Positions 1-64,000 of a stretch of DNA of 64,000 bases are shown piece by piece. The DNA comes from Ruania alkalisoli (GTDB lineage Bacteria; Actinomycetota; Actinomycetes; Actinomycetales; Beutenbergiaceae). The stretch spans positions 95,581 through 159,580 of the forward strand of contig NZ_CP063169.1 of the NCBI RefSeq assembly GCF_014960965.1, in the 5' to 3' direction. The first letter of the stretch is position 1. Each line of letters starts with the position of its first letter. The notes beneath the pieces were generated by a model. That model was not told where the DNA came from. It worked only from the letters and a program-made list of their open reading frames with translations, and did not search any database. The translations under genes and the position numbers were made by a program.

Positions 1-166
1 CCTTGTCGCTCGCCTTCCATGCCGCGAGCCGCACGAGATCACAGTCGCTCGCCGGCTGCCCAGGATGTTGCCACGGCCGCTCGGACAGTTCGTCGCCACC
101 GACGGCACCCAAGGCGGTGCGGTGAGCAGCGAGGGTGGCGGCGCGGGAGTGGTCATCCGGAGTCAT
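1..166 (-). CDS. hypothetical protein, N-terminal fragment cut by window edge
   Basis: A reverse frame opens with ATG at 166 and stays open to the window edge (55 codons, no stop). The peptide begins MTPDDHSRAATLAAHRTALG and is Ala/Arg/Asp-rich with about three quarters G or C at third codon positions, compatible with coding in this genome. I do not recognise a family. The start lies just outside the twin palindrome at 184-212, so this gene would be divergent from parDE and share its control region. With so little sequence, a chance open frame is possible. Confidence 0.4.
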   Translation of the reverse strand, partial: MTPDDHSRAATLAAHRTALGAVGGDELSERPWQHPGQPASDCDLVRLAAWKASDK

Positions 167-183
167 GGACCCATTCCAGGTCA

Positions 184-212
184 TCAACATTGTGTTGTCA
201 ACATCGTGTTGA
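184..212. promoter_or_regulatory. tandem palindromic operator upstream of parDE
   Basis: Two copies of TCAACA-N3-TGTTG(A/T) lie head to tail at 184-198 and 198-212, sharing one base (spacers TTG and TCG). They sit 68 bases before the parD start and 18 bases before the divergent start at 166. Type II toxin-antitoxin operons are normally repressed by their antitoxin at such repeats. Assignment to ParD is inference. Confidence 0.55.
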
Positions 213-279
213 TATTGCTTGGCTCTGGCCCGCATCAGCGACGGAGCAATGGCATATACTGCCAATGGAGGTGGTCGTC

Positions 280-567
280 ATGGCGACGAGGAACGTTGTT
301 CTCGGTCAGCATCAGCACGAACTCGTGGAATCGCTCGTGAAGTCCGGCCGCTATCAGAACGCTAGTGAGGTGCTGCGCGAAGGTCTTCGACTCTTGGAGC
401 GCGAGCAAGCCGAAGAGACGGCCAAGATCTCCGTGCTGCGCCAAGCCGCAGAGCAGGGCTGGGTGGACCTTGCGTCCGGGCGCTTCGATGACGTCGATAA
501 CGAGTCGCTCGACGACTTCGTCGGACAGCTTGGCCGCCGTGCGGCGCAGACCCAGTCGCCGGCCTGA
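280..567 (+). CDS. parD: ParD-like type II antitoxin
   Basis: This 95-residue protein fits the ParD/CC2985 antitoxin family: a short N-terminal beta strand (NVVLGQHQHELVESLVKSG), the family hallmark RYQNASEVLREGLRLLE forming the ribbon-helix-helix dimer, then an acidic C-terminal tail expected to wrap the toxin. It would neutralise ParE and repress its own promoter. The ATG at 280 is chosen because GGAGGT lies six bases upstream; the frame stays open further 5' but that part does not resemble protein. Its TGA overlaps the toxin ATG by one base (TGATG), so the two are translationally coupled with antitoxin first, the usual order. Confidence 0.85.
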   Translation: MATRNVVLGQHQHELVESLVKSGRYQNASEVLREGLRLLEREQAEETAKISVLRQAAEQGWVDLASGRFDDVDNESLDDFVGQLGRRAAQTQSPA

Positions 568-926
568 TGGTGGGGTATCGGCTGACCCATGCCGCCCAGG
601 CCGACATTGTCTCGATTCTCGCCTGGTCGCACGAGAAGTTCGGTGAGGAAGCACGTAGGCGCTACGAGTCGCTGATCGCTGCAGCCATTCGAGACGTGGC
701 TACGCACGGTGACGAGGTGGGGCGGGTGGTTCGGCCCGAGTTGGGTGAGGGAGTGTTCTCCTGGCATCTGGCACAGAGCCGCACTCGCGCGCCCGGTGGA
801 CGGGTTCACCGTCCGCGGCATTTCCTGATCTGCCGACGCGACGGTGACGTCCTGGTCGTCGGTCGGGTCCTCCACGACGCCATGGAACTACGACGGCACC
901 TCGATCCTCAGGGACCCTGGGAGTAG
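567..926 (+). CDS. parE: ParE-like type II toxin
   Basis: The 119-residue product matches the RelE/ParE superfamily. It opens with YRLTHAAQADIVSILAWS, the typical strand plus helix; a second helix follows (FGEEARRRYESLIAAAIRDV), and the strand pair RHFLICRRDGDVLVVGRVLHD closes the fold before MELRRHL. ParE toxins poison DNA gyrase; RelE relatives cleave mRNA, and sequence alone does not settle which applies. It is slightly longer than usual (about 100 residues) because of a basic insertion near residues 70-85 (SRTRAPGGRVHRPR). Its start overlaps the parD stop. The next 140 bases hold no gene I can support. Confidence 0.82.
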   Translation: MVGYRLTHAAQADIVSILAWSHEKFGEEARRRYESLIAAAIRDVATHGDEVGRVVRPELGEGVFSWHLAQSRTRAPGGRVHRPRHFLICRRDGDVLVVGRVLHDAMELRRHLDPQGPWE

Positions 927-1069
927 TTGCCGCAAGGGGATGGACCTGCGGGACGCCAGCAGTGCGCGGGACCCAGGTGGCTTTGGTCCTTCCGCTCGCT
1001 ATGGATCCCGACTCACTTCTGTACCGCGCTCGCGCGGCGCCCGACGGACCCGTACCGACCGCTGTGACG

Positions 1070-1423
1070 TCACCACGGGATGACGTAGCCGGTCGAGCCC
1101 TGCACAGCGCCGAACCCGACGATCGCAACAGCCACGAGGATCACCATTGCCGCAGCGGTCAACCACCAGCGGCGACGCCCCGCGGTCAAGGCGAGGGCGA
1201 TCGACCCTGCGTAGACCCCCGCGACGAGGATCGTCCACAGCGCCCCGGTAGACGCCCGGTCTGCAACAGTGCAGCCCGGCGGCGGTGGATAGATCGCGGG
1301 GCAGGGAACTCCCATGGGGACCGCCACCAACCAGATGGCGGCCAGGGCGACCGCGAGGACGACAGTCGCGAGAATGACCACGCCTCGCATGCGAGCACCG
1401 CGGTACCGCGGTTGAGTCACCAT
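1070..1423 (-). CDS. small membrane protein, function unknown
   Basis: A 117-residue protein with three predicted membrane segments: about residues 13-35 (VVILATVVLAVALAAIWLVA), 60-80 (ALWTILVAGVYAGSIALAL) and 87-106 (WLTAAAMVILVAVAIVGFGA). The first loop is outward if the basic start is cytoplasmic and holds two cysteines (GVPCPAIYPPPPGC) that could pair. I do not recognise a family. No good ribosome site precedes the ATG at 1423; the ATG at 1390 (MRGVV) is an alternative start. It points the same way as the exporter gene at 1532 but lies 108 bases beyond its stop, so coupling is uncertain. Confidence 0.6.
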   Translation of the reverse strand: MVTQPRYRGARMRGVVILATVVLAVALAAIWLVAVPMGVPCPAIYPPPPGCTVADRASTGALWTILVAGVYAGSIALALTAGRRRWWLTAAAMVILVAVAIVGFGAVQGSTGYVIPW

Positions 1424-1531
1424 CGGTCATACCGCGATGCTAATCCGCCCCCTTCAGTGGCAACAGTGTGGATGACGGCATCGGCCGCGCTCTCGAGGTG
1501 CGGCTGCAGTGAGCGGATGCGCTGTCAGCGC

Positions 1532-3055
1532 TCAGGCCGCCGCCCGCCCCGCCTGCCGACGCCCCGCCAGAATCAGTCCCACGAATGCAGCCGCCGCAGC
1601 AAGCATCAGGACCCCGTTGCCAACCAGCACCAGCGTCCACCCGTGACCGAACCCGTCCACAGCGACCGACTCGCTGATCGCGGCAACGTCACCGGTGGCG
1701 AGCCGATCCGCCGTCCGTGGGCCCACCCGTGAGGCGATCGCGACCACCAGACCGGCACCGAACAGGGCCAGCACGATCGAGGTCGCCCCCGATCGCGCTG
1801 TGTTCAGCAGACCGGCCGCCATCCCGATGCGGTCACTGTCCACACGCGACATCAGCTGGGCGTCACTGAGGGCAGTGAGCGAGCCGATCGCGAAGCCGAG
1901 CGCCGCCGTCGGGATGAGGGCCACCCACACCTCCCCGACCGTGGCCAGCAGACCAAAGGCGAGGTACGCCGTCGCCGCGAGAACGAGGCAGCCGGCGGCG
2001 ATCTTCGGGGCGGAACCGCCGCGGTTCACCCAGCGGGAGACGATCATCGGCACGATGAACAGCGGGACCGTGAACGCGAGCATCCACGTGCCGGCCGCGG
2101 CCGCGTTCAGGCCGTGCACCACGAGCAGGTACGTCGGCAGGTACACGGTGAAACCGGACATCCCGGCCGCCGCCATCACAGCGCTGATCAGCCATGCCGA
2201 GGCGATCCGGTCGCTCAGCAGGCTCAGCTCCAGCAGCGGTGCCGAGACCCGCAACGCGCGGATGATGAACAGCGCCAGGATCAGCGCCGCACCCACCAGC
2301 TGACCGCCACCGACGGGAGCGTTGCCCGAGGTCATCGAGGAGATCCCGAGCAGCAATAGGCTCAGGCCCACGATCAGCATCCCCGCGCCGATCAGGTCGA
2401 ACGGTCGCGGCTTCTCCGCCCGCGACTCCTTGATGAAGAACGTGCTCGCCACCATCAGCAGTGACGCAGCCGCGAGCACACCGAACGTGCCGCGCCACCC
2501 GACAGCGCCCACGATCCACCCCGCAGCCGAGGGCCCGATGGCCATCCCGATCCCGCCCGCGGCCCCGCAGAGCGCGAACGCCTTCACCCGGTCCGAGCCG
2601 GTGAAGGAGGTCGTCAGCACCGCCGCACCGCAGGCCATCAGACCCGCCGAACCCACACCCGCACTGATCCGCGCCGCATTGAGCACCACGATCGTGGGCG
2701 CGATCGCCGAGATCGCGATCCCGGCGGTGTAGACGCTCGCGGAGACGCGCAGCACCAGCCGCCGCCCGAACCGGTCCCCGAGCGCACCGGCGATCAACAC
2801 CAGGCACGTGGTGGCGAGCAGATACCCGGTCACGAACCACTGCATCGCCGCGGGACCGGCCTGCAGCTCGGCCGAGATCGCCGGCAGTGAGATCGCTGTT
2901 CCCGACATCGTCAGGGTGCCCACCACGTACCCGGACAGCACGCAGAACAACGCGGCCCACTGACGAGCCGTCCACCGAGTCGCCGACCCCGGCCGGGAGG
3001 GGCGTCGCCGCAGCGCGAGCCGGCGTCGCGGGGCGTGGTGGACCGAAGATGTCAC
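1532..3055 (-). CDS. MFS transporter, DHA2 drug:H+ antiporter family
   Basis: The product (507 residues from a GTG at 3055) is a 14-helix major facilitator of the DHA2 (EmrB/QacA-like) group. The loop between helices 2 and 3 carries the MFS signature GALGDRFGRRLVLR, and helix 5 shows the antiporter-type motif GIGMAIGPSAAGWIVG. Such proteins expel drugs or metabolites using the proton gradient; the substrate cannot be told. The frame extends 24 codons further upstream but that part is Arg/His-rich and unlike a transporter; the GTG has GGGGA just upstream, so I favour it. The neighbouring IclR gene reads the same way but is 138 bases upstream and belongs with the divergent operon. Confidence 0.9.
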   Translation of the reverse strand: MTSSVHHAPRRRLALRRRPSRPGSATRWTARQWAALFCVLSGYVVGTLTMSGTAISLPAISAELQAGPAAMQWFVTGYLLATTCLVLIAGALGDRFGRRLVLRVSASVYTAGIAISAIAPTIVVLNAARISAGVGSAGLMACGAAVLTTSFTGSDRVKAFALCGAAGGIGMAIGPSAAGWIVGAVGWRGTFGVLAAASLLMVASTFFIKESRAEKPRPFDLIGAGMLIVGLSLLLLGISSMTSGNAPVGGGQLVGAALILALFIIRALRVSAPLLELSLLSDRIASAWLISAVMAAAGMSGFTVYLPTYLLVVHGLNAAAAGTWMLAFTVPLFIVPMIVSRWVNRGGSAPKIAAGCLVLAATAYLAFGLLATVGEVWVALIPTAALGFAIGSLTALSDAQLMSRVDSDRIGMAAGLLNTARSGATSIVLALFGAGLVVAIASRVGPRTADRLATGDVAAISESVAVDGFGHGWTLVLVGNGVLMLAAAAAFVGLILAGRRQAGRAAA

Positions 3056-3193
3056 GGATCCCCAGCGTACCGCCGGCCGAGGGCCGACGTCGATGTGATG
3101 GTGATGACGGCGGAGCGCCACGTTCACCGACGCCGGAACTGTTGTCGGAAGATCAGCGGAGGGCGACCAAAGCCCGCCTTGCAGCCCACGTGG

Positions 3194-3985
3194 TCACGCT
3201 CCTGTCCCCGGCAGGTGCAAGCTCAGGTGGGGTATGGCCGCGAGCACGGCATCGACGATGAGCTCAGCTGTTTCGTCGAACCCTTCGCGCGGCATCCGGA
3301 TCGTCGGAGCGGAGACGCTGATCGCGTTCAGGGTGGGGACCGGGAGAGGGAGGGCGATCGCCACTGCGCGCATCATCTCGGCGCTCTCCTCGTCGTCGAC
3401 TCCGTATCCGCGCTCGCGGGTGCGCGCGAGTTCCGCATGCAGTTGATCAGGGGAGGTCAGCGTGTGCGGGGTCAGTCGCTGACGATCGGCACCTAGCAAC
3501 GTGTCCACGGCGTCCGGCGGCATGGTTGCCAGCATCGCTTTGCCCATGGCGGTGGCGTGGGACGGAAGGCGACGCCCCACGGCGCTGAACATCCGCAGAT
3601 GGTGAGTCGACTCCCGCTTGGCCAAGTACACGATGTCGGTTCCGTCCAGGCGGCCGAGATGGGTGGCCTCACCAAGCCGGTCTGAGATCTGCGTCAGCAC
3701 CGGTTCGGTCAGATGTACCACCTCGTCAGCGTCGACGAACTTGGTTCCGGCCTGGAGAGCGCTGAGACCGACGCTGTATCTGGAGCGCGTCACTTCGTCG
3801 GTCTGCACCCATCCCCGGCGTTCCAGTGTGGCCAGCAGCTTGTGCAGACTGCTCTTCGGCACGGTGAGCTCGCGGGAGATCTCGGTGAGTGTCAACCCGC
3901 GATCGGAGTGCGCCAGCAGTTCAAGAATGTCGAGGGTCCGTTCCGACGACTTCACCCCGAGCGGTTGCGCACCCTCATCTGCCAT
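3194..3985 (-). CDS. IclR-family transcriptional regulator
   Basis: The 263-residue protein has an N-terminal winged helix (about 12-70: SERTLDILELLAHSDRGLTL, then TEISRELTVPKSSLHKLLATLERRG split across the recognition helix) and a C-terminal IclR effector domain (about 85-255, with GEATHLGRLDGTDIVYLAKR and SHATAMGKAMLA). IclR proteins bind small acids or sugars and repress or activate neighbouring catabolic genes. It faces the sugar-importer operon starting at 4119 across a 133-base gap that holds two near-identical palindromes, so it very likely controls that operon and itself. The ATG at 3985 is chosen over a TTG two codons upstream. Confidence 0.92.
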   Translation of the reverse strand: MADEGAQPLGVKSSERTLDILELLAHSDRGLTLTEISRELTVPKSSLHKLLATLERRGWVQTDEVTRSRYSVGLSALQAGTKFVDADEVVHLTEPVLTQISDRLGEATHLGRLDGTDIVYLAKRESTHHLRMFSAVGRRLPSHATAMGKAMLATMPPDAVDTLLGADRQRLTPHTLTSPDQLHAELARTRERGYGVDDEESAEMMRAVAIALPLPVPTLNAISVSAPTIRMPREGFDETAELIVDAVLAAIPHLSLHLPGTGA

Positions 3986-4004
3986 GCGCAAAGGCTACCA
4001 AGCC

Positions 4005-4020
4005 GTACACATATGGGAAC
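4005..4020. promoter_or_regulatory. candidate IclR operator, copy 1
   Basis: GTACACATATGGGAAC matches the perfect palindrome at 4085-4100 at 14 of 16 positions. It begins 20 bases upstream of the iclR start and overlaps where iclR transcription would begin, so it probably serves autoregulation. The adjacent GGAAC-ACA-GTTCC (4016-4028) forms a second, shorter dyad. Confidence 0.6.
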
Positions 4021-4037
4021 ACAGTTCCTTCAGGGGG

Positions 4038-4067
4038 TTGACCCGCTCATGCGACGAGGCGTAGCGT
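4038..4067 (+). promoter_or_regulatory. promoter of the 4.1-12.3 kb sugar operon
   Basis: A -35 box TTGACC at 4038-4043 and a -10 box TAGCGT (TANNNT type) at 4062-4067 are 18 bases apart. Transcription would start near 4074, before the palindrome at 4085. The -35 context GGGGTTGACC is the same as at the 58-kb operon promoter. Confidence 0.5.
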
Positions 4068-4084
4068 CCACCTATAAGAAACGC

Positions 4085-4100
4085 GTTCCCATATGGGAAC
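4085..4100. promoter_or_regulatory. candidate IclR operator, copy 2 (perfect palindrome)
   Basis: GTTCCCATATGGGAAC is a perfect 16-base palindrome (GTTCC-N6-GGAAC) between the predicted transcription start and the ribosome site of the solute-binding protein gene. Bound protein here would block transcription. A third related copy lies at 58085-58100. Confidence 0.7.
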
Positions 4101-4118
4101 CGAGCAAGGGAGCTCATC

Positions 4119-5402
4119 GTGCGTGTTCGCAAGCAGGTCACCGTTCTCGGCACTTTGGCGCTGGTCAGCGCATCGTTGGCCGCGTGTGGTGGGGAGAACG
4201 AGTCGTCGGACGAGATCGTGACGCTGACCTACGCCACGCCGGTGGTGGACGAGATTCTCGAGACGGGCGAACGCCCGTTGATCGAGGAGTTCGAAGCGGC
4301 GCACCCAGGCATCGAGGTCGAGATCGAGCAGACCCCGTTCGCCGAGTACAACACCAAACTCACCACCGAGATGAGAGGTGGCGGCGGACCCGACCTGGGC
4401 CGTGTGAATCACACCGACATCCAGATGTATGCCGCAGCCGGCTTTCTACGCCCCCTCGACGACCTCGTCGCGGACGGAACTCTTGCCACGGACCGGCTCA
4501 TCTCCGGCTTGGTGGACGTGGGACAGGTCGAGGGCGCGCAACTCACGCTTCCGCTCACGACGGATGCCCGGGTCCTCTACGTCAATCTCGGGCTGCTCGA
4601 GGAGGCCGGCGTGAACGCGACGCCACAGACCTGGGACGAGCTGCTCGAGGCAGTCCAGGCCTTCGCTGGCACAGACATCTACGGCTATGGCTTCCCAACC
4701 GACAACGACTACTCCCTCGCCTACGAGGCTGCCGGGCCCTACATCAACACAGCAGGCGGCGACATTCTCGACGCCGACGGCCGACCCGCTGCTTCCGGCA
4801 ATCCCGGGACCGCCGACGCCCTGACCCTCCTGCAGGACATCGTCGCCACCGGGGCAGTGCCCCCGGGCCTGGACAACATTCCCGGAGACACCCTCTCCCA
4901 GTTGTTCGCCCAGCAGGAACTGGCCATGATGCTTGGCGGCCCCTGGGTACGCAGCCAGATCGAGAGCTACAGCGACGACCTCGTCTACGGCGAGGACTGG
5001 ATCACCGCTCCGGTTCCGGTCCAGGAGGCCGGCGACGCTTCCTCATCCGCCGCCGGCGGGTGGCAGATCGGGATGTTCGAGGCCACAGAGCATCCCGAGG
5101 AAGCGGCCGCCCTGCTCGCCTGGCTGACCGAACCGGAGAATTTGCAGGCGCTCAATGTGGACGAGGCGTTCCCTCCCACGACGGACGGCCTCGAGGTGGC
5201 TCCGTGGGGTGAGGACGAGTTCTACTCCGCCTTCGCCGAGGTCCTGCCGAACGCCCAGGTGCCGATCACCCCGGTGGCCCGGGTCGCCGAGATCGCTGCC
5301 GCATTCGAATCCAGTCTTGAGCCGGCCGTCATCCAACCGGGCAACTCCATCGAGGAGGCGCTGGCTGCCTTTGACGCGAGTGCCGAAGAGATCCTGCAAT
5401 GA
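4119..5402 (+). CDS. sugar ABC transporter substrate-binding lipoprotein (CUT1)
   Basis: A 427-residue extracellular family 1 solute-binding protein. The signal peptide ends in the lipobox LAAC (Cys 23), followed by a short acidic linker, so it is membrane-anchored outside the cell. The body has the two-lobed binder pattern: RPLIEEFEAAHPGIEVEIEQ early, YNTKLTTEMRGGGGPDLGRV, then a helix-rich half with AMMLGGPWVRSQ and AAGGWQIGMF. The GTG at 4119 has AGGGAG seven bases upstream. It is the first gene of an eight-gene operon that continues with two permeases and catabolic enzymes. The sugar is unknown; mannosides or uronate-containing oligosaccharides are suggested by the downstream enzymes. Confidence 0.93.
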   Translation: MRVRKQVTVLGTLALVSASLAACGGENESSDEIVTLTYATPVVDEILETGERPLIEEFEAAHPGIEVEIEQTPFAEYNTKLTTEMRGGGGPDLGRVNHTDIQMYAAAGFLRPLDDLVADGTLATDRLISGLVDVGQVEGAQLTLPLTTDARVLYVNLGLLEEAGVNATPQTWDELLEAVQAFAGTDIYGYGFPTDNDYSLAYEAAGPYINTAGGDILDADGRPAASGNPGTADALTLLQDIVATGAVPPGLDNIPGDTLSQLFAQQELAMMLGGPWVRSQIESYSDDLVYGEDWITAPVPVQEAGDASSSAAGGWQIGMFEATEHPEEAAALLAWLTEPENLQALNVDEAFPPTTDGLEVAPWGEDEFYSAFAEVLPNAQVPITPVARVAEIAAAFESSLEPAVIQPGNSIEEALAAFDASAEEILQ

Positions 5403-5418
5403 GTCCGGCGACGATCCG

Positions 5419-6309
5419 ATGACCGTCGCTACCGTTCAACGGCGAACAGGTGTGCGCCGCCCCGTCGCCTGGCCGTATGCGCTCCCGGCACTTCTTGCCC
5501 TGGTGGTGCTGCTCGTCTACCCGTTGGGCTACAACATCTGGCTGAGCATGCACATCGACCGGTTGAGCCCGGAAGATGGCACGTTCGTCGGATTCGCCAA
5601 TTACGTGCAGGTGTTCCGCCAGGGTGACCTGGTTGGCACCCTTGGGCGCACACTGGTGTTCACGTTCGGGTCCATGATCTGCCAGTTCATCGTGGGCTTC
5701 GCAGCGGCTCTGGCCATGGAGCACTTCCCCCGTGGAAGCCGTGTACTGCGCCCCATCCTGCTGGCACCGTGGGTGATTCCGGCTGTGGCCGTCGGAGCGA
5801 TCTGGCTGTCCATCCTCAATCCGACCAACGGAATGGCCAACGCCATGCTCGCCGTGGTCGGGATTGCGCCGGTGGAGTGGCTCTCGCACCCTGCGCTTGC
5901 GATGGGAGCGCTGATCGTGGCGAACACCTGGAAGTCGGCCCCGTACTGGATGCTGATGATCTCCGCCGGCCTCAAGACTGTTCCCAGGGAGACGGCGGAA
6001 GCTGCCCGGGTGGACGGCGCGAACTACGCGCGGCTCGTCTGGCACGTGTACTTGCCCGGGATCCGCGCCGTCCTGGCTACGACCGCGCTTCTGGCCTTCA
6101 TCTGGACGTTCAACTACTTCGACCTGGTGTATCTGCTCACCAACGGTGGACCGGGTGATGCGACGACCACCCTGCCGTTCGCCATCTGGGAGTCCTCCCT
6201 CAAGTTCAGCAGATTCGACCAGGCCGCCACCTACTCCGTGCTCTCGGTCCTCGCCACAGGGCTGGCGATCGTCATGTACTTCCGCCTCGCGAGGAAGGCC
6301 CAACGATGA
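5419..6309 (+). CDS. sugar ABC transporter permease (MalF/UgpA-type)
   Basis: A 296-residue inner-membrane permease with about six segments. The binding-protein-dependent transport signature for docking the ATPase is clear near residues 195-215 (ETAEAARVDGANYARLVWHV, then YLPGIR). The N-terminal segment ALPALLALVVLLVYPLGYNI is typical of the MalF/UgpA side. The ATG at 5419 starts 17 bases after the binding-protein stop; the open frame further upstream overlaps that gene and is rejected. Its TGA overlaps the next ATG by four bases (ATGA). No ATPase gene follows, so a shared MsiK-like ATPase must energise it. Confidence 0.93.
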   Translation: MTVATVQRRTGVRRPVAWPYALPALLALVVLLVYPLGYNIWLSMHIDRLSPEDGTFVGFANYVQVFRQGDLVGTLGRTLVFTFGSMICQFIVGFAAALAMEHFPRGSRVLRPILLAPWVIPAVAVGAIWLSILNPTNGMANAMLAVVGIAPVEWLSHPALAMGALIVANTWKSAPYWMLMISAGLKTVPRETAEAARVDGANYARLVWHVYLPGIRAVLATTALLAFIWTFNYFDLVYLLTNGGPGDATTTLPFAIWESSLKFSRFDQAATYSVLSVLATGLAIVMYFRLARKAQR

Positions 6310-7169
6310 GCACGGCCACCATGACCGGGCCCGTTTCGTCCACCCGTCGCCGCAGACGCAGGCGCCCATGGGCGGCAGCGCTGGTGCTGGGCATCATCAT
6401 GCTCGGCACACTGCTGCCGGCCTACTGGATGGTCTCCACCGCCCTGAAGCCGGCAGTGGAAGTCGCATCCATCCCGGCGACGTTGTGGCCCCACGATCTC
6501 TCCTTCGAGCAGTTCGCGGACGTGCTCGCCGACGGAGCGATCACCAGCGCCTCCTGGCGCTCGTTGCTCATCGCCGTGCTCACCACCTCCATCGTGGTGG
6601 TCCTGGGATCACTCTCCGCCTATGCCGCGACACATCTGAGGTTCCGGGCAGCATCGAGCCTGCTCTCGATGAGTTTCATCACCCAGCTCTTGCCTCAGGC
6701 GGCGACGCTGGTGCCGGTCTTCATCCTGTGGAGATACCTCGGCCTCATGGATTCACTGCCCGGGCTGATCCTGGTATACGTCGGATTCCAGCTTCCCGTG
6801 GCTGTCTGGCTGATCACCGGCCATTTCGCTGGCATACCCTGTGAGGTCGTCGAGGCTGCAAGTGTGGACGGGGCGCGACCGGCCACGACTCTCTTCCGCG
6901 TGATCATGCCGATGGCTGCCCCCGGCGTGGCGGCTGTCGCGATCTGGGCCGTGATCGCGGTGTGGAGCGAACTGTTGTTCGCGCTCGTGCTGCTCAGCAG
7001 CGACAACCAGACCGTGCCGGTCGCGCTGGCCTCGGTGGTCGGCCAGCACACCACCAACTGGGGCTACCTGCTCGCGGCCGCGACGGTCGCTTCCCTGCCA
7101 CCTCTGATCCTGTTCTTCTTCCTGCAGAAGTACTTCTCCGACGGCATCTCAGGCGCCGTCAAAGGCTGA
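6306..7169 (+). CDS. sugar ABC transporter permease (MalG/UgpE-type)
   Basis: The 287-residue partner permease. It carries MalG-type features: an N-terminal segment with PAYWMVSTALKP, the EAA docking loop (VVEAASVDGARPATTLFRVI then MPMAAPG) and the C-terminal ending YFSDGISGAVKG, the usual close of these proteins. It would form the heterodimeric channel with the preceding gene, to which it is coupled by a four-base overlap. The GH38-type enzyme starts 18 bases later, implying import followed by cleavage inside the cell. Confidence 0.93.
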   Translation: MSTATMTGPVSSTRRRRRRRPWAAALVLGIIMLGTLLPAYWMVSTALKPAVEVASIPATLWPHDLSFEQFADVLADGAITSASWRSLLIAVLTTSIVVVLGSLSAYAATHLRFRAASSLLSMSFITQLLPQAATLVPVFILWRYLGLMDSLPGLILVYVGFQLPVAVWLITGHFAGIPCEVVEAASVDGARPATTLFRVIMPMAAPGVAAVAIWAVIAVWSELLFALVLLSSDNQTVPVALASVVGQHTTNWGYLLAAATVASLPPLILFFFLQKYFSDGISGAVKG

Positions 7170-7187
7170 CACGAAGGGTTCGCGTTC

Positions 7188-9695
7188 ATGGACATCGACC
7201 GCATCAGCATCATCCCGACCTCGCACCTGGATCTCTTCTGGCTGGGTGACTACCGCAACTGCCTCAGCCGGGGTGACGAGCTGATCCGCCGCTACCTCGA
7301 CCGTGCCGACGAGTCCGGGGACGAGACCTTCGTGATCGACACGGCGATCTTTGCTGAGCACTTCCTGCGCACTCATCCTCACTACGAGCCGCTCGTCCGC
7401 CGGCTCCTGGCAGAAGACAGGCTTGAGATCGGCGGTGCGTACATCGATCGCTGGGAGAATCTGGTGCTCGGTGAGTCCATCATCCGAAACATCCAGATCG
7501 GGCGCCGCTGGGCCAAGGACCGGCTGGGTATCGATGTCCGGCTGGCCGCACATCCGGACCTCCCGGGCCTGAACGCCCAGACAGCCCAGCTCTACCGGCA
7601 AGCGGGTATCGACTACTACGTCACCTCCCGCAAGATCTTCCACGAGGGGCGCATCTGGCGGCACGTCGCGCCCGATGGCACCGCGATGCACGTGCTCAGC
7701 TGGCCCGTCCACTACGTGTTCGTGCCGTTCGCCGAGGGAACCATGGAGCCGAGTGCCCACGACCACTTCATCGGCGATCGCACGCTGAGTCATCACGAGC
7801 TGCGAGAGCGATATCCGCACGGGACGCTCGCGATGGCCGGCTCGGCCGGTGATCTCACCGCTCCGGACACCTTCATCCAGCGGTACGGCAAGGATCTGCG
7901 CGCCTATGTCGAGCAGTACCGAACCATGTTTCCCGATGTTGAGATCGACTACGCGATCCCGGCCACGGTGGTCGCGCCCTACCTCAACGAGCATGCCGTG
8001 GTGGAGGAGCGTTCGGGGACGTTCCCGAGCGTCTGGGGAGTGGCACCCGACGAGGAGATGCGCTTCTTCCACCGCGTCCGCGCGATCGAGCGTGACCTGC
8101 TGGACGCCGAGACGGCGGCTGTGATCGCAGCTGCCGCCGGCCGGCCGCCGCTGCCTGCATCTGCCACCGCATGGCGCGGGCTCTACGGCGAAGATGCCTT
8201 CTATGCTCCGAACGACTACGCCCCACCCGGACGCGAGTTCGAGTGGCTGTGGCGGATGCAGGTGTTCACGCAGGACCACAACGGGGGTGGGGAGGACGGT
8301 GCACTCTCGATATTCCAGAAGAAGGTCCGCCATGATCGGGTTCGTGCCTATACCCGGGAGGTGCTCGACCACGCTGTTGCCGCTGATCGCATGGACCGCC
8401 CGCTCGTCCTGACGAGCCGGTTCGACTCCGCCCCCCTGCTTGAGGCCGAACCGCGCGACATACTGCTCGCATACCTGAGATCGGAAGCGGACGCTGACTC
8501 GTGGCAGATGCGGGCGCACCCGGACGGGCGAGAGTCCGTGGTCGTCTCGGCCCTCATGCCGGACTCCATCGGCCTGCACGACCTGCGGACCAGGCCGATC
8601 CCGCACCGGATTGAACTGACCGAGAACGCCGACCGCATCACCGCCAGGTCCGATGACCTGACCCTGGAGGTGGATCGCGCCACCGGAGCCAGCACCGTCC
8701 ATGACCGGGCCACCGGCTTGTCTACACCGATAGCCGAACTTCCCTATGCAGTCCGTGAACTTGGCAATGATGTGACTCTCGCGACGGACGAGACCGAGCG
8801 GATCGATGCCGAACTGATCGTGGTCGAGGCGCGCGATGTGGGCCCGCTGTGCGCCCAGGTCGCTGTCGAGTGGGAGTTGCTCGGCGTTCGCTGGCGCGAG
8901 CTGTTCACCCTGTGGGCGCATGCCGGATCAGTCGATCTCGAGATCGACGTCGAGTGGCCGGCCCTGGAGGACTGGCAGATCAGAATGCCGGTGCTCGGTG
9001 CTGTGGACCGGGCCCAGCTGCGGTACGGGACCGCGTTCCATGGGTCCGGGTGGGACGACATCCCAACTGGCGCTGGACCACTGCAGCAGGACGAGGTCTC
9101 TGCGGAGGACTTTGCCTCCTATCGTGAAGTGCAGCACTGGCTCGCCGCGTACCACCCGGAGACCACGGTGGCCCTGCTCACCGAGCATCCGGCCTTCCGT
9201 AGTGTTCCCGGAGAGACCTCTGTGGTGCTGCTGCGGACACCAGCATCATGTGGTGACCGGCGTCTGCACTGGACGAACCCGGGACGCACGACCTGGGCCT
9301 TCCAGGTCCAGGTGATTCCAGGCTCTGACCCGCATGAGCCAGCGCGCCGCGCTGACCGCCGATGGCGTGCCCCTCGCCTGATGTTCGGTGGTGCCGCGCC
9401 ACGGGAGATCCTGCACAACCTCGGGGACCCCGTCCGGGTATCGGCCCTCTACCTGGATGACGACGGCGCCGCGTGCCTGCGCGTGGTGAACCAGAGTGAT
9501 TCGACGGCGCACGTGCAGCTTGCCGGTGAGCTGGCCACCCGCGGGGGCGCCACTGTTGACCTCCAGGGCAGCGTGCTGGAGCACCTGGAGTACCTCGACG
9601 GCGGACTGCCGCTGGCGTTGGAGCCGTGGCAGATCCGGACCGTTAAGTTCGACACGCCCTCAGCGAGCAAGCCTGAAGGCGAGGTCTCCTCGTGA
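7188..9695 (+). CDS. GH38-like alpha-mannosidase family protein
   Basis: This 835-residue cytoplasmic protein (no signal peptide) resembles glycoside hydrolase family 38. Near the start, TSHLDLFWL corresponds to the zinc-binding HxHxD(x)AW motif, keeping His 13 and Asp 15 but with Thr/Ser in place of the first His. LAAHPDLPGLNAQTAQLYRQ matches the nucleophile region (normally WxxDxFG), with Asp as candidate nucleophile. QDHNGGGEDG corresponds to the later metal-binding HDxxxGT region. The C-terminal half is beta-rich, as in the mannosidase sandwich domains. It would remove alpha-mannosyl or related residues from imported oligosaccharides. The motif deviations mean specificity may differ from classical mannosidases. 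It overlaps the next gene by four bases (GTGA). Confidence 0.8.
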   Translation: MDIDRISIIPTSHLDLFWLGDYRNCLSRGDELIRRYLDRADESGDETFVIDTAIFAEHFLRTHPHYEPLVRRLLAEDRLEIGGAYIDRWENLVLGESIIRNIQIGRRWAKDRLGIDVRLAAHPDLPGLNAQTAQLYRQAGIDYYVTSRKIFHEGRIWRHVAPDGTAMHVLSWPVHYVFVPFAEGTMEPSAHDHFIGDRTLSHHELRERYPHGTLAMAGSAGDLTAPDTFIQRYGKDLRAYVEQYRTMFPDVEIDYAIPATVVAPYLNEHAVVEERSGTFPSVWGVAPDEEMRFFHRVRAIERDLLDAETAAVIAAAAGRPPLPASATAWRGLYGEDAFYAPNDYAPPGREFEWLWRMQVFTQDHNGGGEDGALSIFQKKVRHDRVRAYTREVLDHAVAADRMDRPLVLTSRFDSAPLLEAEPRDILLAYLRSEADADSWQMRAHPDGRESVVVSALMPDSIGLHDLRTRPIPHRIELTENADRITARSDDLTLEVDRATGASTVHDRATGLSTPIAELPYAVRELGNDVTLATDETERIDAELIVVEARDVGPLCAQVAVEWELLGVRWRELFTLWAHAGSVDLEIDVEWPALEDWQIRMPVLGAVDRAQLRYGTAFHGSGWDDIPTGAGPLQQDEVSAEDFASYREVQHWLAAYHPETTVALLTEHPAFRSVPGETSVVLLRTPASCGDRRLHWTNPGRTTWAFQVQVIPGSDPHEPARRADRRWRAPRLMFGGAAPREILHNLGDPVRVSALYLDDDGAACLRVVNQSDSTAHVQLAGELATRGGATVDLQGSVLEHLEYLDGGLPLALEPWQIRTVKFDTPSASKPEGEVSS

Positions 9696-10354
9696 ACGCA
9701 CCGGTCGCCGTCGACCTGGACGTGGTGCGCCGTGAGCTTACCGCGGCGGTGCTCTCGGACGTGCTGGACCAGCAGGGCCTGCGGCACCAGGCGCTCGGGG
9801 CGGGCCTGACTCTGCTCGACCAGGACACCACGATCGCTGGATACGCCTTCGGCGTGCACATTCAGCGCGTCTACGACGTGCCGGCCGAACCCTTCGCGGG
9901 ACTGGTCGCAGCCCTCGACGCGATCGGCCCGGACGAGGTGTTCATCACCCCCACCCAGCGGGCCACCGATATCGCCGTGTGGGGGGAGCTGCTGTCCACG
10001 GTGTGTCAGCGCCGTGGCGCGGCCGGGGCAATCACCGACGGGCTGGTGCGGGACGTGCGGGCAGTGCGGGAGCTCGGCTTCCCCGTGATCAGCGGCGGCA
10101 CCATCCCGTACGACAGCCTGGGCCGCCACGAGATCCTCGCCCATCGGGTGCCCTGCCTGATCGACGGCGTCCGGATCGAGCCGGGTGACCTGGTGGTGGC
10201 CGACAGCGATGGCACCGTGGTGGTTCCGCGGGCGATTGCCGCGTGGACGGTGCAGTCTGCCCTGCAGAAGCGGCGCGGCGAGCACGCTTTCCGGGACGCC
10301 GTCCGGCAGGGCATGTCCGCGACCGAGGCGTTCGCCCGGTTCGGGGTGCTGTGA
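9692..10354 (+). CDS. RraA/HMG aldolase-like family protein
   Basis: The 220-residue protein belongs to the RraA-like family, which includes 4-hydroxy-4-methyl-2-oxoglutarate aldolases and related oxo-acid lyases or decarboxylases. Visible hallmarks are SDVLDQQG near residue 20, WGELLSTVCQRRGAAGAITD and GLVRD with the metal and oxo-acid binding Arg-Asp pair, then VADSDGTVVVP. True RraA inhibits RNase E, but in a sugar operon an enzyme acting on a 2-oxo acid or a sugar-acid intermediate is more likely. It starts with GTG inside the end of the GH38 gene and is followed after 14 bases by a dehydrogenase gene. Confidence 0.8.
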   Translation: MNAPVAVDLDVVRRELTAAVLSDVLDQQGLRHQALGAGLTLLDQDTTIAGYAFGVHIQRVYDVPAEPFAGLVAALDAIGPDEVFITPTQRATDIAVWGELLSTVCQRRGAAGAITDGLVRDVRAVRELGFPVISGGTIPYDSLGRHEILAHRVPCLIDGVRIEPGDLVVADSDGTVVVPRAIAAWTVQSALQKRRGEHAFRDAVRQGMSATEAFARFGVL

Positions 10355-10368
10355 GAGGAGACAGACCG

Positions 10369-11136
10369 ATGATGATCGATCTTGACGGAGCGCGCGCATT
10401 GGTGACCGGTGCGACACATGGAATCGGAGCGGCTATTGCCCGCGCTCTCGCACGTGCGGGAGCGCACGTGGTGCTACACGGGCGTGACCATGACGCCGGA
10501 GCGGAGCTCGCGCACACTCTCGGCGGCACCTTCGTGGCCGGGGATTTGACCGACCCGGCCACCCCCGCACGGGTGGTGGACCAGGCGCGCCGCGGCGGCG
10601 ACCTGGACATCCTGGTCAACAACGCCGGCTTCGAGGTGGGAGCCACCATTGCCGAGCTGGAGCCGGCGATGCTGGAACGCCTCATGCGGGTGAACTTCCT
10701 CGCACCGGTGGAACTGGTGCGCCGCTGTCTACCCATGCTGGAGGCCTCCCGATTCGGCACCATCGTCAACGTCACCTCGATCCACGAGTCCGTCCCGGTG
10801 GCCGGCAACGGCGGGTACGCCTGCGCCAAGGCGGCGCTCGCGGCCTTCACCCGAACCGCCTCGATCGAGCTCGGACCGCGCGGGGTGCGGATCAACAACC
10901 TCGCCCCGGGCGCCATCCGCACCGCGATGAACACCGATCTCATCGACGAGATCGGCACGGACCGGTTCCAGCGGTGGATCCCGCTCGGCCGGGTCGGCGA
11001 CGCCGCGGACGTAGCTGACGCCGCGCTCTACCTGGTCAGCGGAATGAGCGGCTATGTCACCGGCACCACCCTGACGGTCGACGGTGGGTACACCAACCAC
11101 CTCGTGCGCTACGCGCCCGATCCCGGACCCCCCTGA
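10369..11136 (+). CDS. SDR-family oxidoreductase
   Basis: A 255-residue classical short-chain dehydrogenase. It has the cofactor loop TGATHGIG (TGxxxGxG), NNAG at about residue 85, and the catalytic Ser...Tyr-x-x-x-Lys (NVTSIHES, then GGYACAKAAL). The ending GYVTGTTLTVDGGYTNH is the family's usual C-terminus. It would oxidise or reduce a sugar, polyol or sugar acid with NAD(P). Next to a mannonate-dehydratase-like gene, a fructuronate/mannonate-type reductase role is reasonable. The start (ATG ATG at 10369) has AGGAG eight bases upstream; the frame continues upstream inside the previous gene, which I reject. Confidence 0.88.
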   Translation: MMIDLDGARALVTGATHGIGAAIARALARAGAHVVLHGRDHDAGAELAHTLGGTFVAGDLTDPATPARVVDQARRGGDLDILVNNAGFEVGATIAELEPAMLERLMRVNFLAPVELVRRCLPMLEASRFGTIVNVTSIHESVPVAGNGGYACAKAALAAFTRTASIELGPRGVRINNLAPGAIRTAMNTDLIDEIGTDRFQRWIPLGRVGDAADVADAALYLVSGMSGYVTGTTLTVDGGYTNHLVRYAPDPGPP

Positions 11137-11191
11137 GACCCCGCGATTCGCCGCGTGTGCCGCCTGCTCCGCCAGCAAAGTGAGGACGTCG

Positions 11192-12253
11192 ATGTTCCAG
11201 CTCAGTGAGTTTCTCTCACCCAGACCCGAGCCGTGGTGGCCGCTGCTACGGCAGGTAGGGATAGACCATGTGGTCGCGATGATGCGTGGCGGTGAGCAGG
11301 AGCAGCGCATGTACGCCTCGGTCGGTGGCACCGAGAGAGTGCCGGACGGCGCCGACGGCGTTCAGCCGTGGTCCGAGGAGGCACTGAAGCAGGACGTGGG
11401 CACCTTCGCCGAGCACGGATTCACGGTCGCTGCCGTTGAGGACACCCCGCCGCTGGACGCGGTTCGGCTGGGCCGTCCGGGCAGGGACGAAGTCATCGAG
11501 CAGGTTTTGGAGCAGGTCCGGGCTATGGGGCGGCTCGAGATCCCGGTGCTCTGCTACAACTGGATGGTCCACTCGAGCTGGTCGCGTACCCGACCCGACA
11601 TCCCCACGCGTGGCGGGGCGCTGGTAACCGGGTTCAGCCGTGCGGAAGCGGAGCGGGCGGAGCGGTTCGTGGTGGATGCGACCGGCGAGAGCCTGTGGTC
11701 GGCCCTGGAGTACTTCCTCGCCGCGGTGCTGCCGGTGGCCCGTGAGGCGGGCGTCCGGTTGGCGCTGCACCCGGACGACCCACCGCTGCCGCAGGTGCGG
11801 GGGATCCCGCGGATCATGAGCTCGGTCGATGCGTTCCGGCGGCTGCGTGGCCTGGACGACAGCCCCGCGAACGCGATCACGTTCTGCCAGGGAAACTTCA
11901 CCCTAATGACGCAGGACCTGCCAGCGACGATTCGCGAGCTTGGTGACGCGATCGCGTTCGTGCACTTCCGGGACGTGCGCGGCAGCGCCGCCGATTTCGT
12001 CGAGACCTTCCACGACGACGGGCAGACTGACATGCCTGCGTGTTTGCGTGCGTATCAAGACTCCGGCTTCGAGGGGCCGATGCGGCCGGATCATGTGCCG
12101 ACGATGGCTGGGGAGTCGAACTCGCGTCCCGGCTATGAAGTGCTCGGGCGGCTGTTCAGCGCCGGGTATGTGCGAGGTCTGGAGCAGGCCATCTATGGTC
12201 ACCCGAGCGTGCGGGATGCGGGCGGATCGCTCCGGCCGGCCCGACGTTCCTGA
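11192..12253 (+). CDS. uxuA: mannonate dehydratase-like protein (UxuA family)
   Basis: The 353-residue protein matches the UxuA (D-mannonate dehydratase) TIM-barrel family. Supporting motifs are VLCYNWM, ALHPDDPPLPQVRGIPRI with the metal-binding His, QGNFTL, the conserved FVHFRDVRG and RPDHVP near the C-terminus. UxuA converts D-mannonate to 2-keto-3-deoxygluconate in hexuronate breakdown. It is the last gene of the operon, 55 bases after the SDR gene, with GAGG upstream of ATG 11192. Together with the SDR this suggests a uronate branch fed by the imported glycan. It is somewhat shorter than E. coli UxuA (about 394 residues), so a related sugar-acid dehydratase is possible. Confidence 0.82.
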   Translation: MFQLSEFLSPRPEPWWPLLRQVGIDHVVAMMRGGEQEQRMYASVGGTERVPDGADGVQPWSEEALKQDVGTFAEHGFTVAAVEDTPPLDAVRLGRPGRDEVIEQVLEQVRAMGRLEIPVLCYNWMVHSSWSRTRPDIPTRGGALVTGFSRAEAERAERFVVDATGESLWSALEYFLAAVLPVAREAGVRLALHPDDPPLPQVRGIPRIMSSVDAFRRLRGLDDSPANAITFCQGNFTLMTQDLPATIRELGDAIAFVHFRDVRGSAADFVETFHDDGQTDMPACLRAYQDSGFEGPMRPDHVPTMAGESNSRPGYEVLGRLFSAGYVRGLEQAIYGHPSVRDAGGSLRPARRS

Positions 12254-12319
12254 CGTGACCTGATTGAGCGCCCACCCCGTGCCAGGCCCAACCGACGGCG
12301 CATGTTCCTGGGTGCGCGA

Positions 12320-13006
12320 TCAGCCCTGCCCGGCGTCCCGCAGCGTCCGCTCGCGCACCCCCGCCAGGTGCACGGTCATGGCCGATAGCGCCGCCTCCCG
12401 GTCACCGGACTCGACCGCGTGCAGCACCGCCTCATGCTCGGCGATCGCCAGATCAGCGTCGCTGTGCCGCTGCTCGACGAACTGCCGCAGCCGCTCGCCG
12501 TGGATGCCGATGTGCCCGGCCATCTGCTGCAGGTACCGGTTCCCGGTCGCCGTCAGGATCGCATCATGAAAGGCCCGGTCCGCAGCTAGGTAGGCACGCA
12601 GGCGCGTCACCTCGCCTGCGCCCTCGGTGAGGTCGTCCGCCTGACGGCGTTGCTCACCCACGTGCGCGGCCAGCGCCTCCGGCAGGGCCCGCCAGGCCTC
12701 GTCCGGGACCGCCCGCAGTGCCCCCAGCTCCAGCAGCAGCCGTGCATCGAACAACTCGTCGATGGCGCCGGCATCGAGTGGCGGAGCCACCTTGTACCCG
12801 CGCAGCGCGCTGCGCATCACCAGCCCGGTCGACTCCAGCTGCACCAGCGCCTCGCGGATCGGGGTGGGGGAGACGTCCAGCCGGGTGGCGAGCGCATCGA
12901 TGCCGAGCTGCGTGCCCGGCGCCCACTCTCCGGCCACGAGCAGCTCGAGCAGCGCGTCGTAGACCTCGTCGCGCAGCGCCCGCCGCGCGGCCCGCTGGTC
13001 AGCCAT
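12320..13006 (-). CDS. GntR-family regulator, FadR/FCD subgroup
   Basis: A 228-residue regulator with an N-terminal winged helix (about 8-75; LGIDALATRLDVSPTPIREA, then LVQLESTGLV) and an alpha-helical FCD ligand domain (about 85-215). Candidate metal-site residues appear in ADRAFHDAIL, IGIHGERL and EHEAVLHAVESGD. FCD regulators often sense sugar acids, and UxuR/ExuR-like members control hexuronate genes, so it may act on the convergent uxuA operon ending 66 bases away. It lies seven bases downstream of argS with its own site (GCTGAGG) before the ATG, so it may be co-transcribed with argS. Confidence 0.9.
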   Translation of the reverse strand: MADQRAARRALRDEVYDALLELLVAGEWAPGTQLGIDALATRLDVSPTPIREALVQLESTGLVMRSALRGYKVAPPLDAGAIDELFDARLLLELGALRAVPDEAWRALPEALAAHVGEQRRQADDLTEGAGEVTRLRAYLAADRAFHDAILTATGNRYLQQMAGHIGIHGERLRQFVEQRHSDADLAIAEHEAVLHAVESGDREAALSAMTVHLAGVRERTLRDAGQG

Positions 13007-13013
13007 CCTCAGC

Positions 13014-14840
13014 TCACATCCGCTCCGGTGCCGCGATCCCCAGCAGGTCCAGCCCCTGGGCCAGGGTGCGCCGGGTCAGGTCCACCAGCGCCAGGCGGCG
13101 CTCGCGCACCGACCCTGAAGACGGCAGCACCGGGCAGGCCTCGTAGAAGTCAGTGAAGGCTCGCGCCAGCTCGTACAGATAGGTCGTCAGCCGGTGCGGC
13201 TCCAAGTCCTCCGCCACCGCGGCGAGCACGTCTCCCAGACCATCGATCGCCAGCACCAGCGCCCGCTCAGCCGGCTCCAGGGCGACGTCGGAGATCGCGG
13301 AAGGGACGCCGTCGGGAATCTGCACACCCTGCGAGGCGGCCCGGCGCAAGATGGAGACCATCCGGGTGTGCGCGTACTGCAAGTACACCCCGGTGTTGCC
13401 GTTGAAGGCGGTCATCCGCTCCGGGTCGAAGACGTAATCCTTGGTGCGTGAACCAGACAGGTCCGCGTACTTGACCGCCCCGATCCCAGCCTGCTCGGCG
13501 ATCTCGGTCAGCGCCGCCTCATCCAGTTCGCTGCCCTTGGCCTCGGCGCCCTCACGCACCACGGTCGCGGCGGCGTCGACGGCCATATCGAGCAGGTCCA
13601 TCAGCCGCACGGTCTCCCCGGAGCGGGTCTTGAACGGCTTGCCGTCCGGGCCCAGGATCGAGCCGAAGGAGATGTGGCGGGCGTCCACCTCCTCGGTCAG
13701 CCAGCCGGCGCGGCGGCCCGCCTCGAACAGCAGCCGGAAGTGCAGGCTCTGCCGGGCGTCCACGAGGTAGAGGATCCGATCCGCCTCGAGTTCGCTGATG
13801 CGGTACTTGAGCGTGGCCAGGTCGGTGGTGTCGTAGCCGTAGCCGCCGTCGCGCTTGCGCACCATCAGTGCCGCCGGCTGATCGTCGGGGCCCTTCACCT
13901 CGTCCGAGAGCACCACCAGGGCGCCGTCGGAGGTGACCGCGATGCCGGCCTGCTCCAGTTCGGCCGCCACGGCGTCGAGCTGGTCGTTGTAGGAGGACTC
14001 GCCGCGGGAGTCCGCAGCGCGCAGCAGGATCCCGAGTCGGGTGTACACCTGGTCGAAGTAGAACTCCGACTCGGCCACGATCTCCTTCCACACCATCAGC
14101 GTCTCTTCGTCACCGGCCTGCAGGGCGACCACGCGGGCACGGGCGCGGTCAGCGAACGCCTCGTCGGCGTCGAAGGTCTTGCGCGCTGCCTTGTACAGGG
14201 AGTCCAGGGCGGAGACGGTGGTGGCGTCAGCAGAGCCAGCGAGATCGCTGTGCCGCCACAGCTGCTCCGGGTGCTCGGTGATGTACTGGATCAGCATCCC
14301 GAACTGGGTGCCCCAGTCACCCAGGTGGTTCTGCTTGATCACCTCGGAGCCGAGGAAGCTCAGCACCCGGGTGAGCGCGTCGCCGATCACGGTGGAGCGG
14401 ATGTGCCCCACGTGCATCTCCTTGGCGATGTTCGGCCCGGAGTAGTCGATCACCGTGCGCACGCCCGCCTGCGTGGCCGGCACCCCGAGGCGTGCGGAGG
14501 CGCGCCGCGCCTCCACCTGGGCCCAGAGCGTCTCATCCGAGATCGTCAGGTTCAGAAAACCCGGCCCGGAGATTTCCACCTTCCCGACGGCGGAGCCTGC
14601 CGTGATCTGTTCGCTCACCTTGGTGCCCACCTCGCGCGGGTTCGCCCCGACCTTCTTCGCCAGGGCGAGCGCGGCATTGGCCTGCAAGTCGGCGTGGTCG
14701 CTCGGGCGGATCAGCGGGTCGGCGCCGGCCTGCTCGGGGTAGGCAGCCGAGATGGCCGCGCCCACGGCGTCGGTGAGCTGCTGGGAGAGCGAGGGGACGG
14801 CGTCGGGGGCGGGGGAGATCTCAGACACGCCTGTCATCAT
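13014..14840 (-). CDS. argS: arginyl-tRNA synthetase
   Basis: The 608-residue class I synthetase charges tRNA-Arg. It has an N-terminal Add-1 domain (about 20-110), the HIGH-type signature MHVGHIRSTVIGDAL preceded by SGPNIAKE, the catalytic Rossmann core (KQNHLGDWGTQFGMLI), the conserved block SGSRTKDYVFD, and a C-terminal DALR anticodon-binding domain ending LARAFTDFYEACPVL and LGIAAPERM. Length is normal. The start is taken at ATG 14840, with ATG 14837 and GTG 14828 as alternatives. A 72-base inverted-repeat structure lies 35 bases upstream. The usual lysA/thr neighbours of actinobacterial argS are absent. Confidence 0.96.
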   Translation of the reverse strand: MMTGVSEISPAPDAVPSLSQQLTDAVGAAISAAYPEQAGADPLIRPSDHADLQANAALALAKKVGANPREVGTKVSEQITAGSAVGKVEISGPGFLNLTISDETLWAQVEARRASARLGVPATQAGVRTVIDYSGPNIAKEMHVGHIRSTVIGDALTRVLSFLGSEVIKQNHLGDWGTQFGMLIQYITEHPEQLWRHSDLAGSADATTVSALDSLYKAARKTFDADEAFADRARARVVALQAGDEETLMVWKEIVAESEFYFDQVYTRLGILLRAADSRGESSYNDQLDAVAAELEQAGIAVTSDGALVVLSDEVKGPDDQPAALMVRKRDGGYGYDTTDLATLKYRISELEADRILYLVDARQSLHFRLLFEAGRRAGWLTEEVDARHISFGSILGPDGKPFKTRSGETVRLMDLLDMAVDAAATVVREGAEAKGSELDEAALTEIAEQAGIGAVKYADLSGSRTKDYVFDPERMTAFNGNTGVYLQYAHTRMVSILRRAASQGVQIPDGVPSAISDVALEPAERALVLAIDGLGDVLAAVAEDLEPHRLTTYLYELARAFTDFYEACPVLPSSGSVRERRLALVDLTRRTLAQGLDLLGIAAPERM

Positions 14841-14874
14841 CCCACTCGAGCGCGGAACGGGAGAACCTCCGCTG

Positions 14875-14946
14875 ACGGGACCGACACGGATACGTCATTC
14901 TGCGGGCTCATGCTGCGCAAGACTGTCGCAGCTGTGTCGGTCCCGT
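14875..14946. repeat. long-range inverted repeat in argS leader
   Basis: ACGGGACCGACAC (14875-14887) and GTGTCGGTCCCGT (14934-14946) are perfect 13-base inverted repeats 46 bases apart. The interior holds a smaller dyad (CTGCG...CGCAG). It lies in the argS 5' leader. It could be a structured leader RNA or a small terminal-repeat element; nothing identifies it further. Confidence 0.6.
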
Positions 14947-15021
14947 TCTCATGAGCAGAGCATGGCGAAAGAAGCGCCGTAGCCGGTGAAGAACAGCAGA
15001 GTCTTGGCCGGTCCTGTGTGC

Positions 15022-15057
15022 TTGACCTCCTTCACTGCGTCAGGGTTAACTTGACGC
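15022..15057 (+). promoter_or_regulatory. promoter and overlapping palindrome of small toxin-antitoxin-like pair
   Basis: TTGACC (15022-15027) and TAACTT (15047-15052) form a -35/-10 pair with a 19-base spacer. The -10 ends six bases before the ATG at 15059 and no ribosome site intervenes, so the mRNA looks leaderless. An inverted repeat GCGTCA...TGACGC (15037-15042, 15052-15057) with GTTAAC at its centre covers the -10, as expected for autorepression. Confidence 0.5.
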
Positions 15058-15058
15058 T

Positions 15059-15286
15059 ATGAGGTTCACGGCCAGTGCCTTCCGTCACGGGATCACTCAA
15101 CGCCAGATCGAGACGGCGCTGCAGGTACCAATGCGGATGGTCGACCAGGGTGGAGACCTTCGTCTCATCATTGGAGCCACCGAGTCCGGGAACCTCCTCG
15201 AGATCGTGATGGCCGATCCCGAAGCTGCCGATGAGCGCGTCATCCACGCAATGCCCCTGCGCCCGAAGTTCTACCGCTACCTGTGA
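15059..15286 (+). CDS. small BrnT-like protein, candidate toxin
   Basis: A 75-residue protein with the pattern of a widespread actinobacterial small family: SAFRHGITQRQIETALQVPM, a strand (LRLIIGATESGNLLEIVMAD) and the ending VIHAMPLRPKFYRYL. The order helix, DLRLIIG strand, LLEIV strand and HAMP(L/A)RPKF tail recalls BrnT-type ribonuclease toxins, although overall similarity is weak. It is followed 11 bases later by a helix-turn-helix protein, the arrangement of a toxin-first pair such as BrnTA. Toxin function is inference. The ATG is preceded by a promoter and palindrome rather than a ribosome site. Confidence 0.65.
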   Translation: MRFTASAFRHGITQRQIETALQVPMRMVDQGGDLRLIIGATESGNLLEIVMADPEAADERVIHAMPLRPKFYRYL

Positions 15287-15296
15287 GGTGATCCCC

Positions 15297-15563
15297 ATGA
15301 TGAACAAGCACATGTCCGATGCCGAGCGCGCTGACCAGTTCCTCGACAACCTCGACCCCGATGTGACTCCAGCCGACGACCCCAGCGAACTACGCCGAAT
15401 TGGTCTGGCCCTGCGTGACATTGAGGCGTCCCAGAACGAGCTTCGCGACGCCGTCGCGGCTGCGCGCACCGCCGGACGCTCCTGGTCCCAGATCGGGATG
15501 GTCCTCGGTGTCAGCAAGCAATCCGCGCAGGAGCGGTTCGGGACTAGAGCCGCAGCTGGCTGA
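15297..15563 (+). CDS. small helix-turn-helix protein, candidate antitoxin
   Basis: An 88-residue acidic-then-basic protein. Residues 1-25 are acidic and probably flexible, residues 30-60 form a long helix (RRIGLALRDIEASQNELRDA), and the C-terminal part SWSQIGMVLGVSKQSAQERF is a clear helix-turn-helix (AxxLGVSxQxAxxRF type). It would bind DNA, probably the palindrome before the upstream gene, and neutralise its partner. GAGGTGA lies six bases before the ATG at 15297 and overlaps the end of the partner gene, so expression is coupled. It could instead be a simple regulator. Confidence 0.65.
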   Translation: MMNKHMSDAERADQFLDNLDPDVTPADDPSELRRIGLALRDIEASQNELRDAVAAARTAGRSWSQIGMVLGVSKQSAQERFGTRAAAG

Positions 15564-15645
15564 CGACCGGTCGCCGCGAGATGTCACACAGAGAGCGCCT
15601 CGTGAGTTCTGAATAAGAATCACCACATCGACCTTGGATTCCTGC

Positions 15646-17121
15646 TCAGCTGCGGAACCACTCCTTCAACGCCGGGTACAGCTGGGCGTAGGACTGCGCT
15701 GCGGGCGCATAGACAGCCACCAGTTCCGGGGTCGGCTGCACGCGCCGCTCCACGCCAGACATCGCCTCGGCCGCCGCAGCCACCCCACCGGGAACGAGAC
15801 CCACGGCGCTCGCGGCCAGGATTGCCGCCCCGAGCGCGGTGGCCTCAGTGGTGGCGCTGATCGCCAGCGGCCGGTTCAGCACCGAGGCGAGGATCTCGAT
15901 CCACGCACTCGACGCCGACCCGCCGCCGAGCACCACGATCTCCTCCACCCGCCCGGCCGGGACCTCCAGCCGGTCCAGCAGCACCTTCGTCTCGAAGCCC
16001 AGCCCCTCCAACACGGCCCGGTAGAACTCGCCCGCGCCGTGACTCTCGGTGAACCCCGCGAACGTGCCGCGCGCCTGGTCGTCCCAGAACGGGGTGGCCG
16101 AGCCGCTCAGATAAGGCAGGTAGCGGAGGCCACCGGCACCCGGATCGGTCGAGTCCAGCAGCTCCTCCAACCCGGCCGGATCCTCCGGGATCGCGCCGGC
16201 GAACGCCTTCCGGAACCACGCCACCGAGAGCGCCCCGGAGTTGATGAACCCCTCGATGGTCACGCCCTCACCGAGCGGTGAGCCGAGCAGCCGGTAGTCC
16301 CAGCTCGCGTACGCTCCCTCGGCGGCGTGCACCCCCAGCGTGATCGACGTGCCCAGGCTCAGGTAGGCCAGCCCCTTGCGAGAGACTCCAGCGCCCAGAC
16401 CGCCGCTCTGCCCGTCGCCGGCACCGGCGATGATCGGCAGGCCCTCCGGCAACCCGGTCAGCTGTGCCACGTGCGCCGTGAGATGCCCGACCACCCCACC
16501 GGGCGGGACGAGCGTGGGCATCTGCTCCCGCCGCAGCCCCACCCGGGCGAGCAGCTCGTCCGACCAGTCATTACTGGCCATATCCACCAGCCCCATCGGA
16601 TCCGCCGAGGCGGTCGACGTCGCGAGGTTCCCGGTCAACCGGTGGGTCAGGAAGGCGTGCACATCGGCCACATGTTGTGCTGCGGCGAGCGTCTGCGGCT
16701 CGTGGTCGGCGAGCCAGCCGAGCTTGTAGAAGCTGGGTGTGGTCGAGGGCGGTTTGCCGGAGATGTGGTGCACCGTCTCGTCCCCGAGCCGCTCCACCTG
16801 GGCGCCGGCGCGGGCATCGAGCCAGAGCATTGCCGGGCGCAGCGGCTGCAGCTGTGCGTCCAGGCAGACGAAGGACTCCCGCTGGTGCGTGATCCCGATC
16901 GCGCGGACCGTGTGCCCGGCCGCTGCCAGCTCGTTCGCAGCCCGGGTGAGCACGTCCAGCGTGGAGGCCCACCACTCCTCGGCGTCCTGTTCGTGCCACG
17001 TCGGCTCGGGCGAGTGGCGCTCGATCGAGGCGCGCGTGAGTGCGTGCACCTCACCGCTGGGTCCGAAGGCCACGGCCTTCGTTCCGGTGGTGGAGGCGTC
17101 GATCCCGATCACCACGTCCAT
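15646..17121 (-). CDS. FGGY-family carbohydrate kinase (xylulokinase-like)
   Basis: The 491-residue protein has both FGGY halves: an N-terminal ribonuclease-H-like domain opening VIGIDASTTGTKAVAF, the middle region ITHQRESFVCLD and MLWLDARAG, and the C-terminal domain with the catalytic Asp in AGAGDGQSGGLGAG and the ATP-binding IVVLGGGSASSAWIEILASV. These kinases phosphorylate pentuloses, polyols or related sugars using ATP. It is the last gene of a four-gene minus-strand operon with DeoR, Zn dehydrogenase and a G3P-dehydrogenase-like gene, so the substrate is probably the ketose made by the dehydrogenase. Best guess is a xylulokinase relative; the exact sugar is not readable. Confidence 0.88.
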   Translation of the reverse strand: MDVVIGIDASTTGTKAVAFGPSGEVHALTRASIERHSPEPTWHEQDAEEWWASTLDVLTRAANELAAAGHTVRAIGITHQRESFVCLDAQLQPLRPAMLWLDARAGAQVERLGDETVHHISGKPPSTTPSFYKLGWLADHEPQTLAAAQHVADVHAFLTHRLTGNLATSTASADPMGLVDMASNDWSDELLARVGLRREQMPTLVPPGGVVGHLTAHVAQLTGLPEGLPIIAGAGDGQSGGLGAGVSRKGLAYLSLGTSITLGVHAAEGAYASWDYRLLGSPLGEGVTIEGFINSGALSVAWFRKAFAGAIPEDPAGLEELLDSTDPGAGGLRYLPYLSGSATPFWDDQARGTFAGFTESHGAGEFYRAVLEGLGFETKVLLDRLEVPAGRVEEIVVLGGGSASSAWIEILASVLNRPLAISATTEATALGAAILAASAVGLVPGGVAAAAEAMSGVERRVQPTPELVAVYAPAAQSYAQLYPALKEWFRS

Positions 17122-17235
17122 GTGCTGCCACTCCTTCGTCGTGAAATCCGGTGACGGCGTCCCGCACCCCTGCGGGTCCGTCCGCCCTGGCGAGCAGGGC
17201 TGCCTCAGGTCGGTGTGGCCGGTGCCACCCAGGCC

Positions 17236-18276
17236 TCAGAGTGCGCCGCGGATCACCGCCAGCGGGTCCTGCGCACCGTCGAGGACGGCACGGATCGCCG
17301 CCAGCAGTGTGAGCCGGTCAGCGATGCTACCGAGCCGGGAGTCCACCAGCTGCGCGGCGAGCCCACTCGCGGCCACCCCTTCGACCGTCTGACCGGCCTC
17401 GCGCATGTGCTCCAAGGCCTCGGCCGCGGTCTCGCCGGCACCGATTCGGGCGCCGTAGACCTTGTTCCGGCCCGACAGTCCGGTGACCTCCAGGTCCCCC
17501 ACGCCGGGGAGCCCGAAGGCCGTCTCCACCCGGCCACCGAGCGCCTCGGCCACCAGTCCCATCTCCTCGGAGGCGCGGGCGAAGATCGCGGACTTGAGGT
17601 TGTGCCACGGTTCCCCGGTGGACTGCTCGAGCCCGTCGGCATAGCCGAGCGCGATCGCGTACACGTTCTTCAGTGGGGCACAGACCTCCAGCCCGGCCTC
17701 GTCGTCGCTCACGCTGGGCCGGTAGTCCGGGGTGCGCATCAGGTCGGCAAGCGCGGTGGCTGCCCGCCCGTCGTCGGTGGAGGCGAAGGCGGTGGCGGTG
17801 AACCGGCCTGCGGCCACCTCGTTGGCCTTGCACGGGCCGCCGATCGCGACGATCACGGCGCCCGGGTCCTCGATCGCCTCGCGGACGGCCTCGGGCATCA
17901 GGTCGATGGAGCCGTCCATGCGCTGGTGGAAACCCTTGCTCACCAGGCCGAGCACGGGTCGGTGGGCCGGGTCGGCCGAGCGGGTCAGGTGCGGCGCAGC
18001 ACGGCGACTCACCTCCAGCACCCCCACCGAGGCGACCGCCACGATCACCGCATCCGCGCCCGCCAGGGCATCGGCGATCCGGTCGCTCGTGAACACCTCG
18101 GCCCCCCGGGCCAGGGGGACCTTCGTGCCGGGGTGAGGGCCGCCGTCGGCGAACTCTTGAAGGAAGTGATCGTCCAGCCAGGTGCCCCACAAGGCCACCT
18201 CGTGGCCGTTCGCGCGCAGCGGAGTGGCCAGCGCCGAACCCATGGCACCGGCGCCGAGGATCGTCACGCGCGCCAT
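17236..18276 (-). CDS. NAD-dependent glycerol-3-phosphate dehydrogenase-like protein
   Basis: A 346-residue two-domain dehydrogenase. The Rossmann start MARVTILGAGAMGSALATPL (GxGxMG) is followed by ADAVIVAVASVGV, VLGLVSKGF (lipid-biosynthesis G3PDH style), VAIGGPCKANEVAAG, and the catalytic-domain motif CAPLKNVYAIALGYADGLE with the conserved Lys-Asn. It is longer-looped and more diverged than the housekeeping GpsA, and its place in a sugar operon suggests it acts on a phosphorylated catabolic intermediate, perhaps dihydroxyacetone phosphate released by the aldolase across the divergent promoter. The ATG at 18276 overlaps the dehydrogenase stop by one base. Confidence 0.8.
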   Translation of the reverse strand: MARVTILGAGAMGSALATPLRANGHEVALWGTWLDDHFLQEFADGGPHPGTKVPLARGAEVFTSDRIADALAGADAVIVAVASVGVLEVSRRAAPHLTRSADPAHRPVLGLVSKGFHQRMDGSIDLMPEAVREAIEDPGAVIVAIGGPCKANEVAAGRFTATAFASTDDGRAATALADLMRTPDYRPSVSDDEAGLEVCAPLKNVYAIALGYADGLEQSTGEPWHNLKSAIFARASEEMGLVAEALGGRVETAFGLPGVGDLEVTGLSGRNKVYGARIGAGETAAEALEHMREAGQTVEGVAASGLAAQLVDSRLGSIADRLTLLAAIRAVLDGAQDPLAVIRGAL

Positions 18277-19310
18277 CAGGGCACCAGCGCAAACTTCGAG
18301 CCACGGCCGGCGGCCATGTCTTCCAGGCTGTCCACGAGGGCCTCCAGCGGGCGGGTCTCGGTGATCAAGGACATCCCGTCCACCCGCCCGGTGGCCAGCA
18401 GCTTCACCGCAGTAGCCACGTAGCGCGGCTGGTGGTGGAAGACGCCCTTCATGGTGAGCTCCTCGTAGTGCACCCGCGAGGTGTCCAGGCTCATCAGGGC
18501 CCCCTTCGGGGTGCCACCGAACCAGACGGCGGTGCCTCCCGGGCGGACTGTATCCAGCGTCTGCTCCCACACCGGAGGCAGGCCGACCGCCTCGATGCCG
18601 ACGTCGGCTCCTCGCTCACCGGGGGTGTGGGCACGGATGGCCTCCAGGCGAGCGTCGTCGTCGAGGTCGGTGATGTTCACTGTGCGCTCGGCGCCGGCGG
18701 CCAGGGCTTGCTCCAGGCGCCAGGCGCTCTGATCCACGCTGATCACGTGCGCGCCACGCAGGGTGGCCAGGCGCACGAACATCAGCCCGATCGGGCCGGC
18801 GCCGTGCACCACCACGGTGTCGCCGAGCTCGATGCCGGATTCGGCCATCCCGTGCACCACGGTGGCCAGCGGCTCCAGCGGGGCGGCGGCCTCGAATGGC
18901 AGGGTGTCGGGGATCTCGTAGGTGTTGCGCGCCACGATCGGGGCGGGCACCACGATCTCCTCGGCGAAGGCGCCGTTGAGGAAGACGAGGTTCTCGCACA
19001 GGCTCTCCCGGCCGATGGTGCACGCCCAGCAGTACCCGCACGGGGCGGTGTTGGCAGCGACCACCCGCATCCCGGGGGTGAACGACTCGACCCCCTCACC
19101 CACCTCGGTGACCACACCGGCGAACTCGTGCCCGAACCGGGCCGGCAGAGTGGGGAACAGCTTCGGGTGCCCGCGGCGGTAGGACTTCAGATCGGTGCCG
19201 CAGGTCGCGGCGGCGCGTACCTCGACGGCGATCTCTCCCGGGCCGGGCTTCTCACGTTCGATCTCCTCGATCGCGAGCTCCCCGGGGCCGCGGAAGATCG
19301 CGGCCCTCAT
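18276..19310 (-). CDS. zinc-dependent medium-chain dehydrogenase (sorbitol dehydrogenase-like)
   Basis: A 344-residue MDR-family polyol/alcohol dehydrogenase. Catalytic zinc ligands are visible as Cys 37 (AATCGTD) and His 61-Glu 62 (GHE). Structural zinc cysteines are 91, 94, 97 and 105 (PCGYCWACTIGRESLC). The NAD-binding fold carries VVVHGAGPIGLMFVRLA. Such enzymes oxidise secondary alcohols of polyols to ketoses. It would supply the substrate for the FGGY kinase downstream. The start is the ATG at 19310; the frame upstream reads into unlikely peptide. It lies 37 bases after the DeoR gene. Confidence 0.9.
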   Translation of the reverse strand: MRAAIFRGPGELAIEEIEREKPGPGEIAVEVRAAATCGTDLKSYRRGHPKLFPTLPARFGHEFAGVVTEVGEGVESFTPGMRVVAANTAPCGYCWACTIGRESLCENLVFLNGAFAEEIVVPAPIVARNTYEIPDTLPFEAAAPLEPLATVVHGMAESGIELGDTVVVHGAGPIGLMFVRLATLRGAHVISVDQSAWRLEQALAAGAERTVNITDLDDDARLEAIRAHTPGERGADVGIEAVGLPPVWEQTLDTVRPGGTAVWFGGTPKGALMSLDTSRVHYEELTMKGVFHHQPRYVATAVKLLATGRVDGMSLITETRPLEALVDSLEDMAAGRGSKFALVP

Positions 19311-19347
19311 GACGCTGATCCGTTCGGCTGGGGACCTCGGGTCATGG

Positions 19348-20160
19348 TCAACTCTCCTGTTCCTCGGTGACTTCGGCGACGATGACGGTCTCGACGTGCT
19401 CGCGCAGACGGCGCAGGTCCGCAGGATCGATGCCGTCGTCGACGACGACGGCATCCATCTCGGACAGGCCGGCCTGACGGTGCAGAGCACGCCGGGAGAA
19501 CTTGGTGTGGTCGACCAGCAGCACCGAACGCGCGGCCTGGTCGATGAGGGAGCGCTTGACCTGCAGCGGCCCCTCCTCCGGGTGGAAGACCGCGCCCTGC
19601 CCGACGGCGGTGGCCGAGAGGAAGAAGACGTCGATCTGGATCGATCGGATCGCTTCGTGTGTGCTCGATCCCTGGAAGGACTGGAAGTCGGGGGAGAACG
19701 TGCCGCCCAGGCCGAACATCGTGGCGTGCCCGGTGGCGGCGACCTGCTCGATCACGGGCAGGAAGTTCGAGACGATCGTCAGTTCATCCCGTGCGGCGAG
19801 GCCGTCCACCAGCGCGAGGGCGCTGGTGGAGTCGTCGAGTGCGACCACCCGGGTGAGGTGGTCGGCGTCCAGTGCCTCGAGCCAGGCGAGCGCGGCGTCG
19901 GCCATAGCGCGCTTCTGCGGCAGCATGTGATGCCGGCGCAGCGCCACGTTGCGTTCCACTTCCTCGATGGGGGTGGCCTTGGCACCGGAACGCACCTTGG
20001 AGACCACCCCTCGAGCGTCGAGCTCGTCCAGGTCCCGGTGGATGGTCATCGGGGTGACGCCGAAGTGCTCGGCGAGTTCGTCGATGCGGATGAACCCCTT
20101 GGCCGAGACGATCTCCGAGATCTCGCTGCGTCGTTCCTGCGCGGCCTGGCGCCGTCTCAT
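19348..20160 (-). CDS. DeoR-family transcriptional regulator
   Basis: The 270-residue repressor has the DeoR helix-turn-helix at about 8-60 (ISEIVSAKGFIRIDELAEHF then GVTPMTIHRDLDEL) and a C-terminal sugar-phosphate sensor domain of the ribose-5-phosphate-isomerase-like fold (about 80-235, with KRAMADAALAWL, LDDSTSALALVDGL and the DHTKFSRRAL block). DeoR regulators respond to phosphorylated sugars and usually repress the neighbouring catabolic operon. A strong GAGGAGG precedes the ATG. It is the first gene of the minus-strand operon and faces the RbsABC-type importer across about 200 bases. Confidence 0.93.
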   Translation of the reverse strand: MRRRQAAQERRSEISEIVSAKGFIRIDELAEHFGVTPMTIHRDLDELDARGVVSKVRSGAKATPIEEVERNVALRRHHMLPQKRAMADAALAWLEALDADHLTRVVALDDSTSALALVDGLAARDELTIVSNFLPVIEQVAATGHATMFGLGGTFSPDFQSFQGSSTHEAIRSIQIDVFFLSATAVGQGAVFHPEEGPLQVKRSLIDQAARSVLLVDHTKFSRRALHRQAGLSEMDAVVVDDGIDPADLRRLREHVETVIVAEVTEEQES

Positions 20161-20216
20161 GCTGCCTCCTCGCGATCACATGTCGTCATCGGCCTAGTGT
20201 GACCTGTGCAGGAACG

Positions 20217-20233
20217 TAACACAGTGAATGTTA
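20217..20233. promoter_or_regulatory. candidate DeoR operator
   Basis: TAACA-N7-TGTTA forms an inverted repeat midway between the divergent deoR and importer operons, 12 bases upstream of the plus-strand -35 box. Two short direct repeats (GTTAGAA at 20230, GTTAGGAA at 20252) follow. Its position suits joint repression of both operons. Confidence 0.45.
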
Positions 20234-20244
20234 GAACGAAAGAC

Positions 20245-20273
20245 TTGTACCGTTAGGAATCATCCTCTACAGT
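20245..20273 (+). promoter_or_regulatory. promoter of RbsABC-type operon
   Basis: TTGTAC (20245-20250) and TACAGT (20268-20273) are separated by 17 bases. Transcription would begin near 20280, about 77 bases before the GTG start at 20357. Confidence 0.5.
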
Positions 20274-20356
20274 CCCTTTTCATGTGATGCGCGTTGTCGC
20301 GCCGATCACCACACACGCACCGAGACGCACGCATACCGAGACGAAGGGGTCCCCGC

Positions 20357-21886
20357 GTGGTACCAGCACTGCAAGTGGATGGCCTGTTCAAGGCCTTCGG
20401 CGGTGTGCCCGTCCTGCATGAACTGAGCTTCGCCGTGGAGCCCGGGTCGGTGGTCGTGCTCGCCGGTGAGAACGGAGCCGGCAAGTCCACGCTGTTCAAC
20501 ATCGTGATGGGCCGCCTGCCTGCCGACTCCGGAACCGTCACCCTCCGGGGAACCGAGCTCACCCACCCCTCCCCGCGGCACGCCCGTGACTTGGGTGTCG
20601 CGCTCGTTCCCCAGGAATTGGCGCCGTACGAGGACCTGTCCGTGGCGGAGAACATCGCCGTAGGCCGCGAACCCCGGGCTGCCGGCTTCGTGCTGCGTCG
20701 CCGCCAGATGCGCGCCCACGCCCGCGAGTTGCTCGCCGAGTTCGACGTCGACATCGACCCTGACCTGCCGATGAACCGGCTCTCAGTGGCCCTCACGCAG
20801 ATCGTGGAGATCGTCAAGGCCACCAGCTCCGGGGCAAAGATCCTGCTGCTGGACGAGCCGACCTCTTCCATCCCCGAAGCTGAGGTGGAACGGCTCTACC
20901 AGGTGATCCGCCGGCTCCGCGATCGCGGGGTGGCCATGGTCTACACCACCCACCGGATGCAGGAGATCGAGGCCATCGCCGATCGTGTGGTGGTCCTCCG
21001 CGACGGTGGGCTCACCCTGGACGAACCGGCACGAGAGGTGCAGCCCCACCAGATCGTCACCGCGATGATCGGCCGGGAGCTCGGCACCATGTTCCCCGAG
21101 CGTCCCGCTCCGGGGACGACCCCGGTGCTGGAGGTCAACGAACTGCGCCGCCGACCCGGCCGGCCAGCCGTGGACCTCACCGTCCACGCCGGCGAGGTGG
21201 TGGGGCTCGGCGGGCTTGTGGGTGCCGGCCGATCGGCCACCCTCAAAGCCATCTTCGGAGCCAACCGCGCCGCCGCCGGGACCGTCACCGTCAATGGCAA
21301 GGCGCTGCACCGGCAATCCGTGCGCGCCTCCATCGACGCCGGCCTCGCCTTCGTGCCGGAGGACCGCAAGCGCGACGGCCTCGTGCTCGGCCGCTCGATC
21401 CTCGACAACATGACGCTGCCCTACATCGCCGACTACTCCCGGTTCGGGGTCATGCGCTCCAGTGCCCGCACCGCGGCCGCCACCCGGCACGTGGAGGACA
21501 TGCGGCTGCGCTACCGCTCCCTGCACCAGCTCACCGAGACCCTCTCCGGCGGAAACCAGCAGAAGATCGTCATCGCCCGCTGGATGGACCGCTCACCGGC
21601 CGTGCTCCTGCTCGACGAACCCACCCGCGGCGTGGACGTCGGTGCCCGGAGCGAGATCTACCGCATCATCAGCGAGCTCGCGGCGACGGGCCTCGGTGTG
21701 CTCGTCGCGAGCTCGGACATGCCCGAGCTCATCGGGCTCACGCACCGGGTGCTGGTCATGCGCGACGGAGCGATCGCCGGTGAACTCGACCGCGCCGATC
21801 TCGACGCCCCGGACGCTCAAGCTCGCATCTTCCACCTGGCCAGCGGTGAGGACGCCGCCCGCCACACGACCGAGGAGGGTCGATGA
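20357..21886 (+). CDS. sugar ABC transporter ATP-binding protein (RbsA/CUT2 type)
   Basis: A 509-residue protein with two fused nucleotide-binding domains. Domain 1 has Walker A GENGAGKST, a weak signature LSVALTQ and Walker B ILLLDEPTS. Domain 2 has a degenerate Walker A GLVGAGRSA, signature LSGGNQQK and VLLLDEPTRGVDVG. This asymmetry is typical of the ribose/xylose (CUT2) ATPases. It would power the permease that follows with a four-base overlap. The GTG at 20357 follows AAGGGG by seven bases; an in-frame ATG further upstream gives a basic extension not found in the family. First gene of a four-gene operon. Confidence 0.95.
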   Translation: MVPALQVDGLFKAFGGVPVLHELSFAVEPGSVVVLAGENGAGKSTLFNIVMGRLPADSGTVTLRGTELTHPSPRHARDLGVALVPQELAPYEDLSVAENIAVGREPRAAGFVLRRRQMRAHARELLAEFDVDIDPDLPMNRLSVALTQIVEIVKATSSGAKILLLDEPTSSIPEAEVERLYQVIRRLRDRGVAMVYTTHRMQEIEAIADRVVVLRDGGLTLDEPAREVQPHQIVTAMIGRELGTMFPERPAPGTTPVLEVNELRRRPGRPAVDLTVHAGEVVGLGGLVGAGRSATLKAIFGANRAAAGTVTVNGKALHRQSVRASIDAGLAFVPEDRKRDGLVLGRSILDNMTLPYIADYSRFGVMRSSARTAAATRHVEDMRLRYRSLHQLTETLSGGNQQKIVIARWMDRSPAVLLLDEPTRGVDVGARSEIYRIISELAATGLGVLVASSDMPELIGLTHRVLVMRDGAIAGELDRADLDAPDAQARIFHLASGEDAARHTTEEGR

Positions 21887-22890
21887 CCAGAACCACGCCC
21901 GCGTTCCTTGCGAACGTCCGGCAGCTCGCCGAAGGCAAGTCCGCACGCGAGGTGGCCACGGGGCTGCTCGTGCGCAACGCCATGGTGCTCATCCTGCTGG
22001 TGGTGATCTGCTACTTCGCCTACCGCAGCGCGCGCTTCGCCACGCTCGACAACGTCACCACCATCCTCATCGCTGCCGCTCCGTTCGCCCTGATCGCACT
22101 CGGGCAGACGCTGGTGATCCTCACCGGCGGTATCGACCTCTCCGTCGGATCCGTGATCGCCGTCAGTGCCATGAGCGCGGCCTGGACGGCCGTACGGGTC
22201 CCTGACCAGCTCTGGCTCGCACCGGTCGTGGCGACCGGTGTGGGACTGCTGGCGGGCGCCGTCAACGGACTGCTGGTGAGCAGGTTCTCCGTGCCACCCT
22301 TCGTGGCCACCCTGGGCATGCTCACCGCCGCCTCCGGTTTCGCCTACGCGATCGGCAACGGCGCACCGATCAACGGCGTACCCGACGGCTACGGCGCGTT
22401 CGCCAACACCGAGGTGCTCGGGATGAAGATCCCGGTGCTGCTGATGATCGTCGGCTTCGCCACCTTCTGGTTCGTGCTCCGGCACACCACGTTCGGCCTG
22501 CGCATCTACGCCATCGGCGGCAACTCCAGTGCCGCGGCGCTCGCCGGTGTCCCTACCGAGCGGACCCGCGTGTGGGTGTACCTGATCAGCGGAGGCCTCG
22601 CCGGGGTGTCCGGGCTGATGATCTCCTCCCGGGTGATCTCCGGATCCCCCACCCTCGGTCAGGGCTACGAGCTGGACGCCATCGCTGCCGTCGTGATCGG
22701 TGGCGCCAGCCTCTTCGGAGGCCGCGGCACCGTCTGGGGCACCCTGCTCGGCCTGATGCTCATCCAGACCTTGAACAACGGCCTGCAGATCCTCGTGATC
22801 CCCCCGTACTGGCAGGCCGTCATCAAGGGCGCCCTGATCGCGGCCGCGGTCGCCATCGACGTCTGGGCCACCAGACGCACCCGTTCCTGA
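21883..22890 (+). CDS. sugar ABC transporter permease (RbsC type)
   Basis: The 335-residue hydrophobic permease belongs to the branched-chain/monosaccharide family. Features are [20 protein letters not shown] (the conserved T(G/A)GIDLSVGS block), [30 protein letters not shown], and the near C-terminal [18 protein letters not shown]. About nine to ten membrane segments are expected, and it acts as a homodimer with the fused ATPase. The four-base overlap with the preceding gene couples translation. Confidence 0.95.
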
Positions 22891-22939
22891 CCATCACCGA
22901 CCCCCGCAAGAGATCCACCACCTGCAAGGAGGCACGAAG

Positions 22940-23968
22940 GTGCGACACCACACGAAGACAATGATGATTGCTGCCACTCTCGGCGGCGGGCTACTGCTCG
23001 CCGGCTGCGGCGCCGGCGATCCCGATGCCGGAGACGACTCGCTGCAGATCGGCGTCTCCGTCTACGACATGAGCTCGTTCATCACCCAGGGCCAGGAAGG
23101 GATGGAGGCCTACGCCGAGGCCAACGACATCGAGCTGCTGTGGAACTCCGCCGGGCTCGACGTCTCCACCCAGGCCGATCAGCTCGACCAGTACATCAAC
23201 GCGGGCGTGGATGCGATCGTCGTGGTCCCCGTGCAGGCGGACTCCCTCGGTCCACAGCTCGTCGCCGCCTCAGATGCCGGCATCCCCGTGATTCCCGTGA
23301 ACGCGGCCCTCGACGACACCACCAACGTCACCGCCTCGGTCCTGCCCGATGACGTGGCTGCCGGTGAGAGCGAGGCGCAGATGATGGTCGACGAGCTCGG
23401 TGGCGAGGGCAACGTCGTCATCCTGCAGGGCCCGCTCGGCCAGTCCGCCGAACTCGACCGCACCGAGGGCATCGAGAACGTGCTCGCGGAGAACCCCGGT
23501 ATCGAGGTCCTCGCGATGGACACCGCGAACTGGACCCGCGACGAGGCCGTCAACCTCATGGCCAACTGGATCTCCGCCTTCGGTGAGGACATCGACGGCG
23601 TCATCGCCGAGAACGACGATATGGGCCTGGGTGCCCTCCAGGCGCTGAACGAGGCCGGAATGAGCGTGCCGATCGTCGGCATCGACGGCATCGAGGACGG
23701 CCTGGCCGCCGTCGCCGCCGGCGACTTCATCGGCACCCACCTCCAGCACGGCCGGGTCGAGCTGGGCGCCGGGCTGGCCGTGGCCGAGCGCGCCGCGAAC
23801 GGTGAGGACGTCGAGGAGCTCTACACCTACGTCATGCCCACGGTGACGCCGGACAACGTCGAGGACGTGCAGGCCAACGTGGTCACCGACGTCGAGGCCT
23901 TCCTCGACCGCCTGCCCGAGCTCATCGAAGCGAACCTCGCCTCCGGCGACCTGTCGAACGAGGAGTGA
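22940..23968 (+). CDS. sugar ABC transporter substrate-binding lipoprotein (RbsB type)
   Basis: A 342-residue periplasmic-binding-protein type 1 lipoprotein; the lipobox is LLAGC (Cys 25). The mature part shows [20 protein letters not shown], the hinge [18 protein letters not shown], and [20 protein letters not shown], all typical of ribose/galactose binders of the CUT2 class. It delivers the sugar to the permease. AAGGAGG sits eight bases before the GTG start. A hairpin follows the gene and may raise its level over that of the downstream aldolase gene. Confidence 0.94.
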
Positions 23969-23973
23969 CCTAT

Positions 23974-24008
23974 CGCCGTCGGGTGCCGGTTGCCGGTACC
24001 CGACGGCG
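23974..24008 (+). terminator. intra-operon hairpin after substrate-binding protein gene
   Basis: CGCCGTCGGGT (23974-23984) pairs perfectly with ACCCGACGGCG (23998-24008) around a 13-base loop, five bases after the stop and 22 bases before the aldolase start. There is only CCTTT after it, so it is more likely a partial terminator or 3' stabiliser. Confidence 0.55.
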
Positions 24009-24030
24009 CCTTTCGATCATGAGGAGAACG

Positions 24031-25953
24031 ATGACCATCCATGACGCCGCCCTGGACGCCTGCGTTCGCGTTTCCCGCACCCTGGGCTCGGACCCCTCCC
24101 TGGTGCTGCACGGAGGCGGCAACACCTCGGTGAAGTCCACCCGCACCGACGTCACCGGCGAGAGCGTCGAGGTGGTGCTGACCAAGGGAAGCGGGTACGA
24201 CCTCGCCTCGATCGTGCCGGAGGGGTTCACCCCGCTGCGCAAGGATCGGGTGCTGGCGCTCGCCGAGCTTGCCGAACTCGATGACGTGTCCCTGGTCAAC
24301 GAGCTCAAGCAGGCGTCCATGGATGCCTCCGCCCCCTCCGCCTCCATCGAGGCGATCCTGCACGCGCTCATCCCGCACCGGTTCGTGCTGCACACCCACG
24401 CCGACGCGATCGTCACCCTGACCAACCAGACCGACGGCGAGCGGCTCACCGCCGAGACCTTCGGCGAGGACGTCTGGGTGCTGCCCTACGTCAAGCCCGG
24501 CTTCGCGCTCGCCCGCCAGGTGGCTGTGGCGCTCGCGGACGTGGACGTGCGCGCGCTCCGGGGCATCGTGCTGCGCAACCACGGCCTGTTCACCTTCGCC
24601 GATGATGCCGACGAGGCGCTGGCCACGCACCTGGAGCTGGTGCGCACCGCTGCCGCGGCACTGCCACAGATTCCCGACGGCGTCCCCTCGCCTGACGTCG
24701 ACCCGCTCGCCCTGGCGGGGCTGCGGAAGGAGATCAGCGAGGCGGCCGGCGCGCCGATGGTGCTGCAGCGCCGCACCGGCACCGCGGTGGACGCCCTGCT
24801 GGGGCGCGCCGACCTCGGCGAGATCACCCAGCGCGGCCCGCTGACCCCCGAGCACGTCATCCACACCAAGCGGGTGCCGATGATGGGCACGGATGTGGCC
24901 GCCTATGTGGCGGGCTACCAGGCCTATGTGGATGAGCACCGCGGGCTGGTCGGTGGAGAGCTCACCCCGATCGACCCGGCGCCTCGGGTGATCCTGGACG
25001 AGACGCTGGGATTCCTCACCGCGGGCCGCACCGTGAAGGCTGCGAACGTGGCCGCGGACATCTACGAACACACGGCCGCCGGGATCCTGCGAGCGGAGGC
25101 GATGACCGGATTCCGGACCCTCTTGCCGGCCGAGGCGTTCGACATCGAGTACTGGGTGCTGGAGCAGCGCAAGCTGCGCGCCAAGGGCGACCCACCGCCG
25201 TTCGCGGGTGAGGTGGCGCTGGTGACCGGTGCCGCCTCGGGGATCGGACGCGCGTGTGCACAGGCGCTACGGGAGGCGGGGGCCGCCGTCATCGCCCTCG
25301 ACCGGGACGCTGCGGTCACTGAAGCGAACGCGCCGGACTGGTACGGCATCGTGTGCGACGTTTCCGACGCCGACGCGGTGCGGGCCGCGGTGGCCGAGGG
25401 GGTGGGCCACTTCGGTGGCCTGGACATCCTGGTGCCCGCTGCCGGGGTGTTCGCTGCGAGCCATCCGATCGACGGGTTCCCGGCCGGGCCGTGGGCCACG
25501 AGCCTGGACGTGAACGTCACCGGGTTACTGACCCTGCTCGGCGCCGCGCACCCGTATCTCGCGCTCGCCCCGCGGCAGGGGCGCGTGGTCCTGGTTGGGT
25601 CGAAGAACGTGCCGGCGCCCGGTCAGGGTGCGGCGGCGTACTCGGCCTCCAAGGCTGCGGCCACCCAGCTCGCCCGGGTGGCGGCGCTGGAGTGGGCGCC
25701 GGACGGGATCCGGGTGAACACAGTGAACCCGGACGCCGTCTTCGACACCGCGCTGTGGTCGCCGGAGCTGCTGGAGCAGCGGGCTGCGAAGTACGGGATG
25801 TCGGTGGCCGACTACAAGCGGCGGAACCTGCTGCGCGCGGAGATCACCAGCGCCGACGTCGGTGACCTGGTGGCGGCGATGTGCGGCCCGCTGTTCGCCG
25901 CGACCACGGGCGCGCAGGTGCCGATCGACGGCGGCAGCGACCGGATCGTCTGA
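24031..25953 (+). CDS. bifunctional class II aldolase / short-chain dehydrogenase
   Basis: The 640-residue protein fuses two enzymes. Residues about 1-370 are a class II aldolase (LVLHGGGNTSVKS for the phosphate site; HTHAD and LRNHG for zinc ligands). Residues about 385-640 are an SDR (LVTGAASGIGRA, YSASKAAATQ, ending VPIDGGSDRIV). The architecture is that of the RhaD-type rhamnulose-1-phosphate aldolase/lactaldehyde dehydrogenase family, though shorter than the usual 670-700 residues. The aldolase would split a ketose-1-phosphate to dihydroxyacetone phosphate plus an aldehyde, which the SDR then oxidises or reduces. GAGGAGA precedes ATG 24031. Substrate is unknown; no rhamnose isomerase is present here. 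Confidence 0.9.
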   Translation: MTIHDAALDACVRVSRTLGSDPSLVLHGGGNTSVKSTRTDVTGESVEVVLTKGSGYDLASIVPEGFTPLRKDRVLALAELAELDDVSLVNELKQASMDASAPSASIEAILHALIPHRFVLHTHADAIVTLTNQTDGERLTAETFGEDVWVLPYVKPGFALARQVAVALADVDVRALRGIVLRNHGLFTFADDADEALATHLELVRTAAAALPQIPDGVPSPDVDPLALAGLRKEISEAAGAPMVLQRRTGTAVDALLGRADLGEITQRGPLTPEHVIHTKRVPMMGTDVAAYVAGYQAYVDEHRGLVGGELTPIDPAPRVILDETLGFLTAGRTVKAANVAADIYEHTAAGILRAEAMTGFRTLLPAEAFDIEYWVLEQRKLRAKGDPPPFAGEVALVTGAASGIGRACAQALREAGAAVIALDRDAAVTEANAPDWYGIVCDVSDADAVRAAVAEGVGHFGGLDILVPAAGVFAASHPIDGFPAGPWATSLDVNVTGLLTLLGAAHPYLALAPRQGRVVLVGSKNVPAPGQGAAAYSASKAAATQLARVAALEWAPDGIRVNTVNPDAVFDTALWSPELLEQRAAKYGMSVADYKRRNLLRAEITSADVGDLVAAMCGPLFAATTGAQVPIDGGSDRIV

Positions 25954-25980
25954 GAGGACCCTGCCCGGGCCCCCCAACAA

Positions 25981-26024
25981 GAAATCCCTCGTCGATCTGG
26001 TCAACCAGATCGACGAGGGATTTC
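25981..26024. terminator. bidirectional terminator between convergent genes
   Basis: A perfect 20-base stem (25981-26000 with 26005-26024, beginning GAAATCCCTCG) encloses the loop TCAA. It lies between the aldolase stop (25953) and the end of the minus-strand gene at 26036. The arm ends in TTTC on each strand, suiting termination in both directions. Confidence 0.85.
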
Positions 26025-26035
26025 CTTCGTGTGGG

Positions 26036-26893
26036 TCAGGACTTCGTGTCGCGGGTCTCCTCGGCGGCGTCCTTGACGTCCTCAGCTGCATCCTGCGCAG
26101 CGTCCTTGGTCTGCTCGGCAGCGTCCGTCACGGCTTCACCGGCGTCATCCGCAGCGTCCTTGGCGTCATCGGCCACGTCCTGTGCGGCGTCAGTTGCGGC
26201 GTCCTTGACCTTGGCCGCCTTCTCGGCCACGGCGCCGGCAGCGTCGGTGACTGCATCCTTGGCCGTGGCTGCGGCACCAGCGGCTGCTCCTGCGGCCTCC
26301 TCGGCGACGTGCTTGGCCTTCTCCGCGGGGGCGGGAGCGTCGTCCCAGTACTCCTCGGCCCACGGGTCATCGACCGGCTGGGTCCGCTTCCAGATCAGCA
26401 CCCCGGCTCCGGCGACCGCAGCTCCGGCGAGTACCCATCCGATGGTCTTGCCGACCTTGTTGCTCTTCGTGGCCTTCTTCTCCTGGGCGGCGACGGCGTC
26501 GCTGGCGGCGTCCAGCACCGAGTTCGCCTTGCTCTGCAGGCCGTCAGCACCGGAGTTCGCAGCCTTGGCCGCGTCCTCCATCGCCTGCACCACACGGGGC
26601 AGCACCTTGTCCACGATGGCGTCGTGCGCCACGTCGACCGCGCCCTTGCTCTTCTCGGCGTACTCGGCGACCTTCGGTGCGGCGGCGGTGACTCCGGTGC
26701 GCCATGCCTTCTCCACCCGGGGCGTTGCCCACTCGACGGCGGAGTCCACACGCGGGGAGGCCCATTCCTTGGCCTTCTCCACCTGCGGGCCGGCCCACTC
26801 CTTGCCCTGGTCGGCGAGCTGACGCGCGACCTTGCCGGCCTCCTCGGCCTGAGCCCGAAGTTGTTCGGCGTTGACCTTCTCCTTGCGCGACAT
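26036..26893 (-). CDS. LEA-like amphipathic repeat protein with one membrane segment
   Basis: A 285-residue protein in three parts. Residues 1-145 are charged helices and contain three 11-residue repeats at 32-64 (EWAGPQVEKAK, EWASPRVDSAV, EWATPRVEKAW). Residues 150-167 form one membrane segment (IGWVLAGAAVAGAGVLIW). Residues 190-285 are an Ala/Asp/Lys/Glu-rich tail of 11-mer-like repeats (KDAVTDAAGAV, KDAATDAAQDV, KDAADDAGEAV). Such repeats resemble group 3 LEA or apolipoprotein-like helices that bind membrane surfaces or protect proteins on drying. No catalytic domain is seen. AGGGAG precedes ATG 26893. Its gene is separate and ends at the strong terminator. Role in stress or envelope organisation is inference. 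Confidence 0.75.
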   Translation of the reverse strand: MSRKEKVNAEQLRAQAEEAGKVARQLADQGKEWAGPQVEKAKEWASPRVDSAVEWATPRVEKAWRTGVTAAAPKVAEYAEKSKGAVDVAHDAIVDKVLPRVVQAMEDAAKAANSGADGLQSKANSVLDAASDAVAAQEKKATKSNKVGKTIGWVLAGAAVAGAGVLIWKRTQPVDDPWAEEYWDDAPAPAEKAKHVAEEAAGAAAGAAATAKDAVTDAAGAVAEKAAKVKDAATDAAQDVADDAKDAADDAGEAVTDAAEQTKDAAQDAAEDVKDAAEETRDTKS

Positions 26894-27076
26894 TTGACTC
26901 CCTAGCTCACGTCCCGCGGGCATCCACGGATTCTGGCGATGTGGTTCGGATGGTCCACCCCCTATCGTGCCACCCGGTCATGGGAAGTGCACACACTTGC
27001 GCGATCGGAGCGGGCCGGTCGCCCGGTCGATCGGTGTGTGCGGCTCGGGAGATGTCTGACCGGTCGGGATGCGAAG

Positions 27077-27610
27077 ATGTCAGGTATGGACGCGATTCTG
27101 CATACCTCTGCCGGCGACATTACTGTCGAGCTCTTTCCCTTCCACGCCCCGAAGACGGTGAAGAACTTCACCGAGCTCGCGACGGGTGCGCGTAGCTGGA
27201 CGCACCCGGAGACCGGGGCCGAGAGCAACGACCCGCTCTACGACGGCACCATCTTCCACCGTGTGATCCCGAACTTCATGATCCAGGGTGGCGACCCGCT
27301 GGGCACCGGTACCGGCGGCCCGGGCTACCGCTTCGACGATGAGATCCACCCCGAACTGCACTTCCAGGAGCCGCACGTTCTCGCCATGGCGAACGCGGGT
27401 ATCCAGATGGGCCGCGGAACCAACGGCTCGCAGTTCTTCATCACCACGGCGGCCACGCCGTGGCTGCAGGGCAAGCACACCATCTTCGGCAAGGTCAAGG
27501 ACCAGGCCTCGGCCGCCGTCGTGGACCAGATCGGTTCTGTCTCCACCGATCCCCGCAACGACCGCCCGGTGGAGGACATCGTGATCACCTCCATCGAGAT
27601 CATCGAGTGA
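27077..27610 (+). CDS. ppiA: cyclophilin-type peptidyl-prolyl cis-trans isomerase
   Basis: The 177-residue cytoplasmic cyclophilin accelerates proline isomerisation during folding. It begins with HTSAGDITVELFPFHAPKTV and shows the active-site set FHRVIPNFMIQGGDP (catalytic Arg, Phe and Gln), then LAMANAG, GSQFFITTAATPWLQGKHTI and FGKV. Length is normal. ATG 27086 (MDAIL) is an alternative start. It begins the conserved cluster and is followed ten bases later by the rhomboid gene. Confidence 0.95.
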   Translation: MSGMDAILHTSAGDITVELFPFHAPKTVKNFTELATGARSWTHPETGAESNDPLYDGTIFHRVIPNFMIQGGDPLGTGTGGPGYRFDDEIHPELHFQEPHVLAMANAGIQMGRGTNGSQFFITTAATPWLQGKHTIFGKVKDQASAAVVDQIGSVSTDPRNDRPVEDIVITSIEIIE

Positions 27611-27620
27611 CACTCCTTCG

Positions 27621-28460
27621 ATGACTAGCTACCCCGCGGCCCCGGCCCCGGGGGGTGGCGGACAGGCCGGTCCTCCGGTCTGCCCACGCCACCCGGACCG
27701 GGTCTCCTATGTCACCTGCCAGCGCTGCTCGAGGCCGACCTGCCCGGAGTGCCAGCGGCCGGCGGCCGTGGGGGTGCACTGCGTCGATTGCGTGCGTGAG
27801 GCGAATCGTTCGGTGCGGCCGACGCGGACTGTGCTCGGCGGGCGGGTGAGTGCGAGCGATCGACCGGTGGTCACGATGACCATCATCGGGATCTGCGTGG
27901 CGCTGTTCCTTGCCTCGTACGTGTTGCCGATCATGCCCTTCTTCCGTCTGGACACCACCCAGGTGGCCGATGAGCCATGGCGCATGATCACCTCAGCATT
28001 CCTGCACAACGGGTGGCTGCACCTGCTGCTCAACATGTATGCCCTGTGGATCGTCGGTCCCTTCCTCGAGAACATGCTTGGGCGTTGGCGCTACGTGGCT
28101 CTCTACCTTGTGAGTGCGCTCGGGGGATCGGTGGCGGTGCTGCTGCTGACATCCGGTGCCTATGCGGTCGCCGGCGCCTCCGGTGCCGTCTTTGGCTTCT
28201 TCGGCGCGATCGCCGTGGTGCTGCGCCGCACCGGGCGGGATGCCCGGCAGATCCTCATCGTGATCGCCATCAACGTGGTCTTCGGATTCGTCGTGGCGGG
28301 CATCTCCTGGCAGGCCCACCTCGGTGGACTGGTGGTGGGGACCGCGCTCGGTGCGCTGTTCGCATACCTGCCGAAGGAGCGCCGCTCGGTTGGTGCTGTG
28401 CTCGGTGTGGCGGGGATGACGGTGCTGCTGCTCGGCGCCAGCGCCGCCCTGCTGGTCTAG
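27621..28460 (+). CDS. rhomboid-family intramembrane serine protease
   Basis: A 279-residue membrane protein. The N-terminus has a zinc-ribbon/B-box-like module (Cys 21, 33, 36, 41, 44, 54, 57 in CPRHP, CQRC, CPEC and CVDC). The rhomboid domain follows with WRMITSAFLHNGWLHLLLNM, the catalytic Ser 187 in GASGAVFG and His 233 in WQAHLGGLVVG. It cleaves membrane proteins within the bilayer; actinobacterial substrates are poorly known. It is in the standard place after the cyclophilin gene. In the usual gene order crgA would be near, but here about 6.7 kb intervenes. Confidence 0.95.
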   Translation: MTSYPAAPAPGGGGQAGPPVCPRHPDRVSYVTCQRCSRPTCPECQRPAAVGVHCVDCVREANRSVRPTRTVLGGRVSASDRPVVTMTIIGICVALFLASYVLPIMPFFRLDTTQVADEPWRMITSAFLHNGWLHLLLNMYALWIVGPFLENMLGRWRYVALYLVSALGGSVAVLLLTSGAYAVAGASGAVFGFFGAIAVVLRRTGRDARQILIVIAINVVFGFVVAGISWQAHLGGLVVGTALGALFAYLPKERRSVGAVLGVAGMTVLLLGASAALLV

Positions 28461-29011
28461 TCCTGCGATCGACCGATCGTTCGCGCGAACGTCGAGCAAC
28501 TCAGCGTTCGCCGGCGATGGACGTGCGGGTGCGAACTACACGCGTGTAGTTCTCCACAGGTTCACCCACAGCTGGGGAAATCACACGTGTGTAGTTCTCC
28601 ACAGGTGGGTGCACAGCCTGTGGGTACGTCGCGGGCAGCTGACCCGCGCGCATCGGTGCGTCGGTGAGATCACCGGGGGCGACTGGCCGGTGATGCTTGC
28701 CGAACATCGACGGTCAAGTCACCGGGGGTGAGTTTTCGGTCGGTCCTGGGCTGATCATCGACGATGAGGTCACCCAGGGTGAATTTCTGGTCGGTCCTGG
28801 GCAATCGCGCATGCGGTTGGCCCGATCGAGTTGGCTGGCCTTCTCGTGATGGGGGCCAGGCCGTACCGCATCGGAAGCACAGATCCGCAGAATCACGGGC
28901 AGGTAAGCGCTAGAAATTCCTTTGCTGGACCTCTGGACATCATCGTGTACAGCGCTGTAATGTCTCGAACCGACACCGAAGTCGTCCTCCGGGAAGGATC
29001 GAGCACCGCTC
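28461..29011. repeat. repeat-filled gene-free gap with palindromes and tandem units
   Basis: This 551-base gap holds no gene I accept. It contains the palindrome CGTTCGCGCGAACG (28478-28491); the 20-base palindrome GAACTACACGCGTGTAGTTC (28533-28552); a 17-base direct repeat GTGTAGTTCTCCACAGG at 28544-28560 and 28589-28605; and a tandem of roughly 50-base units, each with a GTCACC-type block: about 28668 (degenerate), 28718-28751 and 28769-28802 (34-base blocks ending GGTCGGTCCTGGGC). The sulfatase promoter follows at 28934. No function is established. Confidence 0.75.
28903..28963 (+). promoter_or_regulatory. promoter and LacI-type operators of the sulfatase operon
   Basis: TGGACA (28934-28939) and TAATGT (28958-28963) form a promoter with an 18-base spacer. 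The perfect palindrome TACAGCGCTGTA (28948-28959) lies between and over the -10. A second AGCGCT-centred site (GTAAGCGCTAG, from 28903) is about 45 bases upstream. Sites centred on GCGC or CG dyads are typical of LacI-family repressors, and a lacI gene ends this operon. Confidence 0.6.
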
Positions 29012-30484
29012 ATGGCATCGAGCACACCCCCCAACATCGTGGTCCTGATGACCGACCAGCAGCGCGTCGGCTGCACGGCGGCTGAGGGCGGTCCGGACAC
29101 GATGCCTCGCCTCGATGCGCAGCTGGCCGGGGGAGTGCGATTCGACCGTGCCTACACCAGCTGCCCGGCCTGCGTGCCCGCGCGCACGAGCCTGCTGACC
29201 GGCCGGTTCCCCTCGGCCCATCGGGTGCGCCAGAACAGCACCGCCCAGCACGCCTACTACAGCACCGACCTGCTGGAGATGCTGCGCGCAGCCGGGTACT
29301 CGCTCCACTTCAGCGGCAAGCCGCACATGCATGCCGGGCCGGAGGACTTCGACACCTTCCACGGGCCGTTCCTGCACGACGGCGGCCCAGACGAGTCGGG
29401 AGAGCATGCGGGCTTCGACGCCTGGTTGCGCGAGCTGGACCACGCCGTGGCCACCGAGCCCTCCCCCTTCCCGGCGCGTTCACAGCTGCCCTCGCGCATC
29501 GTCGACGGCGCGATCGCCGCGATCGCCGCGATCGACTCCTCGAGACAGGATCCCTACTTCCTGTGGGTGTCCTTCCCGGAGCCGCACAATCCGTATCAGG
29601 TGCCCGAGCCCTACTTCTCGCTCTTCGACGAGGAGGACGTACCCGAACGCATGGTCGGGCCCGAAGCCCTGGACCGGATGGGGTGGCGGTTCCGGTGGCT
29701 GCACCGCCTCATCGAGGACAAGCGCCCGGGGTTCGATCAGCAGTGGCGCCGCTACCGAGCCAATTACCTGGGGATGCTGCGCCTGATCGACGATCAGATC
29801 GGCAGACTGCTGGATCATCTCGACACCCGCCCTGGCGGACTGGAGAACACCGTCTTCGTGTTCCTGACCGACCACGGTGATTTCGTCGGCGACTACGGCC
29901 TCCAGCGCAAGGGAGCCGGCGTGCCGGAAGCGTTGATGCGGATCCCGTTGTCGATCGCAGGGCCGTCCGTGCAGCCTCAGCAACGCGGCGAACTCGTCTC
30001 CATCGTGGACCTGCTGCCCACCCTCGCGGAGTGGATCGGAGCGCGGATCCCGGCGGGGGTACAGGGCCGCTCGCTGGCGCCGCTGCTGCGTGGGGAGGAC
30101 GCTCCGCCGTCGGAGTTCGCCACGATCTACGGAGAGCACGGCTATGGCGGGGTCTCCTACGACGAGGACGAGCGTCCGCCGTTGCACTTCTCCTACGAGG
30201 GAGCCACGTTCGACGAGCTGAACAGCGTCACCCAGAGCGGGGAGATGCGCATGGTCGCCGACGAGCGTTACAAGCTGGTCGTGGACGACGCCGGCGAGGT
30301 TCAGCTCTACGACCTGCACAGGGACCCCGCCGAGACCCGTGATCTCAGCGGTGATCCCGACTACCGCCACGTACAGGACCGCCTGTACCACCAACTCGTG
30401 CAGTGGCTGCTGCGCGTGGCCGACGACCTGCCCGAAGGCAACTACCAGCCGAAGACCCGCCCCCACAACTGGCGCTGGGCCTGA
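29012..30484 (+). CDS. sulfatase (arylsulfatase-type, formylglycine-dependent)
   Basis: A 490-residue alkaline-phosphatase-superfamily sulfatase without a signal peptide. The N-terminus NIVVLMTDQQR gives the metal-binding Asp 15. The formylglycine signature is CVPARTSLLTGR (Cys 54 in C-x-P-x-R), to be converted by a formylglycine-generating enzyme not found in this window. VFLTDHGDFVGDYGLQRKG supplies the second metal site, and the C-terminal block MRMVADERYKLV is the usual sulfatase strand. It would desulfate an imported sugar in the cytoplasm. It opens an operon with a CUT1 importer and a LacI regulator, pointing to sulfated glycan use. GGAAGGA lies 13 bases upstream of the ATG, a long spacing. 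Confidence 0.92.
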   Translation: MASSTPPNIVVLMTDQQRVGCTAAEGGPDTMPRLDAQLAGGVRFDRAYTSCPACVPARTSLLTGRFPSAHRVRQNSTAQHAYYSTDLLEMLRAAGYSLHFSGKPHMHAGPEDFDTFHGPFLHDGGPDESGEHAGFDAWLRELDHAVATEPSPFPARSQLPSRIVDGAIAAIAAIDSSRQDPYFLWVSFPEPHNPYQVPEPYFSLFDEEDVPERMVGPEALDRMGWRFRWLHRLIEDKRPGFDQQWRRYRANYLGMLRLIDDQIGRLLDHLDTRPGGLENTVFVFLTDHGDFVGDYGLQRKGAGVPEALMRIPLSIAGPSVQPQQRGELVSIVDLLPTLAEWIGARIPAGVQGRSLAPLLRGEDAPPSEFATIYGEHGYGGVSYDEDERPPLHFSYEGATFDELNSVTQSGEMRMVADERYKLVVDDAGEVQLYDLHRDPAETRDLSGDPDYRHVQDRLYHQLVQWLLRVADDLPEGNYQPKTRPHNWRWA

Positions 30485-30512
30485 CTCAGCACCCCGACCA
30501 ATGGAGGTCACC

Positions 30513-31796
30513 ATGGCACACATCGATCGACGGACATTCCTCGGAGTCAGCGGAGCCGCGCTAGCCACCACGGCGCTCGCGGCATGCGGCTCCGGCGGTG
30601 ACAGCGACGGCAGCTCGCTGCGGGTGGCCTGGTACGGCGGCCAACCTGCGCACGAAGGGGTCGAAGGGGCGCTCGACGCCTACTCATCCGATCATGGCGA
30701 TATCAGCGTCAGCACCGAGAAGGCTGCCTTCGGCGATTTCTGGGACCGCCTTGCCACCCAGGTCGCCGGTGGTCAGGGTCCGGACGTCATGCGTATGTCC
30801 ATGACGTACTTCGCTGAGTACGCCGACCGCGGAGCTCTGCTCGACCTCTCTGACTTCGTCCCTGACGTGATCGACACCTCCCCCCTCGACCCCGACGTCG
30901 CGACCTCTGGCCAGCTCGAGTCCGGCCTGTTCGGCATCGGCCAGTCCTCCATCACTCACGCCACCTTCCAGAACACGACGCTGGCCGAAGAGCACGGGTT
31001 GCAGATTCCGGACCAGTGGTCGTGGGAGGACTTCATCGAGTTCAGCACCGCATTCGCCGATGCTGCCGGACCTGGCAAGTACGGCACCACGGACGCGGGA
31101 GGGAACTTCCAGCAGTTCGAGGTGTGGGCGCGTCAGCACGGCACGGATCTCTTCGACGACCAAGGTCTGGCCGTCGGAGCGGACATCATCGAGGAATGGC
31201 TGGTGATGTGGGCTGAGCTGCGCGCCTCTGGGGCAGCGCCGCCCCCGGACGTCACGGCGGAAAGCAGCGGCTTCGAAACCTCTCCGCTCGCTCAGCTCAA
31301 CGCGGCCATCACGTTCGGATGGGTCCAGCAGGTGGCCTTCTACCAGCCGGTGATCCCCGACCATCCGCTCCGGGTCGGGGCGGTCCCCGGGATGACAGCG
31401 GGTTCCCTGGAGGGGCAGTTCCTCAAGGCCCTCGACTTCTGGGCGGTTTCGGCCGAGTCCGCGAACGCCGACCGGGCCGCCGAGGTCGTCAACTTCCTGC
31501 TCAACGACGAGCGCGCCGTGACCTCGATCGGCCTGACTCTGGGGGTGCCGCCGTCGGAGTCCTCGCGCGAGCTCCTCGGGGTCGACCCGGACACCGCTGA
31601 AGGGCGTGCGATTGAGTACGTGAACGCGATCGCGGGTCAGACCGGCTCCTCTCCGCGGGCCTGGCCGACTGGGTACGGAGAGTTGCAGAGCACCGCCTTC
31701 CCGCGGATGAACGAGGATGTGGGCTTCGGCGACACGACGCCAGCCGAGGCGGCCGCCGCCTTTGTCGACGAGGCGGCGCGCGTGTTCGGATCATGA
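30513..31796 (+). CDS. sugar ABC transporter substrate-binding lipoprotein, Tat-exported
   Basis: The 427-residue family 1 binding protein starts with a twin-arginine signal (DRRTFLGVSG) ending in the lipobox LAAC (Cys 24), so it is folded before export and lipid-anchored. The mature domain shows WYGGQPAHEGVEGALDAYSS and FWDRLATQVAGGQGPDVMRM, with C-terminal FLKALDFWAVSAES. GGAGGT precedes ATG 30513. It lies 28 bases after the sulfatase gene and overlaps the first permease by four bases. A sulfated or desulfated sugar is the expected ligand, from context. Confidence 0.92.
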   Translation: MAHIDRRTFLGVSGAALATTALAACGSGGDSDGSSLRVAWYGGQPAHEGVEGALDAYSSDHGDISVSTEKAAFGDFWDRLATQVAGGQGPDVMRMSMTYFAEYADRGALLDLSDFVPDVIDTSPLDPDVATSGQLESGLFGIGQSSITHATFQNTTLAEEHGLQIPDQWSWEDFIEFSTAFADAAGPGKYGTTDAGGNFQQFEVWARQHGTDLFDDQGLAVGADIIEEWLVMWAELRASGAAPPPDVTAESSGFETSPLAQLNAAITFGWVQQVAFYQPVIPDHPLRVGAVPGMTAGSLEGQFLKALDFWAVSAESANADRAAEVVNFLLNDERAVTSIGLTLGVPPSESSRELLGVDPDTAEGRAIEYVNAIAGQTGSSPRAWPTGYGELQSTAFPRMNEDVGFGDTTPAEAAAAFVDEAARVFGS

Positions 31797-32704
31797 CGGC
31801 GGAGCTTCCCTTTCGTAGCAGGCTCCGCGCGAGCCTGCCCGCCTACGCCTTCCTCTCGCCGTGGCTGGTCGGCTTGTTCGGGCTGACCCTTGGGCCGATG
31901 CTGCTCACGCTGTACTACTCGTTCACCGACTACAGCCTGCTCGCAGCCCCGGAGTGGCTTGGACTTGACAACTACACTCGGCTCGCCGGCGATCCGCGGT
32001 ACCTGGACTCGCTCGTGGTCACCGGCACGTACGTGCTGTTCTCCGTGCCCTTCGAGTTGATTGCCGCGCTGACGGTGGCGATGGTTCTCAATCGGGGAAT
32101 GCGTGGCCTGACGTTCTACCGCGCGATCTACTACGTCCCCAGCTTGCTCGGCGGCAGTGTGGCGATCGCGATCCTGTGGCGGCAGATTTTCGGCAGTGAC
32201 GGACTGGTGAATCAGGTCCTGGCGATCTTCGGCTATGAGGGATCGGGCTGGATATCCTCACCCGATACGGCGCTGAGCACCCTGATCATCCTGCGCATCT
32301 GGCAGTTCGGTGCTCCGATGGTGATCTTCCTGGCCGGGCTCCGGCAGATCCCGGCCGAACTCCTCGAGGCCGCCGCGATTGACGGCGCTGGAAAGGTGCG
32401 GCGCTTTCTCGCGATCACGCTGCCGCTTCTCACTCCGATCGTCTTCTTCAACCTGGTGCTGCAGATCATCGGCGCGTTCCAGGCATTCACGCCGGCCTTC
32501 ATCGTCTCGGGTGGGACCGGTGGCCCCAGCGACTCGACGCTCTTCTACACCCTCTATCTCTACCAGCGTGCCTTCGGCAGTTTCGAGATGGGCTACGCCG
32601 CCGCAATGGCCTGGGTGCTGCTCCTCATCATTGCCGCATTCACCGCGGCGAACTTCATGATGAGCCGCCGCTGGGTGTTCTACTCCGACGAGGGGAAACG
32701 ATGA
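31793..32704 (+). CDS. sugar ABC transporter permease (MalF/UgpA type)
   Basis: A 303-residue inner-membrane permease with six segments. It has the N-terminal FLSPWLVGLFGLTLGPMLLT, the second segment YVLFSVPFELIAALTVAMVL, and the ATPase-docking loop ELLEAAAIDGAGKVRRFLAI followed by TLPLLTP. It pairs with the next gene, with which it overlaps by four bases. No ATPase is encoded in the operon. Confidence 0.93.
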   Translation: MTAELPFRSRLRASLPAYAFLSPWLVGLFGLTLGPMLLTLYYSFTDYSLLAAPEWLGLDNYTRLAGDPRYLDSLVVTGTYVLFSVPFELIAALTVAMVLNRGMRGLTFYRAIYYVPSLLGGSVAIAILWRQIFGSDGLVNQVLAIFGYEGSGWISSPDTALSTLIILRIWQFGAPMVIFLAGLRQIPAELLEAAAIDGAGKVRRFLAITLPLLTPIVFFNLVLQIIGAFQAFTPAFIVSGGTGGPSDSTLFYTLYLYQRAFGSFEMGYAAAMAWVLLLIIAAFTAANFMMSRRWVFYSDEGKR

Positions 32705-33564
32705 CCGCCGTGAGCACGAGACGTTCCGGAGCCACCGCTCTCTCGCGCACTACCGGGCACATCGCCATCGCGCTAGTCGGGCTGCTGATGTTCTATCCGC
32801 TGCTGTGGATGCTCTCGAGTTCCTTCAAGCCGGTCTCGGAGATCTTCGGGCCAGGCTCCGGAGCGCTCATTCCTGGCAGCCCAAGCCTGGACAACTACAG
32901 CGAAGGGTGGACCGGCCCCGGGCTGCCGTTCACCCGTTACCTGATCAACTCACTCATCGTGTGCACGCTGACCGTTCTCGGTAATGTCCTCAGCTGTTCT
33001 CTGGCTGCGTTCGCGTTCGCGCGCATGCAGTTTCTCGGTCGGAAGGCGTTCTTCGCGGCCATGCTCGCCACCGTGATGCTGCCTCAGCACGTGACGTTGA
33101 TCTCCCAGTACGCCATCTTCCGAGATCTGGGTTGGCTCGATACCTATCTACCGCTCGTGGTCCCCAAGTTCCTCGCCACCGAGGCGTTCTTCGTCTTCCT
33201 CATGGTGCAGTTCATCCGAGGAATACCCCGAGAGCTGGACGAGGCGGCGCGCATCGACGGTTGCTCATGGTGGGGCATCTACCGCAAGATCGTCCTTCCA
33301 CTGCTCAGTCCTGCACTGGTCACGACTGCAATCTTCTCCTTCATCTGGGCCTACAACGACTTCCTCGCCCCGCTGATCTACATCTCATCTCCGGAGAAGC
33401 TCACTGTCCCGCTGGCATTGCGCACGTTCCTCGACTCGTCGGGGCAGTCGGCGTGGGGCCAGCTGTTCGCCATGAGCATCGTGACCCTGATCCCCGTCGT
33501 GGCAGCATTCGTCATCTTCCAGCGTCGCATCGTCGAAGGAGTCTCGACCACCGGCCTCAAGTAA
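32701..33564 (+). CDS. sugar ABC transporter permease (MalG/UgpE type)
   Basis: A 287-residue partner permease. Typical features are FYPLLWMLSSSFKPVSEIF near the N-terminus, the docking loop ELDEAARIDGCSWWGIYRKI followed by VLPLLSP, WAYNDFLAPLIY, and the C-terminal FQRRIVEGVSTTGLK. It completes the channel for the sulfatase-linked sugar. It is followed ten bases later by the LacI regulator gene. Confidence 0.93.
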   Translation: MTAVSTRRSGATALSRTTGHIAIALVGLLMFYPLLWMLSSSFKPVSEIFGPGSGALIPGSPSLDNYSEGWTGPGLPFTRYLINSLIVCTLTVLGNVLSCSLAAFAFARMQFLGRKAFFAAMLATVMLPQHVTLISQYAIFRDLGWLDTYLPLVVPKFLATEAFFVFLMVQFIRGIPRELDEAARIDGCSWWGIYRKIVLPLLSPALVTTAIFSFIWAYNDFLAPLIYISSPEKLTVPLALRTFLDSSGQSAWGQLFAMSIVTLIPVVAAFVIFQRRIVEGVSTTGLK

Positions 33565-33574
33565 CGTGACGCCT

Positions 33575-34621
33575 ATGACCGCGGACCCGAAGGCGCCCAG
33601 GCCCCGGTTGACGGACGTCGCCGAGATCGCTGGCGTGTCCATGAAGACGGTCTCGAACGTCATCAATGGCTACGTCCACGTCACCGAGGCCACGCGGCAG
33701 CGTGTGCAGGCGGCCATCGACGAGGTCGGCTACCGCCCCAACCTCTCAGCCCGCAATCTCGCCCGGGGCCGTGCCGGCGTGATCGCCCTCGTGGTGCCAC
33801 GGTTGGAGATGCCGTACTTCGCCTCTCTCGCGGGGCGGGTGATCGAGAAGGCCGAGGCGCGGGGGTGGTTCGTCCTCATCCACGAGACCGGGGGAGAGCT
33901 CGCCGCCGAGCGCGCGGCCCTGGAGGGACACTTCCCGCAGCGGATCGACGGCCTCATCGTCAGCGCCCAGCACCTGACCCCCGATGACGTCCGCGCCCGG
34001 GCGGACGGGACACCGCTGGTGCTGCTCGGTGAGCAGGACTATCGCCACGTGGCCGACCACGTTGCGATCGACAACGTCGCGGCCTCGCGCGCCGCGGTCG
34101 AGCACTTGATCGCACAGGGATGCCGCAGGATCGCCATGGTCGGCGCCCGCCCGGAGGCCCCCGACGACCCTCGTGCCGAGGGTTACCGCCAGGCGCTCAC
34201 AGCAGCTGGACTGCCCATCGATGGCACGCTCATGCGCCCCATCCACGGCAACCTCGGCGAGGAAGGTGAGCGAGCGACCCAGCGACTGCTGGCGGAGATC
34301 CCGCAGCCGCCGGACGGGCTGTTCGCCGTCACCGACTGGGTCGCGCTCGGCGCGATCCGCGCCCTGCAGCTGGCGGGCCTGCGCGTGCCTGAGGACGTCG
34401 CCGTCGTCGGTTTCGACGACATCCCTTACGCGCGCGCGGTCACGCCGTCGTTGACCACGATCGCACCAGATCGCTCCGCGATCGCCGAGCTCGCGCTCCG
34501 GATGCTGGAGGCCCAGTCAGCCTCGGGGGAGACTGTGCCGATGGACGAGAACGTTCCATTCGAGCTGGTCGTCCGTGAGTCGAGTGCCCGCCGCGCGAGT
34601 CCAGGTCGTCCTTCCGCCTGA
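33575..34621 (+). CDS. LacI-family transcriptional repressor
   Basis: The 348-residue repressor has the N-terminal helix-turn-helix and hinge helix (LTDVAEIAGVSMKTVSNVIN, then RQRVQAAIDEVGYRPNLSAR) and a periplasmic-binding-like sensor domain (about 65-335) with HVAIDNVAASRAAVEHLIAQ, DGLFAVTDWVALGAIRAL and VAVVGFDDIPYA. It should repress the sulfatase/importer operon of which it is the last gene, by binding the dyads at 28903-28959. Inducer is unknown. ATG 33575 is preferred; GTG 33566 would add three residues. Confidence 0.93.
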   Translation: MTADPKAPRPRLTDVAEIAGVSMKTVSNVINGYVHVTEATRQRVQAAIDEVGYRPNLSARNLARGRAGVIALVVPRLEMPYFASLAGRVIEKAEARGWFVLIHETGGELAAERAALEGHFPQRIDGLIVSAQHLTPDDVRARADGTPLVLLGEQDYRHVADHVAIDNVAASRAAVEHLIAQGCRRIAMVGARPEAPDDPRAEGYRQALTAAGLPIDGTLMRPIHGNLGEEGERATQRLLAEIPQPPDGLFAVTDWVALGAIRALQLAGLRVPEDVAVVGFDDIPYARAVTPSLTTIAPDRSAIAELALRMLEAQSASGETVPMDENVPFELVVRESSARRASPGRPSA

Positions 34622-34646
34622 CCGCAGCGACACGGGTGCGCCAATA

Positions 34647-34666
34647 TGCGGCACGATGGTGCCGCA
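34647..34666. terminator. hairpin between lacI and the convergent flavin-type oxidoreductase gene
   Basis: TGCGGCAC-GATG-GTGCCGCA is an eight-base perfect stem with a four-base loop, 25 bases after the lacI stop in a convergent gap. There is no T-run. It probably ends transcription at least partly. Confidence 0.5.
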
Positions 34667-34734
34667 GACCGGTGGATCCGTGTCGATTGCGCCATGGTAT
34701 GCGGTGATGGGCCCAGCCGGTCCCAGGGTGGCCG

Positions 34735-35145
34735 TCAGTCGGCTTGTGCCGCTCCCCAGCCATGCCATCGGTCCAACTCGACCAGTACGCTCACGCGGGC
34801 ACGATCGCGCACCGGATACGGGTTGCCCCCGTAGTGCCGCGACAGGCGATCGATGTCGACGAGTCCCTCATCGTCACGGATCTCAACAACACGACCCTGC
34901 ACGCTGACATGCGTGTACCAGTTGTCCTCGGCGATCGCAGTGAGGGAGACGTGCGGGTTGGAGCGCAGGTGCTGCAGTCGCGCCCGGGCGCCGTCCAGGT
35001 TCAGCAGCAGTCGCCCGTCCTCCTCGATGAGGTACCACGTGGCCACCGAGACGGGGTAGCCATCCGGGTGAACGGTCGCCATGACCGCTGGGTTGGGCTG
35101 GCGGAGCACGTCGAGTGCCTTCTCGCTCAGTGGCGTGCGGGGCAT
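34735..35145 (-). CDS. PPOX-class F420/flavin-dependent oxidoreductase
   Basis: A 136-residue split-barrel protein of the pyridoxamine-phosphate-oxidase-like family, close to the probable F420-dependent group common in actinobacteria. Hallmarks are NPAVMATVHPDGYPVSVATW, LLLNLDGARARLQHLRSNPH, VSLTAI and VSVQGRVVEI. It would reduce or bind a small molecule with F420 or a flavin; the substrate is unknown. ATG 35145 overlaps the crgA stop by one base (TGATG), so the two are co-translated. A longer reading from 35313 overlaps crgA in another frame and is rejected. Confidence 0.85.
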   Translation of the reverse strand: MPRTPLSEKALDVLRQPNPAVMATVHPDGYPVSVATWYLIEEDGRLLLNLDGARARLQHLRSNPHVSLTAIAEDNWYTHVSVQGRVVEIRDDEGLVDIDRLSRHYGGNPYPVRDRARVSVLVELDRWHGWGAAQAD

Positions 35146-35390
35146 CAGCGCCACCGCATCGTCATCACGAATCCGATCATCATCAGACCGAAGCCGACGG
35201 CCAGGTTCCAGGATCCGATACCGGGGATGGGGCCGCCAGACTGCCAGATGTAGGTGGTCACCACCCACACGAGCCCGAGGACCATCAGCGTGAGCATCGT
35301 GGGCGCCCACCAACTCGGGTTGGCCTTCGGTGCCGCGGGCTCAGGCGGCGGCGTGTAGCTGGGCTTCTTGCGGGACTTCGACTCAGGCAT
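35145..35390 (-). CDS. crgA: cell division protein CrgA
   Basis: The 81-residue protein has the CrgA layout: a basic Pro-rich N-terminus (SKSRKKPSYTPPPEP), a Trp-rich first membrane segment (PSWWAPTMLTLMVLGLVWVV), a short outside loop with YIWQSGGPIPGIGSWN, and a second segment (LAVGFGLMMIGFVMTMRWR). CrgA helps recruit peptidoglycan synthases to the actinobacterial septum. GAGGAG precedes the ATG. It lies on the minus strand next to the DUF881 and trpG genes as in Mycobacterium and Streptomyces. Confidence 0.95.
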   Translation of the reverse strand: MPESKSRKKPSYTPPPEPAAPKANPSWWAPTMLTLMVLGLVWVVTTYIWQSGGPIPGIGSWNLAVGFGLMMIGFVMTMRWR

Positions 35391-35423
35391 GCTGGAGATC
35401 TCCTCGTGACGTCTGGGGCCAAT

Positions 35424-35475
35424 CCTACGGGCAGAACTCAGGCGACGCTCCTACCGGCAGAACTCAAGCGACGCG
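35424..35475. repeat. 26-bp tandem duplication at the methyltransferase 3' end
   Basis: Two adjacent 26-base units (35424-35449 and 35450-35475), each of the form CCTAC(G/C)GGCAGAACTCA followed by (G/A)GCGACGC, differ at three positions. The second unit contains the stop codon (TGA at 35464-35466) and the last codons of the minus-strand methyltransferase gene, so the first unit is a copy of a gene end lying in the spacer. Confidence 0.85.
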
Positions 35476-36135
35476 GCGGAACAGCGCGAACCCGTCCCAG
35501 CCCTTGGAGCCGACCGTCTGCAGTGCGGTGCCGTCCAGGCGTGGGTCACTGGCCGCGAGAGCCAGCGCCTCGTGAACGCCACGCACGTCCGGTTCCTCAG
35601 CCGAGGCGGCGTCGGCGATGCGCCCGGAGCGGACCACATTGTCGAGCACGATGAGACTGCCGGGACGGGTCAGCTCCAGGGCAGCGCGCAGGTAGGTGGC
35701 GTTGCTGGGCTTGTCCGCGTCGATGAAGACCAGGTCGAACGGCTCCTGCCCGGTGTCGATGAGCCGTTGGGCGCTCTCCGCCGCGGGACCGAGCATGATG
35801 TCGACGACGTCGCCCACACCCGCGTGGTCGAGGTTGCGCCGTGCGACGGAGGCATTCTGCTCCGAGACTTCCAGCGTGACCACTCGACCGCCCGGTCCGA
35901 CGGCACGAGCGAGCCAGATCGTGCTGTAGCCGGCCAGGGTGCCCAGCTCGAGTACGCGGTGTGCTCCGATGGCGGCGGCGAGCATGGCCAGCAGCTTGCC
36001 CTGATTGGGAGCGACCGCCGCTCCCGGCATCGTGGTCTCGGCGGCAGCCTCACGGGCCGAGACGAGGGCGTCGTCCTCATCGACCAGCGTGGCCACCAGA
36101 TAGTCGTCGACGGCGATCTGTGCATCGGTGCTCAT
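35464..36135 (-). CDS. SAM-dependent O-methyltransferase (family 3, catechol-type)
   Basis: A 223-residue Rossmann methyltransferase. The SAM site is VLELGTLAGYSTIWLA, with VVTLEVSEQNASVARRNLDH for the ribose-binding acidic region, and FDLVFIDADKPSN supplies the metal-binding Asp residues of the catechol O-methyltransferase group. The C-terminus GWDGFALFRRVA is typical. It methylates an unknown hydroxylated small molecule. ATG 36135 is chosen (MSTDAQIAVDDYLV); upstream in-frame sequence is Cys/His/Gly-rich and unlikely. It is convergent in spirit with nothing nearby and divergent from the DUF881 gene. Confidence 0.92.
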   Translation of the reverse strand: MSTDAQIAVDDYLVATLVDEDDALVSAREAAAETTMPGAAVAPNQGKLLAMLAAAIGAHRVLELGTLAGYSTIWLARAVGPGGRVVTLEVSEQNASVARRNLDHAGVGDVVDIMLGPAAESAQRLIDTGQEPFDLVFIDADKPSNATYLRAALELTRPGSLIVLDNVVRSGRIADAASAEEPDVRGVHEALALAASDPRLDGTALQTVGSKGWDGFALFRRVA

Positions 36136-36237
36136 GGGCCCATCGTGACACGCGTGATCGAGGCGCGCTCGAGTGTGCCGCAGGTCCTGACCGGACGCGC
36201 CCTGTCCGGAGCCAGAATGCCCACCTATGCTGGAGCC

Positions 36238-37020
36238 ATGAGCGCACGCGGCACAGACGCTCACCGGACCGGCATCTCGCTGGGGGTGGGCGTTGTCGGC
36301 GTGCTCGCGGGGCTGCTATTCGCCACCAATGCATCCCTGTTCGCGGATCAGCAGGGCCGTCAGCCGACCGACTTCGAGGATCTGGTGCGTTCGGAGGCCT
36401 CACGCCTGGACGAGACCAACGCCCGGTACCAGGCGCTCGACGACGAGGTGAACCGGCTGCTGGCGCAGGAGTCGGAGGCCGGCAGCGCCGGGACCATCAC
36501 CACTCAGATGCGGTTCGCGGCCGGGCGCACGGCGGCGACCGGACCGGGCGTCACGGTGTCGTTGTCGGACTCCCCGCTCATTCACGACGTGCCTGAGGGA
36601 TTCAGCGCGGACGCCCTCCTCGTTCATCAGCAGGATCTCGAGGGCGTCATCAACGCGCTCTGGTCCGGCGGTGCCGAGGCGATCACCGTGCAGGGCCACC
36701 GGCTGGGACCGCTGACGAAGATCCGCTGCGTGGGCAACGTGCTGCTGGTGGACGGAAATGTCTACTCCCCGCCGTATGTCATATCCGCCATCGGGGAGAG
36801 TGACGCGCTGCGCGCCGGGCTCGACCAGTCTGACGCCGTGCGTGTCTATCGCGACTATGTGGACCAGGTGAGCCTGGGATACTCGGTGGTGGACGAGGAT
36901 CAGCTTGAGATGCCGAGGATCGAGGGGGGCCTTTCCATGGAGTACGCACGGCTACCGGGCGAAGAACCGATCAGCTGGCAACAGCCCGCGTCAGACCAGA
37001 GAGACGGAGAGAACTCATGA
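36238..37020 (+). CDS. DUF881-family membrane protein
   Basis: A 260-residue protein with one N-terminal membrane segment (LGVGVVGVLAGLLFATNASLF) and an outside domain of the DUF881 family. Recognisable parts are the coiled start RYQALDDEVNRLL, AATGPGVTVSLSDSP, NALWSGGAEAITVQGHRL and IRCVGNVLLVDG followed by SPPYVISAIG. In actinobacteria it stands beside crgA and the sortase/trpG genes, and a link to division or envelope assembly is suspected but unproved. Start at ATG 36238; ATG 36217 would add seven residues. It overlaps the sortase gene by four bases. Confidence 0.9.
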   Translation: MSARGTDAHRTGISLGVGVVGVLAGLLFATNASLFADQQGRQPTDFEDLVRSEASRLDETNARYQALDDEVNRLLAQESEAGSAGTITTQMRFAAGRTAATGPGVTVSLSDSPLIHDVPEGFSADALLVHQQDLEGVINALWSGGAEAITVQGHRLGPLTKIRCVGNVLLVDGNVYSPPYVISAIGESDALRAGLDQSDAVRVYRDYVDQVSLGYSVVDEDQLEMPRIEGGLSMEYARLPGEEPISWQQPASDQRDGENS

Positions 37021-37808
37021 GCCGTCTGGACGAGATCGCCCAGGAACAGCAAGAGGAAGCGGCACAAGTGGCTCGTCGTCAACAGGCCAAGCGGCCCCGC
37101 CCCAGTGTGGGCGCCCGGATCGTCGGCGGGATCGGTGAACTGCTGATCACCGCCGGTCTGCTGCTCGGTCTTTTCGTGGTCTGGCAGCTGTGGTGGACCG
37201 ATGTCGAAGGCGCGCGTGAGGCCGGCGATGCTGTTTCAGAGTTCACCGAGGGACTCGACGTGGAGATCCCCGAGGTCGCCGGTGAGGAGCGTACTGAGGA
37301 GCCCCCGCCCGAGCCGGAGCCGGTGGAGCTTTCCGGTGACACCTTCGCAGCCTTGTGGGTGCCTGACTGGGGACTTGACTACCGGTGGCCGATCGCCGAG
37401 GGTGTGTCGCGCGATAGCGTGCTGGACGCCGGAATGGTCGGTCATTACCCGGACACGGCGATGCCGGGTCAGATCGGCAACTTCTCGGTGGCCGGGCACC
37501 GCCAGACGTACGGCCGGCCGTTCTTCCACATCGATACCCTCGCCGCCGGTGACTCGATCATCGTGCAAACCCACACCGCCTGGTACGTCTACAAGGTGAC
37601 CGAGTACGACATTGTGCAGCCCACCGAGGTGGACGTGATCGCGCCGGTTCCCGGCGAACCCGGTGTGGAGCCAGGTGCGGCGATGTTGACGCTGACGACC
37701 TGCCACCCGTTGTGGTCGACCGCCGAGCGCTACATCGTGCACGCCGAGCTGGACCACTGGATCCCGCTCGAGGACGGTATGCCTGCTGAACTGTTGGAGG
37801 ACTCCTGA
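37017..37808 (+). CDS. srtE: class E sortase
   Basis: A 263-residue transpeptidase anchored by an N-terminal segment (IGELLITAGLLLGLFVVWQL) after a charged cytoplasmic start. An acidic Pro-rich linker follows (about 75-105), then the sortase domain with FSVAGHRQTYGRPF (catalytic His) and MLTLTTCHPLWSTAERY (catalytic Cys and Arg). Class E sortases in actinobacteria recognise LAxTG motifs. A protein ending in LAETG is encoded at 48965-51397, making it a likely substrate. The gene overlaps neighbours on both sides (4 and 1 bases), so it is part of the DUF881-srtE-small protein-trpG operon. Confidence 0.93.
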   Translation: MSRLDEIAQEQQEEAAQVARRQQAKRPRPSVGARIVGGIGELLITAGLLLGLFVVWQLWWTDVEGAREAGDAVSEFTEGLDVEIPEVAGEERTEEPPPEPEPVELSGDTFAALWVPDWGLDYRWPIAEGVSRDSVLDAGMVGHYPDTAMPGQIGNFSVAGHRQTYGRPFFHIDTLAAGDSIIVQTHTAWYVYKVTEYDIVQPTEVDVIAPVPGEPGVEPGAAMLTLTTCHPLWSTAERYIVHAELDHWIPLEDGMPAELLEDS

Positions 37809-37969
37809 TGTACGCGGCAATCTGGCGGATCCTGCCCGGGCCGAAGGCCGTGAAGGCGCTGCTGTCCCTGATCCTCGTGGCCGCGGTGGTGGCGGTGCTG
37901 TTCCTGTGGGTCTTCCCCGCGGTCGCTCCCTACATGCCGTTCAACGACCAGACGGTCGGGACGTCCTGA
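37808..37969 (+). CDS. 53-residue single-span membrane protein
   Basis: A short gene fits exactly between srtE and trpG, overlapping each by one base (TGATG at both ends). The peptide begins MYAAIWRILPGPKAVKALL, has one strong membrane segment (LILVAAVVAVLFLWVFPAV) and a short tail APYMPFNDQTVGTS. Translational coupling on both sides and good codon use make it convincing. Small membrane proteins at this spot occur in related cluster arrangements; I do not know a function. It may assist the sortase or the divisome. Confidence 0.8.
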   Translation: MYAAIWRILPGPKAVKALLSLILVAAVVAVLFLWVFPAVAPYMPFNDQTVGTS

Positions 37970-38601
37970 TGACCCGCGTGCTCGTCGTGGACAACTACGA
38001 CAGCTTCGTCTACACGATCGTGGGCTACCTGCAGCAGCTGGCGGCGGAGACCGTGGTGCTGCGCAACGACGACCCGACGCTCGCCGGGGTGGGCGTGCTG
38101 GACGGCTATGACGGCGTACTCGTCTCACCCGGACCGGGGACGCCGAAGGAGGCAGGTGAGTCGTTGCGGGTCATCGAGCGCTGCGCCGAAGCGGGTCTGC
38201 CGATGCTGGGCGTGTGCCTCGGCCACCAGGCGCTCGGGGAACTCTTCGGCGGCGTGGTGACCCACTCACCCGAACTCATGCACGGCAAGACCTCCGAGGT
38301 CTCCCACGACGGCGCAGGCGTCTTCGCCGGTCTCCCCTCACCTTTCACCGCGACCCGCTATCACTCGCTTGCTGTCCAAGCCGACACGGTCCCCGAGGAG
38401 CTGGACGTCACCGCGACGACCGCCAACGGCATCGTCATGGGACTCCAGCACCGCACGCTGCCGCTGCACGGCGTGCAGTTCCACCCGGAGTCGGTGCTCA
38501 CCGAGGGTGGGCACCGGTTGCTCGCGAACTGGCTCGCGGTCACCGGGGACGAGAAGGCCGTGGAACGCTCGGCGGGGATGGCCCCGCTCGTCGCTCGCTG
38601 A
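37969..38601 (+). CDS. trpG: glutamine amidotransferase, anthranilate/aminodeoxychorismate synthase component II
   Basis: The 210-residue class I glutamine amidotransferase supplies ammonia to chorismate-using synthases for tryptophan or folate. Evidence: VDNYDSFVYTIVGYL at the start, LVSPGPGTP, the nucleophile Cys in GVCLGHQALGE, MHGKTSEVSHDG, YHSLAV, and the His-Glu pair in GVQFHPESVLTEGG. The gene at this position in actinobacteria is called trpG or pabA; partner choice cannot be decided. It is the last gene of its operon and converges on pknB with 28 bases between stops. Confidence 0.95.
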   Translation: MTRVLVVDNYDSFVYTIVGYLQQLAAETVVLRNDDPTLAGVGVLDGYDGVLVSPGPGTPKEAGESLRVIERCAEAGLPMLGVCLGHQALGELFGGVVTHSPELMHGKTSEVSHDGAGVFAGLPSPFTATRYHSLAVQADTVPEELDVTATTANGIVMGLQHRTLPLHGVQFHPESVLTEGGHRLLANWLAVTGDEKAVERSAGMAPLVAR

Positions 38602-38629
38602 CCGAGCGACGTCAGCCGCTGAGGGAGCC

Positions 38630-40564
<1,935 letters not shown>

Positions 40565-42208
40565 TTAGCGTTCCTTCACTCTCTCGGCTGGGGACTCAAG
40601 CCGTTGCACAGGCCGGACCAGGAGGGTCACGACAGCTGCTGACGGCGTTGCTGCAGCGCCCAGCCTACTGAACAACAGCACCAGCAGCGTCGTCAGCACC
40701 ACAGCGGCGACCACGAGCGCGATCCAGCGCCCTGTCCGGCCCAGCCGGTCGAGCAGCCCGACCGGACCGTGTCGCGGGCTGCCGTGGGCACTGCCGTGGA
40801 CGCCGGAACGCAGGTCACGGCGGGTGAGCGGATCGCCCGTTGCCGACGGCCGCGATCGGTTCTGCGGAGGTTCGTGCTGTGCCGAGGTCGGGCGATCGGA
40901 GACTGGGCGATCGGCCGCAGCCGTGTCACCGGGTGGGGCCGCGCGCTGACCTGTGCCCTCGCTGCCGGCCACCGGCCGCCATCGGGGTGGAGCCAGGTCG
41001 TCCTCGTGGGAGTCCGCATCCGCGCGCCCGCTCGCCTCAGACTGGTCCGAGGAGGGGCGACGTGCGCGTGCCGCGACGAGCGGATTCTGTCGGGCAGCCT
41101 CGGCCAGGGTGCGGCGGTGCTCACCGGTCGTCGTGGCCGGAGCTCCCCGGTGCGAAACCGGTGATCGCACGGAATCGGCAGCTCCGGAACCCACGCCCTG
41201 GGCGGGTGCACGGGTCGAGGCGGTATCCGCCGTCGGGCCAGGGTTCTCCCGCAGCCGGGAATCTGACGACGTTCCCCCAGCGGGCGGGTCCGGGACGTCC
41301 GGCGGCGCCATCGGTGCCTGAATCGGAAGGGGCGCGGCGACGGCGGTCGCCGGCGGTTCGTCGCTGCTCTCCTCCGCGAGCGGTACCCGCAGCGACTCCG
41401 TCAAGGTCTCCAGCGCGCGCGCCAGGGACGCCGCCGACCGAGGTCGCTGCTCGGGATCCTTGGCCAGCATCTGCATCACGATCTCCTGGACGCGCTCGTC
41501 CAGGTGGGAGGGCAACGGCGGCACCGGCTGGTTCACGTGAGCAAACGCGATATCCACCTGCGATGAGCCTGTGAACGGCCGCCGGCCGGCCAGCGCCTCG
41601 AAGGCGACAACGCCGAGGGCGTAGATATCACCAGCGCCAGTGGCTGCACGACCCATGGCCTGTTCGGGCGGCAGGTACTGCGCGGTGCCCATGACCATCC
41701 CGGCCGCGGTCATCGGTGCCTGGTTCGCCCCGAGGGAGATCCCGAAGTCGGTGATCTTCACATAGCCATCGCGTGTGAGCAGGATGTTCGAGGGCTTCAC
41801 GTCTCGATGCACCACACCGGCCATGTGTGCGGTGTGCAGGGCGCGCGCCGTCTGCGCCAGGATCGGCAGCACCTGCGCCGGTTCCAGTGTGCGCTCGCGT
41901 CGCAGCAAGTCCTCCAGGGACTCCCCGATCACCAGCTCCATGATCAGGTAACCGGAACCGCGCTGCTCGCCGTAGTCGTACATCGCGGCGATGTTCTGGT
42001 GCGAGAGAGCGGCCGAGTTGCGTGCCTCGGTGCGCAACCGTTGCAGGAAGTGCGTATCGCCGGCGAACTCCGCCCGCAGCACCTTCGCGGCCACATGACG
42101 GCGTAGGTGCAGATCCGTAGCGACCCAGATCTCTCCCATGCCACCGGTGGCGAGCCGCTCGGTCAGCTCGTATCGTCCCCCGAGCAGCAGTCCTGCCGTG
42201 GGTGTCAT
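40565..42208 (-). CDS. pknA: serine/threonine protein kinase PknA
   Basis: A 547-residue kinase without PASTA domains. The kinase domain (about 12-275) contains LATGGMGEIWVA, HVAAKVL, HRDVKPSNILLT and DFGISLG. Residues about 280-490 are a long, low-complexity, Pro/Ser/Arg-rich cytoplasmic region, then a membrane segment near the C-terminus (IALVVAAVVLTTLLVLLFS). PknA phosphorylates division and wall proteins together with PknB. It overlaps the pbpA stop by four bases, so the kinase and wall-synthesis genes form one operon. Confidence 0.95.
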   Translation of the reverse strand: MTPTAGLLLGGRYELTERLATGGMGEIWVATDLHLRRHVAAKVLRAEFAGDTHFLQRLRTEARNSAALSHQNIAAMYDYGEQRGSGYLIMELVIGESLEDLLRRERTLEPAQVLPILAQTARALHTAHMAGVVHRDVKPSNILLTRDGYVKITDFGISLGANQAPMTAAGMVMGTAQYLPPEQAMGRAATGAGDIYALGVVAFEALAGRRPFTGSSQVDIAFAHVNQPVPPLPSHLDERVQEIVMQMLAKDPEQRPRSAASLARALETLTESLRVPLAEESSDEPPATAVAAPLPIQAPMAPPDVPDPPAGGTSSDSRLRENPGPTADTASTRAPAQGVGSGAADSVRSPVSHRGAPATTTGEHRRTLAEAARQNPLVAARARRPSSDQSEASGRADADSHEDDLAPPRWRPVAGSEGTGQRAAPPGDTAAADRPVSDRPTSAQHEPPQNRSRPSATGDPLTRRDLRSGVHGSAHGSPRHGPVGLLDRLGRTGRWIALVVAAVVLTTLLVLLFSRLGAAATPSAAVVTLLVRPVQRLESPAERVKER

Positions 42209-43662
42209 TCGGCCAGCACCGCCTGGATGATCTGCCGTGCCACCGGTGCCGCGACGGACGCCCCGGTGCCCTCCTCGCCGTACGCTCCGCCGTCCTCGAC
42301 CACGACGGCCACGGCGATCTGTGGATCGTCTGCCGGGGCGAAGGCGGTGAACCAGGCGTCCGGGGCGACGTCCTCCGCTGAACCGGTCTCCGCCGTCCCG
42401 GTCTTGCCCGCCACCTGGACGCCCGAGATCTGCGCGGGTGATCCGGTCCCGTTGGCGACGACGTTGACCATCAGGTCACGCATCGTTGCGGCGGTACTGG
42501 CCGAGATCGGCTCGGCGAAGACCTCGGGCTCCGTCCGCGCCGTCACCTGCAGGTCCGGTCCCCGTTCGGTGGCGATCAGATACGGGCGCATGAGGTCGCC
42601 GTCGTTGGCCACGGCTGCCGAGACCATGGCCATCTGCAGCGGCGTGACTCGTACGTCGAACTGCCCGATCGCGCTCATGGCGGTCTGCGCGGGGTCCGGG
42701 TCGGCGGGGAAGCGGCTCGGGGTGACCGACATCGGCACATCGAGCGGCTCCCCGAAGCCGAAGGCCTCCGCCTGCTCGCGCAGGGCGTCGTCACCGTGCT
42801 CGACGGCGAGCATCGCGAAGGGCGTATTGCACGAGACCTGCAGGGCGTACTCGAGCGTCACGGTCTCCCCGCCGCACGTACCGCCTCCGGGGTTGCGCAG
42901 CATCGTGTCCTGCGTGCCGGGCAGCAGATACTCCGTGGGTGCCTCGATCTCGGTCTCGGGGTCGTAGTCGCCCGTCTCAAGCAGCATCGCCAGGTCGATC
43001 AGCTTGAAGGTCGAGCCCGGTGCGTACAGGTTGCCGCCGATGGTGCGGTTGAACAGCGGATCCCCCTCGTCTTCCAGCAGCGCCGTGTAGGCGGCGTCCG
43101 CGTCGGCACTGGAGTGAGCGGCGAGGGCGTTCGGGTCGTAGCTCGGGCGAGAGACCATCGCCAGGATCGCTCCCGTGCGCGGGTCGATTGCCACCGCCGC
43201 ACCCCTGCGTCCGTCGAGCGCGTCCCAGGCCGCCTGCTGCGCGGCAGGGTCGATGGTCAACTCCACCGATCCGCCGCCCTGCTCGGCGCCGGTGAACAGG
43301 GTCCGCACCCGGGAGAGCAGCAGCGAGTCGTCCGTGCCGTTGAGCACGGTGTGCGCGGCACGTTCCATACCAGTGGCCTGATAGAGCCCGTACCAGCCGG
43401 TGACCGGGGCGTACAGCGGACCGTCGGCGTAGACGCGCTGGAACCCGAACGGGTCATCGACCGGTTCGGAGAAGGCGACAGGCTCACCGGCGACGACGAT
43501 CGGGCCACGGTCCTGACCGTGGTCGCGGTACAGCGTGCGCACATTCCGTGAGTCGGCGTTCAGGGACGACGCCTGGAAGTACTGCACCCAGGTGGCGCCG
43601 CCCATGAGGGCCACGAACATGACGATCACGAGTACCGAGAGCCGGCGAAGTGGTGCGTTCAT
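42205..43662 (-). CDS. pbpA: penicillin-binding protein A (class B transpeptidase)
   Basis: The 485-residue class B PBP cross-links peptidoglycan outside the membrane. It has one N-terminal anchor (LSVLVIVMFVALMGGATWV), a dimerisation region, and the transpeptidase domain with YAPGSTFKLIDL (SxxK active Ser), SCNTPFA (SxN) and AGKTGTAE (KTG). The start at ATG 43662 overlaps the rodA stop by four bases; a much longer upstream reading lies inside rodA in another frame and is rejected. PbpA works with the SEDS protein RodA encoded just upstream. Confidence 0.96.
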   Translation of the reverse strand: MNAPLRRLSVLVIVMFVALMGGATWVQYFQASSLNADSRNVRTLYRDHGQDRGPIVVAGEPVAFSEPVDDPFGFQRVYADGPLYAPVTGWYGLYQATGMERAAHTVLNGTDDSLLLSRVRTLFTGAEQGGGSVELTIDPAAQQAAWDALDGRRGAAVAIDPRTGAILAMVSRPSYDPNALAAHSSADADAAYTALLEDEGDPLFNRTIGGNLYAPGSTFKLIDLAMLLETGDYDPETEIEAPTEYLLPGTQDTMLRNPGGGTCGGETVTLEYALQVSCNTPFAMLAVEHGDDALREQAEAFGFGEPLDVPMSVTPSRFPADPDPAQTAMSAIGQFDVRVTPLQMAMVSAAVANDGDLMRPYLIATERGPDLQVTARTEPEVFAEPISASTAATMRDLMVNVVANGTGSPAQISGVQVAGKTGTAETGSAEDVAPDAWFTAFAPADDPQIAVAVVVEDGGAYGEEGTGASVAAPVARQIIQAVLAE

Positions 43663-45224
43663 GGGCGCTGGACCACCTCGGTGTGCTGGTCGTCGTCGCC
43701 GTCTTGGTCGTGCGCGTCGTTCGCGGGCACACGGGGGACGTCGTCGGCGGTGTCGTACACCGCGGCGGGGGTGCCACCTCGGCGGCGAAGGCGACCTGCG
43801 CCGTCGGGGCCCTCGCCTGTGCCCTCGTTCTGGGCACTCAGGGCAATCCGCGCGGTCTCGGCGCCGACCACCTCTCCGCCTCCCTCGGCGGCGGGGCGGC
43901 GGGAGGAGTCCGAGATGCGCACGAGGAGGCCGATGATGATCCAGTTCGCGACGAGGGACGAACCGCCGGCCGCCATGAACGGCATGGTCAGCCCCGTCAG
44001 CGGAATGAGGCGGGTGACACCACCGACGACGACGAAGCACTGGAACGCCAGGGTGAACGCGAGCCCGGAGGCGAGGAGCTTGCCGAAACCGTCCCGGACC
44101 CCGATCGCCATCCGCAGACCGCGCTGGGCGAGCACGAGATAGATCAGCAGAATCGCGATCAGCCCGGTGAGCCCGAGCTCTTCCCCCAGGGCGGACACGA
44201 TGAAGTCCGAGTTCGCGTGGGTGGTCAGATGCGGGAAGCCCTCACCCCAGCCGGCGCCCATCAGACCGCCGAGCGCCAGCCCGAAGAGGCCGCGCACCAG
44301 CTGCCCGGAGCCGCCGAACTCCCGGTTGTAGATCTCGTTGTCGAGGGCGTTGAGCCAGATATCGAAGCGATCGGCCACGTGGCCGAACAGGTTGACCGCG
44401 AGCAAGGCGCCGGCCGCGAACATCAGCAGGCCGATGATGATCCAGCTCGCGCGTTCGGTGGCCACGTACAGCATCGCGACGAACAAGCCGAAGAACAACA
44501 GGGACGTGCCCAGGTCGCGCTCGAACACGAGCACGCCGATCGCCACCGCCCACGCAAGCAGCAGCGGGCCGAGGTCGCGGACCCGGGGGAGCTGCAGGCC
44601 GAGGATCTTCGGGCCGGCGAGAGTGAGGACGTCCCGGTTGGTCACCAAGTACCCCGCGAAGAAGATCGCGAGCAGGATCTTGGCGATCTCGGCCGGCTGG
44701 AAAGAGAGCGGGCCCACTTCGATCCACAGTTGAGCACCGTTGCGGTTGACACCCAGACCGGGCGTCATCGGGAGCACCAGCAGCACCAGCCCGGCCACCA
44801 TCGCGGTGAACGTGTAGCGGCGTAGCGTGCGGTGGTCACGCAGGGCGATGATCACAGCGGCGGCGAGCACCGCACCCAGTGCCGTCCACATCAGCTGGCG
44901 GGGGCCGGCGGCGAAGGGGATCCCGCGGGCCGTCATGCCGATATCGATGCGGTGGATCATCGCCAGGCCGATCCCGTTCAGCGCGAGCACCAGCGGCACG
45001 AGAAGTGGGTCGGCGTAGCGTGCGCGCCAGCGCACCACCAGGTGCAGCACCACCGCCACCGCGGCGAGGATGAGTGCGTACCGGCCGAAGTCCTCAGGCA
45101 GGGCGTCGCCGGTGTTCAGACCCACCAGGGCGTATCCGCCCACCCCCAGGGCGACGGCGAGCAGCAGCAGCCACACCTCGGCCGCTCGACCGGTGCGGAT
45201 CCTGCTCGGTGCGACGGTCGCCAT
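43659..45224 (-). CDS. rodA: SEDS-family glycosyltransferase RodA/FtsW
   Basis: A 521-residue multi-pass membrane protein that polymerises lipid II. About ten to twelve segments are seen. SEDS motifs include RYTFTAMVAGLVLLVLPM, GAQLWIEVGPLSFQPAEIAK (the conserved W-x-x-x-G...F-Q-P-x-E), FERDLGTSLLFFGLF, and SDFIVSALGEELGLTG. The last 60 residues are a charged cytoplasmic tail with a DDDDQHTE-like end. It partners PbpA. Its ATG overlaps the pstP stop by one base. Confidence 0.95.
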   Translation of the reverse strand: MATVAPSRIRTGRAAEVWLLLLAVALGVGGYALVGLNTGDALPEDFGRYALILAAVAVVLHLVVRWRARYADPLLVPLVLALNGIGLAMIHRIDIGMTARGIPFAAGPRQLMWTALGAVLAAAVIIALRDHRTLRRYTFTAMVAGLVLLVLPMTPGLGVNRNGAQLWIEVGPLSFQPAEIAKILLAIFFAGYLVTNRDVLTLAGPKILGLQLPRVRDLGPLLLAWAVAIGVLVFERDLGTSLLFFGLFVAMLYVATERASWIIIGLLMFAAGALLAVNLFGHVADRFDIWLNALDNEIYNREFGGSGQLVRGLFGLALGGLMGAGWGEGFPHLTTHANSDFIVSALGEELGLTGLIAILLIYLVLAQRGLRMAIGVRDGFGKLLASGLAFTLAFQCFVVVGGVTRLIPLTGLTMPFMAAGGSSLVANWIIIGLLVRISDSSRRPAAEGGGEVVGAETARIALSAQNEGTGEGPDGAGRLRRRGGTPAAVYDTADDVPRVPANDAHDQDGDDDQHTEVVQRP

Positions 45225-46606
45225 CAGGTGAGCACCGCCGTCAGGGGGGTGGCCACGGAGCCTGGGACTCCGGTGGCGGTGGGATCTGGTGAGGGATCGT
45301 CCGTCGAGGTATCCGACGGTTCCTCGCTGGGGTCGCCGCTGGGGTCCTCGGCAGGTGGTGCGGTGGGGCCCTGCGGGAGCTGGTCACGCAGACCGGCGAT
45401 GATCTCCTCCGCGTCGGTCAAACTGGTGGCCGCGATGTGGGCCTCCACCCGGGCGCGCGCGAAGGTGGGTAGATCGGCCAGCGGGACGTCGGTCACCTCG
45501 TGGACCTCGGAGAGGGCGATCGGCCCCAGTTCCTGGGGGATGCCCTGGTAGATCACCACGTTCTCACCGTCGGTGCCCACGTAGTACTGGGTCTGCGACC
45601 AGCGGTACCCGATGGTGGCGGCACCTGCGATCAGGGCGAGCAGCACCACCGTGGTGATCCCCCAGCGCAGCACTTTGCGGATCGCAGGTTCGGGCGGGTC
45701 GAGTTCGGCGAGGGCGTCCCGCTCGGTGCGTCCGACGTCGTCGGTGCCGTCCTCGGCGCTCTGTGCTTCGCGGGCCATGGCCGCGGCGCGCGCCGCGGCG
45801 CCCGTTCCACCGCGGGTGGGACGCTCCCGGTCCACGGCGGCGGCGCCGACGATCTGCGGGGCCATCTCCGGTAGATCGGTGGCGTCCACCACATCGGCGA
45901 TGACGACGGTGATGTTGTCCGGTCCCCCGGCGCGCAGGGCGAGGTCGACGAGCGCGTCCGCGCACCGGCCAGGGTCGGTGTACTCACGCAGGCAATCGGC
46001 GATGGTGTCGGTGGAGACGTAGGAGGACAAGCCGTCCGAGCACAGCAGCCAGCGGTCACCGACCCGGGCCTCGCGCACGGACTCGTCCAGGGTTGGCGCG
46101 TCGGGGTCGTCCCCGAGCACCCGCAGGAGTACCGACCGCTGCGGGTGGTGCTCGGCTTCCTCCTCGGTCAACTGACCGGTCGTGACGAGGTGGTGGACGA
46201 GCGTGTGGTCCTCGGTCACCTGGGTGAGGGCGTTCTCGCGCAGCAGGTAGGCGCGGGAGTCGCCAACGTGGACCATGCCCATCTTCCTGCCCGAACGCAG
46301 CAGCGCGATGACCGTGGTGCCGAGCCCGTGGAGTTCGGGCCGGTCGCCGGTGTAGTCGAGCAGGTCGGAGTGTGCCGCCGAGATGGCCCGGCGCAGCTGG
46401 TCGAGCAGATCGTCGCCGCCGTGCGCTTCACCATCGAGAGCGGCCAGATGGGCCACCGCGACCGATGAGGCGATGTCTCCGCCGGCCGGTCCGCCCATCC
46501 CGTCGGCGAGCACGAGCAGCTGGGGCCCGGCGTACCCGGAGTCCTGGTTGACGGTGCGGACCAGCCCCACATCGGAGCGGGCCGCGTACCTGAGTGCGAC
46601 GGACAC
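45224..46606 (-). CDS. pstP: PP2C-family protein phosphatase PstP
   Basis: A 460-residue phosphatase that removes phosphates from PknA/PknB targets. The PP2C domain (about 1-240) has RYAARSDVGLVRTVNQDSGY, LLVLADGMGGPAGGDIAS (metal-binding Asp), VHVGDSRAYLL, LLCSDGLSSYV and GGPDNITVVIADV. A membrane segment follows (VLLALIAGAATIGYRWSQ at about 325-345), then an outside domain and an acidic Pro/Ser/Thr-rich tail. GTG 46606 is chosen; it is eight bases after the fhaB stop. A longer upstream reading overlaps fhaB in another frame. Confidence 0.95.
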   Translation of the reverse strand: MSVALRYAARSDVGLVRTVNQDSGYAGPQLLVLADGMGGPAGGDIASSVAVAHLAALDGEAHGGDDLLDQLRRAISAAHSDLLDYTGDRPELHGLGTTVIALLRSGRKMGMVHVGDSRAYLLRENALTQVTEDHTLVHHLVTTGQLTEEEAEHHPQRSVLLRVLGDDPDAPTLDESVREARVGDRWLLCSDGLSSYVSTDTIADCLREYTDPGRCADALVDLALRAGGPDNITVVIADVVDATDLPEMAPQIVGAAAVDRERPTRGGTGAAARAAAMAREAQSAEDGTDDVGRTERDALAELDPPEPAIRKVLRWGITTVVLLALIAGAATIGYRWSQTQYYVGTDGENVVIYQGIPQELGPIALSEVHEVTDVPLADLPTFARARVEAHIAATSLTDAEEIIAGLRDQLPQGPTAPPAEDPSGDPSEEPSDTSTDDPSPDPTATGVPGSVATPLTAVLT

Positions 46607-46614
46607 GGCGGGGC

Positions 46615-47097
46615 CTACCGTTGCAGCTCGATGATCGTCTGCCCGATCCGGATCGGAGTGCCGGTTTCCACCGGGACTGCCTCGTGCACGCGCGTGGATC
46701 CCAGATAGGTACCGTTCCGCGAGCCCAGGTCCTCGACCCACCAACGGCCCTGATCGGGGAAGATCCGGGCGTGCCGTGCCGAGCAGTAGTCGTCCTCGAG
46801 GACGAGCGTGGACCCGGGGGCCCGTCCGATGAGGACGGCGGAGCCTCCGAGCTGCAGGGTGGTGCCACTGAGTGGGCCGGCCGTCACGCGCAGCCGGGTG
46901 GGGTTCTGGCTACCGCGGGCAGCTGCGGGGCGCTGCTGTGCCGATGGCCGGGGTTTGCTGCCGGTCAGTACGGAGCCTCGTGCCAGGACCCGGGTACCGA
47001 AGACGTCGCGGCGCAGCACGGCGATGGCGGACAGGACGAGCAGCCAGATCAGCGCCAAGTAGCCCAGCCGCAGGAGGGTGACGATCAGTTCGCTCAC
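46615..47097 (-). CDS. fhaB: FHA-domain membrane protein FhaB
   Basis: A 160-residue protein with one N-terminal membrane segment (LLRLGYLALIWLLVLSAIAV), a basic linker, and a C-terminal FHA domain (about 70-158) with LIGRAPGSTLVL, the phosphothreonine-binding SARHARI and DLGSRNGTYLG. FhaB binds phosphothreonines made by PknA/PknB and connects them to PBPs and division. It starts with GTG, overlapping the fhaA stop by four bases. Confidence 0.95.
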   Translation of the reverse strand: MSELIVTLLRLGYLALIWLLVLSAIAVLRRDVFGTRVLARGSVLTGSKPRPSAQQRPAAARGSQNPTRLRVTAGPLSGTTLQLGGSAVLIGRAPGSTLVLEDDYCSARHARIFPDQGRWWVEDLGSRNGTYLGSTRVHEAVPVETGTPIRIGQTIIELQR

Positions 47098-47804
47098 GCC
47101 GGGGCACCGGAATCCTCGGTGCCGGACCAGAACATGATCCGGGTGCGCCCGATGGTCAGGGTGTTGCCGTCCACGAGGGTGGCGGCCTCGACGTGGTGGC
47201 CCTCGACGTAGGTGCCGTTCGTGGAGCCGAGGTCGGTGGCCACGACGCCGTCCGGCGCGATCCGGATCTCCAGGTGACGACGGGAGACGCCGGTGTCGTC
47301 GACGATGATGTCCGCCTCCGAGCCGCGGCCGATCACGGTGACCGGTCCGGTGAGCAGGTAGCGCTGGCCGTCGATGTCCAGGATCGGGTGTCGCCGGCTC
47401 GGGCTGTCGGTGGTGGCGGGTGCGACAGCGCCGCGCTTGGAGGAGGAACGCACGCGGAAGCGCCCGGGCTCAAGGTCCTCGGCCTGGTCGAACTGGACGT
47501 CCACGGGGCCGACGAAGACGTAGTGCTGGCTGGTGGCGTGATCGGTGGCCGCGGAGATCATCTCCTCGGCCATGGCATCCTCGCCCCAGTCCAGGACCTG
47601 GTCATAGTCCTTACGGGCGAGCTCCACAGTGAACGTGTTCGGCACCACGGTGCGGCCACGGGAGAGGGCAGCGGTGCGCTCATCCATGTCCCGCCGGATG
47701 GCGCTGGCGATCTCCACAGGCTTGAGGTCGGAACGAAATGCCTTCGCGAAGGCATTGTTCACCACCCGTTCGACACCCTTCTCGAACCGGTCGAGGACTC
47801 CCAC
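47094..47804 (-). CDS. fhaA: FhaA: DUF3662 plus FHA domain protein
   Basis: A 236-residue cytoplasmic protein. The N-terminal DUF3662 domain (about 1-125) starts VGVLDRFEKGVERVVNNAFA and includes FRSDLKPVEIASAIRRDMDE and VPNTFTVELARKDYD. After a short linker comes an FHA domain (about 155-230) with VIGRGSEADIIVDDTGVSRR and DLGSTNGTYVEG. In mycobacteria FhaA binds phosphorylated MviN to control wall precursor flow. GTG 47804 has AGGAGGT upstream. It is the first gene of the fhaA-fhaB-pstP-rodA-pbpA-pknA-pknB operon, whose linker here is shorter than the mycobacterial one. Confidence 0.96.
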   Translation of the reverse strand: MGVLDRFEKGVERVVNNAFAKAFRSDLKPVEIASAIRRDMDERTAALSRGRTVVPNTFTVELARKDYDQVLDWGEDAMAEEMISAATDHATSQHYVFVGPVDVQFDQAEDLEPGRFRVRSSSKRGAVAPATTDSPSRRHPILDIDGQRYLLTGPVTVIGRGSEADIIVDDTGVSRRHLEIRIAPDGVVATDLGSTNGTYVEGHHVEAATLVDGNTLTIGRTRIMFWSGTEDSGAPA

Positions 47805-48138
47805 CGCGCACCTCCTGAGGACCTCATCGCTACGGACCCGCCGCTGTGGCCCACGGGCCTGTGCAGGTCCCACGAGCCGCGGCGGGCATCGTTCTCCCTT
47901 GGAATCGTATGCTCTCGCGCGCGTCGGCGGGGAACGGCGTGCCGGGGAAGGGGCTCATGATGCGGGTGGCCGGGTTGCAGATCACGGCAGGCGGCGGCCC
48001 GGTCGGGCTGGGCAGCCGGGAACGTGGGCCGGTGTGTGCTTGCTGACAGCGACGCGTGGAATTGGCTGGCGCACGTGGCGATCGTGTAACCTAATCTTCG
48101 GTGTTCGCGTCGCCTCGGCGGCGTGGGTCCACCAACTT
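47805..48138. other. gene-free spacer between fhaA and tRNA-Leu
   Basis: About 330 bases with no gene I accept. It must hold the promoter of the minus-strand fha-pkn operon and the tRNA promoter listed next. No strong dyad was seen. Confidence 0.5.
48062..48092 (+). promoter_or_regulatory. promoter of tRNA-Leu
   Basis: TTGGCT (48062-48067) and TGTAAC/TAACCT (48085-48092) with a 17-base spacer lie about 47 bases upstream of the tRNA, a suitable distance. Confidence 0.5.
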
Positions 48139-48222
48139 GCGCGAGTGGCGGAATAGGCAGACGCGCACGGTTCAGGTCCGTGTGCCCGAAAGGGCGTGGG
48201 GGTTCAACTCCCCCCTCGCGCA
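48139..48222 (+). tRNA. tRNA-Leu (anticodon CAG)
   Basis: The 84-base sequence folds as a class II tRNA. The acceptor stem GCGCGAG (48139-48145) pairs with CTCGCGC (48215-48221), with discriminator A at 48222. The anticodon stem CACGG/CCGTG encloses TTCAGGT, giving anticodon CAG (48173-48175), which reads CUG. A long variable arm (TGCCCGAAAGGGCGT) and a T-arm GGGGG-TTCAACT-CCCCC are present. CCA is not encoded. It sits at the end of the conserved cluster, as in many actinobacteria. Confidence 0.97.
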
Positions 48223-48225
48223 CAG

Positions 48226-48252
48226 ATGCCCCAGGTCTACGGCCTGGGGCAT
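48226..48252 (+). terminator. Rho-independent terminator after tRNA-Leu
   Basis: ATGCCCCAGG (48226-48235) pairs with CCTGGGGCAT (48243-48252) around a seven-base loop, followed by TGTGTTTT. It begins three bases after the tRNA. Confidence 0.85.
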
Positions 48253-48272
48253 TGTGTTTTCACGATCACACC

Positions 48273-48968
48273 TCAGGATGGATCCGTGGGTCGGAACACC
48301 GGGGATTCGGCCCGTCCTGCGGGACGTCCGATCGGCATGAGGCCGAGGAGGGTCTCGCCCTGGCTACACAGCGCGGATGCCAAGCGTGCTGCCGCGGTGC
48401 CATCGAGTCCCCCGACGAATACGGTGCCGAGTCCGGTTGCAGCCGCCCATAGGTACACGTTCTGGGTGATGAGGCCGGCTTCGAGCCAGGCGAAACGCTC
48501 ACCTTGGCCTGGTGGGAGCTCCTCAAGATGCTCGTCGGCACGCTCGATATCGGAACTGAGCATCAGGATGAGCGGGCAGGTCGTGAGCCAGGGTGCGTCG
48601 ATCGTCGCCTCGGCGAGGCCGGCGCGGTGGTCGCCGCTGTGGACGAGGGTCAGGTGATGGTCGCGGGCCGAGTACCGGTACGCCCCAGGCGGCAGACCAT
48701 CGACATCACCCGAGATCACCGTTGTCGTGACGAGATAGCGGCCGCGAGCCGAGGCGTGGGCGCGCCCGTCGCGCATGCTGGCCGCAGTCCACAACACGCT
48801 GCCGACGGTGTCCAGATCGACCGGCTCGGCGTCGTACTCCTTCACCGACCGGCGATCCGCCCGGATCTCGGCGAGGCACGGTGGAGCGCTGTGCGGCAGT
48901 GCGAGAGGTGTCATCAGTGTCCGATCCTCCCATTCGCGCACTGGCGGAGGCTCGCTTCGGCGAGTCAT
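48273..48968 (-). CDS. SagB-type nitroreductase family protein
   Basis: A 231-residue FMN-binding nitroreductase-fold protein of the SagB/ThcOx subgroup. Evidence: RADRRSVKEYDAEPVDLDTV (FMN-site Arg/Ser), VLWTAASMRD, DGLPPGAYRYSARDHHLTLV (typical SagB G-x-Y-x-Y), AWLEAGLITQNVYLWAAATG and LGTVFVGGLDG. SagB proteins oxidise thiazolines or oxazolines in peptide natural products, but stand-alone members of unknown role are common. Its ATG at 48968 overlaps the stop of the surface-protein gene by four bases (ATGA), so the two are coupled; no cyclodehydratase or precursor peptide is seen. A shorter start at 48914 is possible. Confidence 0.82.
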   Translation of the reverse strand: MTRRSEPPPVREWEDRTLMTPLALPHSAPPCLAEIRADRRSVKEYDAEPVDLDTVGSVLWTAASMRDGRAHASARGRYLVTTTVISGDVDGLPPGAYRYSARDHHLTLVHSGDHRAGLAEATIDAPWLTTCPLILMLSSDIERADEHLEELPPGQGERFAWLEAGLITQNVYLWAAATGLGTVFVGGLDGTAAARLASALCSQGETLLGLMPIGRPAGRAESPVFRPTDPS

Positions 48969-51397
48969 CCCCGGTGCCGGGCGTGCTGTGTTGGCCCGGC
49001 GCGCCGCGTCCCGTGCTGCAGCCGCTCCTGCCACGACATGCTCATCAGGCCGAGCAGGACCAGCAGCGCGGCCACCGCCGTGAGGCGCCACGACTCCTGC
49101 GGGCCGAGCATGGCCCCGGTTTCGGCCAGCTCGGGCGCGGGCGGCGTGGGTTGTTCGGGCGCGGGTTCAGCGGACGTGCGGTCTTCCACCGGCTCCTCCG
49201 GCGTCCCCGGCTCCGCAGGCGCACTCACCGCCGTGGTCTCGTTCGGCAGCCCGCACACGCCTTCACCGACGACCTCCCGCCGGTCACCACGCTCCCGCAC
49301 CAGGCGTTCCACCCAGAACACGTTCCCCGGGGATTCCACGCTCACCGGTTCGGACTCCACCTGCCCACCGCCCTCGATCTGGACGGTCGAGCCGGCCACC
49401 GGTTCCGCCTCGCACACGGCAGCGACCTCCGGGCGCTCGGCGACGACATGGCCGTCGCTATCGAGATCCAAGGGCGCGAGGTCACCGGCCGCATAGGCAG
49501 CGAACTCCACCGACCACTCCCACCCGTCGTCGGCGCCGATCACACCGTCCGGGTCGCTCACCTGCGCGACATCGCCGAACGGCTCACCCGGTGCCGCGAT
49601 CTCCTGCGCCTGGGTGGTGACCGTCGGTACCCGCGCCACCTGCAGCATCTCGGCCTCGTCGTAGGGGGAGGTCTGCCACGGGTCCACCCGGGCGTCGCCG
49701 TCAAAACTGGTCACGATCACGTAGTGCCCCACCCTCGACGGCGCAGCCTCACCCTCGAACAGCACGCTCACCTCACCGTTCACGGCAGATGTGCTCACCT
49801 CGCCCGCGACCTGCGCATTCGCCAGGTCCACCGGGTGGGTCTCCTCATCCGGGCGCTGCTCGAACGGTCCGTACAGGCGGTGCGTCACCATTGGCTCATC
49901 ACCGGCCCAGGAGCCCTCGAGTCCGCCGAAATCCGGGTGATCCTCCGGGAATCCGGTGAGTACCACCGTGTCGCGCACACTGTCGCCCGGCAGGATCAGC
50001 TGGTCGGCCGGGTCCACCTGCGAGGACGCCCCGGCCGGATGCGGCACCGTCGCCGTCTCCGGTCGCTCGAAGAACGGTGTGGTCACGTCCTCGCTCAGGT
50101 ACTGCCGGACCTCGGGGCTCTGCGACTCGCGCCGCATCGTCCACACCCAGGTATAGAAGCCCGGCTCGGACGCCGTGAAAGCCTCCGACGGGTACGTGCC
50201 CGGACCGGTCACCGTGAGCGACGTTGTCCCGGCCACCGGCTGATCAGCCGGAACGGCAGACTGCTCGGACTGCGGCCGGTCGTAGGGGCCGTACAACGTT
50301 CCCTCGAAGGTCACCGGCACGCCTTCACCCGCTCCCTGCTCTTCTCCCTGCCCCTCGGCCTGCCCACCGATCTCCCCGACGGCGGCCCATCCCTCTCCCG
50401 TCACGGTCACCTCGTCCACCAGCTCATCGCCCAGGTCGACCCGTTCCTGCGCGACGACCGTGGAGATCCCGGGCTGGAAGCCCACGATCGCCGTCGCTGA
50501 AACACTGGCCTCCACACTCTGCCGACGGCCTGCGGGGAACAGCCGCTGGGAGGAGGCATCGCCGTCGAGAGGGTCCATCCGGTGCAAGGCGTCGGGGAGC
50601 CCGGCCACGGTCAGCCGCACCGTCACCTCGCCGTTGCCCGTGACCGCGAGATCCTGGCTTCCGGGCCGAGCCTGCGACGTTCCTTCGAGAGTCGTGGATC
50701 CGTCCTCCCACGTGGCGGGCCCGCTCAAGCTCGCCTGCCAGGCGTACCCGGGCAGCCAGTCTCCGGCCGCGTCACGGACTCCGATCCCGTTCACCTCGCC
50801 GGCGTCCGTATCCAGGGAGAGGTCGCCGGCGCGGTACGGACCGGCGTTCTCCCGCGCCTCGGCGATCATCGCGTCGGCCCGCGCACTCGCGCCCGCCGCG
50901 ATGCGGTCGGCCTCGAACCCCTGCCAGTCGAGCTCGGCCCCGGCCAACCGGATCGTCGCGAGATCGGCCGCCACCGCCTCCCGCAGGTCGCTGGTGTCGG
51001 CGAAGACCGCCATCACATACCCGAGCTCGTGGATCACCTCCCCGCTCACCTGTGGCGCCAGACGTCCGTCGTAGCGTTGCGGCCTCAGCGAGGAGACCGG
51101 ATAGGGGTCGCTGTACACGGAGGCGGTCTCTCCGTCGGCGTCGGGATGGCCGGGACCGAACTTGGCACCGTCGAGTGCGCAGACGGCCCGGTCGCCGTCG
51201 GCGGCGATGAAGTTGCCGAAGTAGGAGCCGCCCGGCGTCCACCCGCCGGCGTCGCGCTGCCACCCGCTGGTCTCGGCCACTGCCGCCGGACCGGCACTCA
51301 GAAAGGTCGCGATGATGCAGATGGCGAACGTCAGGATCGCGAGCGCGCGTCGCGGGACGGGCGACACAGCATGGGAAGGGCGAGGTGAAGTGGTCAT
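48965..51397 (-). CDS. large LAETG-anchored surface protein
   Basis: An 810-residue secreted protein (from ATG 51397; ATG 51412 is an alternative). A signal peptide (LAILTFAICIIATFLSAGPA, cleaved after AVA) precedes a conserved-looking start GWTPGGSYFGNFIAADGDRA with one Cys. The middle has two related beta-rich units of about 150 residues, each with VTLYGPYDRP/HRLYGPFEQRP and GFYTWVW/GHYVIVT. A Pro/Glu/Thr-rich wall-spanning stretch leads to LAETG (49115-49129), a hydrophobic segment and an Arg-rich tail, the full sortase signal. LAxTG is the class E sortase motif, and such an enzyme is encoded at 37017. Function (adhesion or surface coat) is unknown; no enzyme domain is seen. Confidence 0.85.
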   Translation of the reverse strand: MTTSPRPSHAVSPVPRRALAILTFAICIIATFLSAGPAAVAETSGWQRDAGGWTPGGSYFGNFIAADGDRAVCALDGAKFGPGHPDADGETASVYSDPYPVSSLRPQRYDGRLAPQVSGEVIHELGYVMAVFADTSDLREAVAADLATIRLAGAELDWQGFEADRIAAGASARADAMIAEARENAGPYRAGDLSLDTDAGEVNGIGVRDAAGDWLPGYAWQASLSGPATWEDGSTTLEGTSQARPGSQDLAVTGNGEVTVRLTVAGLPDALHRMDPLDGDASSQRLFPAGRRQSVEASVSATAIVGFQPGISTVVAQERVDLGDELVDEVTVTGEGWAAVGEIGGQAEGQGEEQGAGEGVPVTFEGTLYGPYDRPQSEQSAVPADQPVAGTTSLTVTGPGTYPSEAFTASEPGFYTWVWTMRRESQSPEVRQYLSEDVTTPFFERPETATVPHPAGASSQVDPADQLILPGDSVRDTVVLTGFPEDHPDFGGLEGSWAGDEPMVTHRLYGPFEQRPDEETHPVDLANAQVAGEVSTSAVNGEVSVLFEGEAAPSRVGHYVIVTSFDGDARVDPWQTSPYDEAEMLQVARVPTVTTQAQEIAAPGEPFGDVAQVSDPDGVIGADDGWEWSVEFAAYAAGDLAPLDLDSDGHVVAERPEVAAVCEAEPVAGSTVQIEGGGQVESEPVSVESPGNVFWVERLVRERGDRREVVGEGVCGLPNETTAVSAPAEPGTPEEPVEDRTSAEPAPEQPTPPAPELAETGAMLGPQESWRLTAVAALLVLLGLMSMSWQERLQHGTRRAGPTQHARHRG

Positions 51398-51559
51398 GTC
51401 CGGGATCTTCATCCGGCCCGGTCTGACCGCGCTGAGCACCTGGGTGGGGGCTGTGGACGGCGGTTCCGGAGCGCAACACCTGTGGATGGCGCGCCGTTGT
51501 CCGTGGTTCGTAATCCCCTACGCCTGTGGCGAGCACGGGTGCGCGGCAATGATGGGAGC

Positions 51560-52183
51560 ATGCGAACCCGATGGATGGCCACCGCGGCCCTGGCCGGACT
51601 GCTGCTCGCGAGCTGCGCCGGGACCGACGAGAGCATGTCCGCCGATGACCAGGACGGCATGACGTCGGACGAGATGATGACCGAACCGGAGGAGACGTCC
51701 TCCGACATGACCGGCGAGGAGACGCCGTCGGGGGAGACGGAGCAGACGCCGTCGGAAGACATGGCTGACGAAGCCGAACCGATGGACGTGCCGGAGACGT
51801 TGGCATTCACCGCCACCACCCTCGACGGCGAGCCCTTCGAGGGGGCCACGCTGGCGGGAACGCCCACCGTGCTGTGGTTCTGGGCGCCATGGTGCCCCAC
51901 CTGCCGTGCGCAGATCCCGAACATGACCAGCCTCGGCGAACAGTACGCGGGGGAGGTGAACGTCGTCGGCGTCGGCGGGCTCGATACCGCCGAGGCGATT
52001 GCCGACCTTGCCGGGGACATCCCGAACCTCCAGCACCTCGTCGACGATGACGGCGAGGTGTGGTCCCACTTCGGCATCACCTACCAGAGCACGTACGTGG
52101 TGCTCGATTCCCATGGTGAGATCGTCGACGAGGGCACCCTCTCCGACGAGGAGCTGAACGCTGCCGTTGCTGAACTGACATGA
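51560..52183 (+). CDS. thioredoxin-fold lipoprotein
   Basis: A 207-residue exported redox lipoprotein. The lipobox is LLLASC (Cys 19). Residues 20-75 are a Met/Asp/Glu/Ser/Thr-rich flexible linker. The TlpA/ResA-like thioredoxin domain (about 78-205) contains VLWFWAPWCPTCRAQIPNM with the active pair Cys 112 and Cys 115, and FGITYQSTYVVLD with the cis-Pro region replaced by QST. It would reduce or oxidise disulfides on the outer face of the membrane. It overlaps the CcdA-like gene by four bases, which would recharge it with electrons. Confidence 0.9.
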   Translation: MRTRWMATAALAGLLLASCAGTDESMSADDQDGMTSDEMMTEPEETSSDMTGEETPSGETEQTPSEDMADEAEPMDVPETLAFTATTLDGEPFEGATLAGTPTVLWFWAPWCPTCRAQIPNMTSLGEQYAGEVNVVGVGGLDTAEAIADLAGDIPNLQHLVDDDGEVWSHFGITYQSTYVVLDSHGEIVDEGTLSDEELNAAVAELT

Positions 52184-53037
52184 TCGACGCCTCGGCCGCC
52201 GCCCTCGCCCTCGGCGCGGGCCTGGTCGCGGCCGTCAATCCGTGCGGTTTCGCCCTGCTCCCGGCCTATCTCAGCCTGTTCGTCATCAAGGACGCCCCAC
52301 CCACCCGGCGCGGCGCGATCCTCCGGGCGCTGCGCGCGAGCCTGGCCCTGACGATCGGCTTCTCGGCCGTTTTCGTGACGTTTGGTCTCGTGGTCGCTCC
52401 GGTTGCGGCCGGCGTCCAGGCCTACCTGCCGGTGTTCACGGCTGGGCTCGGTCTTGCGTTGCTGGGCGTCGGAGTCTGGGTGGCGCTGGGGCGAACCCTT
52501 CCCAGCATCCGCCTGCCGCGGCGGAAGGGACCGGTGAAGCCTGTCACCGCCACCTGGGGCTCGATGATCGGATTCGGAGCCTCGTACGCGGTGGCCTCGA
52601 TCGGCTGCACCATCGCCCCCTTCCTGGCCGTCGTCGTCACGGCATTCCGTGCCGATTCCGCCGTGAGCGGGATCGTTCTGTTCACCCTCTACGCGCTCGG
52701 GATGGGGCTCACGGTTGCGGTGGCCGCGACGGCGACCGCCCTCGCCCGGCGAGGCATCATCGGTGCGATGCGCCGCACCGGTGGAGGGTTGCCGCGAATC
52801 GCCGGCGGTGTGCTCGCCCTGGCAGGGGCGTACGTGGCCTGGTACGGCATCTGGGAACTGCGGGTCCTGCACGCCGGCGCAGGGCCGGACCCGATCGTGG
52901 AGGCCGCTGCGGTGCTGCAGCGGTGGCTCGCGGAAGCGGCCGGGGCTCTCGGGGTGGCCGGGCTGGGGGTGGCGCTCGCGGTGCTGCTCGTGCTCGCGCT
53001 GATCCGCCGACGGCGCAACGCACCCGCGCGGGACTGA
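52180..53037 (+). CDS. CcdA/DsbD-family thiol:disulfide electron transporter
   Basis: The 285-residue membrane protein has the CcdA core of six segments plus one C-terminal extra. The redox cysteines are Cys 22 in AAVNPCGFALLPAYLSLF and Cys 143 in YAVASIGCTIAPFLA, matching the two half-sites of the family. It carries reducing power from cytoplasmic thioredoxin to outside proteins, here surely the coupled thioredoxin lipoprotein. No cytochrome c assembly genes are nearby, so general thiol upkeep is more likely than haem attachment. A repeat cluster begins eight bases after the stop. Confidence 0.92.
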   Translation: MIDASAAALALGAGLVAAVNPCGFALLPAYLSLFVIKDAPPTRRGAILRALRASLALTIGFSAVFVTFGLVVAPVAAGVQAYLPVFTAGLGLALLGVGVWVALGRTLPSIRLPRRKGPVKPVTATWGSMIGFGASYAVASIGCTIAPFLAVVVTAFRADSAVSGIVLFTLYALGMGLTVAVAATATALARRGIIGAMRRTGGGLPRIAGGVLALAGAYVAWYGIWELRVLHAGAGPDPIVEAAAVLQRWLAEAAGALGVAGLGVALAVLLVLALIRRRRNAPARD

Positions 53038-53044
53038 GCGACCT

Positions 53045-53126
53045 GGCGTTCGAATCCACTTCCGGCGTTCGAATCCACCTGTGGGTAGCCGGAACTGGAT
53101 TCCAATGACGGTAGTGGATTCGAACG
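53045..53126. repeat. direct and inverted copies of a 13-15 bp motif in the ccdA-phnD gap
   Basis: GGCGTTCGAATCCAC occurs at 53045-53059 and 53064-53078 (period 19). Its inverse GTGGATTCGAACG is at 53114-53126, and a related TGGATTCCAA lies between. A 12-base match (GCGTTCGAATCC, 53317-53328) recurs in the first codons of phnD. The rest of the 277-base gap contains a TAGCGT -10-like box at 53248 and no gene. Confidence 0.8.
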
Positions 53127-53314
53127 GGAGTCCGGCTCAGTGTGAACGCAGCGCCTCCTGACCCACTTCGGATCTCGTTCATGGACGTTCGCCTTCGCGT
53201 CGATGACTGTTCACCTTCTGGTGGGCAATCCGTCCACGATGTCTCACTAGCGTGGCCGTGACGTCCAGACGGGCGCTCTCCCCACCCCGCACGCCCACCG
53301 AAAGGCATCGGCCC

Positions 53315-54388
53315 ATGCGTTCGAATCCGCGCCAGAACCTGCGCAAGACCACGCTCGTGACCGCGCTCGCCGCGACGACGGCCCTCGCCCTCGCCAGCTG
53401 CAGTTCCGAGGCCTCCGGCTCAGAAGGCACCGACTCCGACGGCGGCAGCGACTCCGCCGACTCCGCCGGTTCCACCCAGACCGAGTGGCCGGAGGAGATC
53501 ACCATCTCCCTCGTCCCCTCCGTCGAGGGTGAAGACCTGGCCGAGGCGCTCGACCCGCTCACCACCTACCTCTCCGACGGCCTCGGCATCACGGTCGAGG
53601 GCGTGGTCGCGACCGACTACGCGGCCACCGTCGAGGCGCTCGGAGCCGACCAGGCGCAGGTGCTCATCACCGACGCCGGCTCCCTCTACAACGCGATGGA
53701 GCAGTACGACGCCGAGCTGATCCTGCGTGACGTGCGTTTCGGGGCCACCTCCTACGCCTCGATCGCCATGACCAATGACCCCGGCACCTACTGCGCCGAC
53801 GAGGTGGTCACCGCGACCTACGGCGCGACGGGAGACGAGCTCTCCTACTGCAACGGCACCGAGGCCGGTCCGGACGCCGCCGGGCAGGGGCCCGCCGGGC
53901 AGGAGGCGCTCGCGAGCATCGCCGAGGGCACCCCGGTCGCACTGCAGGCGGCCACCTCCCCTGCCGGCTACCAGTACCCCGTCGTCGCTATGCGTGAGCA
54001 GGGCATCGACACCGATGCCGGCATCCAGCAGATCCCGGTCGAGGGCAACAACAACGCCGTTCTCGCGGTGGCGAACGGCGACGCCGAGGTCGGGTTCGCC
54101 TACTGGGACGCCCGCTCCACGGTGACCGAGGAGGTGCCGACGGTCGGTGAGGACGTCGTGGTGTTCGCCTACACCGAGATGATCCCCAACGGTGGCGTCG
54201 CCGTCGCCCCGAGCCTGCCGGAGGACCTGGTGGCCGAGCTCACCACCCTCATGGACGACTACGCCGACTCCTCCGACGAGGCCGCCACGGTCATGTTCGA
54301 CCTGGTCGGACTTTCGGACTGGAGCGCCGACACCGCCGAGGACGAGATCACCCGCTACGGCGAGATCCTCGCCGAATTCAGTCAGTGA
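53315..54388 (+). CDS. phnD: PhnD-like substrate-binding lipoprotein
   Basis: A 357-residue phosphate/phosphite/phosphonate-type binding protein. The lipobox LALASC (Cys 29) follows a basic start; a Ser/Asp/Gly-rich linker leads to [40 protein letters not shown], and [17 protein letters not shown]. These are the PhnD-type two-lobe features that bind oxyanion ligands. The start at ATG 53315 has AAAGG upstream. It is the first gene of a phnD-phnC-phnE-phnE-rpiR operon. No C-P lyase or phosphonatase is present, so the ligand may be another phosphorylated compound. Confidence 0.9.
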
Positions 54389-54443
54389 GCCCAGGTCAGT
54401 CAGTGAGCCCAGGTCAGTCAATGAGCCCAGGTCAGTCAATGAG
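54380..54443 (+). repeat. 18-bp tandem repeat across the phnD/phnC stop-start junction
   Basis: Three units GTGAGCCCAGGTCAGTCA (54385-54402, 54403-54420, and 54421-54438 with A as first base) are followed by a degenerate fourth at 54439. Each unit carries a TGA in the phnD frame and a GTG or ATG in the phnC frame, overlapping as (G/A)TGA. The translational-coupling site is thus present four times. Confidence 0.95.
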
Positions 54444-55278
54444 TGCAGCTCAGCCGGTGACGACACACTCCACGACCGGGGGCGCGGCGGCCGAGACCGC
54501 CGCGCCCTGGGCCCTCTCGCTCACCGACGTCTCGGTCACCTACCCGAACGGGACGCAGGCGCTGAAGAACGTCACGGTGCACATCGAGCCTGGTGAGATC
54601 GTCTCGATCGTGGGCCTGTCGGGCTCGGGGAAGTCGACGCTCATCCGCACGATCAACGGTCTGGTTCCGGTCACCTCGGGCACGGTCACCGCTGGTGGTC
54701 ACGACGTTACGCGCGCCCGGGGGCGGGCCCTGCGGGAGCTGCGCGGCCACGTCGGCATGATCTTCCAGGGCTTCAACCTGGCCGACCGGGTCAGCGTGCT
54801 CGACAACGTGCTTGTGGGCCGGTTCGCGCACACCCCCACCATTCGCACCGTGCTGGGCCTGAACCGCGCCGCCGACCGCGAGCTGGCGCTGCGCGCACTG
54901 GACTCGGTGGGCATGCTCGAGAAGGTCTGGACCCGCGCGGGTGCTCTCTCCGGTGGTCAGAAGCAGCGCGTCGCGATCGCACGTGCGCTCTCGCAGGAGC
55001 CGTCGGTGATGCTGGCCGATGAACCCGTGGCGAGCCTCGACCCGCCGACCGCGCACGCCGTCATGAACGATCTGGCCCGCACCAGCAGCGAACGCGGCCT
55101 GACGGTGCTGATCAACATTCACCTGATGGACCTGGCACGTCAGTACACCCAGCGCATGATCGGCCTGCGCGACGGGGAACTGGTCTACGACGGCTCGGCG
55201 GCCGAGGCCACCGACGCCGACTTCGAGCAGATCTACGGTCGCCCGATCCAGGGCCGGGACCGCCTGGGGAGCGTGTGA
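54385..55278 (+). CDS. phnC: PhnC-like ABC transporter ATP-binding protein
   Basis: A single-domain ATPase of up to 297 residues. It has Walker [10 protein letters not shown], the Q-loop MIFQGFNL, signature LSGGQKQR and Walker [13 protein letters not shown]. The N-terminus is unusual: four possible starts at 54385, 54403, 54421 and 54439 give a (V/M)SPGQS repeat. The last ATG (MSAAQP) would give 279 residues and is probably the original start. The gene overlaps phnD and is followed by phnE with a TGATG overlap. It powers uptake of the PhnD ligand. Confidence 0.93.
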
Positions 55279-56123
55279 TGCCCCCGACGGCGTCCCCTCC
55301 CCGTGCGTCCGCCTCACCTGAGGCCGTGTCTGAGTGGGGACTGCCGCCGCGGCCCCGCCGAGCCGGGCGGCGAGCACTGGTTCTGGTTGCCTTGTGCGCC
55401 TTCACCGCTCTCACCTGCTGGCCCGCGATCGGCGGTGTGGAGATCGACCTGGCCGGGCTGGTGCGGAACTGGTCCAACGGGGCCGACAAGATCGCTCAGC
55501 TGCTGCGACCCGATCTGTCGTTCCTGCCGCGCACGGTCGCCCCGATGTTGGAGACCCTGGCGATGGCTGTGGCGGGTGCGGCGTTCGCGGCGATCGTCTC
55601 CATTCCGCTGACCCTCGCTGCCGCCCGGCCCAGCAACCCGAACCCGGTCACGCGCCAGCTGGTGCGATTCTGTATCAACGTCAACCGGGCCGTCCCGGAC
55701 CTCGTCTTCGCCACGGTGCTGGTCGCGATGGTGGGCGTCGGGACCCTGCCCGGCTTCCTCACCCTCTTTCTGTTCGACCTCGGCGTGGTGGTCAAGCTGG
55801 TCTCCGAGGCCGTCGACTCCGCCGACCATCCCTACCTGGAGGCGGGTACCGCCGCGGGCGGCACGCAGGCGCAGATCAACCGCGCGACGGTGCTGCCGCA
55901 GTCCTGGCCGTTGTTCGCGAACCAGTGGCTGTACTCCCTGGAGCTGAACGTCCGTATCTCGGCGATCCTCGGGATCGTCGGCGCCGGCGGGATCGGCCGG
56001 CTGCTGGATGAACGCCGTGGGTTCTTCGCCTACGACGACGTCTCGGTGATCATCCTGGAGATCCTCGTGGTGGTCGTGGTCATCGAAGTCATCTCGAACG
56101 CGCTGCGCAGGAGACTGCGATGA
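55278..56123 (+). CDS. phnE: PhnE-like ABC transporter permease 1
   Basis: A 281-residue permease. It has a long Pro/Ala-rich cytoplasmic start, then a segment ALVLVALCAFTALTCWPAIG, the PhnE-type TVAPMLETLAMAVAGAAFAA, INVNRAVPDLVFATVLVAMV, and the ATPase-docking region YLEAGTAAGGTQAQINRATV with LGIVGAGGIGRLL. It pairs with the next permease. ATG 55278 or GTG 55275 may start it; both overlap the phnC stop. Confidence 0.92.
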   Translation: MPPTASPPRASASPEAVSEWGLPPRPRRAGRRALVLVALCAFTALTCWPAIGGVEIDLAGLVRNWSNGADKIAQLLRPDLSFLPRTVAPMLETLAMAVAGAAFAAIVSIPLTLAAARPSNPNPVTRQLVRFCINVNRAVPDLVFATVLVAMVGVGTLPGFLTLFLFDLGVVVKLVSEAVDSADHPYLEAGTAAGGTQAQINRATVLPQSWPLFANQWLYSLELNVRISAILGIVGAGGIGRLLDERRGFFAYDDVSVIILEILVVVVVIEVISNALRRRLR

Positions 56124-57046
56124 GCCGGCGCGAGGTGGCGCAGTGCCACGACGAGGTGGCGCCCGGCTCAGCCGAGCCGGTCCCCAGCCCCGGTGCCGTG
56201 GAGCAGACCACGGTGACGTCCACACCGGCAAGCACCCCGGCCCTCCCACCCAAGCCCTCTCGCGTGACGGCCACCCTCACTGCCGTGGTGACGGGCGCCG
56301 TCGTGCTGGCTGCGACAGCCGGGCTGAACATCAGCTGGACCGAACTCGGCGACGTCCCCGGCCGGGTGGTGGAATACCTGCGCCTGATGTTCGCCGACCC
56401 GAACTGGGAGAAGCTGCCCCGGGCGCTGTTCGAGACCTGGCGGTCGATCTCGATGGCGTGGCTTGGGGCGATCGGATGCGTGGTCGTCTCCATCCCGCTG
56501 GGGATGCTGGCCGCGAGCGGGATGGGCCCGGCGTGGCTGCGCGTGGGATTGCGTGCGATCTTCGCCGTCATCCGGGCCGTGCCTGAGGTGATCATCGCCC
56601 TGGTGCTGCTGACCGTCACCGGCCTGACGCCGTTCACTGGCGCCCTGGCGCTCGGTATCGCCGGTATCGGGACCCAGTCCAAGTGGGTGTACGAGGCGGT
56701 CGAGTCGGCCCCGACCGGAGCTACCGAGGCCGTGCGTGCCGCCGGGGGATCTACTGCCGAGATCGCACGCTGGGCGATCTGGCCGGCGGTCGCGCCCGTG
56801 CTGATGTCCTTCGCCCTGTACCGGTGCGAGATCAACATCCGCACCTCGGCTGTTCTCGGACTGGTCGGTGCCGGAGGGATCGGTTCGATGCTGTCGAACT
56901 ACACCAACTACCGCGAGTGGGACACGGTGGGCATGTTGCTCATCGTGGTCGTGGTGATCACCATGGTCTTCGACCTGATCTCCGGGTCGATTCGCCGGCG
57001 CATCATGGAGGGAGCGCGTGTCCGTGACGTGGACGGGACCGGCTGA
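56120..57046 (+). CDS. phnE: PhnE-like ABC transporter permease 2
   Basis: A 308-residue second permease, homologous to the first: ALFETWRSISMAWLGAIGCV, IRAVPEVIIALVLLTVTGL, ATEAVRAAGGSTAEIARWAI, LGLVGAGGIGSML. The 65 N-terminal residues are Pro/Ala/Thr-rich and not conserved. Two non-identical PhnE subunits are common in actinobacterial operons. It overlaps the first permease gene by four bases and the regulator gene by 29 bases. Confidence 0.92.
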   Translation: MSRREVAQCHDEVAPGSAEPVPSPGAVEQTTVTSTPASTPALPPKPSRVTATLTAVVTGAVVLAATAGLNISWTELGDVPGRVVEYLRLMFADPNWEKLPRALFETWRSISMAWLGAIGCVVVSIPLGMLAASGMGPAWLRVGLRAIFAVIRAVPEVIIALVLLTVTGLTPFTGALALGIAGIGTQSKWVYEAVESAPTGATEAVRAAGGSTAEIARWAIWPAVAPVLMSFALYRCEINIRTSAVLGLVGAGGIGSMLSNYTNYREWDTVGMLLIVVVVITMVFDLISGSIRRRIMEGARVRDVDGTG

Positions 57047-57881
57047 GGCTCCGGTGTCGGCGCGGATCGCCGCGCTGGCACCCTCGCTGCAGCCGAGCGA
57101 ACGGCGCGTGGTCGATGCGATCGCCGCCGACCTCGCCGCCGCGGTGGAGTGCACCGCACAGGAGATCGCCGACCGGGTCGGTGTGGGCCGGGCGTCGGTG
57201 ATCCGCACTGCGCAGAGCCTCGGGTACGACGGCTACCCGCAGCTGCGGGTGGCGCTGGCACGCGAGGTCGCCCTGGCTCCGGCCACCGCGACCGCCGACG
57301 ACTCGCCCATCGGCAGCCTGCGCGCCGCGGTCGACCGGTTCGCGCGCGCACTGCCCCACCTGACGGCGGCCCTCACCCCCGCGGACGTGGAACGGTTCGT
57401 GGCGGCGCTGGACCAGGCTCCCCGGGTGGTGCTCGTGGCCGCCGGTCTCTCCGCACCGCTGGGGCTGAGCATGGCGATGCGGCTCAGCGCCGCGGGCCGG
57501 CCGGCCGAGTACCTGCCGGACACGCTCTCCCAGCTGATCGCGGCGCGCAGCCTGGAGCCGGGCTCGGTGTGCCTGGTGATCTCCGGCTCGGGAGCGAACC
57601 AGCCGAGCCTCGATGCGGCCGCGGCCGCACACGAGGCCGGGGCGCGGGTGCTGGTGCTGACGTCCTTCGCGCGGGCGCCGATCGTCGAGCACGCCGACAC
57701 GGCGCTGGTGATTCCCGCCGTCAGCGACTCCTTCTCCGATGAGCTGGTGCACACCTCCCGTGCCGCTCTCGCACTCGTGATCGAGGCACTGGTGGACCAG
57801 GTGGTGACCCGGCGCGGGAGCCGGGGGCGGGAAGCGCGTGATGCGGCGCTGCGGCTGATCGGCGGGCGGCTGCGGGAGTAG
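57018..57881 (+). CDS. RpiR/MurR-family regulator with SIS domain
   Basis: A 287-residue regulator. The N-terminal RpiR helix-turn-helix (about 15-85) reads LQPSERRVVDAIAADLAAAV, TAQEIADRVGVGRASVIRTA and QSLGYDGYPQLRVAL. The C-terminal SIS domain (about 115-255) has VVLVAAGLSAPLGLSMAMRL, VCLVISGSGANQPSLDAAAA and VLVLTSFARAPI. SIS domains bind phosphosugars. GTG 57018 has GGAGGGAG four bases upstream and lies 29 bases inside the permease gene, so the long overlap is real. It probably controls this operon and suggests that the imported compound is a phosphorylated sugar or polyol or becomes one. Confidence 0.9.
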   Translation: MSVTWTGPAEAPVSARIAALAPSLQPSERRVVDAIAADLAAAVECTAQEIADRVGVGRASVIRTAQSLGYDGYPQLRVALAREVALAPATATADDSPIGSLRAAVDRFARALPHLTAALTPADVERFVAALDQAPRVVLVAAGLSAPLGLSMAMRLSAAGRPAEYLPDTLSQLIAARSLEPGSVCLVISGSGANQPSLDAAAAAHEAGARVLVLTSFARAPIVEHADTALVIPAVSDSFSDELVHTSRAALALVIEALVDQVVTRRGSRGREARDAALRLIGGRLRE

Positions 57882-58058
57882 GGGCGGACCATCCCTGACC
57901 GTGTCGGGTGGCGTTCGTTCGGTCCCTTCGGTGGCATTGTCCGGTGGCGGCCTGGTCGTGGGCTTCCGGGGCGCCCGTGCAGATCACCAGTGGTGAGGCG
58001 GCGCACGTGCTGTGAACGGTCCGTCGCGGCGTCGACCTGGCTCAATCCGCGCCTGGGG

Positions 58059-58087
58059 TTGACCGGAGGTACTCGCTGCCGTATGTT
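58059..58087 (+). promoter_or_regulatory. promoter of the 58-kb importer operon
   Basis: TTGACC (58059-58064) and TATGTT (58082-58087) are separated by 17 bases. The GGGGTTGACC context is shared with the promoter at 4038. Confidence 0.6.
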
Positions 58088-58100
58088 CCTATCTCGGAAC
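58085..58100. promoter_or_regulatory. candidate IclR operator, copy 3
   Basis: GTTCCTATCTCGGAAC has the same GTTCC-N6-GGAAC form as the perfect palindrome at 4085-4100 (13 of 16 identical). It overlaps the -10 box and the predicted start point, an ideal repressor position. No iclR gene is near, so the protein encoded at 3194 may act here. Confidence 0.6.
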
Positions 58101-58203
58101 GCGTTTTCCCAGGAGGGGCACGGCTCCGCCTCCCGGTATAGGCGCCGCTCTTTCGGGCCAGATTGCATACTGCAACGCCGCAGAAACCAAGGACTAGGGA
58201 TAG

Positions 58204-59220
58204 ATGGCTCTTCCAACCACGACGCGATCGGGCAAACGCAATCCCGACACAGCGCCAACGGGGCGTCAGGGAGCCGGCGGCGCTCCGCCCCGCCGGCTGA
58301 CGCGCCGGGAACGCATCGCGGTCGCAGTCCGGCGTGACTGGATGCTGTGGCTGTTCGCGCTTCCGGGCATGACGCTCATCCTGCTCTTCCAGTACCTGCC
58401 ACTGGCGAACAACGTGATCGCGTTCCAGGACTACCTGCCGTTCCTGGGTATCTCCGGGTCGCCGTGGGTGGCCTTCGACAACTTCTCCGTGATCACCTCG
58501 GGTGACCCGGCGTTCCTGAATGCGTTGGTCAACACACTGCTGATCACCCTGGTGCAGACGGCATTCGTATTCCCCGCTCCGATCGCGCTGGCGCTGCTGC
58601 TCAATTCGTTGGTATCGGAACGGATCAAGCGCTCCGTCCAGTCGATCCTCTACCTCCCGCACTTCCTCTCCTGGGTGATCGTCGTCTCGGTGTTCCAGCA
58701 GGTGCTCGGTGGTTCCGGGATGATCAACAACTTCCTCCGCTCGCGCGGGTTCGAGGCCCTCGACATCATCGGCAACCCGGATGCATTCCTGGCCCTCATC
58801 ACCTCTCAGGTGATCTGGAAGGACACGGGCTGGGCGACCATTCTGTTCCTCGCCGTGCTGGCAACCATTCCCTCCGAGCTGTACGAGGCGTCGTCGCTCG
58901 ACGGCGCCGGACGAATGCGGCAGATGTGGCATGTCACGCTCCCGGGCCTGCGGGCGATCATCATCCTGCTGCTCATCCTGCGCCTGGGGGACGCCCTCAC
59001 TGTCGGGTTCGAGCAGATCATCTTGCTGCAGCCCGCCGTGGGCCGGGACGTCTCGGAAGTGCTGGACACCTACGTCTACAACCACGGTGTCCTCGGTGGG
59101 AACTGGGGTGTTTCGGCCGCCGTCGGGCTGGTCAAGGGAGTCGTCGGGGTTGTGCTCGTGCTCGGCGCCAACAAGCTCGCCCACATCTTCGGCGAGGAAG
59201 GGGTGTACCGCCGTGGCTAG
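58204..59220 (+). CDS. sugar ABC transporter permease (LplB type)
   Basis: A 338-residue permease of the LplB/polygalacturonan-type subgroup. After a basic Pro-rich start come WMLWLFALPGMTLILLFQYL, NALVNTLLITLVQTAFVFPA, SILYLPHFLSWVIVVSVFQQ, and the docking loop ELYEASSLDGAGRMRQMWHV. This subgroup serves importers for complex plant or algal oligosaccharides (rhamnogalacturonan, alginate-type and others). TAGGGAT precedes the ATG at 58204. The next gene overlaps its stop by eight bases. Confidence 0.93.
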   Translation: MALPTTTRSGKRNPDTAPTGRQGAGGAPPRRLTRRERIAVAVRRDWMLWLFALPGMTLILLFQYLPLANNVIAFQDYLPFLGISGSPWVAFDNFSVITSGDPAFLNALVNTLLITLVQTAFVFPAPIALALLLNSLVSERIKRSVQSILYLPHFLSWVIVVSVFQQVLGGSGMINNFLRSRGFEALDIIGNPDAFLALITSQVIWKDTGWATILFLAVLATIPSELYEASSLDGAGRMRQMWHVTLPGLRAIIILLLILRLGDALTVGFEQIILLQPAVGRDVSEVLDTYVYNHGVLGGNWGVSAAVGLVKGVVGVVLVLGANKLAHIFGEEGVYRRG

Positions 59221-60118
59221 AACCGCCATGCGACCGCGCCTGATCGACGGTCAGTACCGGCCGCACCCAGGAATCCGCGCTCTCAAGGGCATCGTCCTGA
59301 CCATCACCTGCGCACTCGTGATCGCGCCGTTCGTGGCGATCGTTGCCACGTCACTGGCCGATCAGCAGCAGATCGCCCGTGCCGGGGGCATGGTCCTGTG
59401 GCCGGAGACGGCATCGCTGAGTGCGTACACCGCGATTCTGTCCGGCGGCGTCATCACCCGGGCCGCTGTCGTCTCGGTCGGTGTCACCGTGGTCGGGACG
59501 TCACTGTCATTGTTCGTGAGCACCTTGCTCGCCTACGCGCTCTCGCGGCCTTACATGGCAGGCCGCGGTGTCATGCTCTGGTTGCTGCTGGCGACCTTGC
59601 TTTTCACGCCGGGGATGATCCCGACGTATCTCACGGTCAAGCAGCTGGGTCTGATCGACTCGTGGTGGGCGCTGATCCTGCCGATGGCGGTCTCGGCGTT
59701 CAACGTGATCGTGATCCGTGCATTCTTCCAGAACGTGCCGGGTGAGCTGATCGACTCCGCCCGGATCGACGGCGCGAACGAATGGATGGTCTTCAGCAGG
59801 ATCTGCATCCCGCTGTCCAAGGCCGTGCTGGCAGTGGTCGGACTGTTCTACGCCGTCGGCTACTGGAACAACTTCTTCAATGCGTTGCTCTACCTCAATG
59901 ACTCCTCGATGTGGCCGTTGCAGCTCGTCCTGCGCACCTACGTGATCAACGGCTCGGCGCTTTCCAGCGACGAACTCGGCTCCCCGACGGAGATGCCACC
60001 GGGTGACGCCATCCAGATGGCGATCCTCGTGATCTCGATCGTCCCCATCCTCTGTGTCTACCCATTCCTGCAGAAGCACTTCGCCAAAGGCGTGCTCACC
60101 GGCGCGGTCAAAGGCTGA
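59213..60118 (+). CDS. sugar ABC transporter permease (LplC/YtcP type)
   Basis: A 301-residue partner permease. It shows VIAPFVAIVATSLADQQQIA, TLLAYALSRPYMAGRG, LLFTPGMIPTYLTVKQLGLI, the docking loop ELIDSARIDGANEWMVFSRI, and the ending LQKHFAKGVLTGAVKG. The GTG at 59213 overlaps the preceding stop (TAG at 59218) and has GAGGAAGGGG about ten bases upstream; ATG 59228 is an alternative. No ATPase gene is linked. Confidence 0.92.
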   Translation: MARTAMRPRLIDGQYRPHPGIRALKGIVLTITCALVIAPFVAIVATSLADQQQIARAGGMVLWPETASLSAYTAILSGGVITRAAVVSVGVTVVGTSLSLFVSTLLAYALSRPYMAGRGVMLWLLLATLLFTPGMIPTYLTVKQLGLIDSWWALILPMAVSAFNVIVIRAFFQNVPGELIDSARIDGANEWMVFSRICIPLSKAVLAVVGLFYAVGYWNNFFNALLYLNDSSMWPLQLVLRTYVINGSALSSDELGSPTEMPPGDAIQMAILVISIVPILCVYPFLQKHFAKGVLTGAVKG

Positions 60119-60143
60119 TCGCCCCACCCATTGGAGGATCCAT

Positions 60144-61769
60144 ATGAACCTGTCCCGTCGAAACCTGCTCCGCTTCGGTGCGCTCACCGGTGCTGCCGTG
60201 GCTGCCCCCTCGCTCGCCGGCTGCCGTACCCAGGGAACCGCCGGCCCCGCCGACCCGGGCGCCGCAGCCGCCGATGTGCTGCCGACCTTCCAGCAGTACA
60301 CGGGCGTCACCGCGGACGTCCCGGGCGAGCCCGGTCGCTACAGCGACCTGTTCTACCGCTATCCGGAGCCAGTGAAGGCGATCACGGAGGTGCCCGGCGA
60401 CGGCGGTGACGTCACCTGCCTCACAGTTGCCTCGGTGGCACCGCCACCGCTGGAGTCCAACCCGTTCTGGCAGGCCTTCAACGAACGGCTGGGCATCAAC
60501 TACGTTCCCACCCTGACGCCGTCGCCGGACTATCCGTCCAAGTTCGCCACCATGACCGCCGGAGATGAACTGCCCGACCTGTTCACGATCGTCGTCGATC
60601 AGACGGCAGCGCTCGATCAGCTGCTCGCCGCGAAGGCGGCCGACCTCACCGACCACCTCGCCGGTGACGCGATCCTCGACTACCCGTTCCTGGCGAACCT
60701 CCCCACGATCTCCTGGCAGGAGACGATCTTCGGCGGCCGCATCCGGGCGATCCCGATCGTCCGTGGCTACATGACCTCGCTGATGATGTACGCCCGCAAG
60801 GACCTCCTGGCAGAGAAGGGCATCACCGAGGAGCCGGGTTCGTTCGAGGAGTGGTATGCCGCCCTGGAGGAGATGAACGCGCCGTCGGCCAACACCTGGG
60901 CGCTGGCTTCGATCCCGACCGACTTCGTGCGCCAGATGCTGCGTCTGCCGAACAACTGGTACCTCGACGGCGACCGGATCGTGAGCGCCTATGCCGCCGA
61001 GGGCCAGGAGGAGGCGCTGGAATCGATGCGCCGCATCGTCGAGGCCGGGATGGTCAATCCCGACGCCGCCACCGCCAGCGACAGCGATCAGCGCGCGTGG
61101 TTCCAGAACGGCTCGGCCTCCTACGGATGGTGGACGATGAGCTCCTATCCGGCGCTCGCAGTCGACCCGACGGGTGAGCAGGACGGCTACATCGGCGACG
61201 GCGTGCCCGTGCCCGGGTACGAGTCCGGTACCGGCACCCCCTTCCTGGGCGAGCCGAACGTCACCCTCACCGGTATCAACGCTGCCTCCACCGAGCGGAT
61301 CGAGACGCTCCTGGCGGTCGCGAACTACCTCGCTGCGCCGTACGGCACTGAGGAGTACCTCTTCCGCAAGTACGGGCTCGAGGGTGAGCACTTCACGATG
61401 GCCAACGGCGAGATCACGCAGGATCAGGACCGCGGGGGCGAGCGCGGTATCGGCCACAACTACATCTGCGACAGCCCCTGGGTCATTGCGGCCACGCCTG
61501 AGACGCGGGAGCCGATGCAGCGCTGGCAGGACTTCGAGAAGGTCTTCACCGAGGAGTTCGCGGTCGATCCCACCGCCGGTCTGTACTCCTCGACGGCGTC
61601 CCGGAGCCTTGCCTCGCTCAACCAGACCATGAAGGCGCTAGAGCTCGACATCGTGCTCGGCCGGCAGCCTGTCTCCGCCTGGGCCGACGGCGTGGAGAAG
61701 TTCCGCGCCGATGGCGGTGCCCAGATCGAGGATGAGCTCAGCCAGTCCTATGCCGAGGCCAACGCCTGA
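60144..61769 (+). CDS. large substrate-binding lipoprotein (LplA/YtcQ type), Tat-exported
   Basis: A 541-residue binding protein, the long form that goes with LplB/LplC permeases. It begins with a twin-arginine signal (LSRRNLLRFG) and a lipobox SLAGC (Cys 27). The mature part has SNPFWQAFNERLGINYVPTL, KFATMTAGDELPDLFTIVVD, YARKDLLAEKGITEEPGSFE, and C-terminal SQSYAEANA. GGAGGA precedes ATG 60144. It completes the third importer. The ligand is probably an oligosaccharide, possibly the product of the beta-helix protein encoded next. Confidence 0.92.
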   Translation: MNLSRRNLLRFGALTGAAVAAPSLAGCRTQGTAGPADPGAAAADVLPTFQQYTGVTADVPGEPGRYSDLFYRYPEPVKAITEVPGDGGDVTCLTVASVAPPPLESNPFWQAFNERLGINYVPTLTPSPDYPSKFATMTAGDELPDLFTIVVDQTAALDQLLAAKAADLTDHLAGDAILDYPFLANLPTISWQETIFGGRIRAIPIVRGYMTSLMMYARKDLLAEKGITEEPGSFEEWYAALEEMNAPSANTWALASIPTDFVRQMLRLPNNWYLDGDRIVSAYAAEGQEEALESMRRIVEAGMVNPDAATASDSDQRAWFQNGSASYGWWTMSSYPALAVDPTGEQDGYIGDGVPVPGYESGTGTPFLGEPNVTLTGINAASTERIETLLAVANYLAAPYGTEEYLFRKYGLEGEHFTMANGEITQDQDRGGERGIGHNYICDSPWVIAATPETREPMQRWQDFEKVFTEEFAVDPTAGLYSSTASRSLASLNQTMKALELDIVLGRQPVSAWADGVEKFRADGGAQIEDELSQSYAEANA

Positions 61770-61893
61770 ACTGCCGTCCCATCCGCGGGCGCCGGGTGAG
61801 GAATCCGGTGGCGATGGCCGCACACGAGGACGCCGCTACTCGGCTCCGTTCCAGTTCTCAAGCGAATCAGGTGACATCAATGAGGAGACACCC

Positions 61894-64000
61894 ATGCCCA
61901 TCGACTCACATCTACTGACCACTCTTACCCGCCGACACCTCCTGACCGGCATGGCCGCCGTCGGACTCGGTGCCGGAATTGCCAGCGCGCCGGTGAGCGC
62001 AACCGCATCCCCGCCGCGGCAGCCCGAGTTCGGGCACGATATCTTCGTCGACCCTGTTCGCGGCGACGACAGTTGCAGCGGTACTCAGCCGCAGCGCCGT
62101 GGCCGCAGTCACAACGGCCCGGTCGCCACGCTTGCCGCGGCGATCGGTTGCGTACGAGCCTCCGACTACGCCGGCGCTGATGTTGTGATCTGGCTCCGCG
62201 CAGGTCACCACCGCCTCGAGGACACGCTCGAGGTCAACGGTGGGGACGCCGTCGGGAACCTGACCCTGGCCACCTACCCGGGCGAGCGGGCAGTCATCAC
62301 GGGCTCCCGCGTGCTCTCCGGCTGGCAGGAGACTCAGCACGCGGGGCGGCGGGCCTGGCAGACCCAGGTGCCGGACATCGACGGCGAACCCTGGTATTTC
62401 CGCCAGCTCTACGTCGACGATGCGCGGCGGCCGCGTCCACGGTTACCCAAGGCTGTCAATGCTGTGGTCGAGAACCACGAGGCCGTCTCGGATCTGGACA
62501 TGCAGTTCTACCACTTCGACCCCGCCACCCAGGCGGGCACCGGTGCGCGCACCTTCGTCTACCGCGAGGGTGACATCGATCCGTCCTGGTCGCGGCAGCA
62601 GGACATCGACGTCGTCTGCATGCGCGAGTGGTTCGACGAACGCGCACCGCTGCAGTCCGTCGCCGCCGCGACCCGGGAGGCGACAGTAGCGTTCCGGCCC
62701 TATCACACCAAGACGTGGCCGGAACGGATCTACTACCTGGAGAACGTCTACGAAGCTCTGACGGAGCCGGGGGAGTGGTACCTCGACCGGGCCACCAGCA
62801 CCGTGACCTATCTACCCCACGATCACGAGGAGCTGGACGAGGTCGAGATCTCGGCACCTGCGGTGCGTCAACTGCTCCAGATCGCCGGGACGCCGGACGC
62901 GCCGGTCATCGGGGTCCGCCTGCACGGTCTCGAGCTGCGCCACACCGACTGGGACTACTGGCGGATGAAGTCCTGGATGAGCGGCCAGTCGGGCTGCCAC
63001 ACGGTGGGTGCGGTGGACGTCATCAACGCCCACGACATCGAGATCACCGGATGCACGGTGAGCACTGTCGGTGAGTTCGGCATCACGGTGGGCGAGAACT
63101 GCCAGGACGTGACCGTTTCGGGCAACCGCGTCACCGAGACAGGCTCCGGCGGCATCAAGATCGCCAGCTGGCTCAGCCGACCCGACATCGACGAGCTGGC
63201 CACCGGCGGCAACCGCATCAGTGACAACGAGGTCGACCACATCGGCAAGGTCTTCCACCTCGGCGCCGGCATTCTCGCGATGGACGTCTTCGACACCGAG
63301 ATCTCCCACAACCATGTGCACGACACGTTCTATACGGGGATATCGGTCGGCTGGCGGTGGAGCTTCACGGAGTCCGATATCGGCGGGAATGTCGTGGAGC
63401 AGAACCACATTCACGACATCGCCAAGGGCATGCTCTCCGACCTGGCCGGCATCTACACCCTCGGACGCCAGCCTGGCTCGACGGTGCGTAGCAACCTCAT
63501 CCATGACGTGCGTGCCAAGAGCTACCCCTCCTCCGGGATCTATGCTGACGAGGGCAGCAGCCTGATGAGGTACGAGCACAACCTCGTCTACGGTTGCGGC
63601 ACCGGCTTCTGCGCGCCGAACCAGAGCGCCGGCAACATCGTCCGCAACAACATCTTCGCCGACTACTACCAGTTCGGTGTGGGCGGGGGGCTGAACGAGA
63701 CCGCCGGTCTGGCCGACTTCACGATCGACGTCAGCCAGAACATCGTGGCCTCCGCCGGTGTGCCTGTGTTCTTCGGTGGGCGCGGCTTCGATCCGGCCGT
63801 GACGAGGGTACGCAGCGAGAACAACCTCATCTGGGACTACTCGACCGATCTGGAGGACACGGGCGTCGCCTCCCCAGGCGGTGACGCGGTCTCGATTGTT
63901 GCTGCCGACGGGACGCCGGTACCTGGCGCCGAGATTCGGGTGACGCTCACTGACGCCGAACCGGACGCCTACGCTTTCAGCCCGCTACAAGTACCCGTCA
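61894..64000 (+). CDS. secreted right-handed beta-helix protein, C-terminus cut by window edge
   Basis: An open frame of 702 codons runs from ATG 61894 (GAGGAG upstream) to the window edge without a stop. It starts with a Tat-like signal (TRRHLLTGMAAVGLG, cleavage near VSATA). The mature start IFVDPVRGDDSCSGTQP and GPVATLAAAIGCVRA is the usual opening of polysaccharide-active parallel beta-helix proteins. WYFRQLYVDDARRPRPRLP resembles the GH141-type conserved region. Beta-helix rungs follow (ITGCTVSTVGEFGITVGENC, VSGNRVTETGSGGIKIA, ISHNHVHDTFYTGISVG). It probably cuts a glycan outside the cell for the adjacent importer. The enzyme class is inference; a C-terminal beta-sandwich seems to begin near the edge. 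Confidence 0.82.
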   Translation, partial: MPIDSHLLTTLTRRHLLTGMAAVGLGAGIASAPVSATASPPRQPEFGHDIFVDPVRGDDSCSGTQPQRRGRSHNGPVATLAAAIGCVRASDYAGADVVIWLRAGHHRLEDTLEVNGGDAVGNLTLATYPGERAVITGSRVLSGWQETQHAGRRAWQTQVPDIDGEPWYFRQLYVDDARRPRPRLPKAVNAVVENHEAVSDLDMQFYHFDPATQAGTGARTFVYREGDIDPSWSRQQDIDVVCMREWFDERAPLQSVAAATREATVAFRPYHTKTWPERIYYLENVYEALTEPGEWYLDRATSTVTYLPHDHEELDEVEISAPAVRQLLQIAGTPDAPVIGVRLHGLELRHTDWDYWRMKSWMSGQSGCHTVGAVDVINAHDIEITGCTVSTVGEFGITVGENCQDVTVSGNRVTETGSGGIKIASWLSRPDIDELATGGNRISDNEVDHIGKVFHLGAGILAMDVFDTEISHNHVHDTFYTGISVGWRWSFTESDIGGNVVEQNHIHDIAKGMLSDLAGIYTLGRQPGSTVRSNLIHDVRAKSYPSSGIYADEGSSLMRYEHNLVYGCGTGFCAPNQSAGNIVRNNIFADYYQFGVGGGLNETAGLADFTIDVSQNIVASAGVPVFFGGRGFDPAVTRVRSENNLIWDYSTDLEDTGVASPGGDAVSIVAADGTPVPGAEIRVTLTDAEPDAYAFSPLQVPV

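Follow-up and report, generated by a model that had tools for sequence, protein, structure and literature searches.

Stop and start codons that overlap by four bases are very common between bacterial genes. In Mycobacterium, MIRU are repeat units of about 46-101 bp, and the same unit is dispersed at many loci. Between senX3 and regX3 of Mycobacterium tuberculosis, the MIRU units form small ORFs whose overlapping stop and start codons join the two genes. VNTR contingency loci are short tandem arrays that are able to change their copy number. ETR-D/MIRU4 has been described as a variable spacer at the senX3-regX3 site (excerpts of PMC2413405). In axe-txe, a short ORF lies just upstream of the txe start, the position of its stop sets downstream translation, and a -1 change made a new minigene (excerpts of PMC8708949). 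A 2023 study of native E. coli gene pairs with reporters found that coupling needed no more of the upstream gene than its last 15 nt, that reinitiation decreased by 40-80% at +14 nt and was nearly lost at +38 nt, and that the hyfH-hyfI pair still reinitiated well across 15 nt (excerpts of PMC10666635). A review cites a study in which spacing up to +25 nt was without effect (excerpts of PMC12548453).

In this study, we analyzed a 64-kb window, the whole stretch of DNA under examination, which corresponds to C1:95581-159580 of a 4.45-Mb single-contig Ruania genome (G000). The operon of interest, which encodes an importer of the phosphonate type, has the order phnD (SBP), phnC, phnE, a second phnE, and an ORF for a MurR/RpiR-type regulator. 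In profile searches, the phnD product scored 116 bits with TIGR01098 (cut-off 112.05) but 79.2 bits with the phosphonate-binding profile TIGR03431 (curated cut-off 261.1); its likely signal peptide was counted from 53315. PhnC scored 305.3 bits with the phosphonate ABC ATPase profile TIGR02315, above the curated cut-off of 266.1, and both phnE genes match TIGR01097. The nearest named PhnC relative (98%) is that of Ruania rhizosphaerae (L002), and its junction sequence is identical to that of G006, the R. rhizosphaerae genome compared below. The regulator ORF (57018-57881), a possible operon regulator, shares 29 nt with the end of the second phnE. Upstream of phnD, the region 53045-53127 contains a 15-nt direct repeat, GGCGTTCGAATCCAC, in two copies 19 nt apart, together with an exact inverted pair, CGTTCGAATCCAC/GTGGATTCGAACG; these repeats may form an operator or belong to the end of the preceding gene. 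The opposite-strand ORF 53420-54466 was rejected as a gene because it is no more than a frame that stays open on the strand facing phnD. Among the tandem arrays of the window, the highest score (143) belongs to a 54-bp repeat at 26054-26181.

The phnD and phnC genes overlap by the 4 nt GTGA at 54385-54388, and 4-nt overlaps are also found at phnC/phnE and between the two phnE genes. Of the 110 close co-directional junctions contained in a 464-kb genome sample, 44 overlap by exactly 4 nt, so this type of junction is itself ordinary.

Table 1. Coordinates of the features at the phnD/phnC junction.
Feature	Position in the window	Strand	Remarks
phnD, substrate-binding protein gene	53252-54388	+	ORF from first possible start; TIGR01098
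Unit 1, last six codons of phnD itself	54371-54388	+	TGA overlaps GTG 54385
phnC, ABC ATPase gene	54385-55278	+	longest in-frame form, from GTG 54385; TIGR02315
Unit 2, start GTG 54403	54389-54406	+	AGGT 6 nt upstream
Unit 3, start ATG 54421	54407-54424	+	AGGT 6 nt upstream
Unit 4, start ATG 54439	54425-54442	+	AGGT 6 nt upstream
Unit 5 (diverged), start GTG 54457	54443-54460	+	site of the start common to G001 and G006
12-bp hairpin inside phnC coding region	54479-54508	+	22 nt after GTG 54457

TRF reported an array at 54378-54443 with a period of 18, 3.7 copies, 97% match, and a score of 118. The preliminary description had seen three near-perfect units followed by a degenerate fourth. The 18-bp tandem is real, but counting by TGA/RTG overlap gives five 18-base units (54371-54460): units 2-4 are nearly identical and differ at one base, the first and fifth are divergent, and the first is the end of phnD itself. 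As phnD codons, the unit reads GCC CAG xTC AGT CAR TGA, that is, the last six codons of phnD with the stop included. These matches show that the array is a head-to-tail duplicate of the phnD end, placed between the phnD stop and GTG 54457.

The TGAs of the five units end at 54388, 54406, 54424, 54442, and 54460. As proposed earlier, GTG 54385, GTG 54403, ATG 54421, and ATG 54439 are each overlapped by a TGA in the phnD frame, and all four are open in the phnC frame. The view that the repeat multiplies the coupling site was overstated, because phnD ends at the TGA at 54388 alone; the four further TGAs come after it in that frame, and ribosomes translating phnD meet a single overlap. Read in the phnC frame, the 18-nt unit is free of stops, and a restart at GTG 54385 reads through the array into PhnC. 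Therefore, in G000 PhnD ends at its own stop and PhnC gains only optional N-terminal codons. For the array, GC3 was 0.50 when read as phnC and, with stops left out, 0.75 when read as phnD, whereas that of the phnC body was 0.90, which indicates that the array is not settled phnC coding sequence.

Copy number differed among the Ruania species, each represented by one genome: five in G000, five in G006, two in G001, and one in G002. In a fifth genome (G005), phnD ends with TAA and an ATG follows 15 nt later with no overlap, and the remaining three of the eight genomes of the genus have a distant paralog only. The invariant copy number that would have spoken for a frozen duplication was thus not found. 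Over 600 nt of phnD, G000 and G006 share 94.8% identity, and over 780 nt of phnC they share 96.8%. Despite this high identity their unit sequences differ, from which we infer that the two arrays expanded or were homogenised after the split. The invariant point across the relatives is the last GTGACG (GTG 54457 in G000), which precedes codon 26 by 57 nt in G000, G001, and G006, and the additional copies are insertions on its upstream side.

In G006, the last spacing between units is 17 nt, which puts the first four GTGs outside the PhnC frame. These GTGs open a minicistron of 24 codons, VSPVQPVSPVQSVNAAHPVTEPSQ, whose TGA overlaps GTG5, the apparent start of PhnC, and the minicistron (L083/L002; G006:C11, about 640715-640790) has 4-nt overlaps on both sides. 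GTG5 is the only ATG, GTG, or TTG in the PhnC frame from 60 nt before the phnD stop to codon 26, and a GGAG precedes it by 8 nt (-5.8 kcal/mol). For the G006 junction, the sequence seems to come from a single assembly. In G000, a MIRU-like mini-ORF between phnD and phnC is absent. Because the array of G006 is outside the PhnC frame, the peptide that it encodes is dispensable in that species. The earlier statement that copy changes never break either frame therefore holds for whole units and fails for the 17-base spacing, and the proposed (V/M)SPGQS leader on PhnC is in frame in G000 but is not conserved. As far as these assemblies tell, the conservation of PhnC does not extend to the leader, and the frames do break in nature.

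The SD energies in G000, calculated with what we take to be the 16S tail, were 0.1 kcal/mol (practically no SD) for GTG 54385, -3.5 kcal/mol for starts 2-4, and -2.2 kcal/mol (weak) for GTG 54457. The AGGT of starts 2-4 is missing from the units of G001, G002, and G006, and two of the G000 units have ATG in place of GTG. SD matches of four bases are nothing unusual in this genome, in which 62 of the 110 close junctions have 4 or more nt. ATG 54421 and ATG 54439 could plausibly serve as short-range or fresh starts. RTGA was kept in all 13 units, a circular result since the units were found by RTGA search; selection on the TGA columns of these units, in an equally circular and post hoc test, was not significant (P 0.07). 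Units 2-5 lie +14 to +68 nt from the phnD stop. With the strong distance dependence reported in excerpts of PMC10666635, they should add little by reinitiation, and the first overlap would account for nearly all of the coupling at any copy number; by the example of hyfH-hyfI (excerpts of PMC10666635) and the absence of a spacing effect up to +25 nt (excerpts of PMC12548453), units 2 and 3 could take part.

The genome sample contained 334 genes, called with a home-made GC3-rule caller, and 314 junctions, of which the 110 mentioned above were close and co-directional. The tandem score was 46 at the phnD/phnC junction, 24 at the next of any junction, and 11 at the next close co-directional one; among 966 random in-gene stretches used as a control, one scored 49 and all others 14 or less. 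In three Ruania genomes, the top scores at the other close co-directional junctions were 11 (n=110), 15 (n=99), and 11 (n=87), and at the junction that scored 15 (L157, G001 sample) the tandem is located 3' of the overlap and does not repeat a stop/start site. In G000, four RTGA spaced exactly 18 bases apart were seen at this junction only (two overlapping matches, among the matches listed), and the reversed control pattern also gave one match in this genome. A dispersed repeat family was rejected, the unit being confined to this array in its own genome. A family-wide device of 18-base RTGA arrays was also rejected: the pattern had some match in at least 55 of 99 genomes among the matches listed, regardless of gene context, and many matches resemble repetitive coding sequence. 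Among the literature matches listed, which were open-licence only and are weak evidence of novelty, no title or abstract opening described repeated stop/start overlaps, and the words "tandem" and "repeat" do not occur in PMC10666635.

The junction also carries a hairpin inside phnC. It is included in the predicted fold of the junction, the whole stretch having a z of -2.11, with 6 of 200 shuffles as stable. The hairpin statistics refer to orthologs of 60% identity or more, with L083, L087, L089, and L091 left out as duplicates of kept loci; one of the ortholog hairpin listings covers loci at 52% or more. A stem score of at least 30 (loops up to 25 nt) was found in 52 of the 65 orthologs, and the 13 without it, which speak against a general hairpin, include G001 (9 bp, 20-nt loop) and G005. 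An in-frame start lies upstream of the hairpin in all 52, and an in-frame GTG lies in or after it in 8. From the nearest upstream in-frame start to the stem, the distance is 19.2 +/- 3.9 nt (20 of the 52 have exactly 19), a spread that is narrowed by taking the nearest start; from the phnD stop to the stem, it is 33.6 +/- 17.0 nt. The latter distance is 90 nt in G000 and 89 nt in G006, the two longest of the 52, and the next is 73 nt.

Covariation was counted on alignment A1 (65 sequences, 62 distinct), which was not fitted to structure and in which L082, the present locus, was replaced by the window; the stem was defined from one ortholog (L011) and then counted across A1. Pairing was seen in 80.3% of cells against 40.5-45.8% with the partner slid, changes on both sides in 71 cells against 25-43 slid (shuffled mean 30.2), and the covariation score was 0.244 against 0.055-0.095 slid. 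The number of pairs with any both-sided change (13 of 15, and 11-13 in the slid controls) does not discriminate, and RNAalifold on the gapped alignment gave 0 pairs. When each ortholog was recoded synonymously 200 times (loops up to 14 nt), 13 of 65 hairpins exceeded all recodings, 35 were reached by 2 or fewer, and 15 by 35 or more; the hairpin of the window was reached by 2 of 200. Its score of 34 was also reached at 7 other of the 110 close junctions and in 0 of 668 in-gene stretches. Some of these 7 could be genuine terminators where genes had been paired wrongly, and strong junction hairpins are not special to phnC.

The hairpin was rejected as a canonical intrinsic terminator, as 6 or more T in the next 10 nt were found in 0 of 52, and as a known Rfam family, with 0 matches at gathering score in 53000-58000. 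In a second phn operon of the same genome (L196, C1:1530262-1530301), an 18-bp hairpin separates phnD from the phnC ATG and is not part of the coding region, so a hairpin at the phnD/phnC border may predate its inclusion in phnC. We infer that the hairpin may protect the phnD mRNA end, act in attenuation, or hold the ribosome. Across the aligned orthologs, a start followed by a hairpin at about 19 nt is conserved better than the array. GTG 54457 keeps that spacing, so the array has been inserted ahead of a module made up of start and hairpin. The covarying hairpin is a separate and better conserved feature, and its role is directly testable.

We believe, with somewhat more confidence than doubt, that the array is a slippage-born duplication tolerated by both frames, which provides alternative PhnC starts and has at most a modest effect on coupling. 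It would have been born by replication slippage or unequal exchange and would persist because neither protein is harmed. Ribosomes that terminate on phnD would reinitiate mostly at GTG 54385 whatever the copy number and make the long PhnC, and the AGGT-preceded ATG 54421 and ATG 54439 could yield shorter forms. The effect on the amount of PhnC would be modest, the array would mainly alter the PhnC N-terminus, and the start-then-hairpin module would be left intact. In favor of the duplication are the identity of the units with the phnD tail, the invariant GTGACG, the copy numbers of 5, 5, 2, and 1, the low GC3, the out-of-frame array of G006, the uniqueness of the junction in the samples, and the distance dependence of reinitiation. 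Against it stand the ATG swaps and the G000-specific AGGT, as selection for initiation would give, as well as hyfH-hyfI and the study without effect up to +25 nt (excerpts of PMC10666635 and PMC12548453). On balance, we see in it less a proven switch than a duplication that changes fast and is mostly harmless. The natural series of one, two, and five copies, with a frame-broken version, could test whether only the first restart site is used.

The same ATG swaps and AGGT motifs, the variation of copy number between species, and the absence of such an array from the other sampled close junctions of three genomes would fit the earlier idea of copy number as a dial on PhnC translation that is under selection, is driven by slippage, and acts through the number of restart sites. 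This idea is possible but weakened, and we regard it as unlikely: phnD ribosomes meet one stop only, reinitiation falls fast with distance (excerpts of PMC10666635), and the sister species has its array out of the PhnC frame. It is also improbable that the array is a frozen, silent insertion, an untranslated or rarely translated spacer without effect, with ordinary initiation at GTG 54457 (or ATG 54439). The conserved 57 nt to codon 26, the near-usual distance to the hairpin (22 nt, usual 19), and the single in-frame start seen in G006 speak for such initiation. However, species differ in how many copies they have and of which type, which means that the array has not been frozen throughout the genus, and starts 2-4 have better SD energies than the weak GTG 54457.

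Somewhat less likely still, in our opinion, is a composite scheme, in which a phnC module conserved in this Micrococcales lineage (a start, about 19 nt, and a translated hairpin that halts or holds the phnD ribosome) is fronted in Ruania by a frame-tolerant repeat. Whole units would then extend PhnC and a -1 slip would turn the array into a minicistron relay, with the handover surviving and its strength shifting. Very unlikely is a decoupling spacer that separates the phnD stop from the start-plus-hairpin module and lowers PhnC relative to PhnD: it would agree with the exceptional stop-to-hairpin distances of G000 and G006 and with the two handovers or fresh start that PhnC of G006 would need, but unit 1 of G000 still overlaps by 4 nt in the frame of PhnC, for which one handover is therefore enough.

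Compared with known systems, the slippage-born duplication that we favor shares features with several of them. Like the termination-reinitiation pairs with 4-nt overlaps (excerpts of PMC6728339 and PMC10666635), phnD and phnC overlap by 4 nt, and one unit of the array carries the sufficient 15-nt length plus the stop (excerpts of PMC10666635); in contrast to those pairs, the overlap unit is repeated here and alternative in-frame starts follow. The array resembles the MIRU at senX3-regX3 in having variable-number tandem repeats between adjacent co-directional genes, and the small-ORF feature of MIRU resembles the R. rhizosphaerae minicistron. Unlike MIRU, the unit is 18 nt long, derives from the end of the upstream gene itself, occurs at one locus (four matches in its own genome with up to 3 mismatches, all inside the array), and is in frame with the downstream gene in G000. 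The txe minigene (excerpts of PMC8708949) is similar to the R. rhizosphaerae minicistron, also in its origin by a -1 change, but is without a tandem repeat or a copied stop of the upstream gene. As in contingency VNTR, the array is short and tandem and its copy number can change; in contrast to them, the unit length is divisible by three, so that no gene is switched on or off by the gain or loss of whole units, and the variation seen here is between species only, with one genome each.
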